The notes under the pieces were generated by a model that saw nothing but the letters and a program-made list of their open reading frames with translations, was not told the origin of the DNA and did no database searches. This document shows positions 1-64,000 of a DNA stretch of 64,000 bases, in pieces. The stretch's first letter is position 1. Each line of letters starts with the position of its first letter. Where the stretch lies: contig JACPYM010000123.1 in NCBI GenBank assembly GCA_016196035.1, positions 62,001-126,000 on the forward strand, in the 5' to 3' direction. The DNA is from Acidobacteriota bacterium (GTDB taxonomy: Bacteria > Acidobacteriota > Blastocatellia > RBC074). Made by a program: the position numbers and the translations under genes.

Positions 1-3000
1 CTCTCGACCCGATTCCCGAAGTCCGGTCATCACCACGTGCCCGGCAGGCCGGGTTTCCAAGCTTTCGAGCGCCGCCGTGTTTCGCTCAATTGCGGCGGCA
101 ACAATTCGCTCGCCCATTGTTGGCGCACCGCTCGCGCGTGTTGATGTGGTTGCGGGGATTCGTTGGGCTAAGCTCGTGGTGAGACGTTCAAAGAAGTCAT
201 CAAAGGGGAAGATGTTGCCATTTGTTTGGGGCACAAAAATTTCAGCCCCGCTGCCGACGTTGATTCCGCGCAGGCCGTCGAATACTTGGTCTCCGGCGCT
301 GACCGGGCCGCCAAACAGCCTCCGGGTAAAGCGATTGGCAGAATTGAATTGATCTTGGAGTTGCTGAGTTTCGCGCAGTTGCTTGACCAAGCGGCTGTTG
401 GTTTGGCCGGTGGACTCTGCGTAGGCGGCGAGCAGTTCTTTGGCCTGTTCGTTGCGGATCGTGGTGAGCATGTTGTTTTTGAATTGGCCTTTGCCATACA
501 ACGATTCGCCAAGTTGTTTAATCTGCTCGAACACAGCCTTACCTGACTTGCCATCCACGCTGACATCGTATTCGTCTTTGACGGTTTTTTTGAACTTGCG
601 AAAGTCCTTGCCGCCAAAATAGTTAAAAAGCAGCGCACCACCGACCAGTCCACCCGCCACAATCGCCGTGATTGGATTGCTGAACAGCGCCGGCAAGGCC
701 GACCCGAACGCGCCACCAAAGATGCCCGCGCCCGCCGCCGTGCCGCCCAGCGCGCCCGCCAGCACACCAGCGCCCAACGTCCCGCCGAGGCCACCAAGCA
801 GTTGACCAATCTGTGAACTGCCGCCTGCCTTTTGGCCCAACAGTCCGCCGCCCAACAATGCACCGGCTGCGCCCAGTCCGCCCACTGCCGAACCAGCCGC
901 CGCCACGCCGCCACCTAACTGCGGGATCGCTACGCCAGGTATCTTCGGTAAGTCGCCCAATGCGCTTGTGGCCGTCCCCGCATAACTGCCAAATCCACTG
1001 CGGCCAAATAATCTACCCAAGGCGGGAATGCGTTGCAGGATGCCGCGAATGTTGAAGCCACCATTGCTTACTGCACTGCCACCACTGCCCGCACCCGGAA
1101 TTGGTGCGCCAGAATAGGAAGGGGTCAGAAACCCGCCGTATCCGCCACCGCTGCCAGTCAAAAAATTGGAGGCTGAGTTCAAAAGCCCGCCGCCCGTTGT
1201 GCCAGTTGGCGAGGTGGTGCCGGTGGACGTGGCTTTTGGGTTAAAGAGATTGCGCAAAACCTTGATCAATTCAGACGTGAGCAAGTCCGCTGCCAACCGC
1301 TTCAGCAATTTGCCGAACGAGAGGGAAGCGCCCGCAAAGCCGTCGTCAAAGCCTTGTCGGATCGTGTCGCGCAGGCCACCACCAAGCCCCTCAAAGAAAT
1401 CGCCCGTGGTAAATTCGCTGCCCAGTCCTTTGGCGAACCGGCCAGTGTTGTTGAGTTCTTTGCCAAGGGTTTTGAGTTGCTCGATCTCAACATCCAAGTT
1501 TGCTAGTCCGATTTCTTTGGTGAGCGGGGCTTTGCACAAAAAGTCCCGTTTGCACAAAAAGTCGAGTGATTGCGTAGAAGCGCGCGCAAATCCAAATGAC
1601 TTATCGCCGCTTTTTTTCAACCTGCACAAAAAGTCCGTCATTTTTAGAGGTTTTTGTGCAAAGCCGGTGAGCGGGTCGAGTTGTGTGGCGCGCACCAGTT
1701 CCTTTTGGGCTTGGTAGGCTTCGATCAGTTTGTCGCGATATTTCGTTTGCACGCCCAAGAGTTCGCGGCGACCTTGCGTCTCACTCACGACGCCTTGTGT
1801 GGTGCGCGCTTGTACCTGCTCCTCGTCACGACGCAATTGTGCCTGCAACAATTCCGCTGCCGCACCTCGTTGCCGCAATCCAGCTAAGGGGTCTGGAACT
1901 TCACCCAGTTTTAACTCTGGCGGCTTACTGGCCAACTCTTTGAAGTAGTCAAGATTGATGATGGGCTTGAGTAGCTTCTCGCGTTCGTGAGCGCGCAGAC
2001 GCTCAATCTCAAGCAAGTCGCGCTGCTTGATGGTTTGCTCAGTCAGCAGGTCGTTCAGCTTTTCTTCCAGCTTCAACCGTTCGGGAGTCTCTTTCCTGAT
2101 CAGGGCAATCTGTTTTCGGGTTTCTTCCGCCAGGACTTTCTGGCTGGCGATTTCAGCCTCAACGCTGGCTGTCTTGATGGCGGCACGCTGCTGAATGTAC
2201 TCGTACTCGGAAGTCAACCCTTCTTTGTGTGATTCATCCAGTAAATCTTGCTGGCGTTTGTATTGGTCTTCGAGCAACTTTAGTTCATTGTCACGTTCGG
2301 AGCGCAACAACGAGAGACGGGCTTCCGCCAGTTGCTGGGCCGCGTGCAATGCGCTCTTACTGGCCGATGGACGCGCTGGCGTATGCCCGCTCAGCGTGGC
2401 GGGCTTACCGGTGCGCGGGTCTACTTCCACCGCATTCCCAGCATCAAACACGCGCGCCTTGTAGGCACGTAAATCTTCCAGATTGCGTGAATTGATAAAA
2501 CCCTGATCAAGCCGGTTCACTTGAAAGGCGTTGTTTTGCCGCAGACTGTCCAACGCCTTTTGTATGCCGGGAACTTCCTGGCCCAACAACTTTAACGGCT
2601 CATTGATGAGGTTGAGCACGGCGATCCCGATACCATCCATTGCCGCCGCGCCCGCCGCGCCCAATAGTTCAAACCAGTCGCGCAACTCAGTCACCGCTGA
2701 CGTGGTGTCTTGCAAAGTAATTTTTATTTCCTGCAACAACCGTTCTTTACTGGGCAGGATGTCAAGCGAACCGCCGAACCCGACCACCGAATCAATCAAC
2801 TGATCAAACTCGCCGACAATCTCAGTCAATAACTTCTTCTGCTCGCCAATCTCTTTGAGTTGGCGAATGAAACCGTCTGCCGCGTCAAAAAGCCGACCGG
2901 AAATAAGCGTGGCGATGTCATCAATAAAGGCCAACAGCGGTTTCAGTTTGGCGTCAATGTCCAGCGCTTTCGGGTCGAACAGCGATTTGGTCAACTTGTC

Positions 3001-3918
3001 TAAGCGCTGCGTAAATCCGGTAGTCAGCTTTTCCGATGCGCCCCCGCCCAGCACTTCAACTGCTTCCTGAAAGTTCGAGGTCACGCCATCAAACGTCTTC
3101 GCTACTTCCGCGCCCGATGCCCGAAAAACCGCTAGACGTTTATTGAGTTCGTCAGCCAGCTTGTTCTGCTCGCGCCAGCTCTTGACCATTGGATTGGTCA
3201 GGCCCAACGCCTTGGCCACACGCGCATTCTGGTCAATATCACCGGAAAGGATGGCGCGCGTTTCCTGCCCAATCTCGCGCAAGGGCACGCCCAACGCGCT
3301 GGCCGCTTGCGTCAGGTCAATCGTGATCTGGCGAATTTGATCGAGGTTGAGCCCAGCAGACAGACCTGGCCCTAAACTGGTTTGAAAGCCTTCGATGAGT
3401 TGGCGTGTGGCGGCGGCCGTCTCAAGACCCGCGATGCGCAACTTTTTGATTTGGTCATTCGCCAGCGGGATGGCTGCTTTCAAGGCGTCTGCGCCCAAGA
3501 GCTTTTGCCCAGATGCGTTTTTAAGTTCGCCCAGCGTGGCAATCAGCGAGGCGATGCCCAGCTTTGAAGTTTGAATCGTGGCGTTGAATTCGACACCTTG
3601 CTTGAGGAAGGCGGCAAACAGGCCCGCGCCACCGGCCAGCGCAGCCAACGCGGCCAATTGAACGTAGAGCGATTTGACCAGCCCCGTGAGTTTTCCAACT
3701 ATCCCGTCTGCGCCTTTGAAGAAGCTGCCAAAGCTGGCAGCAGATGCAGCCGGGCCTTTCTGGAATCGGCCTAGTTCGTCACGTAATCGTTCAACTTGTT
3801 TTTGGGATTCTTTGCCACGCTCAAGGATTTCCTTGAAGGCTGAGACGACGCGCTTCGCGCCAGCGGCAAAATTGCTGTCATCCAAGGCATACCCAACAAC
3901 GGCGTTATCTACAAACAT
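1..3918 (-). CDS. Phage tail tape measure protein (C-terminus beyond left edge)
   Basis: The minus frame is open from an ATG at 3918 to the window edge: 1306 codons, no stop in any line checked. AGAGG lies 5-10 bases upstream of the ATG. A hydrophobic stretch sits at residues 86-105, a long charged coiled-coil region at about 520-690, a Gly/Ala/Ser-rich low-complexity part at about 870-1080, a second hydrophobic stretch at 1080-1103, and a globular end with the motif NGNIFPFDDFF near 1230-1245. This order of helical body, hydrophobic segments and Gly-rich tail is typical of siphovirus tape measure proteins, which set tail length and pass through the membrane during DNA entry. Residues 753-796 are encoded by an inserted repeat element. 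It lies 115 bp downstream of a small coiled-coil gene that could be an assembly chaperone. Family call is by architecture only. Confidence 0.75.
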   Translation of the reverse strand, partial: MFVDNAVVGYALDDSNFAAGAKRVVSAFKEILERGKESQKQVERLRDELGRFQKGPAASAASFGSFFKGADGIVGKLTGLVKSLYVQLAALAALAGGAGLFAAFLKQGVEFNATIQTSKLGIASLIATLGELKNASGQKLLGADALKAAIPLANDQIKKLRIAGLETAAATRQLIEGFQTSLGPGLSAGLNLDQIRQITIDLTQAASALGVPLREIGQETRAILSGDIDQNARVAKALGLTNPMVKSWREQNKLADELNKRLAVFRASGAEVAKTFDGVTSNFQEAVEVLGGGASEKLTTGFTQRLDKLTKSLFDPKALDIDAKLKPLLAFIDDIATLISGRLFDAADGFIRQLKEIGEQKKLLTEIVGEFDQLIDSVVGFGGSLDILPSKERLLQEIKITLQDTTSAVTELRDWFELLGAAGAAAMDGIGIAVLNLINEPLKLLGQEVPGIQKALDSLRQNNAFQVNRLDQGFINSRNLEDLRAYKARVFDAGNAVEVDPRTGKPATLSGHTPARPSASKSALHAAQQLAEARLSLLRSERDNELKLLEDQYKRQQDLLDESHKEGLTSEYEYIQQRAAIKTASVEAEIASQKVLAEETRKQIALIRKETPERLKLEEKLNDLLTEQTIKQRDLLEIERLRAHEREKLLKPIINLDYFKELASKPPELKLGEVPDPLAGLRQRGAAAELLQAQLRRDEEQVQARTTQGVVSETQGRRELLGVQTKYRDKLIEAYQAQKELVRATQLDPLTGFAQKPLKMTDFLCRLKKSGDKSFGFARASTQSLDFLCKRDFLCKAPLTKEIGLANLDVEIEQLKTLGKELNNTGRFAKGLGSEFTTGDFFEGLGGGLRDTIRQGFDDGFAGASLSFGKLLKRLAADLLTSELIKVLRNLFNPKATSTGTTSPTGTTGGGLLNSASNFLTGSGGGYGGFLTPSYSGAPIPGAGSGGSAVSNGGFNIRGILQRIPALGRLFGRSGFGSYAGTATSALGDLPKIPGVAIPQLGGGVAAAGSAVGGLGAAGALLGGGLLGQKAGGSSQIGQLLGGLGGTLGAGVLAGALGGTAAGAGIFGGAFGSALPALFSNPITAIVAGGLVGGALLFNYFGGKDFRKFKKTVKDEYDVSVDGKSGKAVFEQIKQLGESLYGKGQFKNNMLTTIRNEQAKELLAAYAESTGQTNSRLVKQLRETQQLQDQFNSANRFTRRLFGGPVSAGDQVFDGLRGINVGSGAEIFVPQTNGNIFPFDDFFERLTTSLAQRIPATTSTRASGAPTMGERIVAAAIERNTAALESLETRPAGHVVMTGLRESGRE
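1531..1662. repeat. In-frame repeat/palindrome element inside the tape measure gene
   Basis: The 15-mer TTTGCACAAAAAGTC occurs exactly at 1531-1545 and 1549-1563. A third copy sharing 13 bases (TGCACAAAAAGTC) is at 1623-1635, and its inverted partner TTTTTGTGCAAA is at 1651-1662, giving a 10-bp hairpin stem with an 18-nt loop. The reading frame stays open through all copies, which appear in the protein as repeated DFLCK/DFLCR. This resembles selfish palindromic elements that insert in frame into genes, such as the Rickettsia palindromic elements; whether it is a family in this genome cannot be seen from one copy. Confidence 0.6.
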
Positions 3919-4033
3919 TTGCGGCCTCTCAGTTTGGCAATTACCGAGAAGGCTGTTGCAGGGCTGGCCTGCGGCGAGTCGGTGGGATAATTTCAGGGGG
4001 AGTTTACGGTTTTTACTGATAAAAGCCAGTGAA

Positions 4034-4525
4034 TTATATGGCGGCAGTGGTTGGCGTCAGCGATTCTCGCGCCTTTTGGAGTCGCCATTTGACCGCCGCA
4101 ATTTCGCCCAGCGTCGCTGGCAATTCGCCGGAGCGCTCACCCTTCTTTCGCAACCGCTCAAGCTCGGCTTCTGCATCCTGAACTCGTTTTTCGAGCGTCG
4201 GACGGTTACGTTCAATCTCCAACACTTGGCTGGCTTCTATCGCCTCACCTTTTGCGTGCTCACAGGCTGCTTCAGCTTCCCGAAACTGCGCGACTGCGGT
4301 ATCGCTGGTTTCACAGACTGTTACAAAACGCGGATCGTTTTTTGCGAGCAGTCCCAATTGCACGACAAATTCAAAATCACGTTTATTGATGACCGCGTTA
4401 ATTGCTGCGGATTGAATCGGTCCCAGTGCTTTGGTCAATGCTGTTTCTTTGTCCTGCGTTTCGGCCAGTCGCGCTTGGGCGGCTACCAGCCGGTCGTCAA
4501 CAAGTTGCGTTTGTGCTGCTGCCAT
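4034..4525 (-). CDS. Small coiled-coil protein of the phage-like element
   Basis: This 163-aa protein starts at an ATG preceded by AAGGAAA at normal spacing. It is rich in Ala, Glu, Lys and Arg, with heptad-like helices at about 1-30 and 75-150 and no Cys-rich, membrane or signal segment. I do not recognise a family. It is the only gene between ssb and the tape measure gene, where siphoviruses usually encode tape measure chaperones, so a chaperone or tail role is possible but unproven. It is co-oriented with both neighbours and probably cotranscribed with the tape measure gene 115 bp downstream. Confidence 0.6.
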   Translation of the reverse strand: MAAAQTQLVDDRLVAAQARLAETQDKETALTKALGPIQSAAINAVINKRDFEFVVQLGLLAKNDPRFVTVCETSDTAVAQFREAEAACEHAKGEAIEASQVLEIERNRPTLEKRVQDAEAELERLRKKGERSGELPATLGEIAAVKWRLQKARESLTPTTAAI

Positions 4526-4756
4526 AATTTCCTTTCAGTTTTTCAGTTAATTCCACGGGTGCCCCACAAGGAGTAAGCGAGGCACCCGCCTAGCCAAGCA
4601 CCGCCGCGCCTGGCCTTTACCGCTCGCCTCACTGCTGGTCTGCGGCAAAGTTTTCAAGAAGCGAGCGCGGCACCAAAGAAAGCTGCTAAAAAGTGCTCTG
4701 CGCCCGCTTCATTGCCCTCACGTCTATGCCAGCGAACCGTGAGGACAAACTCAAAA

Positions 4757-5236
4757 TTAAAACGGTATTTCGTCATCACCCAGGCTTGGCGGTGCTTGCG
4801 CTTTCAACGCAGCACGGGCCGCAGCTTTGTTCGCGCCAGCATTGCCGGTCTTCGTCTGCGATGGTGCCGCTGTTTCCGTCTGGCTTCGCTCGTCTCCGCC
4901 TTCGCCCTTGGCTCCCAAGAATTGGATGTCTGAGGCCGTCACCTCCAAAGCTGTGCGGCGGTTGCCATCACGGTCCGTATATTCAGTCTGGCGCAGCCGG
5001 CCTTCGACGTAGACCTGTTTGCCTTTTGAAAGGTACTCGTTGGCAATCTCAGCTTGCCGCCGCCAGACGGTGATCTTGAACCAGGTCGTTAAATCCTGGA
5101 ACTCGCCGGTGACGTCTTTGCGCCGTTCTGTTGTTGCAACTGAGAAATTGCAGACGGCTTCGCCGCTTGGCGTGTAGCGGATTTCGGGGTCGCGGCCCAA
5201 ATATCCGACGATGATGATTTTGTTGAAGCTTGCCAT
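4757..5236 (-). CDS. ssb: Single-stranded DNA-binding protein
   Basis: A 159-aa SSB. The N-terminal OB-fold covers about residues 1-110, with the family signatures NKIIIVGYLGRDPEIRYTPS and TTWFKITVWRRQAE. A low-complexity Ala/Thr/Gln linker follows, and the protein ends in the acidic tip DDEIPF that recruits replication and repair proteins. I chose the ATG at 5236 because GGAG lies 8-12 bases upstream and the protein then begins at the usual SSB start; the longer frame from 5293 would begin inside the octamer array. It lies just left of that array and the primase-helicase gene, so it probably serves replication of the element. A 7-bp inverted repeat (4557-4563/4581-4587) lies downstream without a T-run; 4526-4756 is otherwise featureless. 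Confidence 0.95.
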   Translation of the reverse strand: MASFNKIIIVGYLGRDPEIRYTPSGEAVCNFSVATTERRKDVTGEFQDLTTWFKITVWRRQAEIANEYLSKGKQVYVEGRLRQTEYTDRDGNRRTALEVTASDIQFLGAKGEGGDERSQTETAAPSQTKTGNAGANKAAARAALKAQAPPSLGDDEIPF

Positions 5237-5635
5237 GATGATTTCTCCTTTTTGCTCAATGTCGGGAATGTCGGGTTTTATCCACGAGAGCAACCCGGAG
5301 CATTTCGCATTGCTGAATTCATTCGACTTTCGTTCTCCAACCGCTCCATTTGCCCGCCCAATGTCGGGAAATGTCGGGTTTTGATGTCGGGTTTTTGCGC
5401 GGCTTTTGAAAAACCCGACATCAGAAAAGCCTGGAAAACTCTCTGAGCCTCTCTAGTGCGGATAAAACCCGACATTCCCGACATTGGGCACTTAACCCAT
5501 TGATTCCACTGGGCAAGTTGATGTCGAAAAACCCGACATCGGCCCAAAAAACCCGACATCAAAACCCGACATTAGCACCCGCAATTCGCCCTCGATGTCG
5601 GGAATGTCGGGAATGTCGGGTTTTCTCCACAAGAC
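5237..5635. repeat. Array of 14 ATGTCGGG octamers: candidate replication origin (iterons)
   Basis: Exact ATGTCGGG starts at 5259, 5268, 5361, 5371, 5384, 5595, 5604 and 5613 on the plus strand. The complement CCCGACAT starts at 5414, 5468, 5477, 5532, 5552 and 5565. Fourteen exact 8-mers in about 360 bp is far beyond chance for a random sequence. Several copies are phased at 9 bp as direct doublets or triplets (5259/5268, 5468/5477, 5595/5604/5613), and a decayed copy is at 5521. The array fills the gap between the primase-helicase and ssb genes of a mobile element. Clustered short iterons next to the replication protein are the usual layout of origins in plasmids and P4-like elements. An origin is inferred, not shown. 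Confidence 0.7.
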
Positions 5636-8455
5636 CTACCCTCCCCATTTTTTCGCGCTCAGGTGAATGACCGACTGAGACCGGTCGCCGATCACCCGGC
5701 GCACCTTCAGCGTGTCGCGTTTTTCATCCACCGAAGCCAGCAATCCGGCTTCCTTCAAACGCTTCCACAGCGTCTGCGCTGTGATCGTCAGCCCCTCACC
5801 ATTGCCGCCCATCGCCTGCGCCAGTCTGAACGCAGCATCGGGTTGGAGGTAAAGATTGTCACCCTCCAACCAACCGATCCGGTCGCCTTGCGCTTCGCCG
5901 CTACGCCAGCCCCAGGCTTCCCGATCTTCCGGTTGCCCACCGTCCAGCGCCGTCAGATGCGCGCGTCCGCTGGCAAGCGCCGCTTGCAACAACTCGACAA
6001 AGCGCGTGGCCGGATTCTCACTCGCGCAAAAGCCCTCTTGCGCACGGCCCAGCGTATCCAGCGCGGTCATCACGGCCTCGCGCAAACCGGTAATCTCTTC
6101 GCCGTCCAGCGCGCCGCATTCCGCCACGAATTCAAGCCACACATTCCAGGCCCTTTGCAGATAGGCCAGCGTCGTAGCTGAGCGTTTGTGCGCGTTCACG
6201 CCGCTGCTCAACCATTCTTCGCGCAGTTGGCCGATGTGGCCCGAAGCCCCTGCACGCAGCTTGCCGATGCGTGCATCCGTCGCCAGCCACCGCAAGAAGG
6301 CGCTCATGGCTTCGGCGTACAGTCCCGCGCGGGCCTGGTGTTGGCATTTGGTCAACTGTTCCCACCTCACCGCATCTTTCTCGACTTGCAGGATTGCCAG
6401 CCGCGCCCGCAACGATTGGCCGCGCGGCAAATCCTCGCCCGTGCCGACTGCTAGGCCGCGCGGCGGTTTGGGCGGCCGCACGCTACCATCCGTCCGGCAA
6501 CGCGCCCGACCCGAATGGTTGCCCTGCGCGCGAAAAACGCGGTCAGCCGCGACGTGCAACCGGGCTTGCTCTTGCGCCGAACCGAGCGGGCAAAAGTCGT
6601 CAATCACCAACACGCAATCCTTCGCGGTGTGGGCAATAGCTTCCAGCGCATTGGCCGAAGAAGACCACGCGGCAGGCAGCGTCTTGGCGTTGAAGCCGCT
6701 GCCAAAAAACGCTTGCACCAACGCCGCCAGTTCGCTTTTGCCACTACCCGTGTAGCCGACCAGGAACAGCGAGAAATCCGGGTCTGTGAGCACCGCCGCG
6801 AACGCTCCGCCCAACAGCGATAACGTCACAACTTCCGGCGCGACTTGCGGCAAATCGAACGCCACCGCGCGCACAACCTCACGCAACCGCGCGCCTGTTG
6901 GCGGCGGGGGCAAGCGGCAAAGTGCGAATTGTGGCGACAACTCAACTTCAGCTTCGATCAACCCTTCGGAGCTGATGGCACCGCCCGCGTGGTAATAGCG
7001 CCAACCCTCGCCGTCGTCGCGCCAACCCGTGTGCGCAATCACACGCCGTGCCTGAATGCCAGCCGACAGCAACCGAATCGCCACGCGCGTATGCTCGCCC
7101 TTCGCCGGATAGACCACGGCCCGCGCTCCCAGAATCGTGTTGAGCCAGCGCAGCGAATCGAATTCCTCTGCGTTGACCATGCCTTTGCGCGGCTGGCCGT
7201 CTCCCGCCAGATTGGCAGTGATTTCGTAAACGCGGTTGCTCTCCGTGCCATCGTCGCGCTCGATGTCCGCCGTAATCGTGGCATTGAAATTCGTGAGCAG
7301 CACTTCCGTTTTGTTGTCGTTACGGCTGTCTCTGTCGAAGACCGGCTTGAGCCAGATCAACCCACGCCCATTGGCTTTGTATGGACAATCGCCCGCATCG
7401 TCAGCAACGGCTTCTGCTTCAGTGGTGGGTTCGGAACTGATGATCGCCTGCTGTTTTGCTTTCGGCTGGCTCTTCAGTTTGGCTGGCTCGCCGTAGCCCT
7501 CCGCCGCCAGCGCCTTCGCTGCCGCCTGGAAATCGCCACCGTATTCAAGCAGCGCGCAGACTGCGAAAGGCGAATAGGCGCGGTCAAACTCAAACGGCGC
7601 GGCATTGGTGCTGAACAGGTAGAGGTGGCCATCATTAAATAGTGTGGCGCTTGGTCTGGCGCCGCCTGGCCGCTGCCAGCGTTCGCCCGCGCTGCTCTTG
7701 CCGCGTTGCCGCCAACCATGCTTTTCAAGCAAGGCGCGCACATCACCACGTTGATTGAAGTCCTCGCCGGGTTTCAATCCTTTCGCCTTCGGCTGGAGTT
7801 CAGGCGCGACGTGCTGCGACGGTTTGACGTATTGATTGAATGAGCGGGCACAACTCAACAGGATGTCGCGTTCCTGCGGCGTAATCATCGGGATCGCTTT
7901 CAAATCGCCGTTGATTAACTTGTAGGGCTTACCAGATGAATGGCAGGCCACAGGACTGCCCGCCGTCACCACATAACCGCCCTCGCCGCGCGTCTCGATC
8001 AGGGTTTCGATTTTCCAGTGCTTAAAGTTGCGCTTGATGCTGCCTTTGACATCCGACGCGATTTCAACTTCATGAGTCGCAAGTTTCTGATTGGCTCCAA
8101 TCGTCTCGCAACGATAGAAGACGTGCAACCCGCCTGCTGGCGTCTCGACCTGTGGTAACCGGCCGAGCAAGCCGGGCGCAGCAGCATCAACCAATTCGCG
8201 CCATTCGGGGACAAGTTCTGGCGCATCGTGGTCCAGGATTTCCAGGCCCCCGCTGACTGCGCCACCGATGATCGCAATGCCCGGACGCTGGCCGTTGCCA
8301 AAGGCTTTGCGCAGCTCAGCATCGTTGGCCTGGCGTCGCTCGAACTGTTTCCAAGTAGGGAGCGCAGGCGCTTTCGAACCGTCTGTCTTTATAGGAATGA
8401 GTGAGAGTCCGGCGTCGCGCAAACGCCGGACTCCTTCAAAAAGTGAGAGGCTCAT
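5636..8455 (-). CDS. Primase-polymerase / P-loop helicase-type replication protein
   Basis: A 939-aa protein. Residues 1-210 resemble bifunctional primase-polymerase (Prim-Pol) domains: the acidic motif ILDHD near 72-77, GGLHVFYR near 108-115, and ETRGEGGYVV near 154-163. After a variable middle region, a P-loop ATPase module begins near 545 with Walker A GYTGSGKS at about 567-574 and Walker B CVLVIDDF at about 614-621, followed by an Arg-rich segment as in DUF927-type helicase domains of phages and integrative elements. The C-terminus has a likely winged-helix region (SLTITAQTLWKRLKE-like). The ATG at 8455 has GAGGAGG upstream and overlaps the previous stop as ATGA, so translation is coupled. 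It probably primes and unwinds at the adjacent octamer array. Confidence 0.85.
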   Translation of the reverse strand: MSLSLFEGVRRLRDAGLSLIPIKTDGSKAPALPTWKQFERRQANDAELRKAFGNGQRPGIAIIGGAVSGGLEILDHDAPELVPEWRELVDAAAPGLLGRLPQVETPAGGLHVFYRCETIGANQKLATHEVEIASDVKGSIKRNFKHWKIETLIETRGEGGYVVTAGSPVACHSSGKPYKLINGDLKAIPMITPQERDILLSCARSFNQYVKPSQHVAPELQPKAKGLKPGEDFNQRGDVRALLEKHGWRQRGKSSAGERWQRPGGARPSATLFNDGHLYLFSTNAAPFEFDRAYSPFAVCALLEYGGDFQAAAKALAAEGYGEPAKLKSQPKAKQQAIISSEPTTEAEAVADDAGDCPYKANGRGLIWLKPVFDRDSRNDNKTEVLLTNFNATITADIERDDGTESNRVYEITANLAGDGQPRKGMVNAEEFDSLRWLNTILGARAVVYPAKGEHTRVAIRLLSAGIQARRVIAHTGWRDDGEGWRYYHAGGAISSEGLIEAEVELSPQFALCRLPPPPTGARLREVVRAVAFDLPQVAPEVVTLSLLGGAFAAVLTDPDFSLFLVGYTGSGKSELAALVQAFFGSGFNAKTLPAAWSSSANALEAIAHTAKDCVLVIDDFCPLGSAQEQARLHVAADRVFRAQGNHSGRARCRTDGSVRPPKPPRGLAVGTGEDLPRGQSLRARLAILQVEKDAVRWEQLTKCQHQARAGLYAEAMSAFLRWLATDARIGKLRAGASGHIGQLREEWLSSGVNAHKRSATTLAYLQRAWNVWLEFVAECGALDGEEITGLREAVMTALDTLGRAQEGFCASENPATRFVELLQAALASGRAHLTALDGGQPEDREAWGWRSGEAQGDRIGWLEGDNLYLQPDAAFRLAQAMGGNGEGLTITAQTLWKRLKEAGLLASVDEKRDTLKVRRVIGDRSQSVIHLSAKKWGG

Positions 8456-8745
8456 GCTGCCCTCCTCTCGCCCGCCTCTGCGCGCAACACACAAAACACA
8501 TTTCGAATGCGCTCAAAACAGTGAGTGCAGAGCGGGCGAAAATCGTCGCCGCTGCTGGCCAGATTGCGCACGGCCAGCAGTATGACCGCACGCGCGGTAG
8601 AGTGGTGAGCACAGAAAAAATTGCGTTGGGTAGTTGGTAACGACTGAGACCGTGATACTATTGGCGCGTTCAAAAATTCGATAGATTCGGAATCGGCCCG
8701 TGAGTGTTGCAAGCGCTCGCGGGTCGCGTTGTTTTTGGAGTTCAC
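8452..8745 (-). CDS. Small putative zinc-binding protein of the replication cassette
   Basis: A 97-aa protein starting at GTG (8743-8745), with GGGAGGTGG just upstream. The start overlaps the excisionase-like stop as GTGA and its own stop overlaps the primase start as ATGA, which supports it as a real gene. Residues C45 with H47/H48, then C73 and C76 (PLCTHC) look like a small zinc ribbon or finger; C85 follows. I recognise no named family. Small zinc proteins next to phage primases are common and often bind DNA or the primase. A shorter overlapping frame at 8513-8761 lacks coupling signals and was not chosen. Confidence 0.6.
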   Translation of the reverse strand: MNSKNNATRERLQHSRADSESIEFLNAPIVSRSQSLPTTQRNFFCAHHSTARAVILLAVRNLASSGDDFRPLCTHCFERIRNVFCVLRAEAGERRAA

Positions 8746-9014
8746 TGGCCACCTCCCTCAATCCAATTTTTGACTGCCGCGCCCTTCAGGAGCACCTTGC
8801 GCCCCACGTAGTTGGCGACTAACGCACCAGATTTCAGTGCCCGAAAAATTGTCGCCGGACTCACTGTGTAGTGAGGCGAGGTGCGATCAGTCAGCTCGCG
8901 GATCGTGTAGTAGGTGTCTGGGTTGAGCGGTTGTTTGTCGGTGTTGATTTGCGGTTTGCGCACGCGAGTAATATTGCGCGTGCGCAATTTGTGTTGCGTA
9001 GAAAGCGCAGTCAT
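8742..9014 (-). CDS. Excisionase-like helix-turn-helix protein
   Basis: A 90-aa basic protein. Residues 36-86 (YYTIRELTDRTSPHYTVSP, then ATIFRALKSGALVANYVGRK) match the winged helix of excisionase/MerR-like HTH_17 proteins: a helix-turn-helix, a wing carrying GRKVLL, and a final helix KNWIE. The first 30 residues are basic and disordered. It is the first gene of the three-gene coupled cassette and lies near the integrase, so it may control excision, repress the cassette, or both. A 14-bp perfect palindrome sits 20 bp upstream of its ATG. Confidence 0.7.
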   Translation of the reverse strand: MTALSTQHKLRTRNITRVRKPQINTDKQPLNPDTYYTIRELTDRTSPHYTVSPATIFRALKSGALVANYVGRKVLLKGAAVKNWIEGGGQ

Positions 9015-9033
9015 AATTTATACGATCCCTTTC

Positions 9034-9047
9034 CTGCCAATTGGCAG
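9034..9047. promoter_or_regulatory. Palindromic operator candidate of the replication cassette
   Basis: CTGCCAATTGGCAG is a perfect 14-bp palindrome, 20-33 bp upstream of the excisionase-like start at 9014. The position suits a repressor operator or autoregulatory site. No strong -35/-10 pair was found. The rest of 9015-9198 is AT-rich with no gene. Confidence 0.4.
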
Positions 9048-9198
9048 AGTTAGTGATTAACCCAGCCCGTCGCGTCGGCTCCAATCGTTGCGGCGGGCCT
9101 CTCTCTTGCTGACTCAGGCTATCAATAATTTTTGGTCTGAACTACTCCCGAAACGCGAGATATTTTTAACCTGGGTTGTTTTCGTTTTTGATTTCACC

Positions 9199-10026
9199 CT
9201 AGGTTGGCTCAGACTCAATGGTAATGAGCGGATCAAGTGGAAACAGCCCTTCCCTCAATAGATAGCTGAAAAAAATCCCAGCCTCACTCACATGTCTCAC
9301 CTTTAGAAATTCACGTACTAAGGGCTCAAGCGTAGCCACCGGAATTGGCTTGATACTCTTCTGCTGTGCTTGTTTTGCGTAAATTCGCTCTGCCATTCTC
9401 TGGAGCGTGTTCATTTTTCCTTTAAGCATATTGGCCTCTGCAAATTTGGCGAGCGCGGCATTATCAAAACTGTTGTCATCCCTGAGCACAACCGACTCAT
9501 TGTGTTCGATCCCGAAGAAGGCAAATGCCTTCTGACCTGGAGCCACCTCCACAAGATGCTGTCCATATCTTTTTTTGGCTTTGGGCCGAACAACACTTTC
9601 AAGTTGCTCAATCACGAAGTAGATAAAAAAGGCGTGTGCTCGCTTCTGAATCTGTTTGCCTTCGAGTTTTAGCTTGGCCAGCTTTTTCAGTGTGGTTGTC
9701 TCGACCTCCAACTCATCGCTTTCCAAGATTCGCTGAATTGCTTGTAACTTTAACTTTGCACGCGCATCGCCACCTCCTGCCATCGCCATCAACTCGCTCA
9801 TGTCATCTATGATTTGGAGCAATGCTGGAAGTGCTGTTTTCGGTAAATAACCTAAAACGACTCCTGGGTAGGTAGCGAAAGCTGCCGTTAAGTTGCGAAA
9901 ATTCTGTCTTGCCCGAATACCACCTGGCTCAATTTTCAAACCAAAACAATCAACCAAATCCTGGATCAGTTGGGTCAGTTCACCAGAGTCGAAGGACATA
10001 CCTTCTGACTTGCTTTTCCTGCGCAT
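9199..10026 (-). CDS. Unknown protein between integrase and excisionase-like gene
   Basis: A 275-aa protein that I do not recognise. The ATG at 10026 is preferred because AGAGG precedes it at good spacing; the frame could extend to 10107 but that start lacks a ribosome site. The protein is mostly helical with many Lys, Leu and Glu residues (for example the Lys-rich stretch TTLKKLAKLKLEGKQIQKRA), and has no signal peptide or membrane segment. The C-terminal part (FLKVRHVSEAGIFFSYLLRE) looks globular. Its place between int and the regulatory cassette is where temperate elements often carry repressors, superinfection-exclusion or defence genes, but no motif decides between these. Confidence 0.6.
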   Translation of the reverse strand: MRRKSKSEGMSFDSGELTQLIQDLVDCFGLKIEPGGIRARQNFRNLTAAFATYPGVVLGYLPKTALPALLQIIDDMSELMAMAGGGDARAKLKLQAIQRILESDELEVETTTLKKLAKLKLEGKQIQKRAHAFFIYFVIEQLESVVRPKAKKRYGQHLVEVAPGQKAFAFFGIEHNESVVLRDDNSFDNAALAKFAEANMLKGKMNTLQRMAERIYAKQAQQKSIKPIPVATLEPLVREFLKVRHVSEAGIFFSYLLREGLFPLDPLITIESEPT

Positions 10027-10137
10027 ATTGGGCCTCTCTGTAAGCCTCTCTGGTTGTTTTCCGGCTTGCCCTGCTGCACCAGAGAAATTGCAGCCTACGC
10101 GGTTCATGAGGCCGCGCAGTGGGCAAGCCGAACTCGA

Positions 10138-11268
10138 TCAATTTACATACTCATTCAACGTGGGCACCTCTGGCATATACAGATTATCCAGTGCTTGGGC
10201 CGCACGCCGCGCTGTCTGCTGGTCTACATTCATGTACCGCAAGAAAGTTGAAATCTGCTTGTGCCCTGTGATCTTCATCACTTCCATTGGCGGCATTCCG
10301 GCACGAATCATGCGCGTGGTGCCAACGTGCCGCAGGTCGTGGAAATGCAGATCATCAAGCTGAGCTAAGTTGCGCGCCGTTGTGAAAGAATGCTTGACGT
10401 TGTTGGTCAAGCCAAACACCAACTCATCCCGGTTACCAGTTCCCCGCTCCCAAAGACGTTGCAGTTCAGTACTCAAACGCGTAGTCAAGCCAATGGTACG
10501 AGACTCCCAAGTCTTCGTCGTGGTCTTCCGCACGCGGATCACGTTGGCCTCAAAATTAACATCAGACCATTTAAGCTGGAGCAATTCACCGTGACGCATC
10601 GCTGTGTCAATCGCTGCGATGATCAGCGGACGAAGATGAGCACGACGGCCATCACACACCGACAAAAGCCGCGCTTCCTCGTCTTCTGTCAGGATGCGGT
10701 CGCGGCGGTTTTCGTCAGCGTGGCTGATAAGTGACTCGCCTTGTTCAAATGGGTTACGCGTAATCCACCCGTTGCGCCGCGCGAAATTCATCATCGCTCG
10801 CATCAATGACAGTTCCCGGTTGACGCCGGTGATGGTGCGCTCTTTTCCTCTGATTGTGTTTGTCTGAAGCCGCGCAGCGCGGTATTTTTCCAGGTCGGAA
10901 TGGGTTATGGATTGAATGCGTTGTTTGCCGAAAAAGGCAGAGAGGTTTTTGAGATAACCAAGCTGACATTGCCATGAACGCAATCCGGCGATGCGCGTCT
11001 CACCTTTATAAACGGGCGGGATCAATTTTTTGTCAGTGTATTTCTTGGCGAGTTCGTTGAAGGTCAGACGTGCTCCATCAACGCTGCGGCCACCATGATC
11101 ATCAAGGGTTCGTAAAAGCCGCTTGAGTTCCCTGCTCGCATCGGTTTTGGAAGCTGCTCGCCGCCTGAGGTCATGTCGCTTCCCTTGCTCATCGTGGTAG
11201 GTTACCCTTACCACGAAATCATTTTGATCTTTATTGAACTTTATACTGCCGGAACGTTCTCTAGCCAT
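10138..11268 (-). CDS. int: Tyrosine recombinase / phage integrase
   Basis: A 376-aa tyrosine integrase. The ATG at 11268 has GGAGG upstream, so it is preferred over the longer frame from 11346. An arm/AP2-like N-terminus (SIKFNKDQNDFVVRVTY) is followed by a SAM-like core-binding domain at about 70-175 and the catalytic domain. Visible active-site residues are R225 (TAMRHGE), K252 (TTTKTWE), H310 and R313 (FHDLRH), H336 (TGHKQ) and Y345 (FLRYMNV), so the enzyme looks intact. It lies about 160 bp from the displaced tRNA-Arg 3' half, the expected layout for site-specific integration into a tRNA gene. The interval 11269-11430 presumably holds the arm-type binding sites. Confidence 0.95.
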   Translation of the reverse strand: MARERSGSIKFNKDQNDFVVRVTYHDEQGKRHDLRRRAASKTDASRELKRLLRTLDDHGGRSVDGARLTFNELAKKYTDKKLIPPVYKGETRIAGLRSWQCQLGYLKNLSAFFGKQRIQSITHSDLEKYRAARLQTNTIRGKERTITGVNRELSLMRAMMNFARRNGWITRNPFEQGESLISHADENRRDRILTEDEEARLLSVCDGRRAHLRPLIIAAIDTAMRHGELLQLKWSDVNFEANVIRVRKTTTKTWESRTIGLTTRLSTELQRLWERGTGNRDELVFGLTNNVKHSFTTARNLAQLDDLHFHDLRHVGTTRMIRAGMPPMEVMKITGHKQISTFLRYMNVDQQTARRAAQALDNLYMPEVPTLNEYVN

Positions 11269-11430
11269 TGCCAAAATCCTCCGCTGTGCAAGTGCCACAT
11301 TCGACGCCACATTGCTTTGAGAGCAAGAGAGCGTAAGCGATAGCACAAGACAGCAATAAGCCCTTTATTTCCAGGATTTTAGCAGAAAGGCGAGAGACTG
11401 AGAAGGGGGCAGATAGTACGGTTGCCAAGA

Positions 11431-11472
11431 CTCCTAAGCAGTAGGCCGCTGGTTCGAGTCCAGCCAAGCGCA
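11431..11472 (+). tRNA. 3' half of tRNA-Arg(CCU): element border / attachment site
   Basis: The anticodon loop CTCCTAA (11431-11437) is followed by the 3' anticodon stem GCAGT, a 5-nt variable loop, a perfect T arm (GCTGG/CCAGC around TTCGAGT) and an acceptor strand ending at 11472. The sequence left of 11431 (GCCAAGA) does not pair with GCAGT, and no matching 5' acceptor, D arm or anticodon stem is present. So only the 3' half remains, as expected for the copy displaced when an element integrates at the anticodon loop of a tRNA gene. The intact gene should lie beyond the left window edge. Confidence 0.8.
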
Positions 11473-11478
11473 TCCCTT

Positions 11479-11513
11479 CAAAACGGGCATCTTTGTTGAT
11501 GCCCGTTTTGTTT
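11479..11513 (+). terminator. Rho-independent terminator of the tRNA-Arg gene
   Basis: Perfect 13-bp stem (11479-11491 with 11498-11510), 6-nt loop, then a T-rich run. It follows the tRNA 3' end by 6 bp and belongs to the original tRNA transcription unit. The rest of 11514-11814 (about 300 bp) shows no gene or clear promoter. Confidence 0.85.
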
Positions 11514-11814
11514 TGTGCGGAGACACCTCCATAACGCATTTGCCTGCAACGACAGTATCCTTTCAATTTTCACCCAACTTGCACGCCGTCAATACTCACC
11601 ACGTAATGTGCCGGTACACAAAATTCTTTTGTTTGCCTAACGTACTTACTCGGCCACGGTCGCGAACCGCTTGCTGCTTCTCCGTAAGTAACTCAATAAA
11701 AAGGACGAAGCCCGCCGCCGCTGGTTCTTGCTTTCATGGTTGGCGTCAAACTTGCTTATTTGGGTGCAGCTTGGCGGTTAACCAACCAAGCTCATTACAA
11801 GAGGAGAACTAAGT

Positions 11815-12369
11815 ATGAAAGTGATACCGACAATATTGCTGACGATTATGGCTTTGGTGTTTGTTGGCTGTAATGCGCCACAACCGGCGGACGATTCCGG
11901 GATCACCACCAAAGTAAAAACCAAGCTTTTCGCTGACACGCGCACCAGTGCGGTCAAGATCAGTGTTGAAACCGTAAACGGAGTGGTGACGCTGACGGGA
12001 ACGGTGCCCACCCAGGCCGAAAAAGCGGCGGCGGGAGAGATCGCCAAAAATACTGAAGGCGTGCAAAGAGTTGATAATCAGGTCACCGTCAATCCGAATT
12101 CCCTGGGTGCCAGCAACGCCGGTGAAAAGGCTGGCGAAGCAGTCAGTGAGGCCGAACAAATGGTCGGAGACGCGGGAACCACGGCGAAGATCAAGGCCAA
12201 GTTCATCGCGGCGGGCATCATTGGAACCAATGTTGATACGGTCAACGGCGCGGTCACGCTGCGCGGTCATGTGGACAACGCCAAGGAAAAGGCGTTGGCT
12301 GAAATGCTGGCTAAAGAGACTGAAGACGTTAAGCGTGTGAAGAACGAATTGGTGATCGAAAAGAAATAA
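11815..12369 (+). CDS. Lipoprotein with two BON domains
   Basis: A 184-aa protein with AGAGGAG well placed before the ATG. The N-terminus is a lipoprotein signal ending in VFVGC (Cys19), so it is probably lipid-anchored in the periplasm. Two BON domains follow at about 29-92 and 118-182, each with the hallmark VNGxVTLxGxV (TVNGVVTLTGTV and TVNGAVTLRGHV) and a distal VKNEL/VDNQV strand. BON domains bind phospholipid or envelope surfaces, as in OsmY, and are usually stress-linked. It is the first chromosomal gene outside the element and appears monocistronic, with a terminator about 100 bp downstream. Confidence 0.9.
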   Translation: MKVIPTILLTIMALVFVGCNAPQPADDSGITTKVKTKLFADTRTSAVKISVETVNGVVTLTGTVPTQAEKAAAGEIAKNTEGVQRVDNQVTVNPNSLGASNAGEKAGEAVSEAEQMVGDAGTTAKIKAKFIAAGIIGTNVDTVNGAVTLRGHVDNAKEKALAEMLAKETEDVKRVKNELVIEKK

Positions 12370-12470
12370 TTGATTCAGCAAGGTAAGATCCTGCCTTAAC
12401 GACTACAACTGGCGAACGTTTGGTCGCTGGTAGGCCCGCAAACCCAAAAATAACCTGGGAGCCTGTGTTG

Positions 12471-12494
12471 AAGGCCGCTAATGTTAGCGGCCTT
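12471..12494 (+). terminator. Rho-independent terminator after the BON lipoprotein gene
   Basis: Perfect 10-bp stem (12471-12480/12485-12494) with a 4-nt loop, followed by TATT. The 387-bp gap 12370-12756 otherwise holds only the presumed promoter region of the next gene; no clear -35/-10 pair is seen. Confidence 0.75.
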
Positions 12495-12756
12495 TATTCA
12501 TGGCAGCATATTATTTTGCCCTCGCTAGAGCGCGAAGAGTTCTTGTCACTGGTATGGTGTTACGGCTAAACGTTTCCGTATGAGAATTGCTCTGGTTTCG
12601 CCCCGCTCTCGCGCCGGTAAATGTGCATGCTGAATGAGCGCAGCACTTAGCGTTTTAACCAAGGTGTGGCCCGCCAAATGCACTACTGACCACCCGAAAG
12701 GGAACAGGTTATCAGTTGCAATGACGCAGGCTGATATACTGACGGGTAGAAAGAAA

Positions 12757-13338
12757 ATGAACATCCAAAATCTAAAAAGCTTCGCGTTTACCACGGCGTT
12801 TGGTCTGGGCCTCATCATTGCACCTGGCCTGTCTAACCTGTCCAGCGTGCAGGCCCAAGACCGGCGTCACGAGCAAGACGAACGTCGCGATCAAAACCGC
12901 AGGAACGACGATGATCAAAATGATCGTTGGCATCAACGGCGTGATGTCCGCGTGGATCGCAACCGGGACGGCGTGGATGACCGTTACGAACGCAACAGAA
13001 ATGTTGACCGCAATCGTGATGGCGTGAATGACCGCTATGAAAACAACGGCCGTTATGACAATCGCGGCTACCGGAACGATGGCTATTACGGCAATGACGG
13101 CTATTACCGGAATGATGGCTATTACGGGAATAACGGCAACTCCGGCTATCGCAACGAAGAGCAAAAAGGCTATCGCGACGGGCTGCAACGCGGCCGCGAA
13201 GATGCCCAAAGCCAGCGGCGCGCTGACCCGAACAATTCCAGCCACTTCCAGAATGGCAGTCAGGCGTATCGGGAAGGCTTTCGCCGGGGTTTCTTTGAAA
13301 GCTATCGGCAATACAGTGGTGGCCGCAACCGCTGGTAA
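12757..13338 (+). CDS. Secreted Asp/Asn/Arg-rich repeat protein
   Basis: A 193-aa exported protein. The ATG at 12757 begins a clear signal peptide (residues 1-33, likely cleaved after VQA), so the longer frame from 12634 is not used; the ribosome site is weak. The mature part starts with a charged Asp/Arg stretch, then two DxNxDGVxD repeats near 67-75 and 84-92 (DRNRDGVDD and DRNRDGVND) like calcium-binding loops of thrombospondin type-3 repeats, then Tyr/Gly/Asn repeats (DGYYGN) at 105-130. The C-terminus (GYRDGLQRGREDA, YREGFRRGFFESY) resembles a short duplicated motif common in secreted acidobacterial proteins. Function unknown; calcium binding is an inference. Confidence 0.75.
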   Translation: MNIQNLKSFAFTTAFGLGLIIAPGLSNLSSVQAQDRRHEQDERRDQNRRNDDDQNDRWHQRRDVRVDRNRDGVDDRYERNRNVDRNRDGVNDRYENNGRYDNRGYRNDGYYGNDGYYRNDGYYGNNGNSGYRNEEQKGYRDGLQRGREDAQSQRRADPNNSSHFQNGSQAYREGFRRGFFESYRQYSGGRNRW

Positions 13339-13366
13339 GATTCGGCGCAGCTAAGCCGCTCAACAT

Positions 13367-13402
13367 AAAAAAAGCCATCCGGTAAAACGGATGGCTTTTT
13401 TT
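13367..13402. terminator. Bidirectional rho-independent terminator
   Basis: A 15-bp perfect stem (13367-13381/13388-13402) with A- and T-runs at the two ends, placed between convergent genes, so it can end transcription from both the secreted repeat protein and the DapA-like gene. Confidence 0.9.
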
Positions 13403-13440
13403 GCGTCAGCAGAAATCTTGGTTGCTGCGCCATCAGGCAG

Positions 13441-14487
13441 CTACGCCAGCCAGCTTTCCAAATGCTCGGCCACAAACGCATCATCATTCAACTGCGGATA
13501 TTGCGCATACAGTCGGTCAATCTCTTCCATCTGCCCGGGCGAAAGGTCTTCGCGCGGATCCAAGCACCAGCGCCCGACAAGCAATCCTTGCCGCCGCAAG
13601 ACTTCGTGCAAACCGGCGATGCAGCCCGCGAAGTTGTGCGCGGCGTCGAAAAGTACCGCATTCGCATCGGTGATTTCCGCTGCACGGGCCAGCAGTTCAA
13701 ACACTTGTCCGTTGATGCGCGCGGCTTTGATTTCGGCCAGCAATTCAACGGCACGGCGCGTCCAGACGGCCCAGTGGCCGAGCAGGCCGCCCGCAAAATG
13801 TAACCGTTGCCCGGCGACGCGGAATTCGGTCAGCAGGTCAGCGACGATGTTGTCGTCGTTGCCGGTGTAAAGCGCGACTTCGGTGTGCCGCCCGCTCTCG
13901 GCCAGCGCGCGCACGACATCCAGCGTTTGATAGCGGTTGAAGGGCGCGACTTTGATGGCGACGACGTTTTCGATTTCGAGGATGGCGCGCCAGAAATGGT
14001 AATCGAGCAGGCGTCCGCCCACCGCCGGTTGCAGGTAAAACCCGAAGAGCGGAATGATCTCGGCGACGGCGCGGCAATGGGCGATCAATTCTGCGGTTGT
14101 CGCGAGAGGTAATGCAGCCAGGCTCAGCAAGCCGAGGTCATAACCCAAGCCGCGCGCGAAACCGGCCTCGGCACAGGCTTGCGGCGTTGGGCCGCAAACA
14201 CCCGCAACTTTGATCAACGCCTGGCCTCTGCGTTGTTCGTGCTCGCGCATGGTTTCGAGCGCCAGTTGCAGCACGGGTTCAAACAGGGCGACGCGTGGAT
14301 CGCGAATGGCGAATTGAGTAGTGTGCACGCCGACGGCAAGACCGCCCGCGCCCGCCGCGCAGTAATAGCGCGTCAATGCCCGCTGGCGGCGTTCATCAAG
14401 TTTGCGTTCAGCAGTCAGCGCCAGCGGATGCGCGGGGATGACTGCGCCGTCGAGCAGGCGTGTGCGCAAGGCGGAATCCATCATCAT
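13441..14487 (-). CDS. DapA-like (dihydrodipicolinate synthase family) aldolase
   Basis: A 348-aa TIM-barrel class I aldolase-like protein. The Schiff-base lysine is most likely K179 in NVVAIKVAPFN, and the strand-5 tyrosine region is GFYLQPAVGG near 149-158. It has the N-terminal GLAVGVHTTQ segment of the family but is longer than a true DapA (about 290 aa). The start overlaps the upstream epimerase stop (TGATG arrangement). Its neighbours (sugar-type epimerase, MFS carrier, polyol dehydrogenase) suggest a keto-acid aldolase in sugar-acid or polyol catabolism rather than lysine synthesis. The exact substrate cannot be read from sequence. Confidence 0.8.
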   Translation of the reverse strand: MMMDSALRTRLLDGAVIPAHPLALTAERKLDERRQRALTRYYCAAGAGGLAVGVHTTQFAIRDPRVALFEPVLQLALETMREHEQRRGQALIKVAGVCGPTPQACAEAGFARGLGYDLGLLSLAALPLATTAELIAHCRAVAEIIPLFGFYLQPAVGGRLLDYHFWRAILEIENVVAIKVAPFNRYQTLDVVRALAESGRHTEVALYTGNDDNIVADLLTEFRVAGQRLHFAGGLLGHWAVWTRRAVELLAEIKAARINGQVFELLARAAEITDANAVLFDAAHNFAGCIAGLHEVLRRQGLLVGRWCLDPREDLSPGQMEEIDRLYAQYPQLNDDAFVAEHLESWLA

Positions 14488-15512
14488 CAGAAACTTCCAT
14501 CTGTGACTTCAAATTTCGTCGGCTTGTTCAGACTGACGCCACCGCGCTCAACCCAGTGCGCCACCAGTTCCAGCAATTCGCCCAAGGTGACTTCAGGATA
14601 GCCGAACAGACGATGGCAGAAGGTCGCATTGTTCAGCAGCGCCACTTCGCCTTCCGCGCCTGCAAAGATAGCCGGGCGGTTGAAGCGAGTCGCAAAGAAT
14701 TCAGCCGTGTGCCGCACCGACACGGTTTCCGGCCCGGTCACGTTCAGAATGCGCGGCGGCGCTTCGCACAGTTCCAACGCACGTACTGCATACGCATTCG
14801 CGTCGCCTTGCCAGATCACGTTGAAATTGCCCATCGTCAAATCAATCGGCTGACCTGTGTGTACCTTGCGCGCGATGTCCACCAACACCCCATAACGCAA
14901 ATCCAAGGCGTAATTCAGGCGCAGCAGCAAACAGCGCGTGCCATCTTCGCGCGCAAAAAATTCAAACAGGCGTTCGCGGCCCAGACACGATTGCGCATAT
15001 TCGCCAACCGGCGCGGGAGCATCCGTTTCCACCGCTCCGCCTCGTTTGATGTTGACCAGGGGATACACATTGCCGGTCGAATAGACCACGATGCGCGCGT
15101 GGCGATGGCGCTGGGCAACCAAGGCGGGCGCCAGCGTATTGCTGGCCCAGGTCAAATCGCTGCGTTCGGTCGAGCCGAATTTGCGGCCCGCCAGATAGAA
15201 GACGTTTTCGGCTTCGGGCAATTGATCAACCTCATCACGCCGCAACAGATCGCAGACAAGCGTTTCGATACCCACACGCTCGAGTTCGGCACGCACGGCG
15301 GCATCATTGAACCGCGAAACAGCAATCACACGTTTGTATAAACCGGCGGCCTCGACCGCGCGCTTGACGCGGCGCGCCAGCGATGGCCCGATCTTGCCGC
15401 CCGCGCCCAGCAAAATGATGTCTCCCGACAAACGGCCCAGCACCGCGATTTCGTTTGGCGTGGGCGCGGAAAGCGCGTCTTCGAGTTGGGCTTCGGTTTC
15501 GATGAGTTGCAT
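14487..15512 (-). CDS. NAD-dependent epimerase/dehydratase-like protein, catalytic Lys replaced
   Basis: A 341-aa extended short-chain dehydrogenase. The Rossmann motif ILLGAGGKIGPSLARR is at about 33-48; the serine/threonine strand is VVYSTGNVYP at 142-151. The YxxxK catalytic pair appears as EYAQSCLGRE, with Tyr172 present but Cys176 where Lys is expected. The protein may therefore be an altered-activity member rather than a standard epimerase. It lies in the catabolic cluster, downstream of the GNAT gene (60-bp gap) and translationally adjacent to the DapA-like gene. Confidence 0.8.
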   Translation of the reverse strand: MQLIETEAQLEDALSAPTPNEIAVLGRLSGDIILLGAGGKIGPSLARRVKRAVEAAGLYKRVIAVSRFNDAAVRAELERVGIETLVCDLLRRDEVDQLPEAENVFYLAGRKFGSTERSDLTWASNTLAPALVAQRHRHARIVVYSTGNVYPLVNIKRGGAVETDAPAPVGEYAQSCLGRERLFEFFAREDGTRCLLLRLNYALDLRYGVLVDIARKVHTGQPIDLTMGNFNVIWQGDANAYAVRALELCEAPPRILNVTGPETVSVRHTAEFFATRFNRPAIFAGAEGEVALLNNATFCHRLFGYPEVTLGELLELVAHWVERGGVSLNKPTKFEVTDGSF

Positions 15513-15572
15513 AGCTTTCGTTGTAGAGCTTTTGTTGCAGAGCTTGCAAGGAGTCGGCAGACAGCTCTCGTT

Positions 15573-16427
15573 TCAGCCGAACTCCGGCCCCAGAATCGCG
15601 AATTGATTTTCCAGCGCACCATAACCGGACGCGCGGCCCGGCTGCTGCCGAAACCACATGCGAATGAGCGGCCGTTGTTCACGAAAACCTGCCGCGCTCA
15701 GCCATTGCAGCCAATTTATTTGCTGCTGCGGCACATCCAAAATGACCGGCGCGCCCATGTGGCGATGCAAACAAGCCGCGACCAATTGGCGCGCGGTTTC
15801 CTCATCCACCGCAACCAGCGGGCCAAGGTGCGTGAAATTGAAACCGTGCCGCCCGCAAACGAACCCGGCCAGCGCCGCGCCACGCCGCACAATCCAGGCC
15901 AGTTCCGGCGCGCCTGCCCACAACCATTCCAGCAACACGCGCCGCGGCGCGCCAAAGGCAGGTTCATCCAGCGCGCAGACCTCAGCGAAATCAGCGGCCC
16001 GCAGTGGTTGTGCTGGGTTCTTTCCAACTTCGGGTTTGAATTGCGCGGCTTCCAGCCGACTCAAACGATACTCTTCCACGAAATTGAGTTTGCGATAAAC
16101 GGGATACCCGGCGGGCGTGGCGTCTAGGCGCAGGCACGGTTCAGCGTGCAAGACGGCAAAGGCCTCGCGCAAGAGCTGCGTGCCGATGCCCTGCCCACGC
16201 TCCGCCGGATCAACCAGCACCATCCCGATCCAACTGAATCGTTGTGGATAGCGCACGGTCGTCACGGTGCCGATGACGCGTTCGTCCCGCACGGCGACGC
16301 GGCAACCTTGCGGGCTGAGGCGCAAAAACAATTCCCAATCGCGGCGCACCTGATTCCAGCGGCTGGCGCGGCAGAGTTGCAGCCCGGCTTCAATGTCGGC
16401 GGAATTCATGGCGCGGTATCGAATCAT
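15573..16427 (-). CDS. GNAT-family N-acetyltransferase
   Basis: A 284-aa acetyltransferase. The N-terminal GNAT fold spans about 1-140, with the acetyl-CoA loop RGQGIG at 77-82 after strand GMVLVDPAE. The C-terminal half is a second, weaker acetyltransferase-like region (around 165-270), as in two-domain GNAT proteins. No specific acceptor can be inferred. The gene lies between the MFS carrier and the epimerase in the same direction and is probably cotranscribed. Confidence 0.85.
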   Translation of the reverse strand: MIRYRAMNSADIEAGLQLCRASRWNQVRRDWELFLRLSPQGCRVAVRDERVIGTVTTVRYPQRFSWIGMVLVDPAERGQGIGTQLLREAFAVLHAEPCLRLDATPAGYPVYRKLNFVEEYRLSRLEAAQFKPEVGKNPAQPLRAADFAEVCALDEPAFGAPRRVLLEWLWAGAPELAWIVRRGAALAGFVCGRHGFNFTHLGPLVAVDEETARQLVAACLHRHMGAPVILDVPQQQINWLQWLSAAGFREQRPLIRMWFRQQPGRASGYGALENQFAILGPEFG

Positions 16428-16452
16428 TGCTCACAGCTACCAGTAAAATCCC

Positions 16453-16523
16453 GCCGCAGATAACCGCTGATGGACACGGATCACGCTGCTTTCTATCTGC
16501 GCTAGTCCGCGTCTATCTGCGGC
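16453..16523. repeat. Short inverted repeat (GCCGCAGATA / TATCTGCGGC)
   Basis: Ten-bp inverted arms at 16453-16462 and 16514-16523, in the gap between the GNAT and MFS genes. The internal sequence contains further degenerate copies of the CGCAGAT/ATCTGCG type. A similar degenerate copy is near 22,660-22,745. Looks like a dispersed intergenic repeat. Confidence 0.4.
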
Positions 16524-16544
16524 GAAATCTATTCGCATATTCAT

Positions 16545-17828
16545 TTAAATCGGATTGACTATGCCCGCCTCGGTCGCGCGATTGTTGCGCACCAGCATCA
16601 AGACAGCGACGACGGCCAGCAGCGGAATCAAACTCGCCGCGATCAAAATCGGTTCAAACGAATAACGATCCGAAACCACGCCAGTCAGGTAAATCGCGGT
16701 GATCGTGCCCAGTCCCGCACCCGTGCCGCTCAGGCCGCTGACTGAAGCGACCGAGCCAGTCGGATAGATGTCCGCAGGCAGATTCAGCACCATCGTCGAG
16801 AGCGCCGCATACGCCAGCGTCGAAATCGCAAAGCAGGCGACCAGCCAGAAATACGAAGTCGTATAAACAGTCGGTATCAGCAAGGTCATGCCCAGGCCGC
16901 TGATCACGACGACAAATTTGCGCGCCGTGCCGACTGACCAGCCACGGTTGATCAGCCAACTCGACAAGCCGCCACCCGCAAAGTTGCCAATGTCGGCGGC
17001 CAGAAACGGCACCCAAAACGCGAGCAGGCTTTCTTCCAGTTTGTAGCCTTTGCTGACCAGATAGATCGCAAACCAATCGGTGATGAAAAACCAGACCGGA
17101 TCGGTCAGCGTCTTGCCGATGATGATGCCCCAGGTTTGCGGCAAGCGAAGTAATGTGTTGTAGCTGAGCCGCTGCCCTTCTGTAGTCTGGCCGGTGTCGG
17201 CGCGATTTTTCAAAATGTCGGCGCGCTCTTTCGCCGACAAACGCGGATGGTCTTCGGGCCGCTGATAAAAGGCGCGGAACAGCAGCAGCCACAAAAAGCC
17301 GAGCACGCCGGTCACGATGAAGGCGGGCCGCCAACTGCCAAAGATGCGATAGGCCCGCAACACGATGAACGGCGCGAGCGCGCCGCCAATCGAAGAGCCG
17401 CTGTCGAACAACGCCACGGCCCAGCCGCTTTCGCGTTTGGGGAACCATTCGCTAACGGCCTTGGTCGCGCCGGGCCAGTTGGCCGATTCGCCCGCGCCCA
17501 GCAGGAAGCGGAACAACTGAAAGCTGCGCAAGCCTGTCGCCAGCGAAGTCAACAATGCTGCAATCGAATAAAACGTCACCGCCAAGCTCAACCCGCGCCG
17601 CGTGCCGATGCGATCCAGCCAGCGGCCCGACGCCGTCTGGCCCAGCGCATACGCGATGCGAAAGGCGATCAGCAACTGCGCGTAATCGGTGTTCGTCCAG
17701 TGGTATTCGGTCTTGATGTACGGCGCGAGCACGCTCAGCGTCTGGCGGTCAATGTAATTGATGACCGTCGAAAGAAAGAGCAAGCCGCCGATATACCAGC
17801 GCAGGTGTTTGAGCGGTGTAGCTTTCAT
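16545..17828 (-). CDS. MFS transporter, anion:cation symporter (hexuronate/galactonate-type)
   Basis: A 427-aa membrane carrier with about 12 hydrophobic segments. The ATG at 17828 starts at [20 protein letters not shown], which matches the usual start of ACS-family proteins; the longer frame from 17930 is not needed. Family features are [13 protein letters not shown] in helix 1 and the loop-2/3 motif [12 protein letters not shown]. The relatives ExuT, DgoT and RhiT import hexuronates or related acids. It lies 41 bp downstream of the MtlD-like gene, so it probably imports the substrate of this catabolic cluster. Confidence 0.9.
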
Positions 17829-17869
17829 TGAAGTTGTTACGGTGATGCGGCGGAGAGTGTAAACCAGCC

Positions 17870-19021
17870 TTAAGCCGGTTGTGTCTGTTGCTTGTATTCC
17901 TTGCGAATCAACTGCGCCAGGGGATTCCACGGGCGCAGTTGCGAGATGAAATCCAGCGCTTGCTCGATGCCTTTTTCGTGCACGAGTTTCTGCAATTCGC
18001 TGGCTTGCGGATCATTGGCTGGATTGAACGCAAACGCCGCGGCGCACCCTTTGATCAGGTGGGTTGATTCGATGCCGTAACGATAGGCCAGTTTGACCGG
18101 GCCGATCAGCCGGTCATCGGCTTGTAATTTGCGCACCGGATCGCGGCCCACGCGGGCGATGGTGTCCATCAAGGCGGCGTTGCAGAAGCTGGCCAGAATC
18201 TCGTTGATCATCCCGGCGTAATGCAGCGAGCGCCCGTGTTTCATATGCAGCGCGCGTTGCGATTCGAGCATCGCGCCGACCACCGCGCGATTGATCGCCT
18301 CATCCGCCATCGCTTCATGAATGTAGGTATAGCCTTTCAGATGGCCGAGATAGGCGCACACGGCGTGGCCGCAATTCAGGATATAGAGTTTCTCTTCAAT
18401 GGAAGCGGGAAAGTTATCCAGCCCTTTGAAGGGCGGCAGCACGTCGAAATGCTGTTTGAGTTGCAAGGTGTCGAACAGCACATCGCCTGACACATCCGCC
18501 GTGATGACCTGCCGCCCGTGTTCATCGGCTTCCTGCGAAGAAACGATGCGGTCGGAAATCGCCGCGTTGAAGCCGACACGATCCTGCACATCCTGGGCGT
18601 ACTGGAACGGCAGGTTGGTGAAGATCAGCCGTTCGAGTTGCGAACCGGCGTTTTTCAAATTCTCGCAACAGAACACATCCAACGGCTGTTTGACGCCCGA
18701 CTTGATGCGATAGAGCAAAGCTTCGGCCAATTGCGGCGCGACCCACGGCAAGTTGTCCGGGCGGACTGAGGTGTAAATCTGATCGGCGCTGCCAACTTCC
18801 TGCACGAATTCCTGACTCGGCGTTTTGACCGCGCGCACGCCACGCACTTCCAAGCGCGTCTCAATCGCGCCTTTGGTCAGCACATCGAAGCCCAGCCGCG
18901 CGAGCGAATTGACCAGTTCATCACGCCGCGCCGCAAAGACAAGCTCGTGCCCCTGCAACGCCAGCGCAATGCCCAGCGCACCCAATCCAACGCGGCCTGC
19001 TCCGATGATGATTATTTTCAT
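17870..19021 (-). CDS. MtlD-like (mannitol-1-phosphate/polyol) dehydrogenase
   Basis: A 383-aa long-chain polyol dehydrogenase. The Rossmann motif [11 protein letters not shown] is at 7-17. The family hallmark [20 protein letters not shown] near 214-233 corresponds to the NxGHxxxAYxGxxKG region of mannitol-1-phosphate 5-dehydrogenase. It would interconvert a polyol phosphate and a keto-sugar phosphate with NAD. It is the first gene of the leftward catabolic cluster. A heptamer repeat array ends 33 bp upstream-side of its start region (19032-19054), so its original promoter may have been disturbed. Confidence 0.85.
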
Positions 19022-19031
19022 AGCTTTTTGA

Positions 19032-19054
19032 AGTAGTCAGTAGTCAGTAGTCAG
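19032..19054. repeat. Heptamer tandem repeat, left array (AGTAGTC unit)
   Basis: Three full AGTAGTC heptamers plus AG. It is the inverted counterpart of the array at 19448-19472, and it contributes the stop codon of the S23 gene. Tandem heptamers of this sort resemble cyanobacterial short tandemly repeated repetitive (STRR) sequences. Confidence 0.8.
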
Positions 19055-19443
19055 CATTGATTCGCCGCCAGCATTGAGCGCATGTATGCATCAAGCAGGC
19101 GTCCGATTTCGTCTAGGTCTGCGGCCAGTTGTCGCGTATCGGCGTAACCTAAATCTTTAGCCAAAATAAGGTAATAACGGCATTCTTCGAGCGAACCTTG
19201 GGCAATGTTATAAAACCTGGCTTTGTCAGCCGGGCCTTTCTTCCTAAACCCTTCGGCGATATTGGCTGGTACCGACACTGCTGCCCGCCGCAATTGCGAG
19301 GTTAAACCAAAAAGCTCGTGCTTCGGAAATGTTTCAGTCATACGATAAATCCCAAGCACCCAAGCGTGAGCCTTCTTCCAAACGTCAAGGTCTTGAAAGC
19401 TTCTCGACTTGTTCGTCTTGGCTGCTACTTGGTCATTCATCAT
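19051..19443 (-). CDS. Four-helix bundle protein (S23 / 23S rRNA intervening-sequence family)
   Basis: A 130-aa all-helical protein of the S23 family: SFQDLDVWKKAHAWVLGIY, then LTSQLRRAAVSVPANIAEG and YNIAQGSLEECRYYLILAKD are the family signatures. Members were first found in intervening sequences of 23S rRNA but also occur as free-standing genes; their biochemical role is not settled, with nucleic-acid binding suggested. The coding region is bracketed by inverted heptamer arrays, one replacing the region upstream of the start and one containing the stop, so the gene looks like an inserted cassette between the FHA-TPR-receiver gene and the polyol cluster. Confidence 0.9.
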   Translation of the reverse strand: MMNDQVAAKTNKSRSFQDLDVWKKAHAWVLGIYRMTETFPKHELFGLTSQLRRAAVSVPANIAEGFRKKGPADKARFYNIAQGSLEECRYYLILAKDLGYADTRQLAADLDEIGRLLDAYMRSMLAANQC

Positions 19444-19447
19444 AGAC

Positions 19448-19472
19448 CTACTGACTACTGACTACTGACTAC
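19448..19472. repeat. Heptamer tandem repeat, right array (CTGACTA unit)
   Basis: Three and a half CTGACTA heptamers in inverted orientation to 19032-19054. The array lies where the S23 ribosome-binding site would be and includes the TAG stop of the FHA-TPR-receiver gene. Confidence 0.8.
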
Positions 19473-21715
19473 CTTAACAACGCTTCCATCTTTGCCAGCA
19501 ATTCCTCGAAGACCAGATTCCGTTTGCTCAGGAAATCATCAGCACCGGCTTGCAGCGCTTCGATTTTGTCTTCGATGCCCTGGCGGCCGCCGAGCAGGAT
19601 GACAGGCGTTTCGAGTTTCGCTTTACGCAGATCGCGGCAAACATCGAAGCCGGATTTGTGCGCCAGCAAGGCATCCAGCACCAGCATGCCGAAGTCGCGC
19701 TCTTTGTTGAGCACCTGTTCGTATGCAGTCTTGCCATCCTGCGTTTGTTCGACGACGTAGTTTTCGGCTTCCAACCCGCGCGCCAGCAAACTGGCGAGTT
19801 CACCGTTGCCGATCGCCAGCAACACGATCTGCGGCGCGGCCAGCATCGTCGTTGCGCCCATTTTCGCCAGCGGGCGCGACATGGTCAGATAGGCCGTTTT
19901 GGAAATGCCCGGCCCTGCCGCAGTCATGGCACCTTGCACGCTGGCGAGCGCCCCGGCAGCCAGGCGGACTTCAATGCGGCGCATTTCGCCAGTCGCGCCG
20001 AGTTTGGCGAAGATGCTTTGCGCCTGTTCCAAATGCGCGCGCGCTGATTCCAGGCGTCCGACGTGCGTGCGCAAATCGCCGAGCGCCGCTTCGCACAAGG
20101 CGGTGCGGAATTGATCGCCGATGCTTTGAAAGATCGAAAGGCTCTGCGCAAAGCTGCGATTGGCTTCGGCCACCTGCTGTTGCGCGGCGTGCACGCTGCC
20201 GCGCACATAAAGCACACGGCCCGCCAGACCCAGTTCAGGATCGAGCGCGGTGATGGCTTCGGCGGCTTCGAGCCGAGTTTGCGCTTTGGCGAGATCGCCC
20301 TTTTCCAAATGCACCAGCGCCAGTTCCAGTTCGAGCAGAATCTGCTCTTCAAAGGCCCCCTTTTCGCGGGCGACTTGCACGCCTTTCTCCAACGCTTCAA
20401 TCGCTTCGGCGCGTTGCCCGCGCGACATCAGCACGCGGCCCAGGATGCGCTGCGTGCGCGCATACACTGACTGCCCGTGGCGCTGGACGGCGGCCTGAAT
20501 CGCATTCCAGGCCGTCATCAAATCGCCCTGATACAGTTTCAATTCCGCCAGATCAGTCAGCGCGACGGCTTCGGCCTTGACCAGCTTGTGCTGCTGGGCC
20601 AATTGCAAGCGCTCTTCAAACAAGCGCAACGCCGCGCCCCACGAACCCAGCCGCGTCAGCACGCGCGAAAGCCCGCTTTGCGCCTTGAGCAGCAAGCGCG
20701 TGTTACCGATGGCTTGAATCTGCTGGATAGCTTCTTGATAGACAGGCACGGCGTCTTTCAACTTGGCTTCGGCATAGAGCACGAAGGCTTCCTGCACTTT
20801 GACGCGCGCGCGTAAGACCTGATCGGTCGTCGTTTCAGCCAGCCGCGAAGCGCGCAACCAGTGATAGCGCGCGCCTTCAAAATCGCCTTCCTTCCAATCC
20901 ACCCGGCCCAGCATGTAATGCAATTCGGCCAGCAAGCGCGTATTGCCCGCGCGCCGCGTAGCCAGCAAAGACCGTTGCAAATGCTGGCGCGCCTCAAACA
21001 GTTCGCCGCTGCCGATCAGGGCGCGCGCCCACGCGGCGTGCGCGTCGGCGCTGCCGGCTTCATCGGCGGACTGGGCATAGCAATTCAGGCTCTGTTGCAA
21101 GGCCTCCAATGCCATGTCGGTTTGCTTGCCCTCGCAATAGGTGCGCCCGAGCGTCAACAGCACTGAAGCGCGAAACGGCAACGACAAGGCGCTGAGCGTC
21201 GCCGGATCGGTGTATTTGTTGAGCAATTCCATCGCGCGCGCTGCCTGGCCCTGGTTGAGATGCTGCTCGGCCAGCACACAGCGCAAGTTGGCCTCTTCGC
21301 GCGGGTCAGCCGGCATCGCATCGAGCATGCGGCCTGACAGCGATTGAATCAGGCTTTGCGTCGTGCTGCGCGGATGTTTGGGAGCACCGTCAGTCGGCGC
21401 ATCGCTGGCGACGGCGCTGAGAATTTTGAAATTGACTTCCGGCCCGCCGTGGCCGAAGCGCAGATGGTCGCCGTCGTTGAGCATCTGTTCGGCGACGCGC
21501 ACGTTGTTGACATAACTGCCGTTGGTCGAACCCAGATCGCGCAACAGGAAATCATCGCCCAGCCGGATGATTTCGGCGTGGGCGCGCGACACGACGCCGT
21601 GCGGCAGGCAGAGCGAATTTTCCGTCCCGCGCCCCACGGTGAAGCGCGGCGTTTCGAGCGGAAAGATTTTGACATCATTGTCGGTCAGCAGGTGCAACTC
21701 GCCACGCGTATCCAT
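19469..21715 (-). CDS. FHA - TPR - pseudo-receiver fusion protein
   Basis: A 748-aa cytoplasmic signalling protein with GAGGAG upstream of the ATG. An FHA domain (about 1-105; FTVGRGTENSLCLP, VSRAHAEI, GSTNGSYVNN) binds phosphothreonine. About ten TPR-like helical repeats fill 140-580. The C-terminal 120 residues (629-748) have a response-regulator fold with phospho-acceptor Asp681 (LVLDALLAHKSGFDV) and Lys731, but strand 1 reads LLAIGNGEL instead of the usual acidic pair, and strand 4 ends in GG rather than Ser/Thr. It may therefore act without phosphorylation at Asp. It could be an adaptor for the Hanks-type kinases found further right in this window. Confidence 0.85.
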   Translation of the reverse strand: MDTRGELHLLTDNDVKIFPLETPRFTVGRGTENSLCLPHGVVSRAHAEIIRLGDDFLLRDLGSTNGSYVNNVRVAEQMLNDGDHLRFGHGGPEVNFKILSAVASDAPTDGAPKHPRSTTQSLIQSLSGRMLDAMPADPREEANLRCVLAEQHLNQGQAARAMELLNKYTDPATLSALSLPFRASVLLTLGRTYCEGKQTDMALEALQQSLNCYAQSADEAGSADAHAAWARALIGSGELFEARQHLQRSLLATRRAGNTRLLAELHYMLGRVDWKEGDFEGARYHWLRASRLAETTTDQVLRARVKVQEAFVLYAEAKLKDAVPVYQEAIQQIQAIGNTRLLLKAQSGLSRVLTRLGSWGAALRLFEERLQLAQQHKLVKAEAVALTDLAELKLYQGDLMTAWNAIQAAVQRHGQSVYARTQRILGRVLMSRGQRAEAIEALEKGVQVAREKGAFEEQILLELELALVHLEKGDLAKAQTRLEAAEAITALDPELGLAGRVLYVRGSVHAAQQQVAEANRSFAQSLSIFQSIGDQFRTALCEAALGDLRTHVGRLESARAHLEQAQSIFAKLGATGEMRRIEVRLAAGALASVQGAMTAAGPGISKTAYLTMSRPLAKMGATTMLAAPQIVLLAIGNGELASLLARGLEAENYVVEQTQDGKTAYEQVLNKERDFGMLVLDALLAHKSGFDVCRDLRKAKLETPVILLGGRQGIEDKIEALQAGADDFLSKRNLVFEELLAKMEALLR

Positions 21716-21901
21716 CGGCGGTGTGTCTCCTCAACGGGATGCATTGGGGGTGTAAAACGGCGGGGAGTATAGCAGAGATACCGCGCGGCGGGTATGGTCA
21801 GCATCGTGACTTTGGCTGACGGCTACGCTTGACACAACCCCGGCTTGCATTGCCTAACTGCGGCGCGGCGTAGAAAATGACGGGCAAGTAAGGAGGAAAT
21901 T

Positions 21902-22573
21902 ATGAGTACACAATCAGGTTCCGCACTCGCCGTGCCCATCCTATTGGAACGTGCCGAAGCACAGCTTCAGCCAACACCATTCTATCTGCCAAAAGGTTTT
22001 GACTATCTGCTGCTGCGGCTCGCTGAGGGCCGCTTTACACCCGCCGACTTCGCGGCCTTTGCCGCAGAAAATCCCGATCTCAGACTCGAAATGAATAAGG
22101 AGGGGGAAATGATTGTGATGATGCCCGTTGGCCCCGTGGGGTCAAACCGCAACGGTAGACTTACGGCACGGTTGTTTAACTGGGCCGACCTGGATGCCAC
22201 CGGAATCGCCTTTGACGCCACGGCTGGGTTCAAGCTGCCCAACGGCGCGGAACGTTCGCCCGATGCCTCGTGGATTCGGTTGGAGCGCTGGGAGGCGTTG
22301 ACGCTGGAAGAGCAGGAAACCTTTTCGCCCATCTGCCCGGACTTCGTCGTCGAGTTGCGCTCGCGCAGCGACCGCTTGAAAACGCTGCGTGCGAAAATGG
22401 AGGAATACCTTGAGAACGGCGCGCAACTCGGCTGGCTGCTTGATCCGCTTAAAAAGAAAGTCCATGTTTATCGCCCCGGCGCGCCCGTCGAGATACTCGA
22501 CAACCCCAGCGAGGTTTCGGGCGAACCGTTATTGCCGGGCTTTATGCTGAAGCTGGCGGGGATTATTGATTGA
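21902..22573 (+). CDS. Uma2-family restriction endonuclease-like protein (DUF820)
   Basis: A 223-aa PD-(D/E)XK-fold protein with AAGGAGG before the ATG. Family signatures are the N-terminal EMNKEGEMIVMMPVGPVGS segment, RSPDASWI near 118-125, and CPDFVVELRSRSD near 149-161, with a C-terminal strand LLPGFMLKL. Uma2 proteins are abundant in Cyanobacteria, Acidobacteriota and Chloroflexota; no physiological substrate is established. It stands alone between a leftward and a convergent leftward gene (pdxH). Confidence 0.9.
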   Translation: MSTQSGSALAVPILLERAEAQLQPTPFYLPKGFDYLLLRLAEGRFTPADFAAFAAENPDLRLEMNKEGEMIVMMPVGPVGSNRNGRLTARLFNWADLDATGIAFDATAGFKLPNGAERSPDASWIRLERWEALTLEEQETFSPICPDFVVELRSRSDRLKTLRAKMEEYLENGAQLGWLLDPLKKKVHVYRPGAPVEILDNPSEVSGEPLLPGFMLKLAGIID

Positions 22574-22828
22574 GGCAGCACAACCGCAATTGAGACAGCT
22601 AACCCTGCGAGAAGCTTTCAACTATGTTTCGCTGGTAGTGGCTCAAAGAGGAGCGGTCTTGCCGCGGGTGAACGCTGGAAAACGCGGATCAGTCCTGTTA
22701 GCCAATTGAATTGCTCTGCGTCGGTCGGCGTTGATCTGCGGCGTGGCTCTCTCCCCATTGCCCCACTACCGGATTTCAATCACCTTTTGCGTCTCTTGCG
22801 CTTTTTTGCGGCTGAACTTGTTATTGTT

Positions 22829-23479
22829 TTAGGGCGCGAGCCGCAGCCTGCGCCACTCCCTGCCTTGCAATGAATAAACAATGCGGTCGTGCAAGCGACT
22901 CTCGCGGCCCTGCCAAAATTCGAGGTAATCGGGGCGCAGCAAATAGCCGCCCCAGAAAGGCGGGCACTGCATCGGCGCGGTTTCAAACCGCTCGGTGAAC
23001 TCGGCCACGCGCTGTTCCAATGAGGCGCGGTTTTCCAATTCCCTGCTTTGCGGCGAAGCCCAAGCGCCGATCTGACTGCCGCGCGGGCGCGTTTGAAAGT
23101 AATTTTCGGACTCTAGGCGCGCGACCTGTTCGACTTTGCCTTCAATGCGTACCTGCCGGTTGAGCGTGTGCCAATAAAACGTCAACGAAGCAAACGGCTG
23201 TTGCGCCAACTCTTGCCCTTTGCGGCTTTCGTAATTGGTAAAGAAGACAAAACCGCGCGCATCGCATCCTTTCAATAGCACAATCCGGCCTGAGACGCGT
23301 CCGTCATTGGCCGCCGTCGCCAAGGTCATCGCTTCGACATCCGGTTGTTCCGCTGTTAAGGCGTCGTGAAACCAGTGGTTGAATTGTTCGAGTGGATCAG
23401 CGGCGACTGAATCTTCCGTCAACGGTTGCGAAACATAATCGCGGCGGCGTGCCAACAAGGCTTGGGTGATATTTTCCAT
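22829..23479 (-). CDS. pdxH: Pyridoxamine 5'-phosphate oxidase
   Basis: A 216-aa FMN enzyme that oxidises pyridoxine/pyridoxamine 5'-phosphate to pyridoxal phosphate. The ATG at 23479 gives the normal family start. Signatures are EAMTLATAANDGRVSGRIVL, FFTNYESRKGQEL, the EGKVEQV strand and SRPRGSQIGAWASPQS-like loop (here TRPRGSQIGAWASPQS), and the C-terminal WQGRESRLHDR. The 255-bp gap 22574-22828 downstream holds only degenerate CGCAGAT-type repeats. Confidence 0.97.
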   Translation of the reverse strand: MENITQALLARRRDYVSQPLTEDSVAADPLEQFNHWFHDALTAEQPDVEAMTLATAANDGRVSGRIVLLKGCDARGFVFFTNYESRKGQELAQQPFASLTFYWHTLNRQVRIEGKVEQVARLESENYFQTRPRGSQIGAWASPQSRELENRASLEQRVAEFTERFETAPMQCPPFWGGYLLRPDYLEFWQGRESRLHDRIVYSLQGREWRRLRLAP

Positions 23480-23526
23480 GGCGCAAATTATAAGCCTGCC
23501 CACTAACTAAAAAACAATGGGCTGAA

Positions 23527-23573
23527 AAACAAACGGGCCGAGAAAACTCAGCGTCTTCTCAGCCCGTTTGTTT
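23527..23573 (-). terminator. Terminator of the RNA-binding protein gene
   Basis: Twelve-bp perfect outer stem (23527-23538/23562-23573) continuing into a short inner GAGA/TCTC stem, followed on the minus strand by a T-run. It lies 25-70 bp after the RRM gene stop. Confidence 0.8.
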
Positions 23574-23597
23574 GGCTCACTGGGGAGTGAAATTGAG

Positions 23598-24017
23598 TTA
23601 GTAGCGATTGCCGCCGCGATCGCCGCCACGGCCGCCACCGCCGCCGAAGCCGCCGCCACGACCGCCGCCGCCGCCACGACCGCCGCCGCCACCACGACCG
23701 CCGCCGCCGCCGCCAAAGCCGCCACGACCGCCGCCCCCCCCGCCGCCGAAGCCGCCGCCACCGCGGCTTTCACGCGGGCGGGCTTCGTTGACGGTCAAGG
23801 CGCGGCCACCGACTTCGCGGCCATTGAACTGGTCAATCGCGGCCTCGGCGGCCTCTTTCGAGTCCATCTCGACGAAACCGAAGCCGCGGGAACGGCCCGT
23901 GTCGCGATCAGTCACGATGTTGGCCGAAGTAACGGTACCAGCTTGCGAGAACAAGTCTTCAAGCTCGCCTTCTGAAACGTTGAAAGACAGGTTGCCGACA
24001 TACAATCTAACGGACAT
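23598..24017 (-). CDS. RRM RNA-binding protein with Gly-rich RGG tail
   Basis: A 139-aa protein with GGAG upstream of the ATG at 24017. One RRM domain covers 1-82, with RNP2 LYVGNL (5-10) and RNP1 RGFGFVEM (44-51). The tail (about 84-139) is almost pure Gly with Arg and Phe, forming repeated RGG boxes. This layout matches cold-inducible glycine-rich RNA-binding proteins (Rbp) of cyanobacteria and many other bacteria, which act as RNA chaperones. The gene is monocistronic, with a terminator downstream and a long possible leader upstream. The Gly codons create a GGC/CCG microsatellite-like stretch. Confidence 0.93.
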   Translation of the reverse strand: MSVRLYVGNLSFNVSEGELEDLFSQAGTVTSANIVTDRDTGRSRGFGFVEMDSKEAAEAAIDQFNGREVGGRALTVNEARPRESRGGGGFGGGGGGGRGGFGGGGGGRGGGGGRGGGGGRGGGFGGGGGRGGDRGGNRY

Positions 24018-24325
24018 AGAATCTCCAAAAAGCAAAAGAAGCAGGCAAGCTGTGTCGGGAACGGTTTCCGACCGGCGCAATCAAGCAATAGCAAGTAACA
24101 GAGCTGCTTCCGTGGTCTAACATTAACCTGCTCTCGAACAACTGATCGCGCAAGCCGGAACTACTGACTAACAGCGCATCACCGTTGATGCTCACAGAGT
24201 AGGGATTGCTGGAAGGAGAATTTCGCGCTCCGGATCTAGGGGACGGGAATCACGCAGGTTCGAGCCAGCGAAGTGAGCGCCGTTTCCAATCAAGAGGTGA
24301 CCTTCCATCGGCGCGCACTATAGCA
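24018..24325 (-). promoter_or_regulatory. Long 5' leader and promoter candidate of the RRM gene
   Basis: On the minus strand an extended -10 (TGCTATAGT; 24317-24325) gives a transcript with a leader of about 290 nt before the RRM start. Cold-shock and Rbp mRNAs often carry long leaders. No good -35 is present, so the promoter is tentative. No ORF is convincing in 24018-24471; the right part should contain the amidase promoter. Confidence 0.3.
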
Positions 24326-24471
24326 CAGCAATTTCCAATTTATGTCCCGGTTTTTTTTCGGTAACGCCAACTTTTCGCTGTATTGGCGGGACATTTTTCA
24401 CATTGCCTTACCATTCCGGCGGCCCCTGTGCATAATGCCGCTGCACACAAATCCTTCAGGAGCTACTCAAC

Positions 24472-25926
24472 ATGGCGCCCTTCAACGAACTCACCTGGCT
24501 CGATGCCACCGCGCAAGCCGCACTCGTGCGACGCGGCGAAGTCACACCGCTGGAATTGGTGGATGCCGCCATCCGCCGCATCGAACAGATCAACCCACAA
24601 CTCAACGCCGTCATCACGCCGATGTTTGATTTGGCGCGCGCGGCGGCGCAACAACCCCCGTCGGTGATGCCGCAAGGCCCTTTTACCGGCGTGCCGTTTT
24701 TGCTGAAAGATTTGCAGGCCGCCTACGAAGGCGTGCCCATGAGCGCTGGTTCACGCTGGTTGCGCAACTTCAAACCGAACGGCGACAGCGAACTCGTCAA
24801 ACGCTACAAACGCGCTGGCCTGCTTGTCGTCGGCAAAACCAATACGCCCGAATTCGGTTTGTTGCCGACGACCGAGCCGGAAGCCTTTGGCGCGACGCGC
24901 AATCCCTGGGATGTGACGCGCACGCCCGGCGGTTCGAGCGGCGGTTCAGCGGCGGCAGTCGCGGCGGGCATGACTGCGTTTGCGCATGCCAATGACGGCG
25001 GGGGTTCAATTCGCATTCCGGCGGCTTGTTGTGGCCTGTTCGGCTTGAAACCGACGCGCGGGCGCAATCCGTTGGGGCCGCATTTCGGCGACATATTCGG
25101 CGGGCTGGTGGTCGAACACGCGGTCACGCGTTCGGTGCGCGACAGCGCCGCCTTGCTCGACGCCACCGCTGGCTATGATCCCGGCGATCCTTACATTGCG
25201 CCCGTGCCCGCGCGTCCGTTCCTGCACGAAGCCGGTGCGCCGCCCGGCCAGTTGCGCATTGCCTTCAGCACGCAAGCCTACACCGGCGCGCCCGTGCATC
25301 CCGCTTGCGTCGCCGCCGTGCAGGACGCCGCCAAACTCTGCACTGATCTGGGCCACGAAGTCACCGAAGCCGCGCCGCAGTTGCATGGCGAGATGTTGTC
25401 GAAAGCTTTCTTCACGGTTTGGGCGGCGGGTTGCGCGTGGACAATTGACAGCTATTCCTTCGCCGTGGGCGGCAAACCAACGGCGGAAGACATCGAACCG
25501 CTGACGCGCGTGATAATCGAACTCGGGCGCAAGCGCACGGCACCCGAATATCTGCTGGCCGTGCAAACGCTGCAAATCTTCGCCCGGCGCGTGGCGCAGT
25601 TTATGGCATCGTATGATGTTTTCCTGACACCCGTGCTGGCCGAACCGCCGTTGCCGTTGGGCACGCTCGCGCCAACAGCAGAGGACGCAATGGCCGGGAT
25701 GAAACGGTCGGGTTTATTCACGCCCTTCACCGCCCTGCAAAACATGACCGGGCAACCGGCGATGTCGGTGCCGCTTTATTGGCCCTCGGACGGGGACGCC
25801 GCAGGCTTGCCGTTAGGCGTGCAATTCGCCGGACGTTACGGCGACGAAGCGACGCTCTTCCGCTTGGCCGCGCAATTGGAAGCAGCGCGACCGTGGGCGG
25901 ATAAGCATCCGCCCGTTTCTGCCTGA
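24472..25926 (+). CDS. Amidase (amidase signature family)
   Basis: A 484-aa amidase with CAGGAG before the ATG. The Ser-cisSer-Lys triad is intact: Lys79 (PFLLKDL), Ser155 ([12 protein letters not shown]) and Ser179 ([14 protein letters not shown]), spaced 76 and 24 residues as in fatty-acid amide hydrolase. These enzymes hydrolyse amides of fatty acids, aryl acids or peptides; some resemble 6-aminohexanoate-cyclic-dimer hydrolase. It is not GatA by context, since no gatB/C is nearby. The substrate cannot be assigned. The S9 peptidase follows 36 bp later, so the two may be cotranscribed. Confidence 0.93.
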
Positions 25927-25962
25927 GCACTAGAAAACTGGTTTCTATTCCCCGTAAAAGCT

Positions 25963-27903
25963 ATGGCTACGACCTCCTCCTTCGGTTCTTGGAAATCCTC
26001 TGTCACGGCGGACTTGATCGTTTCAGAAAGCATCGGCCTTAGCGCTATCGCGCTCGATGGCGCCGATGTTTACTGGGTCGAGATGCGCCCGGCGGAAAAA
26101 GGCCGCTACGTCATCGTGCGCCGCACGCCGGATGGCCGCTGTGCTGATTTCACGCCGCCCGAATACAATGTGCGCACGCGCGTGCACGAATACGGCGGCG
26201 GTTCTTATGTTGTCAGCGAGGGCACGGTTTACTTTTCCAGCTTCACCGACCAGCGACTTTACGGCCAGCGTCAGCCAACCTCGCCGCCCGTGCCTTTCAC
26301 GCAAAAGACCGCGTTGCGCTTTGCCGATGCCGTCATTGATCGTCGCCGCAATCATTTGATCTGTATTTGCGAAGACCATCGCACCGCCGGCAGTGAGCCG
26401 ATCAATTCGATCATTGCCTTCTCACTCGATCATCCGATTTCCAGCCTGACGCCGCCCAGCAAGATCATCACACTCGCCGCCGAACATGATTTCTTTTCGT
26501 CGCCGCGTCTAAGTCCGGCGGGCGATCAATTGGTTTGGCTAACCTGGAATCATCCGCACATGCCGTGGGATGGCACGGAACTGTGGCTGGCTGACGTCAA
26601 CGCCGACGGCGCGCTCAGCAATCAGCGTGTGATTGCGGGCGGCGTGAATGAGGCCATCTTTCAGCCGCAATGGTCGCCCGATGGCACGCTCTATTTTGTG
26701 TCTGACCGCACCGGCTGGTGGAATCTGTATCGCTGGCGCAACGGCCAAGCCGAAGCTCTTTGCCCAATGGAAGCCGAATTCGGTTTGCCGCATTGGGTCT
26801 TCGGCATGTCCACCTATGCTTTTGCCTCGGCGGAGCAAATCGTTTGCTCGTACATGAAAGACGGCTTCGCGCATTTAGCCTTGCTGGACACAAACACCCA
26901 GCAGCTTGAAAACATCGCCACGCCGTACTCGCGCATTGACAACGTGCGCGCCAATGCGCAACGTGCTGTCTTTCTCGCCGGTTCGCCAACCGAGAGCACC
27001 GCCATCGTCAGCTTCGATCTGGCGACGCGGCAGTTCACGACCTTGCAACAGGCGAACAAGCTGGCGCTCGATCCTGGTTACATCTCCGCGCCGCAAGCCA
27101 TCGAATTCCCCACCACGAATGGCCTGACCGCGCACGCCTTCTTTTATCCGCCAAAAAACAAAGATTGCGCCGCGCCCGCTGGCGAACATCCGCCGCTGTT
27201 GGTGATGAGCCACGGCGGGCCGACCGCGATGGCTTCGCCGACGCTCGATCTCGAAACGCAATTCTGGACGAGTCGCGGCATCGCTGTGCTCGACGTGAAT
27301 TATGGCGGCAGCACCGGCTTCGGACGCGCTTACCGCGAACGCCTGAACGGCAATTGGGGCGTCGTGGATGTGGATGATTGTGTGAACGGCGCGCGCTATC
27401 TGGCCGAACAAGGATTAGTGGATGGCGAGCGTCTGGCGATCACGGGCGGCAGCGCGGGCGGTTACACGACGCTCTGCGCGCTGACCTTCCGCGACGCCTT
27501 CAAAGCAGGTGCGAGCCATTACGGCGTCAGCGATCTGATCGCGCTCGACGAAGACACGCACAAATTCGAATCACGCTACACGCAAGGGCTGGTCGGCACG
27601 AGCCGTGAACTTTACATCGCACGCTCGCCGATTCATCACGTAGACAAACTCAACGTGCCCGTCATTTTCTTTCAAGGCTTGGAAGACAAGATCGTCCCGC
27701 CCAATCAGGCTGAAAAGATGGTCGAGGCATTGCGGCGCAAAGGACTGCCCGTGGCGTATGTGGCGTTTGAAGGCGAGCAGCACGGCTTCCGGCAGGCGGC
27801 GAATATCAAACGGGCGTTGGAGGGCGAGTTGTATTTTTATGCGCGCGTGTTCGGCTTTGCGCTGGCGGATCAGATCGAGCCAGTACCGATTGAGAATATG
27901 TAG
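25963..27903 (+). CDS. S9-family (prolyl oligopeptidase) peptidase
   Basis: A 646-aa serine peptidase. The N-terminal part (about 1-380) is a beta-propeller with TolB-like repeats such as [18 protein letters not shown] and [15 protein letters not shown]. The C-terminal alpha/beta hydrolase has nucleophile Ser497 (GGSAGGYT), Asp575 (GLEDKIVPP) and His607 (GEQHGFR). No signal peptide is seen, so it is probably cytoplasmic. It resembles dipeptidyl/acylaminoacyl peptidases that trim short peptides. It follows the amidase gene closely; the start lacks a strong ribosome site. The stop is only 11 bp from the convergent MFS gene. Confidence 0.93.
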
Positions 27904-27914
27904 CAATCGTTTGC

Positions 27915-29207
27915 TCACCCGCGCGTTGCAACGCTTGCTGGCACTTGCCGAATCGTCCCCAACCGGCCAATTAACAAATGCACCAACAACAGCGCTAGCA
28001 AATACATTCCCGCGCACGCCGCAAAGATCGGCGCGAATGATAGCGTATCCACTACGCGCCCGATGTACTTTTGCGTCAATGCGCCCATCAACGCGCCCAA
28101 TGCGCCGCCCAAGCCCGTCACTGTCCCGATGGCGTGACGCGGAAAGATCTCGGCGGGCAACGTGATGTTTCCCCAAGCCGCGTGACCAAACATCATCCCC
28201 GTCACGACCGCCAACGCCAACGCCGGACTCGCCACCCGCGTCACCAGCAAACACAACACCGGCATCGCCAATGACACAAAGAGCATGGTGGTCTTGCGCG
28301 CGCGATTCAGTTCCCAGCCCCGCGCAATCAACCAGCGCGGCATTGCCCCGCTAAACAGATTGCCCAGCGCCAACGCGGCGAACGGAATCCAGACGAACAG
28401 GCCGATCTGCTTCAAATCAAAGCCGCGCTCTTTTTGAAAGTAGAGCGGAATCCAGAAATTCAAGAAGTAACTGATCGGATCGGTCAGCACGCGCGCCAGC
28501 ACGCAGCCCCACGTTTCTTTCATCCGCAGCAACACCCACAACGACGCGGGCGCATTGTGCTCGCCTTCGGCCTGCTGGTCGGCCTGAATCAACTCGCGCT
28601 CCTCTGCGCTCAAACGCGGATGATCTTTGGGTAGAAAGTAAATCACCGTCCACGCCGCGACCCACACGAAGCCCAATGAACCCGTGAACACAAACGCCGC
28701 ACGCCAGCCGAATTGCAGCGCGATAAACGAAACAATCGGCGCGGCCACCATCGAACCCAGCGCTGTGCCCGCGTTGAAAATGCCCACAGCCATTGCGCGT
28801 TCTTTGATTGGGAACCATTCAGCGACGGCACGCACGCCACCGGGGAAGCTGCCCGGTTCGAAGACGCCCAGCAACCCGCGAAAGAATGAAAACTGCCCGA
28901 CCGTGCGCGCCAACACATGCAAGACATTCGCTAGCGACCAGCCCGAAACAAAAAACATGAAGCCGCGTCGCGTACCAATAGTGTCAATGACACGCCCGCT
29001 GACCAGATACATCACGCCGTAACTCAACAAAAACCACGCATTGATGTCCCCGTAATTGGCCGAACTGAGGTGGAGTTCTTCCTTGATCGTACCGATCAAC
29101 ACCGCCAGCGTCTGCCGGTCGAGATAATTCAACTCCGACGCCAGACAGAGCATGATGGCGATGTACCAGCGCAAATGTTTGATGGGCGGTTTGGGTGAAG
29201 TGGGCAT
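27915..29207 (-). CDS. MFS transporter, anion:cation symporter family
   Basis: A 430-aa carrier with about 12 membrane segments and AGGAG before the ATG. Like the carrier at 16545-17828 it begins KHLRWYIAIMLCLASELNYL and carries DRQTLAVL and the loop motif IDTIGTRRG, so the two are paralogues of the ACS (hexuronate/galactonate) family. Its gene neighbours are a CNT nucleoside carrier upstream on the same strand and a convergent S9 peptidase, which give no clear substrate clue. Confidence 0.9.
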   Translation of the reverse strand: MPTSPKPPIKHLRWYIAIMLCLASELNYLDRQTLAVLIGTIKEELHLSSANYGDINAWFLLSYGVMYLVSGRVIDTIGTRRGFMFFVSGWSLANVLHVLARTVGQFSFFRGLLGVFEPGSFPGGVRAVAEWFPIKERAMAVGIFNAGTALGSMVAAPIVSFIALQFGWRAAFVFTGSLGFVWVAAWTVIYFLPKDHPRLSAEERELIQADQQAEGEHNAPASLWVLLRMKETWGCVLARVLTDPISYFLNFWIPLYFQKERGFDLKQIGLFVWIPFAALALGNLFSGAMPRWLIARGWELNRARKTTMLFVSLAMPVLCLLVTRVASPALALAVVTGMMFGHAAWGNITLPAEIFPRHAIGTVTGLGGALGALMGALTQKYIGRVVDTLSFAPIFAACAGMYLLALLLVHLLIGRLGTIRQVPASVATRG

Positions 29208-29285
29208 TGGATGTGCTCCTGATTATGAAGGATAAACTGCGGTGCGGCGCACGTTGAATCGCTTGACGGCAGCGTGACGCTCGCA

Positions 29286-30572
29286 TCACCGCGTCAGCAA
29301 GACACCGCTGCCATCGCTAAAAATCCCCGCCACACAACCTGTCATCAATGTCGCCAACGTTGCGGCCAATAAAGCGCGCAAACCAAGACTTGCCAGATCA
29401 TCGCGCCGCGTCGGAGCCAGCGCCGCTGTGCCGCCCACGAAGATCGCCAGCGAAGCCACGTGCGCAAACCCGCACAGCGCATAACTCAAAATCACCACCG
29501 TGCGCGGATCAACCAATACGCCGTGCGCGGCCATCTGCGCCATGTCCTGATACGACACGACCTCGGTCAGCAACACACGCTCGCCCAACAGACGTCCGGC
29601 TTCGGCCCAATCGGGTCGCGCGATGCCCAGCAGCATGGCGAAGGGATAGAAAACCCAACCGAAAAGTTTGACCAGCGTTAACGGCTCGCTCATTCCCAGC
29701 CAATGCGTCGGGAAGAGTGAGAGCGCTTTGTCGAACAGCGCCACGATGCCGAGACCGGCGATGAGCAAGGCCGCGATGCCCGCAGCCAGTCGCAGCCCGT
29801 CCATCGCGCCCGCAATGATCGCGCTCATTAGATTGCCCGCGCGTTCCTCTTCGTTATCGGGCGGCAGCGTGCCTGCTGTTTCAGGCGCGCCGGTTTCGGG
29901 CAACAGCAATTTGACCATCACGACGGCGGCGGGAATCGAGATGATCGAGGCCGACAGCAAATGCCCGGCAATTTGCGGAAAGCTCTTGCTCAGCATGAAC
30001 ACGTAAATCCCCAGCGTGGTCGAGGCCACCGTCGCCATCCCGCTCGTCAGCACCATCAGCAATTCCGATTGCGTCATGCGATCTAAATAGGGCCGGATGA
30101 CCAGCGCCGATTCGACGCCGACGAAGATGTTGGCGGAGCTGCACAATGCCTCAGCGCCGCTCAAACCCAGCGTGCGGTGGAAGAGGCGCGCGAAGAGCCG
30201 CACCACCGGTTGCAACAAGCGCAAATGATAAAGCGCCGCCGCAAACGCCGAGACGAAGATCGCAATCGGCAAGGCCTGAAAGGCCAGCACGAACCCAATC
30301 GAACCGGGTTCACCAGGCGCGGCGGCCAACGGGCCGAGCAGAAAGTTCGTCCCGCTTTTTGAAGCGTCGAGCACTGCCATCACGACGTCGTTGAGCCAGA
30401 CGAAAGCCTGCCGCGCGCCGGGCAAACGAAAGACCAGCAACCCGATGGCCAATTGCAACCCCAGCCCCCAGGCGATTGGTCGCCAGCGAACTTGGCGGCG
30501 GTTGGCGGAAAGCAGCCAAGCCAGCGCGGCGAGCACAAAGAAGCCGAGCAGGGAGGTCAGATGTTGCAGCAT
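29286..30572 (-). CDS. Concentrative nucleoside transporter (CNT / NupC-like)
   Basis: A 428-aa membrane protein with GAGGAG before the ATG. CNT signatures are the N-terminal gate region [19 protein letters not shown], the conserved [21 protein letters not shown]-type helix ([17 protein letters not shown]) and [17 protein letters not shown]. Members import nucleosides by Na+ or H+ symport. It lies 78 bp upstream of the leftward MFS gene and may be cotranscribed with it. A palindromic repeat pair separates it from divergent nagB. Confidence 0.92.
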
Positions 30573-30596
30573 GCGAATGCTCCTCGTGATGACAGA

Positions 30597-30696
30597 TGTA
30601 CAGCAAGCTGCCAGCTTGCTGCGGCATTGAACTGAGACGCAACCGCTTTGACTGCGTCTTTTGCTACAGCGCAGCAGGCTGGCAGCCTGCTGTACA
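30597..30696. repeat. REP-like palindrome pair in inverted arrangement
   Basis: Two 25-bp imperfect palindromes of the type TACAGCAxGCTGCCAGCxTGCTG, at 30597-30621 and 30672-30696, face each other as inverted repeats with only two or three differences. The layout resembles bacterial interspersed mosaic elements built from REP units. A third partial copy starts at the right window edge (63981). Confidence 0.7.
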
Positions 30697-30723
30697 ATGA
30701 GATGATTTCTTGCAATGTGATTG

Positions 30724-31548
30724 ATGACTGTGGGAAGCTACGGCGCATTCGCAATACCGCTTAACTCTACAAACACACCGAGGCAAACGCGCGTGATTCT
30801 AAAGGTCTTCCACGACAAAAGCCAATTGGGCCAAGCTGCCGCTGCACAGGCCGCCGCCAGCCTCAACAACGCCATCGCGGCGCGCGGGCAAGCGCGCCTC
30901 ATCGCCGCAACCGGCATGTCGCAATTCGAATTCTTGCAAGCGTTGACGCAAATGCCGGGCATTGATTGGTCGCGCGTCGAGCTGTTTCACCTGGATGAAT
31001 ACGTCGGCTTGCCGCTCACGCATCCGGCCAGCTTTCGCAAGTACCTGCTCGAACGGTTCATCGAACCCACCGGAATGACGAACCATCACTTGCTGGATGG
31101 CGAGGCCGATGCTGAAGCAGTTTGCCGCGCAGTCGGCGCGTTGATTCAAGCCGCGCCGATTGACGTCGCCTTTGTTGGCATTGGCGAAAACGGGCATCTG
31201 GCCTTTAACGATCCGCCCGCCGATTTTGAAACGGAAGCGGCTTACATCGTCGTCAACCTCGACGAAGCCTGCCGCCGCCAGCAAGTCGGCGAAGGCTGGT
31301 TCGCCGGGCTGGATGACGTACCCAAGCAAGCCATCTCGATGACGATCAAACAGATTTTGAACGCCGCCGAGATCATCTGCATCGTGCCCGATGCGCGCAA
31401 AGCACAGGCGGTGAAGGACTGTTTGGAAGGCGAGATTTCGCCGCTCGCGCCAGCTTCGGCGTTGCGCCCGCACGGCAACGTGACCGTCTATCTCGATCAA
31501 CATTCATCCGCCTTGCTCAACCCCGACTCCATCAACGAGACACTATGA
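30724..31548 (+). CDS. nagB: Glucosamine-6-phosphate deaminase
   Basis: A 274-aa NagB-family enzyme that converts glucosamine 6-phosphate to fructose 6-phosphate and ammonia. Signatures are [12 protein letters not shown] near 95-106, with the catalytic Asp, and [19 protein letters not shown] near 150-168 with Glu and His of the active site. It has the usual length (about 266 aa in E. coli) plus a short N-terminal extension; the true start could be the later GTG near 30793. The stop overlaps the start of the secreted oxidoreductase gene as ATGA, so they are coupled. Together they suggest amino-sugar use. Confidence 0.9.
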
Positions 31549-32540
31549 AAACCATCATCCGCTGCACGCTGCTCTTGGCGCTGTCCGGTTTCTTTGCCGT
31601 ACACGCCGCCGCCCAGACTGCTGAAATCAAAATCGGCATCATCGGCACCGACACCTCGCACGTCCCCGCCTTCACCAAACTGCTCAACGACAAGAACGAC
31701 CCGAACCACATCCCCGGCGCGCGCGTCGTCGCGGCCTTCAAAGGCGGCAGCGCCGATGTCGAATCGAGCCGCACGCGCGTTGATAATTACGCGGCAGAGA
31801 TCAAAGAGAAATACGGCGTCGAGCTGGTCAATTCGATTGAAGAGCTTTGCCAGCGCGTGGACGCGGTGTTGCTTGAAAGTGTGGACGGACGGCCCCACTT
31901 GAATCAGGTGCGGCCTGTGCTTAAAGCGGGCAAGCGCGTGTTCCTTGATAAGCCCTTCGCCGCCAGTTACGCCGATGCGCGCGAGATTGTGCGCTTGGCG
32001 CGGGCTGCGAATGTGGCGTTTTTCAGTTCATCGAGTTTGCGTTACAGCGCCGATGTGCAGGCCATCCGCAACAGCGACAAACACGGCGGCATCACGGGCG
32101 CGTTTGCTTACGGGCCGGAAAATTTCGAGCCGCATCACCCAGATTTATTTTGGTATGGCATCCACGCCGTCGAGATGCTTTACACGCTGATGGGGCCGGG
32201 CTGCGAAACGGTCACGCGCGTCAAATCAGAAGGCGGCGATACCGTCACCGGCAAATGGAAAGACGGACGCCTCGGCACCATGCGCGGCATCACGCAGGGC
32301 AAACAGGATTACGGCGCGGTGGCATTTGGAGTGAAAGCGACGCTGACGACGCCATCGCCACTGAAGGTGGATTACCGCCCGCTACTGGTCGAGATCATCA
32401 AGTTCTTCCAAACGGGCGTACCACCAATTCAGCCGGAAGAGACGCTGGAAGTCATGGCGTTTATGGAGGCGGCGGATTTGAGCAAGGCGCGCGGCGGTGT
32501 GCCGGTGCTGTTAAAAGAAGTGACGGAGCAAAAGAAATAA
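31545..32540 (+). CDS. Secreted Gfo/Idh/MocA-family oxidoreductase
   Basis: A 331-aa NAD(P)-type oxidoreductase with a signal peptide (residues 1-23, cleavage near AAA/QT). The Rossmann part begins [16 protein letters not shown]; the conserved lysine region is [16 protein letters not shown] near 130-145. The C-terminal domain carries [11 protein letters not shown]. Exported Gfo/Idh proteins are common in Planctomycetota, Acidobacteriota and Bacteroidota and probably keep a tightly bound cofactor. The start overlaps the nagB stop. The substrate is unknown; a sugar or amino sugar fits the context. Confidence 0.88.
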
Positions 32541-32542
32541 AT

Positions 32543-32664
32543 CTGGGTACGCACCGCTTCCAGCGTGCAGGCGTGGCGGAGAACAGGCAAAGGCCGAAAG
32601 GAAATCCCTTCGGCCTTTTTCATTTCTTTGACATGCCTGCACGCTGGAAGCGGTGCGTACCCAG
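32543..32664. repeat. Perfect 30-bp inverted repeat around a terminator
   Basis: The arms 32543-32572 and 32635-32664 are identical in inverted orientation over 30 of 30 bases (ends CTGGGTACGCACC.../...GGTGCGTACCCAG). They enclose a 62-bp core carrying a separate terminator hairpin. The element may be a small non-autonomous mobile or REP-type repeat inserted after the oxidoreductase gene. Confidence 0.8.
32589..32618 (+). terminator. Terminator after nagB-oxidoreductase operon
   Basis: Stem AAAGGCCGAA/TTCGGCCTTT (32589-32598/32609-32618) with two extra GC pairs near the loop and a T-run after it. It lies inside the 30-bp inverted repeat. Confidence 0.8.
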
Positions 32665-32676
32665 GTGGCCTGATTC

Positions 32677-33195
32677 CTATTTAGGTTGCTTGCGTGTCGG
32701 CTGATGTAGTCTTTCAGGTAAAACTGATTTCCCCATCTCCCCTATCGGCAAAGACTCCGGTTCCACCTGCCGTTCCGCTGGATTGGCTCCAATGCCGCCC
32801 ATCACCACAGGCTTGGGACTGACCACCTCCACCAATCTCAGCACGGGCTTCAAACTGCCCAATCCCAATCCACCCAACAACGCCAAGCCCATACCCAGCA
32901 ATACCTGTCCGGCCCACGCGACCCGGCGTTTGAGCGCGCGCAATCCGACCGGGCAATTTTGGGTCAAGACCGTCCCATCCGCCCGGCGATAAAACCGCAC
33001 GCACAAGCGGCCCTCGGTGCGCGCGAGCAAGGCGCTGGCCTCGGTGCGCGTCATGCCCGACAGGTTATAAACGTTCAGCTTGCACTGCGAACAGAAGCGC
33101 ACGCGCTCGCCTTCAAACGAAAACATCTCATCCCAATTGGCCTGACAAGGGGCGGCAATTTTCACGCGGTCGAGGGTGTCATTGAATTTAGCCAT
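32677..33195 (-). CDS. Cys-rich protein with one membrane segment, unknown function
   Basis: A 172-aa protein with AGGAG before the ATG. The N-terminal 85 residues carry five Cys (C17, C35, C38, C65, C81) in the pattern PC...RFCSQC...LCVRFYRRADGT...NCP, suggesting a metal site. A membrane segment spans about 93-114; the C-terminal tail is Pro/Glu-rich. I have the impression of a conserved acidobacterial family with the phrases CNVYNLS and RFYRRADGT, but no function is known to me. It is divergent from the FHA-protease gene; the 202-bp gap between them holds the shared upstream element described separately. Confidence 0.75.
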   Translation of the reverse strand: MAKFNDTLDRVKIAAPCQANWDEMFSFEGERVRFCSQCKLNVYNLSGMTRTEASALLARTEGRLCVRFYRRADGTVLTQNCPVGLRALKRRVAWAGQVLLGMGLALLGGLGLGSLKPVLRLVEVVSPKPVVMGGIGANPAERQVEPESLPIGEMGKSVLPERLHQPTRKQPK

Positions 33196-33304
33196 AGCTA
33201 CTCCTAGCTGATTTCATCGCTGATTCCGTGAATAGGCGTCAGGGGTTGAACGCCACAATCCGCTGGCCGTTGCATTAAATCCCCGGCGGCCCGCCGCAAA
33301 AAAA

Positions 33305-33352
33305 ATTCTCCAAAGCTGAGCCAATCCTACCGCGCTTTGCGCATTGCTGAGT
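33305..33352 (+). promoter_or_regulatory. Shared upstream element, copy A (FHA-protease gene)
   Basis: The core 33315-33344 begins CTGAGCC and ends GCTTTGCGCATT. It matches copy B at 26/30 positions and copy C at 24/30, with identical spacing between the two conserved blocks. It ends 53 bp before the ATG at 33398. It could be a promoter or operator common to the signalling island. Confidence 0.65.
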
Positions 33353-33397
33353 GAAGGTCGAAACACAACGCTTTCTCTGCACCGTTAAGGAGGCCCT

Positions 33398-35260
33398 ATG
33401 TCGCACATTATGCTGAAACATCTGAGCGGTTCGCGCGCCGGACAAACATCCGAATTCCCCCTGCCCCAAACAACCGAAATCACGCTGGGCCGCGATCCGG
33501 CTTCGAGCGTCTCGTTCGATCCGGCCAAGGATGATCTGGTCGGGCGGTATCACGCCAAAATCACGCCCGATCATTTGTTGCCAGGCCAATTCACTGTCAG
33601 CGACCTGAACAGTCGCAATGGCACCTTCATCAACAAACAGCGCATCAGCGGCAGCGCGCGCGTCACGCCGGGCGATGTGATTCAGTTGGGCGCGGGCGGG
33701 CCGGAGTTTGAATTTGAAGTGTTGCCGCGTCCGGCGCCATACCTGCAACCAACCCGCGAAGCCTCAGCCGTGGGCGCTGTTGGTGCAACGCCCAGCGCCA
33801 CCGTGCCGTTTCCGCTGCCGCCCACCACGACGGCGCCCACGGTGGATGCGTTTTCAACCAATCAAAACAACGGCAATCGCAAAGTCGCCACCAACGCGAC
33901 GCCGCCGCCGTTGGGGCATTTGAATGCGCCGCGCCAAGCGTCCTACCAGCCGCTTAACAATCAAGCGGTGCCGCCCTCTCCGTTTAATGCGCCCTCAACC
34001 AATGCGGCCCCGCTGCCGCCGCGTCCGGCGGGCGTAGGCCAAGCCACGGTCGAACGCCTGATCACGCAAACGCGGCGCGACATGGGCAAGCTCATGCTCA
34101 TTGGCGGCGGCGCGCTCGTCTTGGTGCTGGCGCTGGCCGCTTGGAAGTTCTGGCCGAATGCACCGGCGGCGAGCCTGTTGCCGCTGGGCGATCCGACCTT
34201 GCTGACGCCGGGCCAGGTTGCCGAGAAATACAGCGGCGCGGTCGTTTCGATTGATGTGCGCTGGAAACTGATCAACACGAACACGGGCCGCCAGATTTCG
34301 CACGTCTACGTGCCTAATCGTTGGAAAGACAAAGAAGGCGTCGAACGCCCGATCATCAACGATGGGCGGCGCGAAGTGGCGACGTATATCGTGCTGGATG
34401 GCGGCGCGTATGAACCGACGCTGGATGACCGGGGTGGCGCGCACGCCATCGGCGGCGGCGGCGGCGGTTCGGGTTTCGTCGTCAGCAGCGATGGTTTCAT
34501 TTTGACCGCGCGCCACGTGGGCGCAGGCTGGATGAGCCGTTATCAATACCCGGCGGACGCTTCGCCAGGTGTGGTTTGGACGCAGGGTGCGAATGGCTGG
34601 ACGTTGCGCACCAACCCCGAAACCGGCATGCCTGTGACCTATTCCATCCCCGCCAATTGGGCGCCGTCTGAAACGCGGCAATTCGGGCGCGACGGCTATC
34701 GCTGGGCTGTCGAAGGTCGCCTGGACTTTCTCAACGTCACCTTCCCGCAAAACAAAACTTCGATCCCGGGCAAGCTGGCGCGCGTGTCCGACCGGCACGA
34801 CGTGGCGATGCTCAAGATTGATATGCCCGAAGCCGTGCCTAAAACCGAGTTGAATGACAATTACGACACGATCAAAGTCGGCGACCCAATCACGGTGCTC
34901 GGCTACCCGGCGGCTTCGCCGATTTCCTGGGGATTGGTCAATTCGATGGACGCCTTCAACCGCGAATCGCAGATGAAAGTCGTGCCCGATCCCAGCCTCA
35001 CCACCGGCAACATCGGGCGTGTCTTGCGCAGCCAGGAAAGCGGCAAAGACAAAACGACCAATGAATTCGGCGACGCGTATCAGGTCACGGCCAATCCCGG
35101 CGCTGGCAATAGCGGCGGCCCGGTCTTCGACGATCACGGGCGCGTGGTCGGGATTTATTACGCCGGGCGCGCGATTGGAGCGGGTGGCGCGCAAGGGCAG
35201 GTTTCGTTCGCCGTGCCGATTCGCTTTGCGCGCGAGTTGATGACGACGACGCCGAAGTAA
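33398..35260 (+). CDS. FHA - transmembrane - trypsin-like serine protease
   Basis: A 620-aa protein with AAGGAGG before the ATG. An FHA domain lies at about 1-110 (EITLGRDPASSVSF, GRYHAKI, NSRNGTFINK) and would bind phosphothreonine in the cytoplasm. A Pro/Thr/Asn-rich linker (115-225) leads to one membrane helix at about 230-252. The C-terminal 270 residues are a trypsin/HtrA-like protease with His373 (LTARHVGAG), Asp468 (HDVAMLKID) and Ser572 (GAGNSGGPVF), so the triad is complete and probably periplasmic. No PDZ domain is seen. The kinase gene follows after 63 bp. A phosphorylation signal inside the cell could thus be linked to proteolysis outside; that link is inferred. Confidence 0.92.
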   Translation: MSHIMLKHLSGSRAGQTSEFPLPQTTEITLGRDPASSVSFDPAKDDLVGRYHAKITPDHLLPGQFTVSDLNSRNGTFINKQRISGSARVTPGDVIQLGAGGPEFEFEVLPRPAPYLQPTREASAVGAVGATPSATVPFPLPPTTTAPTVDAFSTNQNNGNRKVATNATPPPLGHLNAPRQASYQPLNNQAVPPSPFNAPSTNAAPLPPRPAGVGQATVERLITQTRRDMGKLMLIGGGALVLVLALAAWKFWPNAPAASLLPLGDPTLLTPGQVAEKYSGAVVSIDVRWKLINTNTGRQISHVYVPNRWKDKEGVERPIINDGRREVATYIVLDGGAYEPTLDDRGGAHAIGGGGGGSGFVVSSDGFILTARHVGAGWMSRYQYPADASPGVVWTQGANGWTLRTNPETGMPVTYSIPANWAPSETRQFGRDGYRWAVEGRLDFLNVTFPQNKTSIPGKLARVSDRHDVAMLKIDMPEAVPKTELNDNYDTIKVGDPITVLGYPAASPISWGLVNSMDAFNRESQMKVVPDPSLTTGNIGRVLRSQESGKDKTTNEFGDAYQVTANPGAGNSGGPVFDDHGRVVGIYYAGRAIGAGGAQGQVSFAVPIRFARELMTTTPK

Positions 35261-35263
35261 TGG

Positions 35264-35298
35264 CAGTTGGCAGTTGGCAGTTGGCAGTTGGCAGTTGG
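35264..35298. repeat. Heptamer tandem repeat (CAGTTGG x5)
   Basis: Five exact CAGTTGG heptamers directly after the FHA-protease stop codon. Same 7-bp periodicity as the arrays at 19032, 19448 and 35333. Confidence 0.85.
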
Positions 35299-35323
35299 GG
35301 ATTCAACCCTGGCGAGACAAATC

Positions 35324-36574
35324 ATGCAAAACAATCCGCAATCCGCAATCCGCAATCCGCAATCCATCGGTGAATACCAGGTGGCCGAACTGCTGGGGAC
35401 AGGCGGGATGGGCGAGGTCTATCGCGCCGTGCACGTCAAGATCAAGCGCGTGGTGGCGATCAAGCTGCTAAAAAACGTCAGCGGGCCGCTGGTCGAGCGT
35501 TCAATCAATGAGGCGCGCATTCAAGCGGGGTTGCAGCATCCGAATATCGCCACGCTTTACGATTTCCTCGAATGGCAGGGCAAGCCCTGTCTGATTCTGG
35601 AATACGTGGATGGCCAAACGCTGGCCGAACACCTGGAAGCGCGCGGCAGGCTCGCTCCGGCGGAAGCGCTCGGCATCTTTCAAGCCGTCGTCGAAGCCGT
35701 GGCTTATTTGCATCGTCACGGCATCATTCACCGCGACATCAAGGCCAACAACATCAAACTCAGTTCGGCGGGCGCAGTGAAGCTGCTCGATTTCGGCATC
35801 GCCAAAGACGGCACCGCACCGCAACTGACGCTGGCCGGACACGTCATCGGCACGCTGGTCTGTCTGGCGCCCGAACAATTGCAAGGGCACGCCGACGCGC
35901 GTTCGGATGTCTGGGCGCTGGGCGTGCTGTTGTATCAAATGGTCACCGGGCGCATGCCTTTTGCCGCGCCGACGCTCGACAAACTTTACGAACAGATCAA
36001 GCAAGCCAGGTTCGACGCGCCAACAACCTTGAATCCCGCCATGCCGCGCGAACTCGAAGCCGTCATCGCGCGCTGTTTGAAAAAGCATCCGGCGGATCGT
36101 TACGCCTCGGCGGTTGAGTTGTTGTCAGCGGTCAAAGACTTGACGACACCTGCCGCTGAAGCGCGCCCAGCCAACCCCGCCGCGTCTGTGCGCGCGGCCA
36201 AGTCCGCCTCATCCGTCACGCCACGTTGGCGTTCGGTTTATGCCCTTGCCGCTGTCGCACTGGCGCTCGTCATCGGCGCGATTCTTTTTTGGCCGCTGCC
36301 CGCGCCCGATGCGCTTCAAATCAAATACATAGCGCCCACACCGGCGGCGAGCGGCAGCACCACGCCGGAGCTTTGGCGCACGATTCAAATTGATGCCGTG
36401 GATGGACGTGCTGAGGTTTATCAGGCAGGCCAACGGCTCGGTACCACGCCGCACGAGTTGCGCGCCCGCGTGGGCGAATCGGTCACGCTCGAATTACGGC
36501 GCGACGGCGCGGCGCGGCAGGTCGAATTCGCGGTGACGGAAAACCGCAAGGGCTATACCTATTCGGTGAAGTGA
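35324..36574 (+). CDS. Hanks-type Ser/Thr protein kinase with transmembrane and PEGA-like domain
   Basis: Starting at ATG 35324 the protein has 416 aa. The kinase domain starts near 18: Gly loop LLGTGGMGEVY (24-33), ATP lysine K47 (VVAIKLL), catalytic loop HRDIKANN with Asp138, DFG Asp156, and APEQ near 185. One membrane helix follows at about 300-322, then a beta-rich periplasmic end like PEGA domains. Residues 4-15 (NPQSAIRNPQS) are encoded by a heptamer tandem repeat, which lies between every available ATG and the kinase domain, so loss or gain of one unit would shift the frame. It is 63 bp after the FHA-protease gene and is probably cotranscribed with it. Confidence 0.92.
   Translation: MQNNPQSAIRNPQSIGEYQVAELLGTGGMGEVYRAVHVKIKRVVAIKLLKNVSGPLVERSINEARIQAGLQHPNIATLYDFLEWQGKPCLILEYVDGQTLAEHLEARGRLAPAEALGIFQAVVEAVAYLHRHGIIHRDIKANNIKLSSAGAVKLLDFGIAKDGTAPQLTLAGHVIGTLVCLAPEQLQGHADARSDVWALGVLLYQMVTGRMPFAAPTLDKLYEQIKQARFDAPTTLNPAMPRELEAVIARCLKKHPADRYASAVELLSAVKDLTTPAAEARPANPAASVRAAKSASSVTPRWRSVYALAAVALALVIGAILFWPLPAPDALQIKYIAPTPAASGSTTPELWRTIQIDAVDGRAEVYQAGQRLGTTPHELRARVGESVTLELRRDGAARQVEFAVTENRKGYTYSVK
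35333..35360. repeat. Heptamer tandem repeat (AATCCGC x4) inside the kinase start
   Basis: Four exact AATCCGC heptamers plus AATCC, translated as the kinase residues just after its ATG. Because 7 is not a multiple of 3, copy-number change would frameshift the gene. Confidence 0.85.
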
Positions 36575-36669
36575 ATGGCCCCAGGCCAAAGCCTATGACG
36601 CGCAAGTGAAAGACAGCCTGATTTTCAGGAACGCTGGCAGGGTCTGCCTGAACTGCTGAGCGCGCGTAG

Positions 36670-36816
36670 CGTAACCTGCCGAGGTGGCGCGGTTCGGCCA
36701 GTCCGACACTCGCCGAACCGGAAGCCGCGTGCGAGCAATTGATCGCCTTAGCCAAACAGCGCGGCGGCCACGACAACATCACGGTCGGCTTGGTGCGCTT
36801 AGCGCCCGCAATCTGA
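36670..36816 (+). pseudogene. C-terminal remnant of a PP2C-type Ser/Thr phosphatase
   Basis: A 48-codon open stretch ends with ACEQLIALAKQRGGHDNIT followed by VGLVRLAPAI and a TGA at 36814-36816. The GGxDNITV motif is the conserved C-terminal motif of PP2C/Stp phosphatases, whose Asp binds metal. A stop at 36667-36669 and the missing 200 or so upstream residues show it is a truncated relic. It lies directly after a kinase gene, the usual place for a partner phosphatase. 36575-36669 shows no clear homology; together with this remnant it fills the 330-bp gap after the kinase. Confidence 0.7.
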
Positions 36817-36820
36817 GCCT

Positions 36821-36870
36821 GCAATTTTTCCTGAGCCAATCCCCCGCCGCTTTGCGCATTACCAGGTGAG
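36821..36870 (+). promoter_or_regulatory. Shared upstream element, copy B (Tat protein gene)
   Basis: Core 36831-36860 begins CTGAGCC and ends GCTTTGCGCATT, 26/30 identical to both copies A and C, preceded by AATTTTTC and followed by ACC. It ends 44 bp before the ATG at 36905. Similarity with copy C continues weakly to a shared CAAATTCAA/CAATTCAA. Confidence 0.65.
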
Positions 36871-36904
36871 GCGACAAATTCAAATGCTAACCAAGGGGGA
36901 AACA

Positions 36905-37726
36905 ATGAAAACACAATCGCAAAGCCACGTTGAACAGGAATGGCGCGGAATGGCGCGCCGCAATTTCATCTGGCAAGGCAGCGCCGGGCTGCTGGGTCTG
37001 ACGCTCTGCCCGTCCCAAACTGTGCTGGCCGCACCCGCGTGGCAAGGCAATCTGTTTCTGAAATTCGTCGGACGGTTTGCCGAGAACGTGGGCTTCAACC
37101 TGATCAGCAGCTACATCTACGATCACATCAAAGAGTATTTGAACCGGGAGCAGGGCGCGTATGTCGCGCCGAAGATTCGCGAGAAGGAAGACAAGGGTTT
37201 ATTCACCAGCCCTGATTGGAGCAAGGTTTACGGCCCGTGGCAGCCGCAGCCGCCTGTGTTCACTAGGCCAATCCCTTTTCCGCAACCCACACCAACGCCC
37301 ACGCCCACCCCGGCGCCATATTTTTTCACGCCGCTGCTCAAGCGGGATGGAACCAATGGGGCCGCGCAATTTTTCGATCTCCGCCAACCGCAGCGGCAGC
37401 AGTATTGGGCCGGGACATTGGCCGCGCCAAGCTTGGTGGGCTTGGGCAAAGCCGCGCCGGAAATGTTGCAGAGAAGAATTGTCACCTCGCGCGAAGCCTT
37501 GCAAGCCGCGCTGTTGCCCATCAGCGGCGGGCAATATGCAATGTCCTGCGGCTGCTTCGAGAATTCGTATGACGCGCCCGACAGCTATTACTCGGCCCTG
37601 GGCCGAGTCCAGCTTGATTACGAACGAACCAGCCGCAACAGCGGCGTCGTCAACATCAAGGTATACGACCGAAACGGACGCCAGCGCTTTGCGGCGGAGT
37701 ATTGCACCTGCCCTGAGATGTATTAA
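36905..37726 (+). CDS. Tat-exported protein with Pro/Thr linker, unknown function
   Basis: A 273-aa protein. The ATG at 36905 has AAGGGGGA upstream. A twin-arginine-type signal (MARRNFIWQGSAGLLGLTL, Arg18-Arg19) ends near LAAPAW, about residue 45. A helical segment (LFLKFVGRFAENVGFNLISS) follows, then a Pro/Thr linker (QPTPTPTPTPAP) near 135-148, then a C-terminal domain of about 120 residues with paired Cys (SCGC and CTC) near 218-220 and 268-270. I recognise no family. Tat export suggests folding or cofactor loading before export. It lies between the two kinase genes and carries its own copy of the shared upstream element. Confidence 0.75.
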   Translation: MKTQSQSHVEQEWRGMARRNFIWQGSAGLLGLTLCPSQTVLAAPAWQGNLFLKFVGRFAENVGFNLISSYIYDHIKEYLNREQGAYVAPKIREKEDKGLFTSPDWSKVYGPWQPQPPVFTRPIPFPQPTPTPTPTPAPYFFTPLLKRDGTNGAAQFFDLRQPQRQQYWAGTLAAPSLVGLGKAAPEMLQRRIVTSREALQAALLPISGGQYAMSCGCFENSYDAPDSYYSALGRVQLDYERTSRNSGVVNIKVYDRNGRQRFAAEYCTCPEMY

Positions 37727-37770
37727 CGGCAGGGGCCTTGGGCGCGCGCTCGCGGGCTGGCCCGCTTTAT

Positions 37771-37936
37771 AGCGGTTTGCAGTTGAATGCGACCGCACAA
37801 CGTAGGGGCAGACCTGTGTGTCTGCCCCGATCGCGTCAGACGGAATCGAAGGCTACAGATGCCACCGGGGCAGACACACAGGTCTGCCCCTACGTTGCGT
37901 GTGGTTGCCGCAGGTCGCATTCAACTGCAAGCCGCT
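37771..37936. repeat. Nested palindromic element (two arm pairs)
   Basis: The inner arms 37801-37828 and 37867-37894 are perfect 28-bp inverted repeats (core GGGGCAGAC...GTCTGCCCC). The outer arms 37771-37794 and 37913-37936 match 23/24. Together they form a 166-bp double inverted repeat. The inner sequence resembles a GTAGGGGCAGACC-type repeat I have seen in unrelated bacterial genomes. It occupies most of the 419-bp gap between the Tat protein and second kinase genes. Confidence 0.85.
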
Positions 37937-37970
37937 TTAAGGCGCACGCGATAGACCTAAACTGCTGGAC

Positions 37971-38006
37971 GCGCGTAGCGCAACCTCGGCGGGTTGCGCT
38001 ACGCGC
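37971..38006. repeat. Perfect 15-bp hairpin repeat
   Basis: Arms 37971-37985 and 37992-38006 (GCGCGTAGCGCAACC and its complement) enclose 6 nt. A degenerate half copy with the same AACTGCTG...GCGCGTAGCG lead-in lies at about 36651-36690, next to the PP2C remnant. Confidence 0.7.
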
Positions 38007-38066
38007 CTGAAGCGCATTTCATTTTCGCAGCGGTCTTTTTTCAAAATGTCCAGACATCTGCTTCCC

Positions 38067-38118
38067 CCCATTTTTGCTGAGCCGATTCAGCGCCGCTTTG
38101 CGCATTACCGATTGAGTG
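38067..38118 (+). promoter_or_regulatory. Shared upstream element, copy C (second kinase gene)
   Basis: Core 38077-38106 begins CTGAGCC and ends GCTTTGCGCATT, preceded by CATTTTTG and followed by ACC. It ends 39 bp before the ATG at 38146. Confidence 0.65.
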
Positions 38119-38145
38119 AACAATTCAACCCTGCGAGGTGACCCT

Positions 38146-39804
38146 ATGAACGAAAACGTCATCGGCAACTACCAGATTCAAATGCTCATCGGCGAAGGCG
38201 GCATGGGGACGGTCTTCAAAGGCCTCGACCTGATGCTCGAGCGCGAAGTGGCGATCAAAGTCTTGCGCCCTGAACTCGCACGCCAGCCGCAACTGGTTGA
38301 ACGCTTCCGCGCCGAAGCCATCGCGCTGGCGCGGCTCAATCATCCCTTCGTCGCCACGCTGCACACCCTGCTGCGCCACGACGAAGACTTTTTGATGGTG
38401 ATGGAATATGTGCGCGGCGAAACGCTGGAGGGCATCCTGCGTCGCAGCGGCGCGTTAACGCTCAGTCAGGGGCTGCGCCTGTTCGGGCAAGTGCTGGAAG
38501 GTATTGCCCACGCGCATCAGCTCGGCATCGTGCACCGCGATCTGAAACCCGCCAATCTGATGCTGACCGAGGGTGGCACGATCAAAGTGATGGATTTCGG
38601 CATCGCGCGCTTGCTGGGCAGCCACCGCATGACGCGCACCGGGCGCATCGTGGGCACGCTGGAATACATGTCGCCCGAACAGGTGCGCGGGCTGGAAACC
38701 GATGGCCGCAGCGACATCTATGCGCTGGGCATCGTGCTCTATGAAATGCTGACGGGACGCGCGCCGTTTCGCAGCGACAGCGAATACGAAGTGATGCACG
38801 CGCACCTGGAAATGCCGCCGCCACCGCCGCGCCAGTTTGCCCAGCACCTGCCGCCAGTCATCGAACAAATCATCTTGCGCGCCCTGGCGAAAGACCCGGC
38901 AGAGCGCTTTCAATCGGCGCTGGACTTTCACGCGGCGTTGATTGACGCGACGCGCACGGCGGGCTTGACGCCCGCCACGCTGCCTTCTGATGTGACGCCT
39001 GTGGTGATAACGCCTCAGCTTACAATCACGCCTTCACGCCCTTCTGCCCCATCGCAACCCGGCGCGGGTAGAGGCAGACAGTCCACCGGTTCGCGCATCA
39101 CCCCGCCCGCAGGCTTGGCCGCGCAATTGATTCAAGCCACGCGCGTGGCGCAAGCGTCCGGTGCGCCAAGTTCGCCCGCGCTGGCCGCAGCAATACCTCT
39201 GCGGCAACGATTCAACTGGAAGCAGGCAGCGGCGGTAGCGGCAGCGTTAATCATCGGCGGCGGCGGCATCTGGTTGAATGGCAGGCGCACGAGCGTCACA
39301 CCCAGCACTCCACCGGTTGCGCTACAAGCAACACCCACTCCGAACGCCGCGCCGGCAGAAGCACTTGTGGCGCCGTCCTTCACGACACCGCCACAACCGG
39401 GCGGGCCAATTCCCTCCAGTCCGGCAGACGCGCTGAATCTGCCGACGCTGGCGCAACCAACACCGGCCAGCGCCGCCGCCAATTCAGTGCCGGTGCAACG
39501 AACGGCTCCCAAACGCCGCACGCCCAATCCTGTGGCACCCGCGCCCGTCTTTGTGCCCGCCAATCCGCCTCCGGCTTATGTCAACCGCCCGCCCGTCATC
39601 ACGCGCTCCGCGCCTGTCAATACAGCCGCCGTGCTCGAAGAAGAGCGCCGGCAGGAGAAAGAACGTCTGAAGCGCGAAGAGAAGGAACGGCAGGATGAGC
39701 GCGTGCTCAAAAACGTGGGCGGCATTCTGAGCGGCGCCAAAGACATTTGGGGTGCGCTCAAAGGCGGCGAGAAGAAAAAGGAAAAAGAGAAGAAGCGGCA
39801 GTGA
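38146..39804 (+). CDS. Hanks-type Ser/Thr protein kinase with Pro-rich, basic C-terminus
   Basis: A 552-aa kinase with GAGGTG before the ATG at 38146. The kinase domain spans about 8-265: Gly loop [11 protein letters not shown] (15-24), K38 (EVAIKVL), HRDLKPAN with Asp132, DFG Asp150, and SPEQ. A Pro/Thr-rich linker follows; a probable membrane helix lies near 368-383 ([17 protein letters not shown]). The outer part is Pro/Ala-rich and ends in a Lys/Glu/Arg-rich coiled segment (residues 500-552). No PASTA domain is seen. Gene lies at the right end of the signalling island, after copy C of the shared element and convergent with the polysaccharide operon. Confidence 0.93.
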
Positions 39805-39860
39805 GGCTGAACAAGGCGGCCACTGGTCGTAGCCAGTCGGCAGGACGTTGGTTGCTGCCG

Positions 39861-41150
39861 TTAGTTGCTAATGGTGGGTTGTTGTTCGGCGGCTTTGGGC
39901 CGTTGTTTCGCCGTTGCCAAAGGCCGGTTTTTCACTTCGGCCAGGGCTGTCAAAAAATTATCCGCCAGCATCGAACGCAGGTAGTAAGTGGTGACGAATC
40001 GTTTGCCGTTCTCGCCCAGGCGTTGCCGCAAGGGCGCATCGGCGTGCAATTGGCGAATGGCTGCGAGCAAGGCTTCGACGCTTTCCGGTTCGATGCACAC
40101 ACCGGCTTGAGCGCGTTTGACCAGAGCGGCGGCTTCGCCCTCGACGCTGCAAATGATCGGGCAACCATTGCCCATCAGTTCAAACAGTTTTGAGGGCAGC
40201 ACTTTTTGAAAGACCGGCAGGCGGCGCAAAGGCACCAGGCTGACATCGCTGGCGCGATAGAACGAGAGCAGGCGTTCGCGCGGCTGGGCATCCATAAACG
40301 TCACATTCGGCAATTTCAACCGCGCCGCCAACTGTTTGAGGTCGTCTTTGTCAGCGCCTTCGCCAATCAGCAGAAAATGAAAGTGCGGCTCGTGGCGCAA
40401 TTTGTCCGCCGCGTGCAAGGCGACGCTCAAGGCATGCGAGATGCCGTGCGTGCCGATGTAAGAGATGATGAATTTGTCTTCCAGCCCCAATTCGGCGCGC
40501 GCCTGCGCCGAGGTCGCACTGGGCAGCGCCAGATATTTGGCGTCAATGCCGTTGGGCACGATTTTGATCTTTTCGGCTGGAATCCCTTTTTCGATCAGAT
40601 AGGGTTTGGTGGATTCAGCCACCGGAATAATCACGTCGGCTTGGCGATAAAGAAACATCTCAATCGCTTCCAACGCGCGAATCAGCCAGCGGTTTTTCAA
40701 GACGCCCAACTCAATCGCCGATTCCGGCCAGATGTCGCGCACTTCAAACACAAAGGGCACCCGCTTGATGCGGCTTAAAATCCACGCCGCCACCGCACAG
40801 AAAAATTGCGGCGAAGTGCCCACCACCAAATCCGGTCGTTCGGTTTTGAAGACACCAAAAAACAGCGACGAGGCAAAAAATGAAAGGAAGTTGAGAATGC
40901 GTTTGGCGAAGCCTTTGTTCGGCGTGACGTAAATGCGCGTGCGCAACAGTTCGATGCCCTCGACCGTCTCGCGTTTGAACCATTGATTGCGGTAAGCGGG
41001 ATGAATGACGCCGGTCGGATGATTGGGGAAACCGGTGATGACCGTGACTTCGTGGCCGTTCTCGACCCAGTACCGGGCATGTTCATAAGTGCGCGCGGCG
41101 GGTGCGCCCATCTCGGGCGGAAAGTATTGGCAAAGAAACGTGACTTTCAT
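39861..41150 (-). CDS. GT4 glycosyltransferase, WbuB-like
   Basis: A 429-aa GT-B glycosyltransferase. The ATG at 41150 (KVTFLCQYFPPEMGAPAARTY) is the normal family start; the longer frame from 41408 overlaps the heparinase gene. The N-terminal domain carries GHEVTVITGFPNHPTG and VFEVRDIWPES, the C-terminal domain IVPNGID, ISYIGTHGISHAL and PSKLFELMGNGCPII, the last typical of WbuB-type (N-acetyl-fucosamine) transferases. It is the last gene of the leftward operon. The sugar donor cannot be assigned from sequence. Confidence 0.9.
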   Translation of the reverse strand: MKVTFLCQYFPPEMGAPAARTYEHARYWVENGHEVTVITGFPNHPTGVIHPAYRNQWFKRETVEGIELLRTRIYVTPNKGFAKRILNFLSFFASSLFFGVFKTERPDLVVGTSPQFFCAVAAWILSRIKRVPFVFEVRDIWPESAIELGVLKNRWLIRALEAIEMFLYRQADVIIPVAESTKPYLIEKGIPAEKIKIVPNGIDAKYLALPSATSAQARAELGLEDKFIISYIGTHGISHALSVALHAADKLRHEPHFHFLLIGEGADKDDLKQLAARLKLPNVTFMDAQPRERLLSFYRASDVSLVPLRRLPVFQKVLPSKLFELMGNGCPIICSVEGEAAALVKRAQAGVCIEPESVEALLAAIRQLHADAPLRQRLGENGKRFVTTYYLRSMLADNFLTALAEVKNRPLATAKQRPKAAEQQPTISN

Positions 41151-41182
41151 GGAATTGCAAGGACGCGAAACGCCTGGCCCGG

Positions 41183-42991
41183 TCACGTGACCGTTCTGAT
41201 CCTGTACCCGAAAGCCGTTCCCATTGGTGGCCGGTAGCGGAAGCAAATGACCGGATTCGGCTGTGCGCTGCCGAAGGTCGGGAAGTACCACCCCTGAGCC
41301 TGTTGCTGCGCGCGCCGGGTCGCTGGAATGGTGCTGCCCCGCGTCAGCGAGACGCTGGTGACGTCGCCGAACGGTTCGATCAGGATGCTGCGCGTATCGG
41401 TTTGGCATTCGATCACAAAGCCATCAGCGTGCCCTTGCCGCACCTGTATGGCTGGGTGGATATGGATAAAACTCTCCGCTTCGTGCACCACGCTTCCCTG
41501 CGCAGTGTCGGTCACAACCCATTCGCCAGTTCCCCGCCGTTGAATGAGCCGTTGATGTGTCAAGTTGCGGTCGTAATAAGGACGGTAGGCGCCCCGAAAC
41601 TGCCAGGCCGTAGCGTCCCCCTGGGCTGCGGCGGCAAGTACTTCGGCACGTCTTGCCAGCCGGAAAGTGCCCCACAATTCGGACTGTTCACGCTGGTCGA
41701 ATTGTACCGTATTGTGGGCGCGCGTCGCACGGCAATAAGCGCGGAAAGGGTCGCCGCCATAACCGTGAACACCTGTGTCCACAATAAACGGCTTGCCGTC
41801 AAAGCGCAATTCGTAGCTCAACAAATCACAATGCGCATGCGCCGTGTTATAGGCCACTGACGGCGGCCCCGCATCCACGATCAGCTTCTCGCGGGCATCA
41901 CTGGACTGCCAGACGAAATAGCCCGTTTGCGGAAACGCCGTGGGCGCGGAACCCGCCGCGTAACCACAAACACGGGCAGCCGTCGCCAGCAACGGCTGTG
42001 GCCGCGTCTCGGCTGTATTCGCCGAATCGTTGAAGAGCGCCAGCGTATTGTCGGTGTAACTGGCAGCCTCTAAAAACTCCGCCATCGCGCGCAAACGCTG
42101 GGCAATCTCAGCTTTGTCTTTTGCCAAAGAGCCAAACGCCTGTAATAAGGCGAAACACTCCAGCCAGTCGCCCAGTGTTTGCGCGTGATACATCGGCGCG
42201 CGTTCATAATGCCCGCCATCCGGCAACACCTGTTCATCGAATTCGCGCCAGAGCAACTGTTGCCCCGTTTCCAACCAATGCTGGCCTTGCCGGTCATGCG
42301 CGAAAAACAGTCCGCCAAGCACCAAGGCTTTTGCGTTTTTTAGCAAATGGTTCGCGAGCAAATGATGTTCCAGGTGGCGGCTCAGAAAGTCCAGTTGCTG
42401 ATAGATGCTCGTGCGCCAGCGCGTCTGAAACTCGGTTCCGGCTTCGTGTTCCGCCAGCAGGCAGTAGGCATAGATCCAATTGACGATGCGCAGCGAAGTC
42501 GGATAGGCGTCCCAGCCATCGCTTTGCCCGGGCCGCGCCTGCGCCAGCCAGCTTTCAATCAAGGCGCGGCAGGCTTGCCAATAGCGTGGCTCGCCGCGTT
42601 CGACCCAAACCCGCGCGCACCAAACCGCAAACTCAAAATAATGAAGCTGGTAGTTCCACAGATGGCTTTCGTAACGCCGGTTCCAATCGGGCGCTGGCAA
42701 ATGCAGCGTGCGATTCAGAAAGGTAAAGCGGTTTTCCGGCAGCCCGGCCCAACGCACCGCCGCCGTGTCTAGCGGCACGCACAGATGCGCTAAAGCTGTT
42801 TCAAAGACCTGTCGGAATGTTGCAATCGTTGGTGGGGGAAGAAAAGGTGCGTCTTTATCGGCTGTTGTCCACCTTGCTGTCAAGTGCGGCCAGACGCGGT
42901 ACAGGGAAAATTGCACCGCGCGCCAAGGCCGGTACAACACCTGTTCCCAGCGCAAATACGGCAGCGTGCGTAAGGCCAGCGCCAGATTCAA
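41183..42991 (-). CDS. Heparinase II/III-like polysaccharide lyase
   Basis: About 602 aa if translation starts at the TTG at 42991, whose TTGA overlaps the stop of the upstream oxidoreductase; an ATG at 43072 would give 629 aa and overlap it by 85 bp. The N-terminal alpha/alpha toroid (WNYQLHYFEFAVWCARVW, HHLLANHLLKNAKAL, EQVLPDGGHYERAPMYHAQT) and C-terminal beta domain (FDGKPFIVDTGVHGYGG, AHNTVQFDQREQSELW) are those of the heparinase II/III family. Such lyases occur in export operons, where they edit or trim uronic-acid polymers. No signal peptide is seen. The presence of this lyase suggests uronic acid in the polymer. Confidence 0.88.
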   Translation of the reverse strand: MNLALALRTLPYLRWEQVLYRPWRAVQFSLYRVWPHLTARWTTADKDAPFLPPPTIATFRQVFETALAHLCVPLDTAAVRWAGLPENRFTFLNRTLHLPAPDWNRRYESHLWNYQLHYFEFAVWCARVWVERGEPRYWQACRALIESWLAQARPGQSDGWDAYPTSLRIVNWIYAYCLLAEHEAGTEFQTRWRTSIYQQLDFLSRHLEHHLLANHLLKNAKALVLGGLFFAHDRQGQHWLETGQQLLWREFDEQVLPDGGHYERAPMYHAQTLGDWLECFALLQAFGSLAKDKAEIAQRLRAMAEFLEAASYTDNTLALFNDSANTAETRPQPLLATAARVCGYAAGSAPTAFPQTGYFVWQSSDAREKLIVDAGPPSVAYNTAHAHCDLLSYELRFDGKPFIVDTGVHGYGGDPFRAYCRATRAHNTVQFDQREQSELWGTFRLARRAEVLAAAAQGDATAWQFRGAYRPYYDRNLTHQRLIQRRGTGEWVVTDTAQGSVVHEAESFIHIHPAIQVRQGHADGFVIECQTDTRSILIEPFGDVTSVSLTRGSTIPATRRAQQQAQGWYFPTFGSAQPNPVICFRYRPPMGTAFGYRIRTVT

Positions 42992-45123
42992 TGAAGCTGT
43001 TCCGGTTGCCCGCTGCGCAACGCGGCCTCGATTTTCAACGTTGCCAGCGTTGTTAGATACAAACTGCGCCATGCAATTGGCATCGCGGTGCCGACGCGCA
43101 CGGCAGCCACAAAAGCCGCCAATTCCTGGTCAAATCCCTTGTCCTGCGCCAGCCGCTTCGTGACCTTGCGCTGGCCGTCGCGCCAGCATTCCAGCACGCG
43201 GAAATCATCCAGTACCGCTGCCCGCCCGCCGCCATAGACTTCGATACGCTCTTTCGGGAAGCTGCGGTCGCCGGTCGCAAAGTAGTTGATGTTACCGACC
43301 GAGCCATCACTGAGTTTGAGAATAATGCTCAAGGTGTCTGCGCTTGCCGCATAAGCAAATACTTCGACCGGTTCGGCATCGGTCAGAAATTGCAGGGTAT
43401 CCACGAAATGGCAAACCTCGCCGACGATGCGCCCGCCGCCCTCTTCGTTTTGAATCCAACTCTCTTTCGGCACCGCGCCCGCGTTGATGCGGTACGTGAT
43501 CGCCAGCGGCCCGGCATGCTCAAAGTGTTGTTTCAGCGCGACCGACAAGGCTGAAAAGCGCCGATTGAAGCCGACCAGCAATTGTCCGCCCGTTTGCATC
43601 ACCGCCTCGGCGACTTCCTGCAACCCTTCCTCGTTGATGGCGAGCGGTTTCTCGACATAAACCACTTTGCCCGCCCGCAAAGCCTCCGCTGCCATCCGCG
43701 CGTGCGTGTCGTGCCGCGTGGCGATCAGCACCGTGTTGATCTCGGCGCGCTCCAGCAACTCGCGGTAATCGGTCGTGCAAAATCCGAAGCCATACTGTTC
43801 GCCAATTGCTTTGGCATTCCGCCCCGTCGCCGTCACCAAACCAACCAAGCTCACCCCCTCAGCCTTTGCCAGGCGCGGCAACAACACGCTCTTGGCGAAA
43901 TTGCCCGCCCCAATTACGCCTAAGCCCACGCCCAGATTGACGGCGGCAGCGTTGCGCGTCGTTTGTTTCAATGTCATCAGCCGCGTACTGGGCGCGACAC
44001 TTTCGGGATACGTCAGCAGGATGCCCATGTACGGCCGCGGGGTCTTGCCGGTGATGATGTCGTAAGCCTGCCCGGCCTGCGCAATCGGGAAGCGATGCGT
44101 GATGAGCGGTTCCAGCCGCACAACTTTGACCGCCACCAGCCGCAAAAACTCCTGCATATTGCGGCGTTCCGTCCAACGCACATAGCCGATGGGATAATCC
44201 ACGCCCTGTTCTTCGTATTGCGCGTCGTAACGCCCCGGCCCATATGACCGCGAGAGCCGCAGTTGCAATTCCTTTTCGTAATAAACCTTGCGCGGCACGT
44301 TCATCCCGACCGCGCCCACCATCGAAACAATCGCCCGGTCGCGCGCGATCACGCCCGCCAATTCAAGCGGATCGTTCGTCGCTGCCGCCGCCGTGATGAT
44401 GACTGCATCCACACCATAACCGCCGCTGAATTGCGCTACCGCCAATTCGACATCATCACCGCGCAACACCGCCGCATCCGCCCCCAATTGCTGCGCCAAC
44501 GCCAGCTTGCCTGCATCCAGATCAATGCCCAACACACGGCAACCCGCCGCCTTCAAAATCTGAATCGTCAACTGCCCGAGCAAGCCCAAGCCGATCACCG
44601 CCACCGCATCACCCAGCTTCACGTCCGCCGTGCGCACGCCCTGCAACGCAATCGCACCCAAGGTCACGCAAGCCGCTTCGTCAAAGCTCACTCCTTCCGG
44701 CAGTTTGACCGTCAAATTCTTCGGCACAAACACAGTCTCGGCGTGCGAGGCATAGTTCATCCCCGCACACGCCACCCGATCACCAACCTGAAACTCTTCG
44801 GCCCCCTGCCCCACTTCGCACACCACGCCCGCGCAACTGTAACCAAGCGCTAACGGCGCATCGAGCCGCGCCTTGACCGCGTTCAACGTAGCCAGCAATC
44901 CATCGCGCCGCAGCTTGCCCAACACTTGCTTGACCAGATCGGGCCGCTCTTTGGCTTTGCCGACCAGCGAACGTTGCGCCAGATCCACCGCCATCTTTTC
45001 GGTGCCCGCGCTGATCAAGGAAGCCACGTTGCGCACCAGCACGCCGCCGCGTTTGACCATCGTCTCAGGCACCTCGTCTATCTTGAGCACGCCGGAGCGG
45101 AAATTTTGAATTACCTGTTTCAT
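42988..45123 (-). CDS. Two-domain oxidoreductase: zinc-type ADH fused to Gfo/Idh/MocA
   Basis: A 711-aa fusion. Residues 1-355 are a medium-chain alcohol dehydrogenase (LGYSCAGVVCEVGQG, FQVGDRVACAG, VAVIGLGLLGQLTIQILKAAG). Residues 375-711 are a Gfo/Idh/MocA oxidoreductase (GVIGAGNFAKSVLLPRL, then VVYVEKPLAINEEGL with the conserved EKP). This fusion recurs in surface-polysaccharide loci and probably makes or oxidises a nucleotide-linked sugar, but its reaction is not established. The start at 45123 lies inside the end of the asnB gene (11-bp frame overlap), and the stop overlaps the lyase start, so it is translationally coupled on both sides. Confidence 0.9.
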   Translation of the reverse strand: MKQVIQNFRSGVLKIDEVPETMVKRGGVLVRNVASLISAGTEKMAVDLAQRSLVGKAKERPDLVKQVLGKLRRDGLLATLNAVKARLDAPLALGYSCAGVVCEVGQGAEEFQVGDRVACAGMNYASHAETVFVPKNLTVKLPEGVSFDEAACVTLGAIALQGVRTADVKLGDAVAVIGLGLLGQLTIQILKAAGCRVLGIDLDAGKLALAQQLGADAAVLRGDDVELAVAQFSGGYGVDAVIITAAAATNDPLELAGVIARDRAIVSMVGAVGMNVPRKVYYEKELQLRLSRSYGPGRYDAQYEEQGVDYPIGYVRWTERRNMQEFLRLVAVKVVRLEPLITHRFPIAQAGQAYDIITGKTPRPYMGILLTYPESVAPSTRLMTLKQTTRNAAAVNLGVGLGVIGAGNFAKSVLLPRLAKAEGVSLVGLVTATGRNAKAIGEQYGFGFCTTDYRELLERAEINTVLIATRHDTHARMAAEALRAGKVVYVEKPLAINEEGLQEVAEAVMQTGGQLLVGFNRRFSALSVALKQHFEHAGPLAITYRINAGAVPKESWIQNEEGGGRIVGEVCHFVDTLQFLTDAEPVEVFAYAASADTLSIILKLSDGSVGNINYFATGDRSFPKERIEVYGGGRAAVLDDFRVLECWRDGQRKVTKRLAQDKGFDQELAAFVAAVRVGTAMPIAWRSLYLTTLATLKIEAALRSGQPEQLH

Positions 45124-45130
45124 TCGTTTG

Positions 45131-47083
45131 CTAGCCAGCAACTCGCGCCACGCGTACCCTGTCGCCTGTCGGATTTAACTTGCGTGACAGCGTTCCAGTC
45201 ACATACCGCCGATACCAGGCATCAAACATCAAGATCGCAAATAGCTCATATCCATTATCACGCCGCCCCCGTTGATGCTCTGCGCGAAGTAACTGAATGC
45301 AATCGTAATTAAAGACGCCTTCGCGCTCGACATAGCTACGCGGTAGCAATTCGTCGAAATAACGATCCAGCTTGGTGCGCATCCAGTTTCCCAGCGGCAC
45401 GTTAAAACCTTTTTTCGGCGCGCGTTGATGTTCCGCCGGAATTAAGTCTGCGAATGCTTCCCGCAAGATCACCTTGCTGCCGCGCCGGTTCAGCTTGGTT
45501 GCAAAGGGCAAGCGGAATGCAAATTCAACAACGCGCGGATCAAGATAGGGCACGCGTAATTCCAGCGCCCAGGCCATGCTCATCTTGTCCGAATACTCCA
45601 ACAGGTTGTCGGGCAAAAAGGTTTGGACATCCAACAGCGAAAAGCGGTTCCCGTCTTCCAGTTCACGCGGCATCTCGCGCAGATGCTCTGTCAGGATGCG
45701 TGCCGCCGGTCGCATCCCGCCTGGGTGCGATTTCAGCAACTGATCTTTGCGCTCTTCACTTAAGTAATAAACCCATTGCAAATATTGGGTCGCCTCATCG
45801 TCATCCAATCCACCCAGCAAGGCGCGGATACGATGCAAGCGCCGGTCGGCAAAGTGGTCAGGCAAATGCGTCAGCGCTGCCAATGCGGTTTGCGCTACAC
45901 CGCGCGGCAAAAACCGCAGCCAACGCGCAGCCTGGACGGCGCGGTAACGCGGATACCCAGCAAATAACTCATCGCCACCCGCGCCAGACAGGGCCACCGT
46001 GACGTGTTCGCGCGTGTATCTGGATAACAAATAAGTTAGATAAAACGTAGTGTTACCAAACGGCTGGTCGAAATACTCGACTAACTCAAGCATTTCTTCC
46101 GGGTGCGACAGGTCAACCGATAACTCGTGATGTTCCGTTCCAAACTTATCGGCGATGCGGCGCGCTTCAACGCGCTCATCGTAATAATCCAACTCCGCAC
46201 CTTCAAATAACACGGTAAAGGTCTTAACGGGCCGTTGTGCCTGGCTCGCCATCAGTCCGACAATGATGTTTGAATCCACGCCGCCCGACAAAAACGCGCC
46301 CAATGGCACATCACTCACCATCTGTTGCGTCACTGCCTCAGACAGCAGCCCGCGTAACTCCGCGCGTAACTCACTTATATCCGGTTGATGGGCAGGCGTG
46401 CTGCTGACGGCTGGTTGCCAATAGCGTTCGATGCGCACGACCCGGCAGCCGCGCAGGTCATATTCCAGCCAGTGCGCGGGCGGCAGTTGAAAGATGCCGC
46501 GCCAGATCGTGTTCGGCGCGGGCACAAACAAGAAAGAAAAGTAATCGCGGGCAGACTGCCAATCCACTTCCGGTGTGAAGCTGTTGGCCGCCAGTAAAGC
46601 TTTGATCTCAGAACCGAACAGCAGTTTGCCATCAGTCTCGGTGTAATAAAGTGGCTTGACGCCCAACTGATCGCGCACCAGAAACAAGCGCGACCGTTCA
46701 GCATCATATAAGGCCAGCGCGAACATGCCATTGAGCGCCTTAAACGCCGCCGGGCCGCGCTCTTCGTACAAGTGCAAAATAACTTCGCTATCAGTTTCAG
46801 AAACAAACTGATGACGGGCAGGATCAAGCGCAGCTTTTAACTCGCGGAAGTTATAAACCTCGCCGTTAAAACTTAGCCAAACCGTGCCATCCTCATTACT
46901 CATCGGCTGACGACCTTTAGGTGATAGATCCATCACGCTCAAGCGCCGATGGCCCAGCGCTAATTTATGCAGTGGGAACAGAGCCACACCGCTATCATCC
47001 GGGCCGCGATGCGCCAAGCTAAGCGTCATCCGCTCGACCACCTCGTGCTCACTGGTTCCGACGATACCGCAAATTCCACACAT
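45131..47083 (-). CDS. asnB: Asparagine synthetase-type glutamine amidotransferase (first copy)
   Basis: A 650-aa AsnB-family protein. Translation from the ATG at 47083 puts Cys2 (MCGICGIVG) as the class II glutaminase nucleophile after Met removal. The N-terminal glutaminase covers about 1-210; the synthetase domain has the PP-loop FLSGGVDSN near 253-261 and ALSGAGGDELFAGYPRY near 360-376. In polysaccharide clusters such proteins are thought to amidate uronic-acid carboxyls rather than make asparagine. A second copy lies at 62,048-63,955. Confidence 0.92.
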   Translation of the reverse strand: MCGICGIVGTSEHEVVERMTLSLAHRGPDDSGVALFPLHKLALGHRRLSVMDLSPKGRQPMSNEDGTVWLSFNGEVYNFRELKAALDPARHQFVSETDSEVILHLYEERGPAAFKALNGMFALALYDAERSRLFLVRDQLGVKPLYYTETDGKLLFGSEIKALLAANSFTPEVDWQSARDYFSFLFVPAPNTIWRGIFQLPPAHWLEYDLRGCRVVRIERYWQPAVSSTPAHQPDISELRAELRGLLSEAVTQQMVSDVPLGAFLSGGVDSNIIVGLMASQAQRPVKTFTVLFEGAELDYYDERVEARRIADKFGTEHHELSVDLSHPEEMLELVEYFDQPFGNTTFYLTYLLSRYTREHVTVALSGAGGDELFAGYPRYRAVQAARWLRFLPRGVAQTALAALTHLPDHFADRRLHRIRALLGGLDDDEATQYLQWVYYLSEERKDQLLKSHPGGMRPAARILTEHLREMPRELEDGNRFSLLDVQTFLPDNLLEYSDKMSMAWALELRVPYLDPRVVEFAFRLPFATKLNRRGSKVILREAFADLIPAEHQRAPKKGFNVPLGNWMRTKLDRYFDELLPRSYVEREGVFNYDCIQLLRAEHQRGRRDNGYELFAILMFDAWYRRYVTGTLSRKLNPTGDRVRVARVAG

Positions 47084-47091
47084 AAACTGCT

Positions 47092-48024
47092 TCAACGCTC
47101 CAACGACGTCTCAACCTTGTTACGCGATGCTTGTAATTTATCTTGGGCCGGCAATAACGTTTGCTCATAAAGTTTCGCCCCAATCACGGCCTCATGCATC
47201 GTCATTAACGTGCAAAAGATCAGGCCTGGCTTGCCATCGAGAAAGCCCAGACGAAAAACATACATCCACAAAAATCTGAGTATGGGGCGGCAGGGCAGCC
47301 GCGCCCACCATTGTTTGATCAACCGTTTGCGCTCTAAAGGAGAGCCAAGCAGAGCAGCTCCGATGCTACTTTCGCCACGCTGCCCGCGCGCAAAGTTGGC
47401 GTATACCCGCGCTTCCCAATTCGAATACCGGTTATGCCGTTCAATGAAATGAAAGATGCTTTTGAAATCTTCGTGCAATAAGTCATGTTTCAAATAAGCA
47501 GCGCGACCAGCTAAAACCACATGCTCGTGTACCTCTACATCGCCTGCCTGTTCAACATCCTCGGCAGCAAGTTTTTCGTAGCGGCCCAACCTGTGTTTGA
47601 ATAGCCGCATGTTCCAGCTTGGATACCAGCCACAATGCTTAATCCAACGTTCTAAAAAAATCAGCTTGCGATTGATGTAATAGCCATCGGCGATGTTTGG
47701 GCCATTAAGTAACGCGCGTATCTCAGTTTCCAACGCCGGTGTTACACGCTCATCCGCATCGAGTAATAACACCCATTCATTCCGCAAAGCTAAATTCGCT
47801 AAAGCCCAGTTCTTCTTCTTGGGAAAGCCGCCTGCATATTCAAATTGCGCCACCTGCGCACCAAGTTGTTTGGCTAATTCCACCGTCCCGTCAGTGCTAT
47901 GCGAATCCACTACCCAGATTTCGTCGGCCCAGGCCACGCTGATTAGGCAAGCAGCAAGGTTCTGCGCTTCATTTTTGACCGGTACGATAACTGAAAGGGG
48001 CAGTTTGTTCGTCTGCTCGTTCAC
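47092..48024 (-). CDS. GT2 glycosyltransferase (WaaE/KdtX-like)
   Basis: A 310-aa GT-A enzyme. A GTG start at 48024 overlaps the stop of the upstream GT4 gene as GTGA and gives the family-like start NEQTNKLPLSVIVPVKNEAQ. Motifs: IWVVDSHSTDGTVELA near 41-56 and LLLDADERVT near 85-94 (the DAD metal site). The C-terminal part (RLFKHRLGRYEKLAAEDV, HEDFKSIFHFIERHNRYS) matches lipopolysaccharide core-type GT2 proteins such as WaaE. The AsnB gene follows 9 bp after its stop. Confidence 0.88.
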   Translation of the reverse strand: MNEQTNKLPLSVIVPVKNEAQNLAACLISVAWADEIWVVDSHSTDGTVELAKQLGAQVAQFEYAGGFPKKKNWALANLALRNEWVLLLDADERVTPALETEIRALLNGPNIADGYYINRKLIFLERWIKHCGWYPSWNMRLFKHRLGRYEKLAAEDVEQAGDVEVHEHVVLAGRAAYLKHDLLHEDFKSIFHFIERHNRYSNWEARVYANFARGQRGESSIGAALLGSPLERKRLIKQWWARLPCRPILRFLWMYVFRLGFLDGKPGLIFCTLMTMHEAVIGAKLYEQTLLPAQDKLQASRNKVETSLER

Positions 48025-49208
48025 GTCACACAATCCCGAATCAATGCTGTCAATTGCTGGCAATGCTTGTCCCAGGAAAATTCCTGAGCGCGCCGCCTCC
48101 CTCTTTCAACTAGCACGGCACACAATCGAATATCTGTCAGCAGGCGGGTGCATTGTTCAGCCAACGCCCGCGCATCAAAAACGTCGAAGTAAAGCGCGGC
48201 AGTGCCACATATTTCCTGATGAACTGGTAAATCAGCCGTAGCCACGGGCAACCCCGAGGCCATTGCCTCGACCAATGGATGACCAAAACTTTCGGCATAG
48301 GACGGACAAACATAGGCATCACACAATTGGTAAAGCTGATGCAGTTGTTCGTAAGGCACACCGCCCAACATCGCAATGTCAGCGCGCACGCCTAACTGAT
48401 CAATCAAACTCGAAGCCGCAGACGCATCATATCCGCCATAAATTGCGCCCTGCTTCAATTCAGTTGTTAGCACAAGTTGCAATTGCAACCCGGCACGCTC
48501 ACGCAGCGTGCGCTTCAATTCCGGCAAGGCGCGCAACAGGGTTTCGAAATTGCGAAAATAGTTATAGTGACTGACGTACAACAATCGGCGGCAATTCGGT
48601 TGAAAGTTGAGTTTGTCAGTTATTTGAGCAGCGAGCGGTTGCGAATCGGCAGTAAATTGTTGCTGATCGAAGCCGAAAGGAAGTACGGCAAACTGAGGCG
48701 GCTGGGAGCCTAACAAGGCTTGAAGCTGATTGAGGAGGGCAGCAGACGGCGCGACATTAATGTCCGCCGTTTTGATAGAAAGTCGCGCCAACCAGCTTTT
48801 AACCTGGTGGTTGAGCCAAGCGCTATATTCGCCGCGCGCCTGCAAATCGCGCGCAAACTCAGGCGAAAAATACAGCGCATTACGGTTAAAAAGAATCTGT
48901 GGTATCGCCGAAGTCAATAACGCGAAGTTGCCGAGCGAAACCAGCACATCGATTTGCCAGGTCTCGATAAAATCTCGCAGGCGGGTCTGTTCCCACCAAA
49001 TCCGCGCCCATGTTCCGCTGGAAACAGAGACCTTTTCGATCTTCAGGCATGGGCCCGCTAAACGCCGATAATTTTCCGACTGTTCGGGCGGCGTCAAAAC
49101 ATAGTATTGATGTTCATGGCTGTGGCTTAAACGTGGCAATACATTTCGTAAGTAAGTCAATCCGCCGCCTGCCGTCGAAGCCAAGGCGTTCAACAAGACA
49201 TTTGCCAC
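48021..49208 (-). CDS. GT4 glycosyltransferase
   Basis: A 395-aa GT-B enzyme starting at GTG (49206-49208). N-terminal Gly-rich loop LNALASTAGGGLTYLRNVLP; C-terminal donor-binding region SYAESFGHPLVEAMASG near 300-316 with the E-x7-E pair typical of GT4. The middle carries LLYVSHYNYFRNFETLLRAL. No membrane segment. The start lies 30 bp after the stop of the GT39-like gene. Donor and acceptor unknown. Confidence 0.9.
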   Translation of the reverse strand: MANVLLNALASTAGGGLTYLRNVLPRLSHSHEHQYYVLTPPEQSENYRRLAGPCLKIEKVSVSSGTWARIWWEQTRLRDFIETWQIDVLVSLGNFALLTSAIPQILFNRNALYFSPEFARDLQARGEYSAWLNHQVKSWLARLSIKTADINVAPSAALLNQLQALLGSQPPQFAVLPFGFDQQQFTADSQPLAAQITDKLNFQPNCRRLLYVSHYNYFRNFETLLRALPELKRTLRERAGLQLQLVLTTELKQGAIYGGYDASAASSLIDQLGVRADIAMLGGVPYEQLHQLYQLCDAYVCPSYAESFGHPLVEAMASGLPVATADLPVHQEICGTAALYFDVFDARALAEQCTRLLTDIRLCAVLVERGRRRAQEFSWDKHCQQLTALIRDCVT

Positions 49209-49237
49209 CGTTCAAATCCCAAACATCAAATTGCCTG

Positions 49238-50830
49238 TTACGGTGTGGTGTTACTCACGTTGATACGAAAGATGGCGATGGTATTCTCCGCCGAGGCAAG
49301 GCGCTTCACCACAGAGCAACGTTTGAGCGAAAACGCGCGCGCCGCGCGCACTTCATCCGCGCGACTGCGCCACGGTTCGACGGCCAGCATCTCTTCCAGC
49401 GGGAATTCAGGGTCTAAAGCGCGCTGCAAATTCCCGTGCGCTACGATGTATTGCCAGCCCAGCTTTTGCTGCTCAACCTCCCAGCCGGTCGGCCCGGTTT
49501 CGGGATAGAGTTTCGCTTCCAATGCACGAAATGAAAGATAAGGCTCGTGCGTAAAATTGCGATCCCAATAGGCAAACCACAAATCGGCGCTAGCCAACAC
49601 TGGCGCACCAGCCGGGATGGCCGCGCGTAACTCGGACAACCGCATTGACAACGGTATTTCCTGCCGGGCTTTCCAATGCCACAAACCAAGATTGAATAGA
49701 TAGGCCACGATCAACAATCCGACAGCACAATCAGCCAGCCAACGCGGTTTAAGCAATTCAATCGCTCTAGCCAGCCAGAGCGCGAACAACGGCCAGGCAA
49801 AGATCAAATACCAGCCAAACACATTGCTCATCAAAGCCGCGGCAATCAAAAACAATACCAACCAAACTCCGACTAACATACGTCCCGTCCGCCTATCACG
49901 CCGCCATAACAACACCCCGCTTAGTAAGACGGCCACCCCTTCGGGCAAATGGCGATGTCCGCGCGCATACCAGAACCAGTTCAAATACCGTTGCAACTCC
50001 GCGCCAATAGCGCCCCACAATCCATGATCGAGAAGCTTCACGCCGTGTGTGGCTAAACCATGCAGTGTATTTTGCCTGCGAAAATCGGCAGGTTGTGGCA
50101 AGTAATGACTGGCTAACCAATAGGCAATCCCGATCAGCCCACCCAACCCATAAAGCAAAGTAACACGCCAAAATAAACTCCAAGTTGGCCTGCGTAACAA
50201 CACCCAGCCAACCCACGGCAGCGGTGCCAGCAGAAACCCGTTGGGATGCACGTCTCCGCTCATCCCCATCACCAACCCGGCTAATAACAATCGTAAGTAT
50301 GGCCGCTCAACAGGCGCCGAGACCGTCAACCACATCGCCGTTAGCAAGAAAAGCGTCACTAACAGATCCGGGCGCGCTGAATGCGCCGCGCTGAAAAAAA
50401 CTCCTGACAAACTGAGCAACAAGGCAGCGAGCAATCCGGTTTGCTCGCTCCATAGCTCTCGCCCTAGCAGAAAGACCATAACTAACACAGCCATACCAAC
50501 CAACACCGAGGGTAACAACGCAGTAACTACTCCGACCCCGGCCAATTTCATAAATACGCCTTGCACCCAGGCTCCAATATGACCAAGCAGGTAAATGTCA
50601 CGACCCATACCGACAACGTCTTTGTACCCTGCCACACCTGGCTTGCCCGTTTGCCAGATTTGATAGCCAGCGGCGGCATAAGCCCCGTCATCATCAGTGG
50701 CATAAGCCGGGACACGCCCGATAGCAAATAACTGGTACCCCATTACCAACACAATGATTGCCAGTAATTTCCGCTTGACTGACAGGTTCGTCCGGCCTAT
50801 CTCGCGCTCACCGTCGGCCAACTTATTCAT
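49238..50830 (-). CDS. GT39/ArnT-like membrane glycosyltransferase
   Basis: A 530-aa polytopic membrane protein. The ATG at 50830 overlaps the end of the ligase gene by 8 bp. The first helix is followed by an acidic periplasmic loop (YATDDDGAYAAAGYQIWQTG near 45-64), the likely catalytic site, and the second loop has AAHSARPDLLVTLF. About 10-12 helices follow, then a C-terminal soluble domain (about 400-530). These enzymes transfer sugars from polyprenyl-phosphate donors on the outer side of the membrane, to lipid A, protein or polymer. Which acceptor is used here is unknown. Confidence 0.85.
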   Translation of the reverse strand: MNKLADGEREIGRTNLSVKRKLLAIIVLVMGYQLFAIGRVPAYATDDDGAYAAAGYQIWQTGKPGVAGYKDVVGMGRDIYLLGHIGAWVQGVFMKLAGVGVVTALLPSVLVGMAVLVMVFLLGRELWSEQTGLLAALLLSLSGVFFSAAHSARPDLLVTLFLLTAMWLTVSAPVERPYLRLLLAGLVMGMSGDVHPNGFLLAPLPWVGWVLLRRPTWSLFWRVTLLYGLGGLIGIAYWLASHYLPQPADFRRQNTLHGLATHGVKLLDHGLWGAIGAELQRYLNWFWYARGHRHLPEGVAVLLSGVLLWRRDRRTGRMLVGVWLVLFLIAAALMSNVFGWYLIFAWPLFALWLARAIELLKPRWLADCAVGLLIVAYLFNLGLWHWKARQEIPLSMRLSELRAAIPAGAPVLASADLWFAYWDRNFTHEPYLSFRALEAKLYPETGPTGWEVEQQKLGWQYIVAHGNLQRALDPEFPLEEMLAVEPWRSRADEVRAARAFSLKRCSVVKRLASAENTIAIFRINVSNTTP

Positions 50831-52223
50831 GGCCAAGTTGTGGCCGCAATCCGCCACTCGCATAATCGCCTTTCAGGCCCATAACAAGCTCCGGTTCAAT
50901 GACATTTCGTTCGCGCCCGACCCACTGCGCCACGATACCAGCCAAAGGCCCCCAAAAGATCAGCGAAATCAGGTTGCCAACTGAAAACATCCAACTCTCA
51001 AAAAAAGCATTCACTGCGCCTGCCGCAAAGATCGAAATAAAGACAGCATTGATATTTCGTTGTAATTCGTAGTCGCGGCGATGCAATAAGGTAAGGCCGT
51101 GCGCAGCGACCCGGTATAAAATCAGTAACAAGAGCAGAATGCCCGGCAAACCCAGGTCACCAAATAATTCTAAATAACTGTTATGGACATGCCGGCCTGC
51201 TTCTTTGTCAGTCGTAAAAGCAAACGTCAACAAATGCGAAGAAGCAAAGCCATAACCAGTCATCTTCTCTTTCCAGTAAAGCGGTAACACACCAGTCCAC
51301 ATGCCGTAGCGACGTTCCTCAACAAGTTGTTCACCGACATTTTTCACCTCGGCGCGTTGAACCGTATCTTTGCGAATGAACGAAGTGACCGTACTTTGCA
51401 ATTTCGGGAAAACTGCAAAAATCACTATAGCGCAAAACACAAGTGCGAAGATTTTCAAGCGGCTCTCAAGATTCACCGTAAAAAAGTAGCTAGCAACAGC
51501 GATTAGCGTCGACAATAAACCACCACGCGAATTAGACAGCCAGACGCCAGAGAAAATCACCGCCAACAACCCCGCGTCTAACCACCACTGCCAGCGCTTG
51601 GTCGCTTCCATCTTCCAGTGAAACAATACATACGGCGTGATTAAAGCGGAAAAAATCCCGAATAAGTTCTGATTGCTAAAAGGCCCTGCATACTGACTCA
51701 TCAATACTCCCGCGCCGTATTGGCTGAGCCCTGTCAGGTACAGAATCATGGCCGTGGGTAGCAAACAGAGCGCGGTGTAATAATGCAGGCGAATAAAAGA
51801 CAGGCAATTCGCCCGCCAATACAGATAGAAAACAAATCCGATCATTATGGCAACAGCCATTAACACAAAACTTAAAGCCCGCATTAAAGCATAGCTTTTG
51901 TCTTCCGCATAAGTTGTCGAAACGAGGATATCGAGTAGAAACACCCCAACGATTGCGCCTGACATGACATCCGTGCGCATTGCTTGTGGCCTACGAGCAC
52001 GTAACGACACCACTACTAAAATGCCCAGGGTGAGCCAGCGCAAGAGGCTCATAGGGCTGCTAATATCTGTCGAAAAGAATGATGTCTCAGCAAGCGAGCC
52101 TTTGTTCACCACAAAAAATAACAAAACCAGAAAGAAGGCTCCATAAGCGCGGATGAATCGGTCCTTTAACCGAAAAACGAGCAACCAGCATATTGTGCCC
52201 AACAGAACACCAGCAACGATCAT
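50823..52223 (-). CDS. O-antigen ligase / polymerase-type protein (Wzy_C domain)
   Basis: A 466-aa protein with about 11-12 membrane helices. The large periplasmic loop lies at about 280-360 and contains ERRYGMWTGVLPLYWKEKMTGYGFASS-type sequence (e.g. TGYGFASS) and the hallmark HVHNSYLELFGDLGLPG. This is the Wzy_C signature of O-antigen ligases and polymerases. Ligase (WaaL) and polymerase (Wzy) functions cannot be told apart from sequence. Its start overlaps the stop of the upstream GT4 gene as ATGA. Confidence 0.88.
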   Translation of the reverse strand: MIVAGVLLGTICWLLVFRLKDRFIRAYGAFFLVLLFFVVNKGSLAETSFFSTDISSPMSLLRWLTLGILVVVSLRARRPQAMRTDVMSGAIVGVFLLDILVSTTYAEDKSYALMRALSFVLMAVAIMIGFVFYLYWRANCLSFIRLHYYTALCLLPTAMILYLTGLSQYGAGVLMSQYAGPFSNQNLFGIFSALITPYVLFHWKMEATKRWQWWLDAGLLAVIFSGVWLSNSRGGLLSTLIAVASYFFTVNLESRLKIFALVFCAIVIFAVFPKLQSTVTSFIRKDTVQRAEVKNVGEQLVEERRYGMWTGVLPLYWKEKMTGYGFASSHLLTFAFTTDKEAGRHVHNSYLELFGDLGLPGILLLLLILYRVAAHGLTLLHRRDYELQRNINAVFISIFAAGAVNAFFESWMFSVGNLISLIFWGPLAGIVAQWVGRERNVIEPELVMGLKGDYASGGLRPQLGHE

Positions 52224-53419
52224 CGCGTTTTCTCCAAATCGCTTGCTACGGGCGAGGGTTGCACAGCAACTCCTTTTGGTTGCCCGGTTAACTCGACGGC
52301 TTGCCGGATGGCTAACGCCGCGTGCTCAAAGGACCAATGAACGATCTTCTCGCGTGAACATGCTTGCATTGCTCTTACTTTTTCCTGCGCGCTGGTGAGT
52401 TCATTGATCGCCCTGGTTAGTTCCTCCACAGTAAAGCTGTGCAATACAACGCCATTGTCGTCGCCAACTAAATCAACTGCCGCACCGCATTGCCAATGCG
52501 CAATAATAGCCAGACCACATGCCATCGCTTCATTAATAACCAATCCCCAAGGCTCCGTTTGCGAAGCTAGTACCAACACCTCCGCTAAGGCGTAGTAAAA
52601 AGCTAATTCCTGCTGGCTGGCGTTACCAACAAATGTGATACGCGGGTCGCCTTCAGCTAACGTTTCTAAACCTGCGCGCTCATCCCCATCCCCAACAATC
52701 AGTAAGACAGCTCGATCCGATCTTACCTGTTGCACCGCACTAACCAACAAATCTACATTTTTTCGCTTGATCAGGCGGCCGACATACAAAAAAACCAGCT
52801 TGTCCTGCCATCCTTTTTGCCTTCGAAAAGCCTCTGCCTTGGCATGTTGCCGCCGGCTTTCTGCGGCAAACCAATCATTGTCTACGGCAAACAGCGCCTC
52901 AAAAATTTGTTCTGGCCGGGCTCCATAAGCTTCCCAAAACATGCGGCTGGCTTTGCCCACGACTAAAACCGCCGCAGCTTGTCGCGCAATGAAGCCAAGC
53001 CAGCCTGCTTTAAAAAATCGCCGCGCTCCTCGTGCATTATCAGCGTAATAAGTCGCATCTCCGGCAATCGCAAAAGGGCAGCGAGTAAGGAAACACCAAG
53101 CCAAAGCGGCAAGTTGCGGCACCCGGGTATAGCCATAAATTACTAAATAGTCAGGCCGTTGTTGCCAGAGTTTTTGCAATAAAGCTAATGCGGCCGCCCA
53201 TTGTGAACTGAAGCGTCTGAGCCATTGCCTTTCTTCATCCAGCACCATCTCGCCATTCATTACGTAACCACAGGCTTGCGTTTCAGACCAACCAACATTT
53301 CTGTTCCAGCGCGAAACGTAACAAATCAGCAACTTCCAGCCAGCGTCATGAGCAAGTTTATTGAAAAGTGGTGTTAGATAAGGTGAGGGGACATTGCTTA
53401 GCAACAATACTTTTTTCAT
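52220..53419 (-). CDS. GT4 glycosyltransferase
   Basis: A 399-aa GT-B enzyme. N-terminus KKVLLLSNVPSPYLTPLFNK; donor domain FLYVGRLIKRKNVDLLVSA near 215-233 and TEPWGLVINEAMACGLAI near 315-332, with the E-x7-E pair. The start resembles transferases that carry NxPxPYxxPL at their N-terminus. It follows the secreted unknown gene by 33 bp and is coupled to the ligase gene through ATGA. Confidence 0.9.
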   Translation of the reverse strand: MKKVLLLSNVPSPYLTPLFNKLAHDAGWKLLICYVSRWNRNVGWSETQACGYVMNGEMVLDEERQWLRRFSSQWAAALALLQKLWQQRPDYLVIYGYTRVPQLAALAWCFLTRCPFAIAGDATYYADNARGARRFFKAGWLGFIARQAAAVLVVGKASRMFWEAYGARPEQIFEALFAVDNDWFAAESRRQHAKAEAFRRQKGWQDKLVFLYVGRLIKRKNVDLLVSAVQQVRSDRAVLLIVGDGDERAGLETLAEGDPRITFVGNASQQELAFYYALAEVLVLASQTEPWGLVINEAMACGLAIIAHWQCGAAVDLVGDDNGVVLHSFTVEELTRAINELTSAQEKVRAMQACSREKIVHWSFEHAALAIRQAVELTGQPKGVAVQPSPVASDLEKTR

Positions 53420-53452
53420 TGGCTAACAAAAGTGAGGAGATGTTTGTGACAG

Positions 53453-55030
53453 CTATCGCACAGGTGCAACGCGTTGCCATTTTTCGTCAACTAGGTAAAA
53501 CGACCCGCCAACGCTAACATCTATTTTTACTGAGCGATAATCTGGGACACGTATCGCTACCTGTTGCTGCTCGCCTAACGGCGCGTGGGCATAAATCAAC
53601 CATTGCCGTTGCGGCACTTTTCCCTGGGTTAGCGCGAGCGCATAAACCGGTAGCTGAGTGCCTAATTGCCAGGGGCGCGCTGGATCAAGCGAGGTATCCA
53701 GCAGAAACCAACGATCAACACTCTCATACTCTACCGGTACTATGCTTTGATAGGGGTGTTTGTTAGCCTTATTTGCAACAAGCTTACCCTTTTGCCAGAA
53801 ATCCCGTAACACCACCTGATTATGGACACGTTCGACGGATTCGACCAGGGGCAGAAAATATGACTCAAAATCCGTTACTGTCTCAAGCCAGCTCCGAAAC
53901 TCCCTCACCAGGCGTGGGCGTAATAACCACATACCAAATTGGGCCATACCTTTATACCGTTCTGGCGAGTAACTCTGCCCTTGCTTCAAATAACCCGCCA
54001 GTTTATCACTGGCATCCCCTGGCATGTTCCCATTCCACACCGACATTTCAAACCAAAACTCCGGGTTCTGACGCCGAGCCTCAGCTTGCATAAAAACCCA
54101 GTTCATCGCTTCGATTTGCGGGCTAAAAACGGTGTAATCAGTAATTGCGCTCCAATTAAAAACATAATACGGCACTGAGCATCCATCCCAAGCTAAAGCG
54201 GCAGGGTCAATTCGGCCTCTGTTATAAAGCGAATACTCTTGCCAACCTGCCCAACGCGCAAAATGCGCCGGCCCAAAGGCGTTGTAACCGATAAAGATGG
54301 CTTTGGCCCGCCAGTTTTCGTTGCTTAGGCCTTCTCTTAACCCTTCTTGAATCGCTCTGTAACGCTCGATCCAGCCCTCAGCAGTAACTTGCCGCTTAAG
54401 TTCATCGCTCCGATCTGCGCCGTATTTTTCAACATAACGTCTATCTTCTTGCAAACGATTCCAAGGCAGCTTAACGTGCTCATTATTCGACACGAACAGA
54501 ATGTAGGGAGGATCAGGGTATAGCTCTTGCAACTTCTTCATTATCCGGCTATCAGTCCAACGCCGCCCCAGGTCACGCCAAGCTCTAACCCCTCCCACAG
54601 GCGAAACTTCGCGGCTAATTTTCCCATCCAGAGTAACTACATTTGGATTTTCATTGGCAGGTAAGGACAGATAACGGTCTTCGACTGAGAGCCAGATTTC
54701 CCATTGCGTGCTAACGAGAGCAATCGGAAGTTTTAACACCGCAGCTTTCTTGATGGCCGCTTCGTAATACTCGACCCAATAAGGATTGTCCGGCTGAATA
54801 TTCCAATTCGCCAGCAGAAACCAGGGGAGAATATGCTTGCCCTGCTCCATCAATTTAATTTGATATGTAGGGCTGAATCCGTTTGGCGCTTCCCCGAGGT
54901 TCCAATGCCCCACCAGAGGCAATGGATAACCTACCCCCTCATTCGTTTGCGCCGAGGCTGTAAGCACCCGCGTACCCGGCAATGCCAAGCAGCCAAATAC
55001 TATCAAAATATTGATAACACACTTTTTCAT
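53453..55030 (-). CDS. Secreted protein of unknown function in the polysaccharide operon
   Basis: A 525-aa protein with GGAAAGG before the ATG and a signal peptide (residues 1-28, ending ASAQ). The mature part has repeated aromatic and acidic motifs such as PLVGHWNLGEAPNGFSP, WFLLANWNIQPDNPYW, FVSNNEHVKLPWNR, IFIGYNAFGPAHFARW and WFEMSVWNGNM, spaced as in a (beta/alpha)8 barrel, followed by a beta-sandwich-like end (about 440-525). It may be a glycoside hydrolase-like enzyme acting on the exported polymer; I know of no named family and cannot point to catalytic acids with confidence. Confidence 0.75.
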   Translation of the reverse strand: MKKCVINILIVFGCLALPGTRVLTASAQTNEGVGYPLPLVGHWNLGEAPNGFSPTYQIKLMEQGKHILPWFLLANWNIQPDNPYWVEYYEAAIKKAAVLKLPIALVSTQWEIWLSVEDRYLSLPANENPNVVTLDGKISREVSPVGGVRAWRDLGRRWTDSRIMKKLQELYPDPPYILFVSNNEHVKLPWNRLQEDRRYVEKYGADRSDELKRQVTAEGWIERYRAIQEGLREGLSNENWRAKAIFIGYNAFGPAHFARWAGWQEYSLYNRGRIDPAALAWDGCSVPYYVFNWSAITDYTVFSPQIEAMNWVFMQAEARRQNPEFWFEMSVWNGNMPGDASDKLAGYLKQGQSYSPERYKGMAQFGMWLLRPRLVREFRSWLETVTDFESYFLPLVESVERVHNQVVLRDFWQKGKLVANKANKHPYQSIVPVEYESVDRWFLLDTSLDPARPWQLGTQLPVYALALTQGKVPQRQWLIYAHAPLGEQQQVAIRVPDYRSVKIDVSVGGSFYLVDEKWQRVAPVR

Positions 55031-55060
55031 CTAACACCTTTCCGGGGCACCAGCCAATCA

Positions 55061-56017
55061 CTACCATTCACTATAAGGAGGCCCAAACGAGCGTCCCAGC
55101 TTTTGCCCGAACAAAATCTGGCAGTAGGCAGCCACCAAACGCCTGCAAAAACGCGTGTATTCACCGGTTTTCTCCGAATTAAAACTCAAATAAGCACGTA
55201 AGTACAAAATCGCCAGCGAAAATGCTGCGTATGCCCAAGCCTCAAAGCGTTTACCGATCTTATAAAGATAGTACACTGAGTTCCTGCGCAATAAAAAGCT
55301 AACCATACTTGTCATATGGTATCCGTTCATTTGCTGCTCATGCACAATACTATCAATCGGCAAATATTGTACTTTCCAGCCCGCAGAGCGCGCACGATAA
55401 TCAAAATCAGCATCTTCGATATACATGAAGATTGCTTCATCAAACAAACCGACTGCGCGTAAACAGGAACCGCGCAAAAGCACGCATACGCCATTCAAGA
55501 CTTCCGCGTCCACTATGCTATCCTGCGACTTCATGAATGCTGCCGGCGCCAAACGGTAAGCAAACCAGTTCCATAAATTCCGCCAAAAACCCGGCGCGTA
55601 GAGCACTGTGTTTTGCACGTTATCGCTAGCCCGCAAATAAACTCGCGGCCCAGCCACGCCTATCTGTGGATGCAACTCACAATAGGCAACAACATCCCCG
55701 ATAAAATCGGGATTAAGCACGACAGTGTCAGGGTTGAGTATCAGGACATATTCGGCTTTTTGCGCTAATGCATAAGTGATACCCAAATTATTTCCGCCGG
55801 TATAGCCCAAATTTGCCCCCGACTGAATAAAAATCGCCTGCGGAAATTCAACCGTCACTTTAGTTTCAACATCGTCCGCCGACTTATTATCTACTACAAT
55901 TACTTGGTAATTTGAGTAGCTCAGCTTATTCAGGGAAGTTAGGCAGCGAACCACTTTCTTGGTGCAATTGTAAGCAAGCACAACAATTGCAACCAAAGGC
56001 TCGGCAGATTCACCCAT
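55061..56017 (-). CDS. GT2 glycosyltransferase, rhamnosyltransferase-like
   Basis: A 318-aa GT-A enzyme. Motifs: VAIVVLAYNCTKKVVRCLTS at the start, VIVVDNKSADD near 40-50, SGANLGYTGGNNLG near 66-79, and ILNPDTVVLNPDF near 93-105. NPD(T/V) and the GGNN loop are typical of rhamnosyl-type GT2 proteins. A hydrophobic segment lies near 265-285, suggesting membrane association. Its start overlaps the upstream GT2 stop by 8 bp. Confidence 0.9.
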   Translation of the reverse strand: MGESAEPLVAIVVLAYNCTKKVVRCLTSLNKLSYSNYQVIVVDNKSADDVETKVTVEFPQAIFIQSGANLGYTGGNNLGITYALAQKAEYVLILNPDTVVLNPDFIGDVVAYCELHPQIGVAGPRVYLRASDNVQNTVLYAPGFWRNLWNWFAYRLAPAAFMKSQDSIVDAEVLNGVCVLLRGSCLRAVGLFDEAIFMYIEDADFDYRARSAGWKVQYLPIDSIVHEQQMNGYHMTSMVSFLLRRNSVYYLYKIGKRFEAWAYAAFSLAILYLRAYLSFNSEKTGEYTRFCRRLVAAYCQILFGQKLGRSFGPPYSEW

Positions 56018-56966
56018 TCAAGTCACCCAAATAATTATTACGAATAACTCGGCTAGCATAATTCGCAAAGAGTGCTTTAGGAGTCACCCAAATTATCGCA
56101 CCAACAGCTTCCACCAATCCATAGAACGCTAACACACACGAAGCAATTGGTCTCACGCGGAACCATGACAAAGCTTTTCTGAATTTAGCCGTAGGCAATA
56201 CCAGACTAGCCAAGAGCGCAACTCGTAACCGTGGATGATTAACTGGGTATTGACGCCACGCCAAATACCCATATCGAAATCCCATGATCAGAACATATTC
56301 CCAATGACGTAATTTTTTTAGCACCCCTTGCATAGTCAAAGGCCGTTCGGGGTGAATCACAACAGCCTCTGGTTGCCAGACAATTGACCCGAATTGTTGT
56401 ACCCGTGCCGCCAATTCCGTATCTTCATAAGCAGCATATGGAAAGGTTTCATCAAACCCGCCAGCCTTTAACAACACATGACGGCGATAAGCACAATTGC
56501 AGGTTAAGTATACACCGCCAACTTTATTTGTCGGCCCCTCACCCAAGGGGCCAAACTCACCTTCGTTTTGGGCATATACCCGGCCTTCTACGGCAATGGC
56601 CTCTGGGTGATTAAGTAATGCTTCCCAGATTTTGGTCAGCCACTTAGGGTCTGGCACCGTATCGCTATCGGTCATGGCAACAATTTTTCCGCGCGCCTGC
56701 CGGATTCCAAGATTGCGTGCAGCGCCCGGCCCTTTTGCGGGTTGCTTAAGGTACACCCAATTGCCACCGGCTTGACTAAACTCGCTTACCAAGCCTCCTA
56801 CATCCTCCACAGAACCATCATCGCAAACGATGATTTCATAGCTTTGTACTGGAAACTCTTGCTGACAAAGCGCAACCAAACATGTTTTCAATGCGCTCAG
56901 GCGGTCACGCGTAGGGATCACGACAGAAATCTGAACTGATTGTTCTGAAATTTGCGGGATATTCAT
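56010..56966 (-). CDS. GT2 glycosyltransferase
   Basis: A 318-aa GT-A enzyme. Motifs: VVIPTRDRLSALKTCLVAL at 14-32, EIIVCDDGSVEDVGGL near 44-59, AARNLGIRQARG near 82-93, and AMTDSDTVPDPKW near 97-109 (the DSD metal site). A hydrophobic C-terminal third (about 225-305) suggests membrane attachment. Overlaps both neighbours. Confidence 0.9.
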   Translation of the reverse strand: MNIPQISEQSVQISVVIPTRDRLSALKTCLVALCQQEFPVQSYEIIVCDDGSVEDVGGLVSEFSQAGGNWVYLKQPAKGPGAARNLGIRQARGKIVAMTDSDTVPDPKWLTKIWEALLNHPEAIAVEGRVYAQNEGEFGPLGEGPTNKVGGVYLTCNCAYRRHVLLKAGGFDETFPYAAYEDTELAARVQQFGSIVWQPEAVVIHPERPLTMQGVLKKLRHWEYVLIMGFRYGYLAWRQYPVNHPRLRVALLASLVLPTAKFRKALSWFRVRPIASCVLAFYGLVEAVGAIIWVTPKALFANYASRVIRNNYLGDLNG

Positions 56967-57871
56967 GCGATCAATACCTGATCACGCTTCCATTTGTTAT
57001 AAACATTTAGGCCGTTGGCAACCAGAAATACTTGTATCTGAACCAAAGTAACAAGTCGGTCAATATTAGGCGGCCAGAGTAACTCTTTCATTTTTGTACC
57101 AAGAGTAATTAGCCACCACTTCAGATTTCCCCAGATAGTACGGCGCGGATCAGTCATGCTGTAGATGAATTGGCCCCGATCACACAAATAATCTCGCTGC
57201 CGATTCTTCTGTATGTTCCAAGTTCCACCTCGGTGATGATGGATACGGCACTTAGGTACCAAAGCGATTTGATAACCGGCGCAAGCAGCACGGCGGCAGA
57301 AATCAATCTCTTCGTAAAAGGAGAAATAAATGGGGTCAAGATAACCTAGCCGCAGGAAAATTTCGCGTTTCACCGCAAAACATGATCCTTCTACCCAATC
57401 CATCGCCAACCAAGCAGGGCACGCATTTGCTTGTTCAGATTCAATTAAATGCGGTGGAACAGCGCTCTTTGTCCAAGTATTAAACTCGTTACTCGCATAG
57501 TCATATTGGAGCGGGCCTAAAATCCCCACCAAGGGTTCATTCTCACCAATTTCGACAATTTCAGCTAGCCAATTTGCAGTAACTTTCGTGTCCGGGTTTA
57601 ACAAAACAACATAGTCGGCCCCGGCGTTTAAGGCACGCTTAATCCCGACATTATTGCCTTCCGAGAATCCTAGATTAACTTCATTTTCAATAATTTCGAC
57701 TTGCGAGAAAGCTGCCCGTACCATGTGCACACTGTCATCCTGAGATCCATTGTCTACTAAAATCACCCGAAAATTGCCATAAGTTGTATCGCGTAATGAA
57801 GCAAGGCAGGTGTTTAACCAGCCTGCCCCATTATAATTCAGCACAATCACATACACTAAAGGTACATTCAT
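56963..57871 (-). CDS. GT2 glycosyltransferase, rhamnosyltransferase-like
   Basis: A 302-aa GT-A enzyme. Motifs: VYVIVLNYNGAGWLNTCLAS, VILVDNGSQDDS near 35-46, NLGFSEGNNVGIKRAL near 66-81, and VLLNPDTKV near 88-96. The PxxWxxxDWVEGSCF-type segment (CPAWLAMDWVEGSCFAVKR near 151-169) is also usual in this group. Its stop region overlaps the next GT2 start as ATGA. Local DNA is visibly AT-richer than the flanks. Confidence 0.9.
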   Translation of the reverse strand: MNVPLVYVIVLNYNGAGWLNTCLASLRDTTYGNFRVILVDNGSQDDSVHMVRAAFSQVEIIENEVNLGFSEGNNVGIKRALNAGADYVVLLNPDTKVTANWLAEIVEIGENEPLVGILGPLQYDYASNEFNTWTKSAVPPHLIESEQANACPAWLAMDWVEGSCFAVKREIFLRLGYLDPIYFSFYEEIDFCRRAACAGYQIALVPKCRIHHHRGGTWNIQKNRQRDYLCDRGQFIYSMTDPRRTIWGNLKWWLITLGTKMKELLWPPNIDRLVTLVQIQVFLVANGLNVYNKWKRDQVLIA

Positions 57872-57880
57872 AACGACCGA

Positions 57881-58966
57881 CTATTCGATGTCAGTTATAG
57901 CTTGTGTTAGTAATAGCCTTTCAAATGCGTTTGCCGCCCGTTCCCAGGTATACCCCGCTATTGTGATGCGGCCTGCTTCCGCTAATCGCTGGCGAAGTCG
58001 TGGATTTTTTAGAACGGCCAGCAATTGGCTGGCTAAGGCTAAAGGGTTCTTCACTTCAGCCATTAATGCGGTCATGCCATTTTCAGCATAATCCAAAACG
58101 CCGGGATTGGCCGCCGCCACTAATGCGCAACCGCACGCCATGGATTCTGCTGGCGGCAACGGCCAGCCTTCGGCCCAACTCGGATGCAAAAAAACCGCAC
58201 AGGAATTATAAAGCTCAAGCAATTCTGCCGGCGTTGGTTTCTGCTTGTACTTAATCCAGCTTGGCACCTCGACGGGACGTGGATGCGTTCCAAATAAAGT
58301 GGCTTGTAACCTGGGTAGATGTTTGTGCACTTCAGTTAAGGCAGTAATACCATCTAAAGTTCCCTTCCATGCGAATGGGTGCGCGAGCATCCCTACGCGT
58401 AAAGGGCGGCTGGCGGGCGGGGTCAGAACACGAAAATGCGAAAAATCCAGGCCATTAGGAATATAGGTAGTACGCTCTTTTTCACCAAAGCCTTTGGCGA
58501 TTTCCCAGAGCCATTTCGCAATGACAATTTTATGCAAGGGTAACTTCCAGGTGTGGTTCACTTCGACTTCGTTGCCGTCCCAAGTCTCATAATGTTGAAT
58601 CAAATAGTATTTCCGCCCTTTCTGTAGGGCGTAGCGGGCGACCCAAAACGCCGTGCTATAACCTGTTGCCACAATCGCATCACCAGCAGGGATATTTTTT
58701 TCTCTGAGGTCAGTCACCAGTAAAACCCGAACACCAGGTTGTAAGCGAAACCAGGGAACGAGTGTGCCGTCGCGCCAGTGCATGCGCAGAGGCCATAGAT
58801 GACTTTTCATTTGCTCGATGGCTCCAACAGCAGGTTCGATGTTGCGCGGATGCACAAGCGTTACGTGATGACCGCGCGCCTGTAAGCAATTCGCATATTC
58901 ATAAACAACTTTGAATCCACCTGCCGGATAGTTCAAGTAAAGCGGCAAGACGAAGGTAATCCGCAT
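57881..58966 (-). CDS. GT4 glycosyltransferase
   Basis: A 361-aa GT-B enzyme. N-terminus RITFVLPLYLNYPAGGFKVVYEYAN with the Gly-rich loop; donor domain HPSWAEGWPLPPAESMACG near 276-294 with the E-x7-E pair, and TTYIPNGLDFSHF near 164-176. The GGxxVVYEYAN start resembles transferases in other exopolysaccharide clusters. Donor unknown. Confidence 0.9.
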   Translation of the reverse strand: MRITFVLPLYLNYPAGGFKVVYEYANCLQARGHHVTLVHPRNIEPAVGAIEQMKSHLWPLRMHWRDGTLVPWFRLQPGVRVLLVTDLREKNIPAGDAIVATGYSTAFWVARYALQKGRKYYLIQHYETWDGNEVEVNHTWKLPLHKIVIAKWLWEIAKGFGEKERTTYIPNGLDFSHFRVLTPPASRPLRVGMLAHPFAWKGTLDGITALTEVHKHLPRLQATLFGTHPRPVEVPSWIKYKQKPTPAELLELYNSCAVFLHPSWAEGWPLPPAESMACGCALVAAANPGVLDYAENGMTALMAEVKNPLALASQLLAVLKNPRLRQRLAEAGRITIAGYTWERAANAFERLLLTQAITDIE

Positions 58967-58969
58967 ATC

Positions 58970-59866
58970 TTATGACCAGCGTGGCAACATAGCCGCAGCT
59001 ACCATCCAACGCCAAACACGCGGGTGCCAGCTTTCATTTAAGGCCGCTTTGTATTGGCCGAAACAGCGCAGCCAGGCTCCACGTTGTTTCCAGGCAAACC
59101 CTGCCCGGATATGCATACGAGCGAAGAGTAAATCCCGCTTCACTTCACATTCAGCCCAAACATCGGGGTATTGCCGCTCAAACTCTAACAGCGCCGCCAG
59201 CGCATACTTCAAACCCTTTTCAATATCGTGTCCGCCACCCAGTAAGTTATTTTCGTGAATGCGGTAGTAGGCCAATGTCCGATTGATTCCAGCCAACGGG
59301 TAGTTTTTGGCAAATCGTAGCCAGAACTCAAAATCTTCCGCCACCGGCAATGCGGCGCTTTCTTTCATGTAGCCTATTTCTTCCACACATTTCCGCCGGA
59401 ATAACACGGTCTGAGCTGGGATAAAATTGCCGAATAACAAAGCTTCTAACGTTGGCGACTGTGTGTGTCCAATTGTATTTCCATATTGGCGGGCGCGGCC
59501 TATCTGTTGATACATTATCGCTTTTCCATAAACCAGTCCGATGGCTGGATTATTGTCTAACAATTCAACTTGCTCTGCCAGCTTATCTTCGACCCAGGCG
59601 TCATCACTATCCAGAAAGGCAATGTATTCACCGCCGGCTTGTCGCATGCCAGCATTCCGCGCTGAAGCAGGGCCACCGTTGCTCTGTGCGATCAGCTTGA
59701 CGCGCGGCGTATGGCTTAATGCCACTTGATGCGAGTTATCCGTCGAGCCATCATCAACGACCAAAATTTCGAAATCCCGATAGGTCTGCTGTAGCACGCT
59801 TTCAATTGCTTCGGGCAAATAGTACGCGGTGTTATAAACTGGAATAACAACTGACACTTTAGGCAT
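58970..59866 (-). CDS. GT2 glycosyltransferase
   Basis: A 298-aa GT-A enzyme. Motifs: VSVVIPVYNTAYYLPEAIES, ILVVDDGSTDNS near 35-46, GPASARNAGMRQAGGEYIAF near 64-83, and LDSDDAW near 84-90 (DSD metal site). The C-terminal part (LPVAEDFEFWLRFAKNYPLA) has the acceptor-side ED motif. It lies 11 bp after the next upstream GT2 stop and 3 bp before the following GT4 start. Confidence 0.92.
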   Translation of the reverse strand: MPKVSVVIPVYNTAYYLPEAIESVLQQTYRDFEILVVDDGSTDNSHQVALSHTPRVKLIAQSNGGPASARNAGMRQAGGEYIAFLDSDDAWVEDKLAEQVELLDNNPAIGLVYGKAIMYQQIGRARQYGNTIGHTQSPTLEALLFGNFIPAQTVLFRRKCVEEIGYMKESAALPVAEDFEFWLRFAKNYPLAGINRTLAYYRIHENNLLGGGHDIEKGLKYALAALLEFERQYPDVWAECEVKRDLLFARMHIRAGFAWKQRGAWLRCFGQYKAALNESWHPRVWRWMVAAAMLPRWS

Positions 59867-59877
59867 AAGGTGGGTAA

Positions 59878-60756
59878 CTATTTCAGTCTCAGTTTCTCTA
59901 AAATGGGGCGGATCGTCCGATACTTAATGGCCGAAGCCTGCATTTCCCAGAAGTCTGGCTTCCAGATCTGGCCCCAGTAAGAAAACCGGTGATCCCACAT
60001 GTTTTGCTGCGCTTTTACACAATTATCGCTGGTTTTGGCGGCTGGATGCCAGGTACAGTAAGACAAAACCTGATCTACATTGGTAAATGAAAAGTGCTCG
60101 GCGATGCGCGCCCAGTAATCAAAATCCATAATCAGATGTAAGTCCTCGCGTAAAAGGCCGGTCTTCTCAAACACCTCACGCCGCCAAAAAATAGACGCTT
60201 GATGCATTTGATAGCCTTTCCAAAACTTCAATAATCTCAGGCGGTTTTCATACCAGCCCTTTACTATTGCCGGCGATCTGCCATCACAAAACACAACCAC
60301 GGCGTGCCCGGCCACAGCCGTATGGCCTGTCGAGGCTCCCAGTAATTTTGACACTGTCCAGAGCGTATTCGGGGCAAAATAATCATCGCTATTCAGCCAA
60401 CACATAATCTCGCCAGTACTGCGAGCAAAACCTTTATTAATGGCGTGGCTTTGCCCACGATCCGTTTCGCTCACCCAAAAAGTAAGCCAGGGTTCGTATT
60501 TGCGTATAACCTCGACGCTACAGTCCTGACTGCCGCCATCAATGACGATGTATTCGAGGTTCGGGTAACTTTGCAGTAACACCGAGCGGATTGTTTGTTC
60601 TAGAAATGCACCTTGATTATAAGATGGAGTAACTACACTAATTTTCGGCAGCCCATTTTTTTCTCGATCAGAAACCGATGAAGTAATATGCCAGGGCCAG
60701 CCTTGTTTGTCCGGTGGCGGCGCTGGTAATTCAAGTTGCGACAAAATCACTGTCAA
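59878..60756 (-). CDS. GT2 glycosyltransferase
   Basis: About 292 aa from a TTG at 60756 that overlaps the ABC ATPase stop as TTGA; a GTG at 60750 is an alternative, and the longer frame from 60786 would overlap that gene by 34 bp. Motifs: KISVVTPSYNQGAFLEQTIR, EYIVIDGGSQDCSVEVI, SETDRGQSHAINKGFARSTG and CWLNSDDYF (the NSDD metal site). This DRGQSxAxNKG type is common in exopolysaccharide clusters. Confidence 0.9.
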   Translation of the reverse strand: MTVILSQLELPAPPPDKQGWPWHITSSVSDREKNGLPKISVVTPSYNQGAFLEQTIRSVLLQSYPNLEYIVIDGGSQDCSVEVIRKYEPWLTFWVSETDRGQSHAINKGFARSTGEIMCWLNSDDYFAPNTLWTVSKLLGASTGHTAVAGHAVVVFCDGRSPAIVKGWYENRLRLLKFWKGYQMHQASIFWRREVFEKTGLLREDLHLIMDFDYWARIAEHFSFTNVDQVLSYCTWHPAAKTSDNCVKAQQNMWDHRFSYWGQIWKPDFWEMQASAIKYRTIRPILEKLRLK

Positions 60757-62048
60757 GACTCTCGGCTCTCCGCCGCCATCAACCATTGATGTGGTACTAA
60801 AACACCCTTGCCATGCCAGCCGGGAGGGTAAAGCCTGCCGGTGCCATAAAAATCGCCGTCAATTACTTCTAGTTCAATGGCATTTTCGATCCAGTCCTCA
60901 ATTTCGTGGTTGACCTGTAAAAACAAGGTCAACAAATACTGACCTCGGCTAAGCGGTAACCGTGGGATCACACAACGCAATTCTCCCCGGGGCGCGAGCG
61001 TGACCGGGTTTTGAATGACCAGTTCGCTGGAACAATTGAAGAGCGGTTGGCCCAGTAGGTCGAAAAACGTCACAGCGGCACGGCAATTCGGTAACGATTG
61101 CGTTTGGCCCAGATGTTCGCATTGATATTTCAACTTAACCACCAGCGGTTGACCCGACATACCTTGCTCAACCGGATTGCCATCTTCATCCTCAAAAAAC
61201 ACTGCGGTAAAGCGCACCCGGCCCTGGCCTTGCCGTTCCTGGTGGTTTGATAAATCCCAAGGTGTAGTTACTCGCAAGTTACTCAAGTAGCGTTGAATTA
61301 CTGTTTCGATCTGAGCGTCGGCCATAATCTGCCCATGCTCAAGCAAGATGCCGCGCTGACAGAAAGCCAACAGCGCGGCGGTGTTATGACTGACAAATAA
61401 CACCGTGCGGCCATCCCGCGCGACAGCGGACATTTTGCCAAGGCATTTTTTTTGAAAGGCCGCATCACCGACGGCTAAGACTTCATCCACTAACAAGATT
61501 TCCGGCTCCAGATGCGCCGCCACGGCAAAAGCGAGGCGCACATACATGCCGCTGCTGTAATGTTTGACGGGTGTATCGAGAAAGCGCTCCAGTTCGGCAA
61601 ACGCGACGATTTCATCGAATTTGCGCTCGATGTCGCGGCGCGTCATGCCCAGGATTGAGCCATTGAGATAAATATTTTCGCGTCCGGTCAGATCAGGGTG
61701 AAAGCCCGTACCGACTTCCAACAAACTGCCCAGCCGGCCAAAGACTTCGGCGTGTCCGTGGGTGGGTTCGGTGATGCGGGCAAGTATTTTCAGCAACGTG
61801 CTTTTGCCGGCACCGTTGCGCCCGATGATGCCGACAATCTCGCCGGGTTGAATGCTGAAACTGACATCTTTAAGCGCCCAGAATTCTGTTCCGGCTGGCG
61901 TGTGCCCGCCATTGCGGCCATTCGCCAGCGGGTTGAACCGGCGCGCGGCGGCCATCAGCGTTTCGCCGAGCGTGCGGTTGAGTGTTTCGCGCGCGCCCAG
62001 CCGGTAGCGTTTCGACAAACCTGCGGCTTTGAGTGCAAAAGATGGCAT
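60753..62048 (-). CDS. Polysaccharide ABC exporter ATPase (Wzt-like) with C-terminal binding domain
   Basis: A 431-aa ATPase from the ATG at 62048, which overlaps the asnB stop (TGATG). The nucleotide-binding domain covers 1-255: Walker A GRNGAGKS (76-83), signature YSSGMYVRLAFA near 164-175, Walker B ILLVDE (184-189). Residues 270-431 form a beta-rich extension like the carbohydrate-binding Wzt C-terminal domain that selects capped O-antigen. Such ATPases pair with a Wzm permease, which is not in the window; it may lie to the right. Gene lies second in the operon as visible. Confidence 0.93.
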   Translation of the reverse strand: MPSFALKAAGLSKRYRLGARETLNRTLGETLMAAARRFNPLANGRNGGHTPAGTEFWALKDVSFSIQPGEIVGIIGRNGAGKSTLLKILARITEPTHGHAEVFGRLGSLLEVGTGFHPDLTGRENIYLNGSILGMTRRDIERKFDEIVAFAELERFLDTPVKHYSSGMYVRLAFAVAAHLEPEILLVDEVLAVGDAAFQKKCLGKMSAVARDGRTVLFVSHNTAALLAFCQRGILLEHGQIMADAQIETVIQRYLSNLRVTTPWDLSNHQERQGQGRVRFTAVFFEDEDGNPVEQGMSGQPLVVKLKYQCEHLGQTQSLPNCRAAVTFFDLLGQPLFNCSSELVIQNPVTLAPRGELRCVIPRLPLSRGQYLLTLFLQVNHEIEDWIENAIELEVIDGDFYGTGRLYPPGWHGKGVLVPHQWLMAAESRES

Positions 62049-63955
62049 CAGAGATTGCGGCGCAGCCATTCGCCGAGCACGAATACGCTCCAGACGCGCG
62101 ACCAGGTAACGCGGCCTTGCAAAAAATCCTGCCAGAGCGCCTGCACGCCTTGCGGCTGGAAGAGACTGTCGAAGCCGGGAGCGGTAAAGGACTGCTCAAC
62201 CTGTTCGCGCAGTTCACCCAACAGCCAGTGTTTGAAGGGCAATTCAAAACCGCGTTTGGGGCGATTGACAATTTCTGGTGGCAGATTGCCCACCGCGTCC
62301 ACCAATAATTTTTTGGGTTCGTGCGGGCGCATTTTCAAGGCGCCGGGCAGCGCCAGCATCCGTTCGACCAGCTTGTGATCAATCAAAGGAACGCGTACTT
62401 CCAGGCTATGCGCCATGCTCATCGTATCGGTATCGCGCAACAGGGTATTACTGAGATAGCCGCACATTTCCATGATCGAAGCCTGGTTGACGGCATCCGC
62501 CGTCGCGCAACCGGCGCGCTGGTGCGATGTCCAATCCGCCAACAGCGTCCAGTCACGTTGATAGGTCTCGCTGGCGTAACCGTTGGCGGCCAGCAAGCGT
62601 TGTTGTTGTTCCCGCGTGAAAAGCCGGCGATGCAATTGCACCGAATGTTCATGCAGATGTTCGCTGCGCAATAACAGGCTGAGTTTGTTGGCGCGATGGT
62701 TATGGGAAAGCGTACCGAGCGCGCCAATCGCCGTCGAAGCGGCGCGGCGCAAACCTGTCGGCACCATCTGCACCTGGGTGCGGCGGCGTTCGCTTTGCTC
62801 CACGGTGCGAAAGAAATCGTAGCCCGCGAAGACCTCGTCGCCGCCCAACCCTGAGAGCGCCACTTTCAGCCCGGCCCCGACAGCCGCTTCAGAAACGATG
62901 AAGGAGTTGAGGCCATCCACCGCCGGTTGATCCAACGCATTCAATGCGCGCGGCAGCTTGGTCAGGACTTCGCGCTCCGAAAGAAAGACCGAATGATGAT
63001 CGGTCTCGTAAGCTTGTGCGACCCGTTCAGCATAGACGCGCTCATTGAAATCGAGTTCTTTGAAAAAGACCGAAAAGGTTTTGACCTCGCTGGCCGTCGC
63101 CCGCCGCAGCAACGACACGAGCGCGCTGGAATCAATGCCGCCACTCAAAAACACGCCGACGGGCACATCAGAAACCAAGCGCAACCGCACGGCTTCGAGC
63201 AACAAGGCGGCAATCTCTTCGGTAACGGCAGCTTTATCCTGAGGGGCGGCGAGCAGCGCGGGAGCACTTAATCGCCAATAGGGTTCGGTGCGAAGCTGGC
63301 CGTTGGCGAAGGTCAATAGATGCCCCGGCAGCACCGCGTAAACGTTCTCGATGATTGTCAGCGGCTGCTGGACTGAACCATAGGCCAAGTAACTCTCGAC
63401 CGCCACGCGCGACAGTTTGCGCGGCACCAGCCCCGTCGCCAGCAAGGCGCGCACTTCCGAGGCGAAGAGAAAGTTTTGGCCGTCGTAATAGTAATAGAGC
63501 GGTTTGATGCCGAGCCGGTCGCGCACCAGCACCAATCGTTGCGCGGCGGCTTCCCAAAAGCCGAGCGCGAACATGCCGCGCCAACTCTCAATGGCAGCCT
63601 GGCCTAACAGCCCATAGCTTTTCAGCAAGACTTCGGTGTCACTGTTGGATTGGAAGTGGAGACCACGCGCTTCAAGTGTTCGCCGCACTTCCTGAAAGTT
63701 GAAGACTTCGCCGTTGTAGGTAATCCAATTCCCGGTGGCGGCTTCGTGCATGGGCTGATGCCCGGCAGAGGAAAGATCCAGGATGCTCAGGCGGCGATGT
63801 CCGAAGGCGGCGGTGAGCGGCGCAGAGTCGGGCGTGAGGAAATCCAGCCCTTCGTCATCAGGGCCGCGGTGCGTCAGGGCGCGCGTGGCGCGGGTGAGCG
63901 GGGGCAGGATTTCGTGTTTTGGCAGCGGCGCGATGATGCCGCAGATTCCGCACAT
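62048..63955 (-). CDS. asnB: Asparagine synthetase-type glutamine amidotransferase (second copy)
   Basis: A 635-aa AsnB-family protein. Cys2 (MCGICGIIAP) is the glutaminase nucleophile; the PP-loop FLSGGIDSSAL is near 268-278 and ALSGLGGDEVFAGYDF near 365-380. It is clearly diverged from the copy at 45,131-47,083, so the two are not a recent duplication. It is the first gene of the operon visible here. The DNA is GC-richer than the glycosyltransferase block to its left. Amidation of sugar carboxyls is more likely than asparagine synthesis in this context. Confidence 0.92.
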   Translation of the reverse strand: MCGICGIIAPLPKHEILPPLTRATRALTHRGPDDEGLDFLTPDSAPLTAAFGHRRLSILDLSSAGHQPMHEAATGNWITYNGEVFNFQEVRRTLEARGLHFQSNSDTEVLLKSYGLLGQAAIESWRGMFALGFWEAAAQRLVLVRDRLGIKPLYYYYDGQNFLFASEVRALLATGLVPRKLSRVAVESYLAYGSVQQPLTIIENVYAVLPGHLLTFANGQLRTEPYWRLSAPALLAAPQDKAAVTEEIAALLLEAVRLRLVSDVPVGVFLSGGIDSSALVSLLRRATASEVKTFSVFFKELDFNERVYAERVAQAYETDHHSVFLSEREVLTKLPRALNALDQPAVDGLNSFIVSEAAVGAGLKVALSGLGGDEVFAGYDFFRTVEQSERRRTQVQMVPTGLRRAASTAIGALGTLSHNHRANKLSLLLRSEHLHEHSVQLHRRLFTREQQQRLLAANGYASETYQRDWTLLADWTSHQRAGCATADAVNQASIMEMCGYLSNTLLRDTDTMSMAHSLEVRVPLIDHKLVERMLALPGALKMRPHEPKKLLVDAVGNLPPEIVNRPKRGFELPFKHWLLGELREQVEQSFTAPGFDSLFQPQGVQALWQDFLQGRVTWSRVWSVFVLGEWLRRNL

Positions 63956-63980
63956 GCTTACTTGTAGCGTTTTGATTGAA

Positions 63981-64000
63981 TGTACAGCAGGCCGCCAACC
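63981..64000. repeat. Partial REP-like repeat at the right window edge
   Basis: TGTACAGCAGGC followed by CGCCAAC matches the first half of the palindromes at 30597-30696; the copy is cut by the window edge. Confidence 0.45.

Follow-up and report, generated by a model that had tools for sequence, protein, structure and literature searches.

The question raised by this locus is what purpose is served by a dense cluster of octamers lying between a primase-helicase gene and ssb in the window (the whole 64-kb stretch of DNA that was analyzed). Fourteen exact copies of ATGTCGGG were found within 362 bp, eight on the plus strand and six on the minus strand. This recount agrees with a preliminary description made from the sequence, as do the phasing of several copies at 9 bp (5259/5268, 5468/5477 and 5595/5604/5613) and the placement of the array between the end of the primase-helicase gene (stop, 5636) and the start of ssb (ATG, 5236). 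The array begins 16 bp past the stop codon of the primase-helicase gene and extends to 22 bp before ssb; it contains two groups of copies, and TTTT directly follows most of the octamers. The features concerned are as follows:

5259 to 5620, both strands: candidate iteron array; plus-strand copies start at 5259, 5268, 5361, 5371, 5384, 5595, 5604 and 5613, minus-strand copies at 5414, 5468, 5477, 5532, 5552 and 5565
5636 to 8494, minus strand: primase-helicase of 952 aa, with a Prim-Pol domain (aa 27–197), a DUF927-type helicase and a predicted C-terminal winged helix
5639 to 5947, minus strand: the predicted C-terminal winged-helix DNA-binding domain (about aa 850–952), proposed reader of the iterons
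4757 to 5236, minus strand: ssb, directly after the array

The cluster is unique in its genome. The window holds 16 exact copies of ATGTCGGG, relative to a mean of 1.75 and a maximum of 7 in shuffled sequences, and the two copies outside the array (57644 and 61153) are isolated. Across the 9.6-Mb genome, pairs of ATGTCGGG no more than 30 bp apart and the 17-bp tandem dimer of the octamer each occurred in the array only, and no cluster of the same octamer was found at a non-replication locus. There was no clear AT-rich minimum within the array (50-bp GC of 0.46–0.58), and no Rfam RNA family matched between 4500 and 12000.

The array is carried by an element integrated in a tRNA-Arg gene and reaching left of the window. 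A perfect 43-bp direct repeat marks its two ends, at contig positions 55304–55346 and 73431–73473, and its length is therefore 18.1 kb. On the minus strand the genes are ordered integrase, 302-aa protein, 90-aa protein, primase-helicase, array, SSB, 163-aa protein and a 1330-aa tape-measure-like protein, and the remaining features of the element include the following:

11431 to 11473: right copy of the 43-bp attachment repeat, matching exactly the tRNA-Arg(CCT) 3' end found left of the window at contig 55304–55346
10138 to 11346, minus strand: tyrosine integrase (PF00589, 4e-28)
9199 to 10107, minus strand: 302-aa protein with no assigned function
8742 to 9014, minus strand: putative HTH protein of 90 aa, with no match in Pfam
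1 to 3918, minus strand: tape-measure-like gene, 1330 aa, weakly matched to phrog_1533 (E 1.6e-4) and continuing left of the window (contig 61926–65918)

Also encoded are a terS-like (small-terminase-like) protein (phrog_2538, 1e-9) and an excisionase-like (xis-like) HTH protein. A syntenic element is present in an Acidobacteria MAG of the same family (G275), the identities being 47% for the integrase, 52% for the 90-aa protein, 43% for the terS-like protein and 49% for the xis-like protein. No match to the large terminase family phrog_2 was found anywhere in the genome, and on its gene content the element therefore looks like a phage satellite, not a whole prophage. The reading as a complete prophage was dropped in view of this result and of the 18.1-kb length. 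A satellite of 18 kb with no recognised large terminase would not usually carry a tape-measure-like gene.

The search for arrays beside homologous primase-helicase genes, which the preliminary description had proposed, was carried out on relatives of the helicase/winged-helix half of the protein from genomes and viral contigs. Scans of these with the single protein returned no relatives; they were found with an alignment as the query. For each locus the exact 8-mers were counted in the 500 bp that immediately follow the matched part of the helicase/winged-helix gene and compared with 200 dinucleotide shuffles. At 38 of 60 homologous loci, a set that includes a few near-duplicates (e.g., L050/L054 and L068/L078), an 8-mer cluster exceeded all 200 shuffles, each lineage having its own motif, whereas the same test gave none in the control regions inside the gene (0/58), 3 kb upstream (0/46) and more than 1.2 kb downstream (0/57). 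The position of the array is thus conserved. The other 22 homologs had no significant array, which weakens the rule of position but does not break it. According to their record labels, the array-bearing loci belong to Acidobacteria, Planctomycetota, Armatimonadetes, Chloroflexi, Actinobacteria, Meiothermus and Calidithermus (Deinococcota), and Delta-, Alpha- and Gammaproteobacteria, many of them being metagenome bins whose taxonomic labels may be wrong.

Many relatives carry the array within the helicase gene itself, in a C-terminal extension of its coding sequence, and the 9-bp unit therefore shows as a tripeptide repeat in the protein. Such C-terminal repeats, for example TGDTGDK and KPDIPDIPD, were seen in L029, L045, L057, L060, L062, L094 and others. 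Among homologs that share the N-terminal Prim-Pol domain only, an array was clear in L031, weak in L035 and absent from the rest. In L031 (G325), seven copies of CATTCCAA with 9-bp doublets lie at the 3' end of the gene for a Prim-Pol protein of 807 aa whose helicase part differs, and arrays of this kind thus seem to accompany another helicase type. In L086, seven copies of GTCTCGCA cluster ~3.8 kb downstream from the gene and none is present at the helicase 3' end; this distant cluster is possibly a displaced origin, comparable to ori1 of P4. A candidate in L082, eight copies of CCGTCTTC about 5.9 kb upstream of the helicase gene end, was rejected as a low-complexity Lys/Ala-rich coding repeat. 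No comparable array was found near the gene end of the distant DUF927-like helicases of three actinobacterial plasmids and one faecal phage scaffold. Linear plasmids of Rhodococcus encode proteins annotated as telomere-binding, that of pRHL2 (L104, 857–6235) having 1792 aa, with a helicase region ~27% identical to that of the window and no comparable iteron array adjoining.

The octamer itself differs by lineage, with motifs that include CCCGACA, CCGTCCA, TCCCAACA, CTGACCAA, TGGGGACA, ACCGTCC in L062 and others. CCCGACA, the motif of the window, also occurs in G275, L061, L073 and L100, and the motif of L055, the closest homolog by protein (66%), differs from it. The preliminary description did not recognise the motif from described origins; it is better regarded as one of many lineage-specific motifs. 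The spacing, in contrast to the motif, is kept. Same-strand pairs at exactly 9 bp are present in 36 of 40 arrays, and 24 of the 40 have a copy facing the doublet at 41–50 bp (null mean 8.7, maximum 16 in 500), when exact or one-mismatch copies are counted over a range that was picked after the arrays had been viewed. Several arrays are dyad-symmetric, such as that of L062, >9>47<12<27>12>45<9< (arrowheads give the orientation of copies and numbers the distances in bp), and several relatives have a spacer of 96–125 bp with lower GC. Motif similarity was correlated with winged-helix identity (Mantel r 0.36, with none of 2000 permutations as high), a relationship confounded by descent, which could produce it alone. 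The association of CCCGACA arrays with winged-helix residues Q65 and S99 (numbered in the 110-aa model) was noticed post hoc and carries the same confounding, and is only a lead.

A further comparison was provided by the annotated genome of P4, in which crr lies directly 3' of the alpha gene, as the window array does relative to its primase-helicase, and has type-1 octamers arranged >9>43<18<14>, twice. The layout of P4 ori1 is <10<11<22>43<10<. Both layouts resemble the part of the window array described here:

5468 to 5620: core unit of 153 bp, roughly dyad-symmetric and nearest the primase-helicase stop, with P4-like spacing when the two-mismatch copy is included
5521 to 5528, plus strand: degenerate iteron ATGTCGAA, with two mismatches, counted as a fifteenth copy

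In gene orientation the core reads >9>9>30<13<20<11(>)44<9<. Two modules can be picked out in it, one resembling crr (9, 43, then 20<, 31>) and one resembling ori1 (9, 44, then 11>, 31>, 44>); both need the degenerate copy, and the fit was noticed after P4 had been seen. Common to the two systems are octamers on both strands, a doublet at 9–10 bp, a facing copy at 43 bp, a primase and helicase in one protein and, for the window element on its gene content, an apparent satellite life style. They differ in the octamer (TGTTCACC in P4 versus ATGTCGGG in the window), in the distance of ~4–5 kb between P4 ori1 and crr, and in the protein: the Toprim_3, D5_N and Pox_D5 domains of alpha find no match in the Prim-Pol/DUF927 protein of the window. 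The spacing is thus common to proteins of different families, whose primase and helicase domains are not alike. A profile comparison of the window winged helix with the P4 alpha C-terminus, represented by a single sequence, gave no match. The likening to P4 alpha made earlier needs refinement as to the kind of helicase, which is that of SaPIbov1 Rep/Cch (DUF927) and not the Toprim/D5 kind of P4 alpha.

These comparisons also bear on what else the array could be. It is improbable that the octamers are operators for a regulator encoded by the element, acting in autoregulation of the replication operon or in control of ssb: the array does lie directly upstream of ssb, and plasmid iterons often double as autoregulation sites, but no close ssb homolog was detected beside the arrays of relatives, many of those arrays are inside the coding extension of the helicase gene, a scan of the window array for promoters and terminators found no site, and the spacing equals that of replication cis-elements of P4. 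We gave still less credence to a recombination or packaging site, bound by the integrase or the terS-like protein and located beside the helicase gene by accident. The element encodes both of these proteins, and repeats can occur in integrase arm sites and in pac sites; the attachment repeat, however, is 5.8 kb off and has no octamers, and arrays follow the helicase/winged-helix gene at loci whose available flanking DNA shows no close relative of this integrase or of the terS-like gene. A repeat without function, made by chance or by slippage, which could yield 9-bp tandem units, is very hard to reconcile with octamers that point both ways, dyad-symmetric arrays in relatives, a conserved position, spacing kept across diverged motifs and the absence of other clusters from the genome.

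We therefore return to an origin of replication and to the protein that might read it. The 952-aa protein, whose DUF927 match is above the family cut-off, has the composition of an AEP primase-helicase, namely a Prim-Pol domain fused to a P-loop helicase with a predicted C-terminal winged helix. An AlphaFold model of aa 367–952, built on 48 homologs, had a mean pLDDT of 93.5, and its best match among solved structures was SaPIbov1 Rep (8tch; Z 23.3, rmsd 5.5, 453 aligned), followed by SCCmec Cch (5dgk; Z 22.6, rmsd 6.5, 465 aligned) and then by MCM proteins near Z 15. The predicted fold is thus like that of SaPIbov1 Rep, at a sequence identity to the solved Reps of only 12–15%. The C-terminal 110 residues alone were predicted to be winged-helix-like (pLDDT 87). 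Two solved structures resembled them, each with Z 7.2: the C-terminal part of SaPIbov1 Rep (rmsd 3.2 over 85 aligned residues) and a protein that binds oriT (rmsd 2.5 over 78), a Z of 7 being only suggestive for a domain this small.

The C-terminal domain of SaPI Rep is reported to recognise iterons directly downstream of its own gene (PMC7581432, PMC6092414). The likeness of the window to SaPI/PICI systems, for which the iteron layout was taken from the literature, extends to a putative self-loading helicase with a C-terminal DNA-binding domain, to iterons immediately 3' of the initiator gene and to the small size of an integrated element that has int, xis-like and terS-like genes. Unlike in those systems, one protein combines the helicase with an AEP Prim-Pol domain, and ssb follows. 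PICI origins consist of an AT-rich region between two iteron sets, and PICIs have no phage structural genes, whereas the window element has its weakly matched tape-measure-like gene; induction and packaging by a helper phage are further PICI traits. Of the SCCmec helicases, Cch has a DUF927 domain and the fold predicted for the window protein. Cch2, which binds direct repeats located downstream of its own operon (PMC7581432), is of the Primase_Cterm/D5 kind, with only three 5-nt iterons and an A-family polymerase as partner in place of a Prim-Pol domain. The PrimPol-PV1 families (Kazlauskas 2018) and ORF904 of pRN1 likewise have an AEP primase fused to a helicase, with DUF927 in some. For such proteins a C-terminal winged helix is predicted to recognise the origin, and iterons are not mentioned in the main text of that study (Kazlauskas 2018). 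The pRN1 origin also lies downstream of the replication gene; it is a stem-loop and is stated not to be of the iteron type (PMC4234260).

We assign a probability of roughly 0.86 to the reading that the array is the iteron-type origin of the 18.1-kb satellite-like element and is read by the winged helix of its primase-helicase. This is, in essence, the origin recognised by the Prim-Pol/P-loop protein and resembling that of P4 that was first put forward, and the arrays of homologs, the P4 spacing and the SaPIbov1 Rep fold make it the best-supported reading. It is favored because the dense and unique array is directly 3' of the helicase gene; because arrays follow the winged helix at the 38 homologous loci and none appeared in the controls; because spacing is kept as the motif varies and is the same in crr and ori1, which are annotated replication cis-elements; because the helicase half is predicted to fold like SaPIbov1 Rep and Cch; and because motif similarity follows winged-helix similarity. 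Counting against it are the 22 homologs without a significant array, the lack of a clear AT-rich core in the window, unlike in PICI origins, and the lack of similarity between the winged helix and the P4 alpha C-terminus in the single-sequence profile comparison. By analogy to SaPI Rep and P4 (PMC7581432, PMC6092414, PMC4234260), we infer binding, double-ring loading, melting and priming in the following manner. The element would first excise, after which copies of the primase-helicase would bind the octamers via the C-terminal winged helix. Two head-to-head helicase rings, positioned by the 9-bp doublets and by the copies facing them ~43–46 bp away, would melt the DNA, the Prim-Pol domain of the same protein would make primers and SSB would coat the single strands.

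The P4/SaPI-type iteron origin is a kind already known; in the open-access literature searched there seems to be no description of the Prim-Pol–DUF927 version, of the phyla in which it occurs or of the motif-independent spacing. More tentatively, and with somewhat less than an even chance of being correct, the 9-bp doublet with a facing copy at ~43–46 bp may be a motif-independent rule for the origins of self-loading double-ring initiators, common to the unrelated families of P4 alpha and the SaPIbov1 Rep-like proteins, in which the octamer is free to switch with the winged helix. If true, this would make replicon specificities mutually exclusive and the recognition code readable, and the ~40 pairs of motif and winged helix are a ready data set on how initiators choose their origins. 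At this locus an unexplained repeat cluster becomes a predicted origin with a defined reader. A search rule is suggested, in which the helicase 3' end and the geometry of 9 and 43–46 bp would point to origins across phyla, in many satellites, phages and integrated elements that are uncharacterised, and the C-terminal tripeptide repeats could mark hidden origins in protein databases. The family of Prim-Pol–DUF927 helicases suggests that origins of this kind may be more widely spread.
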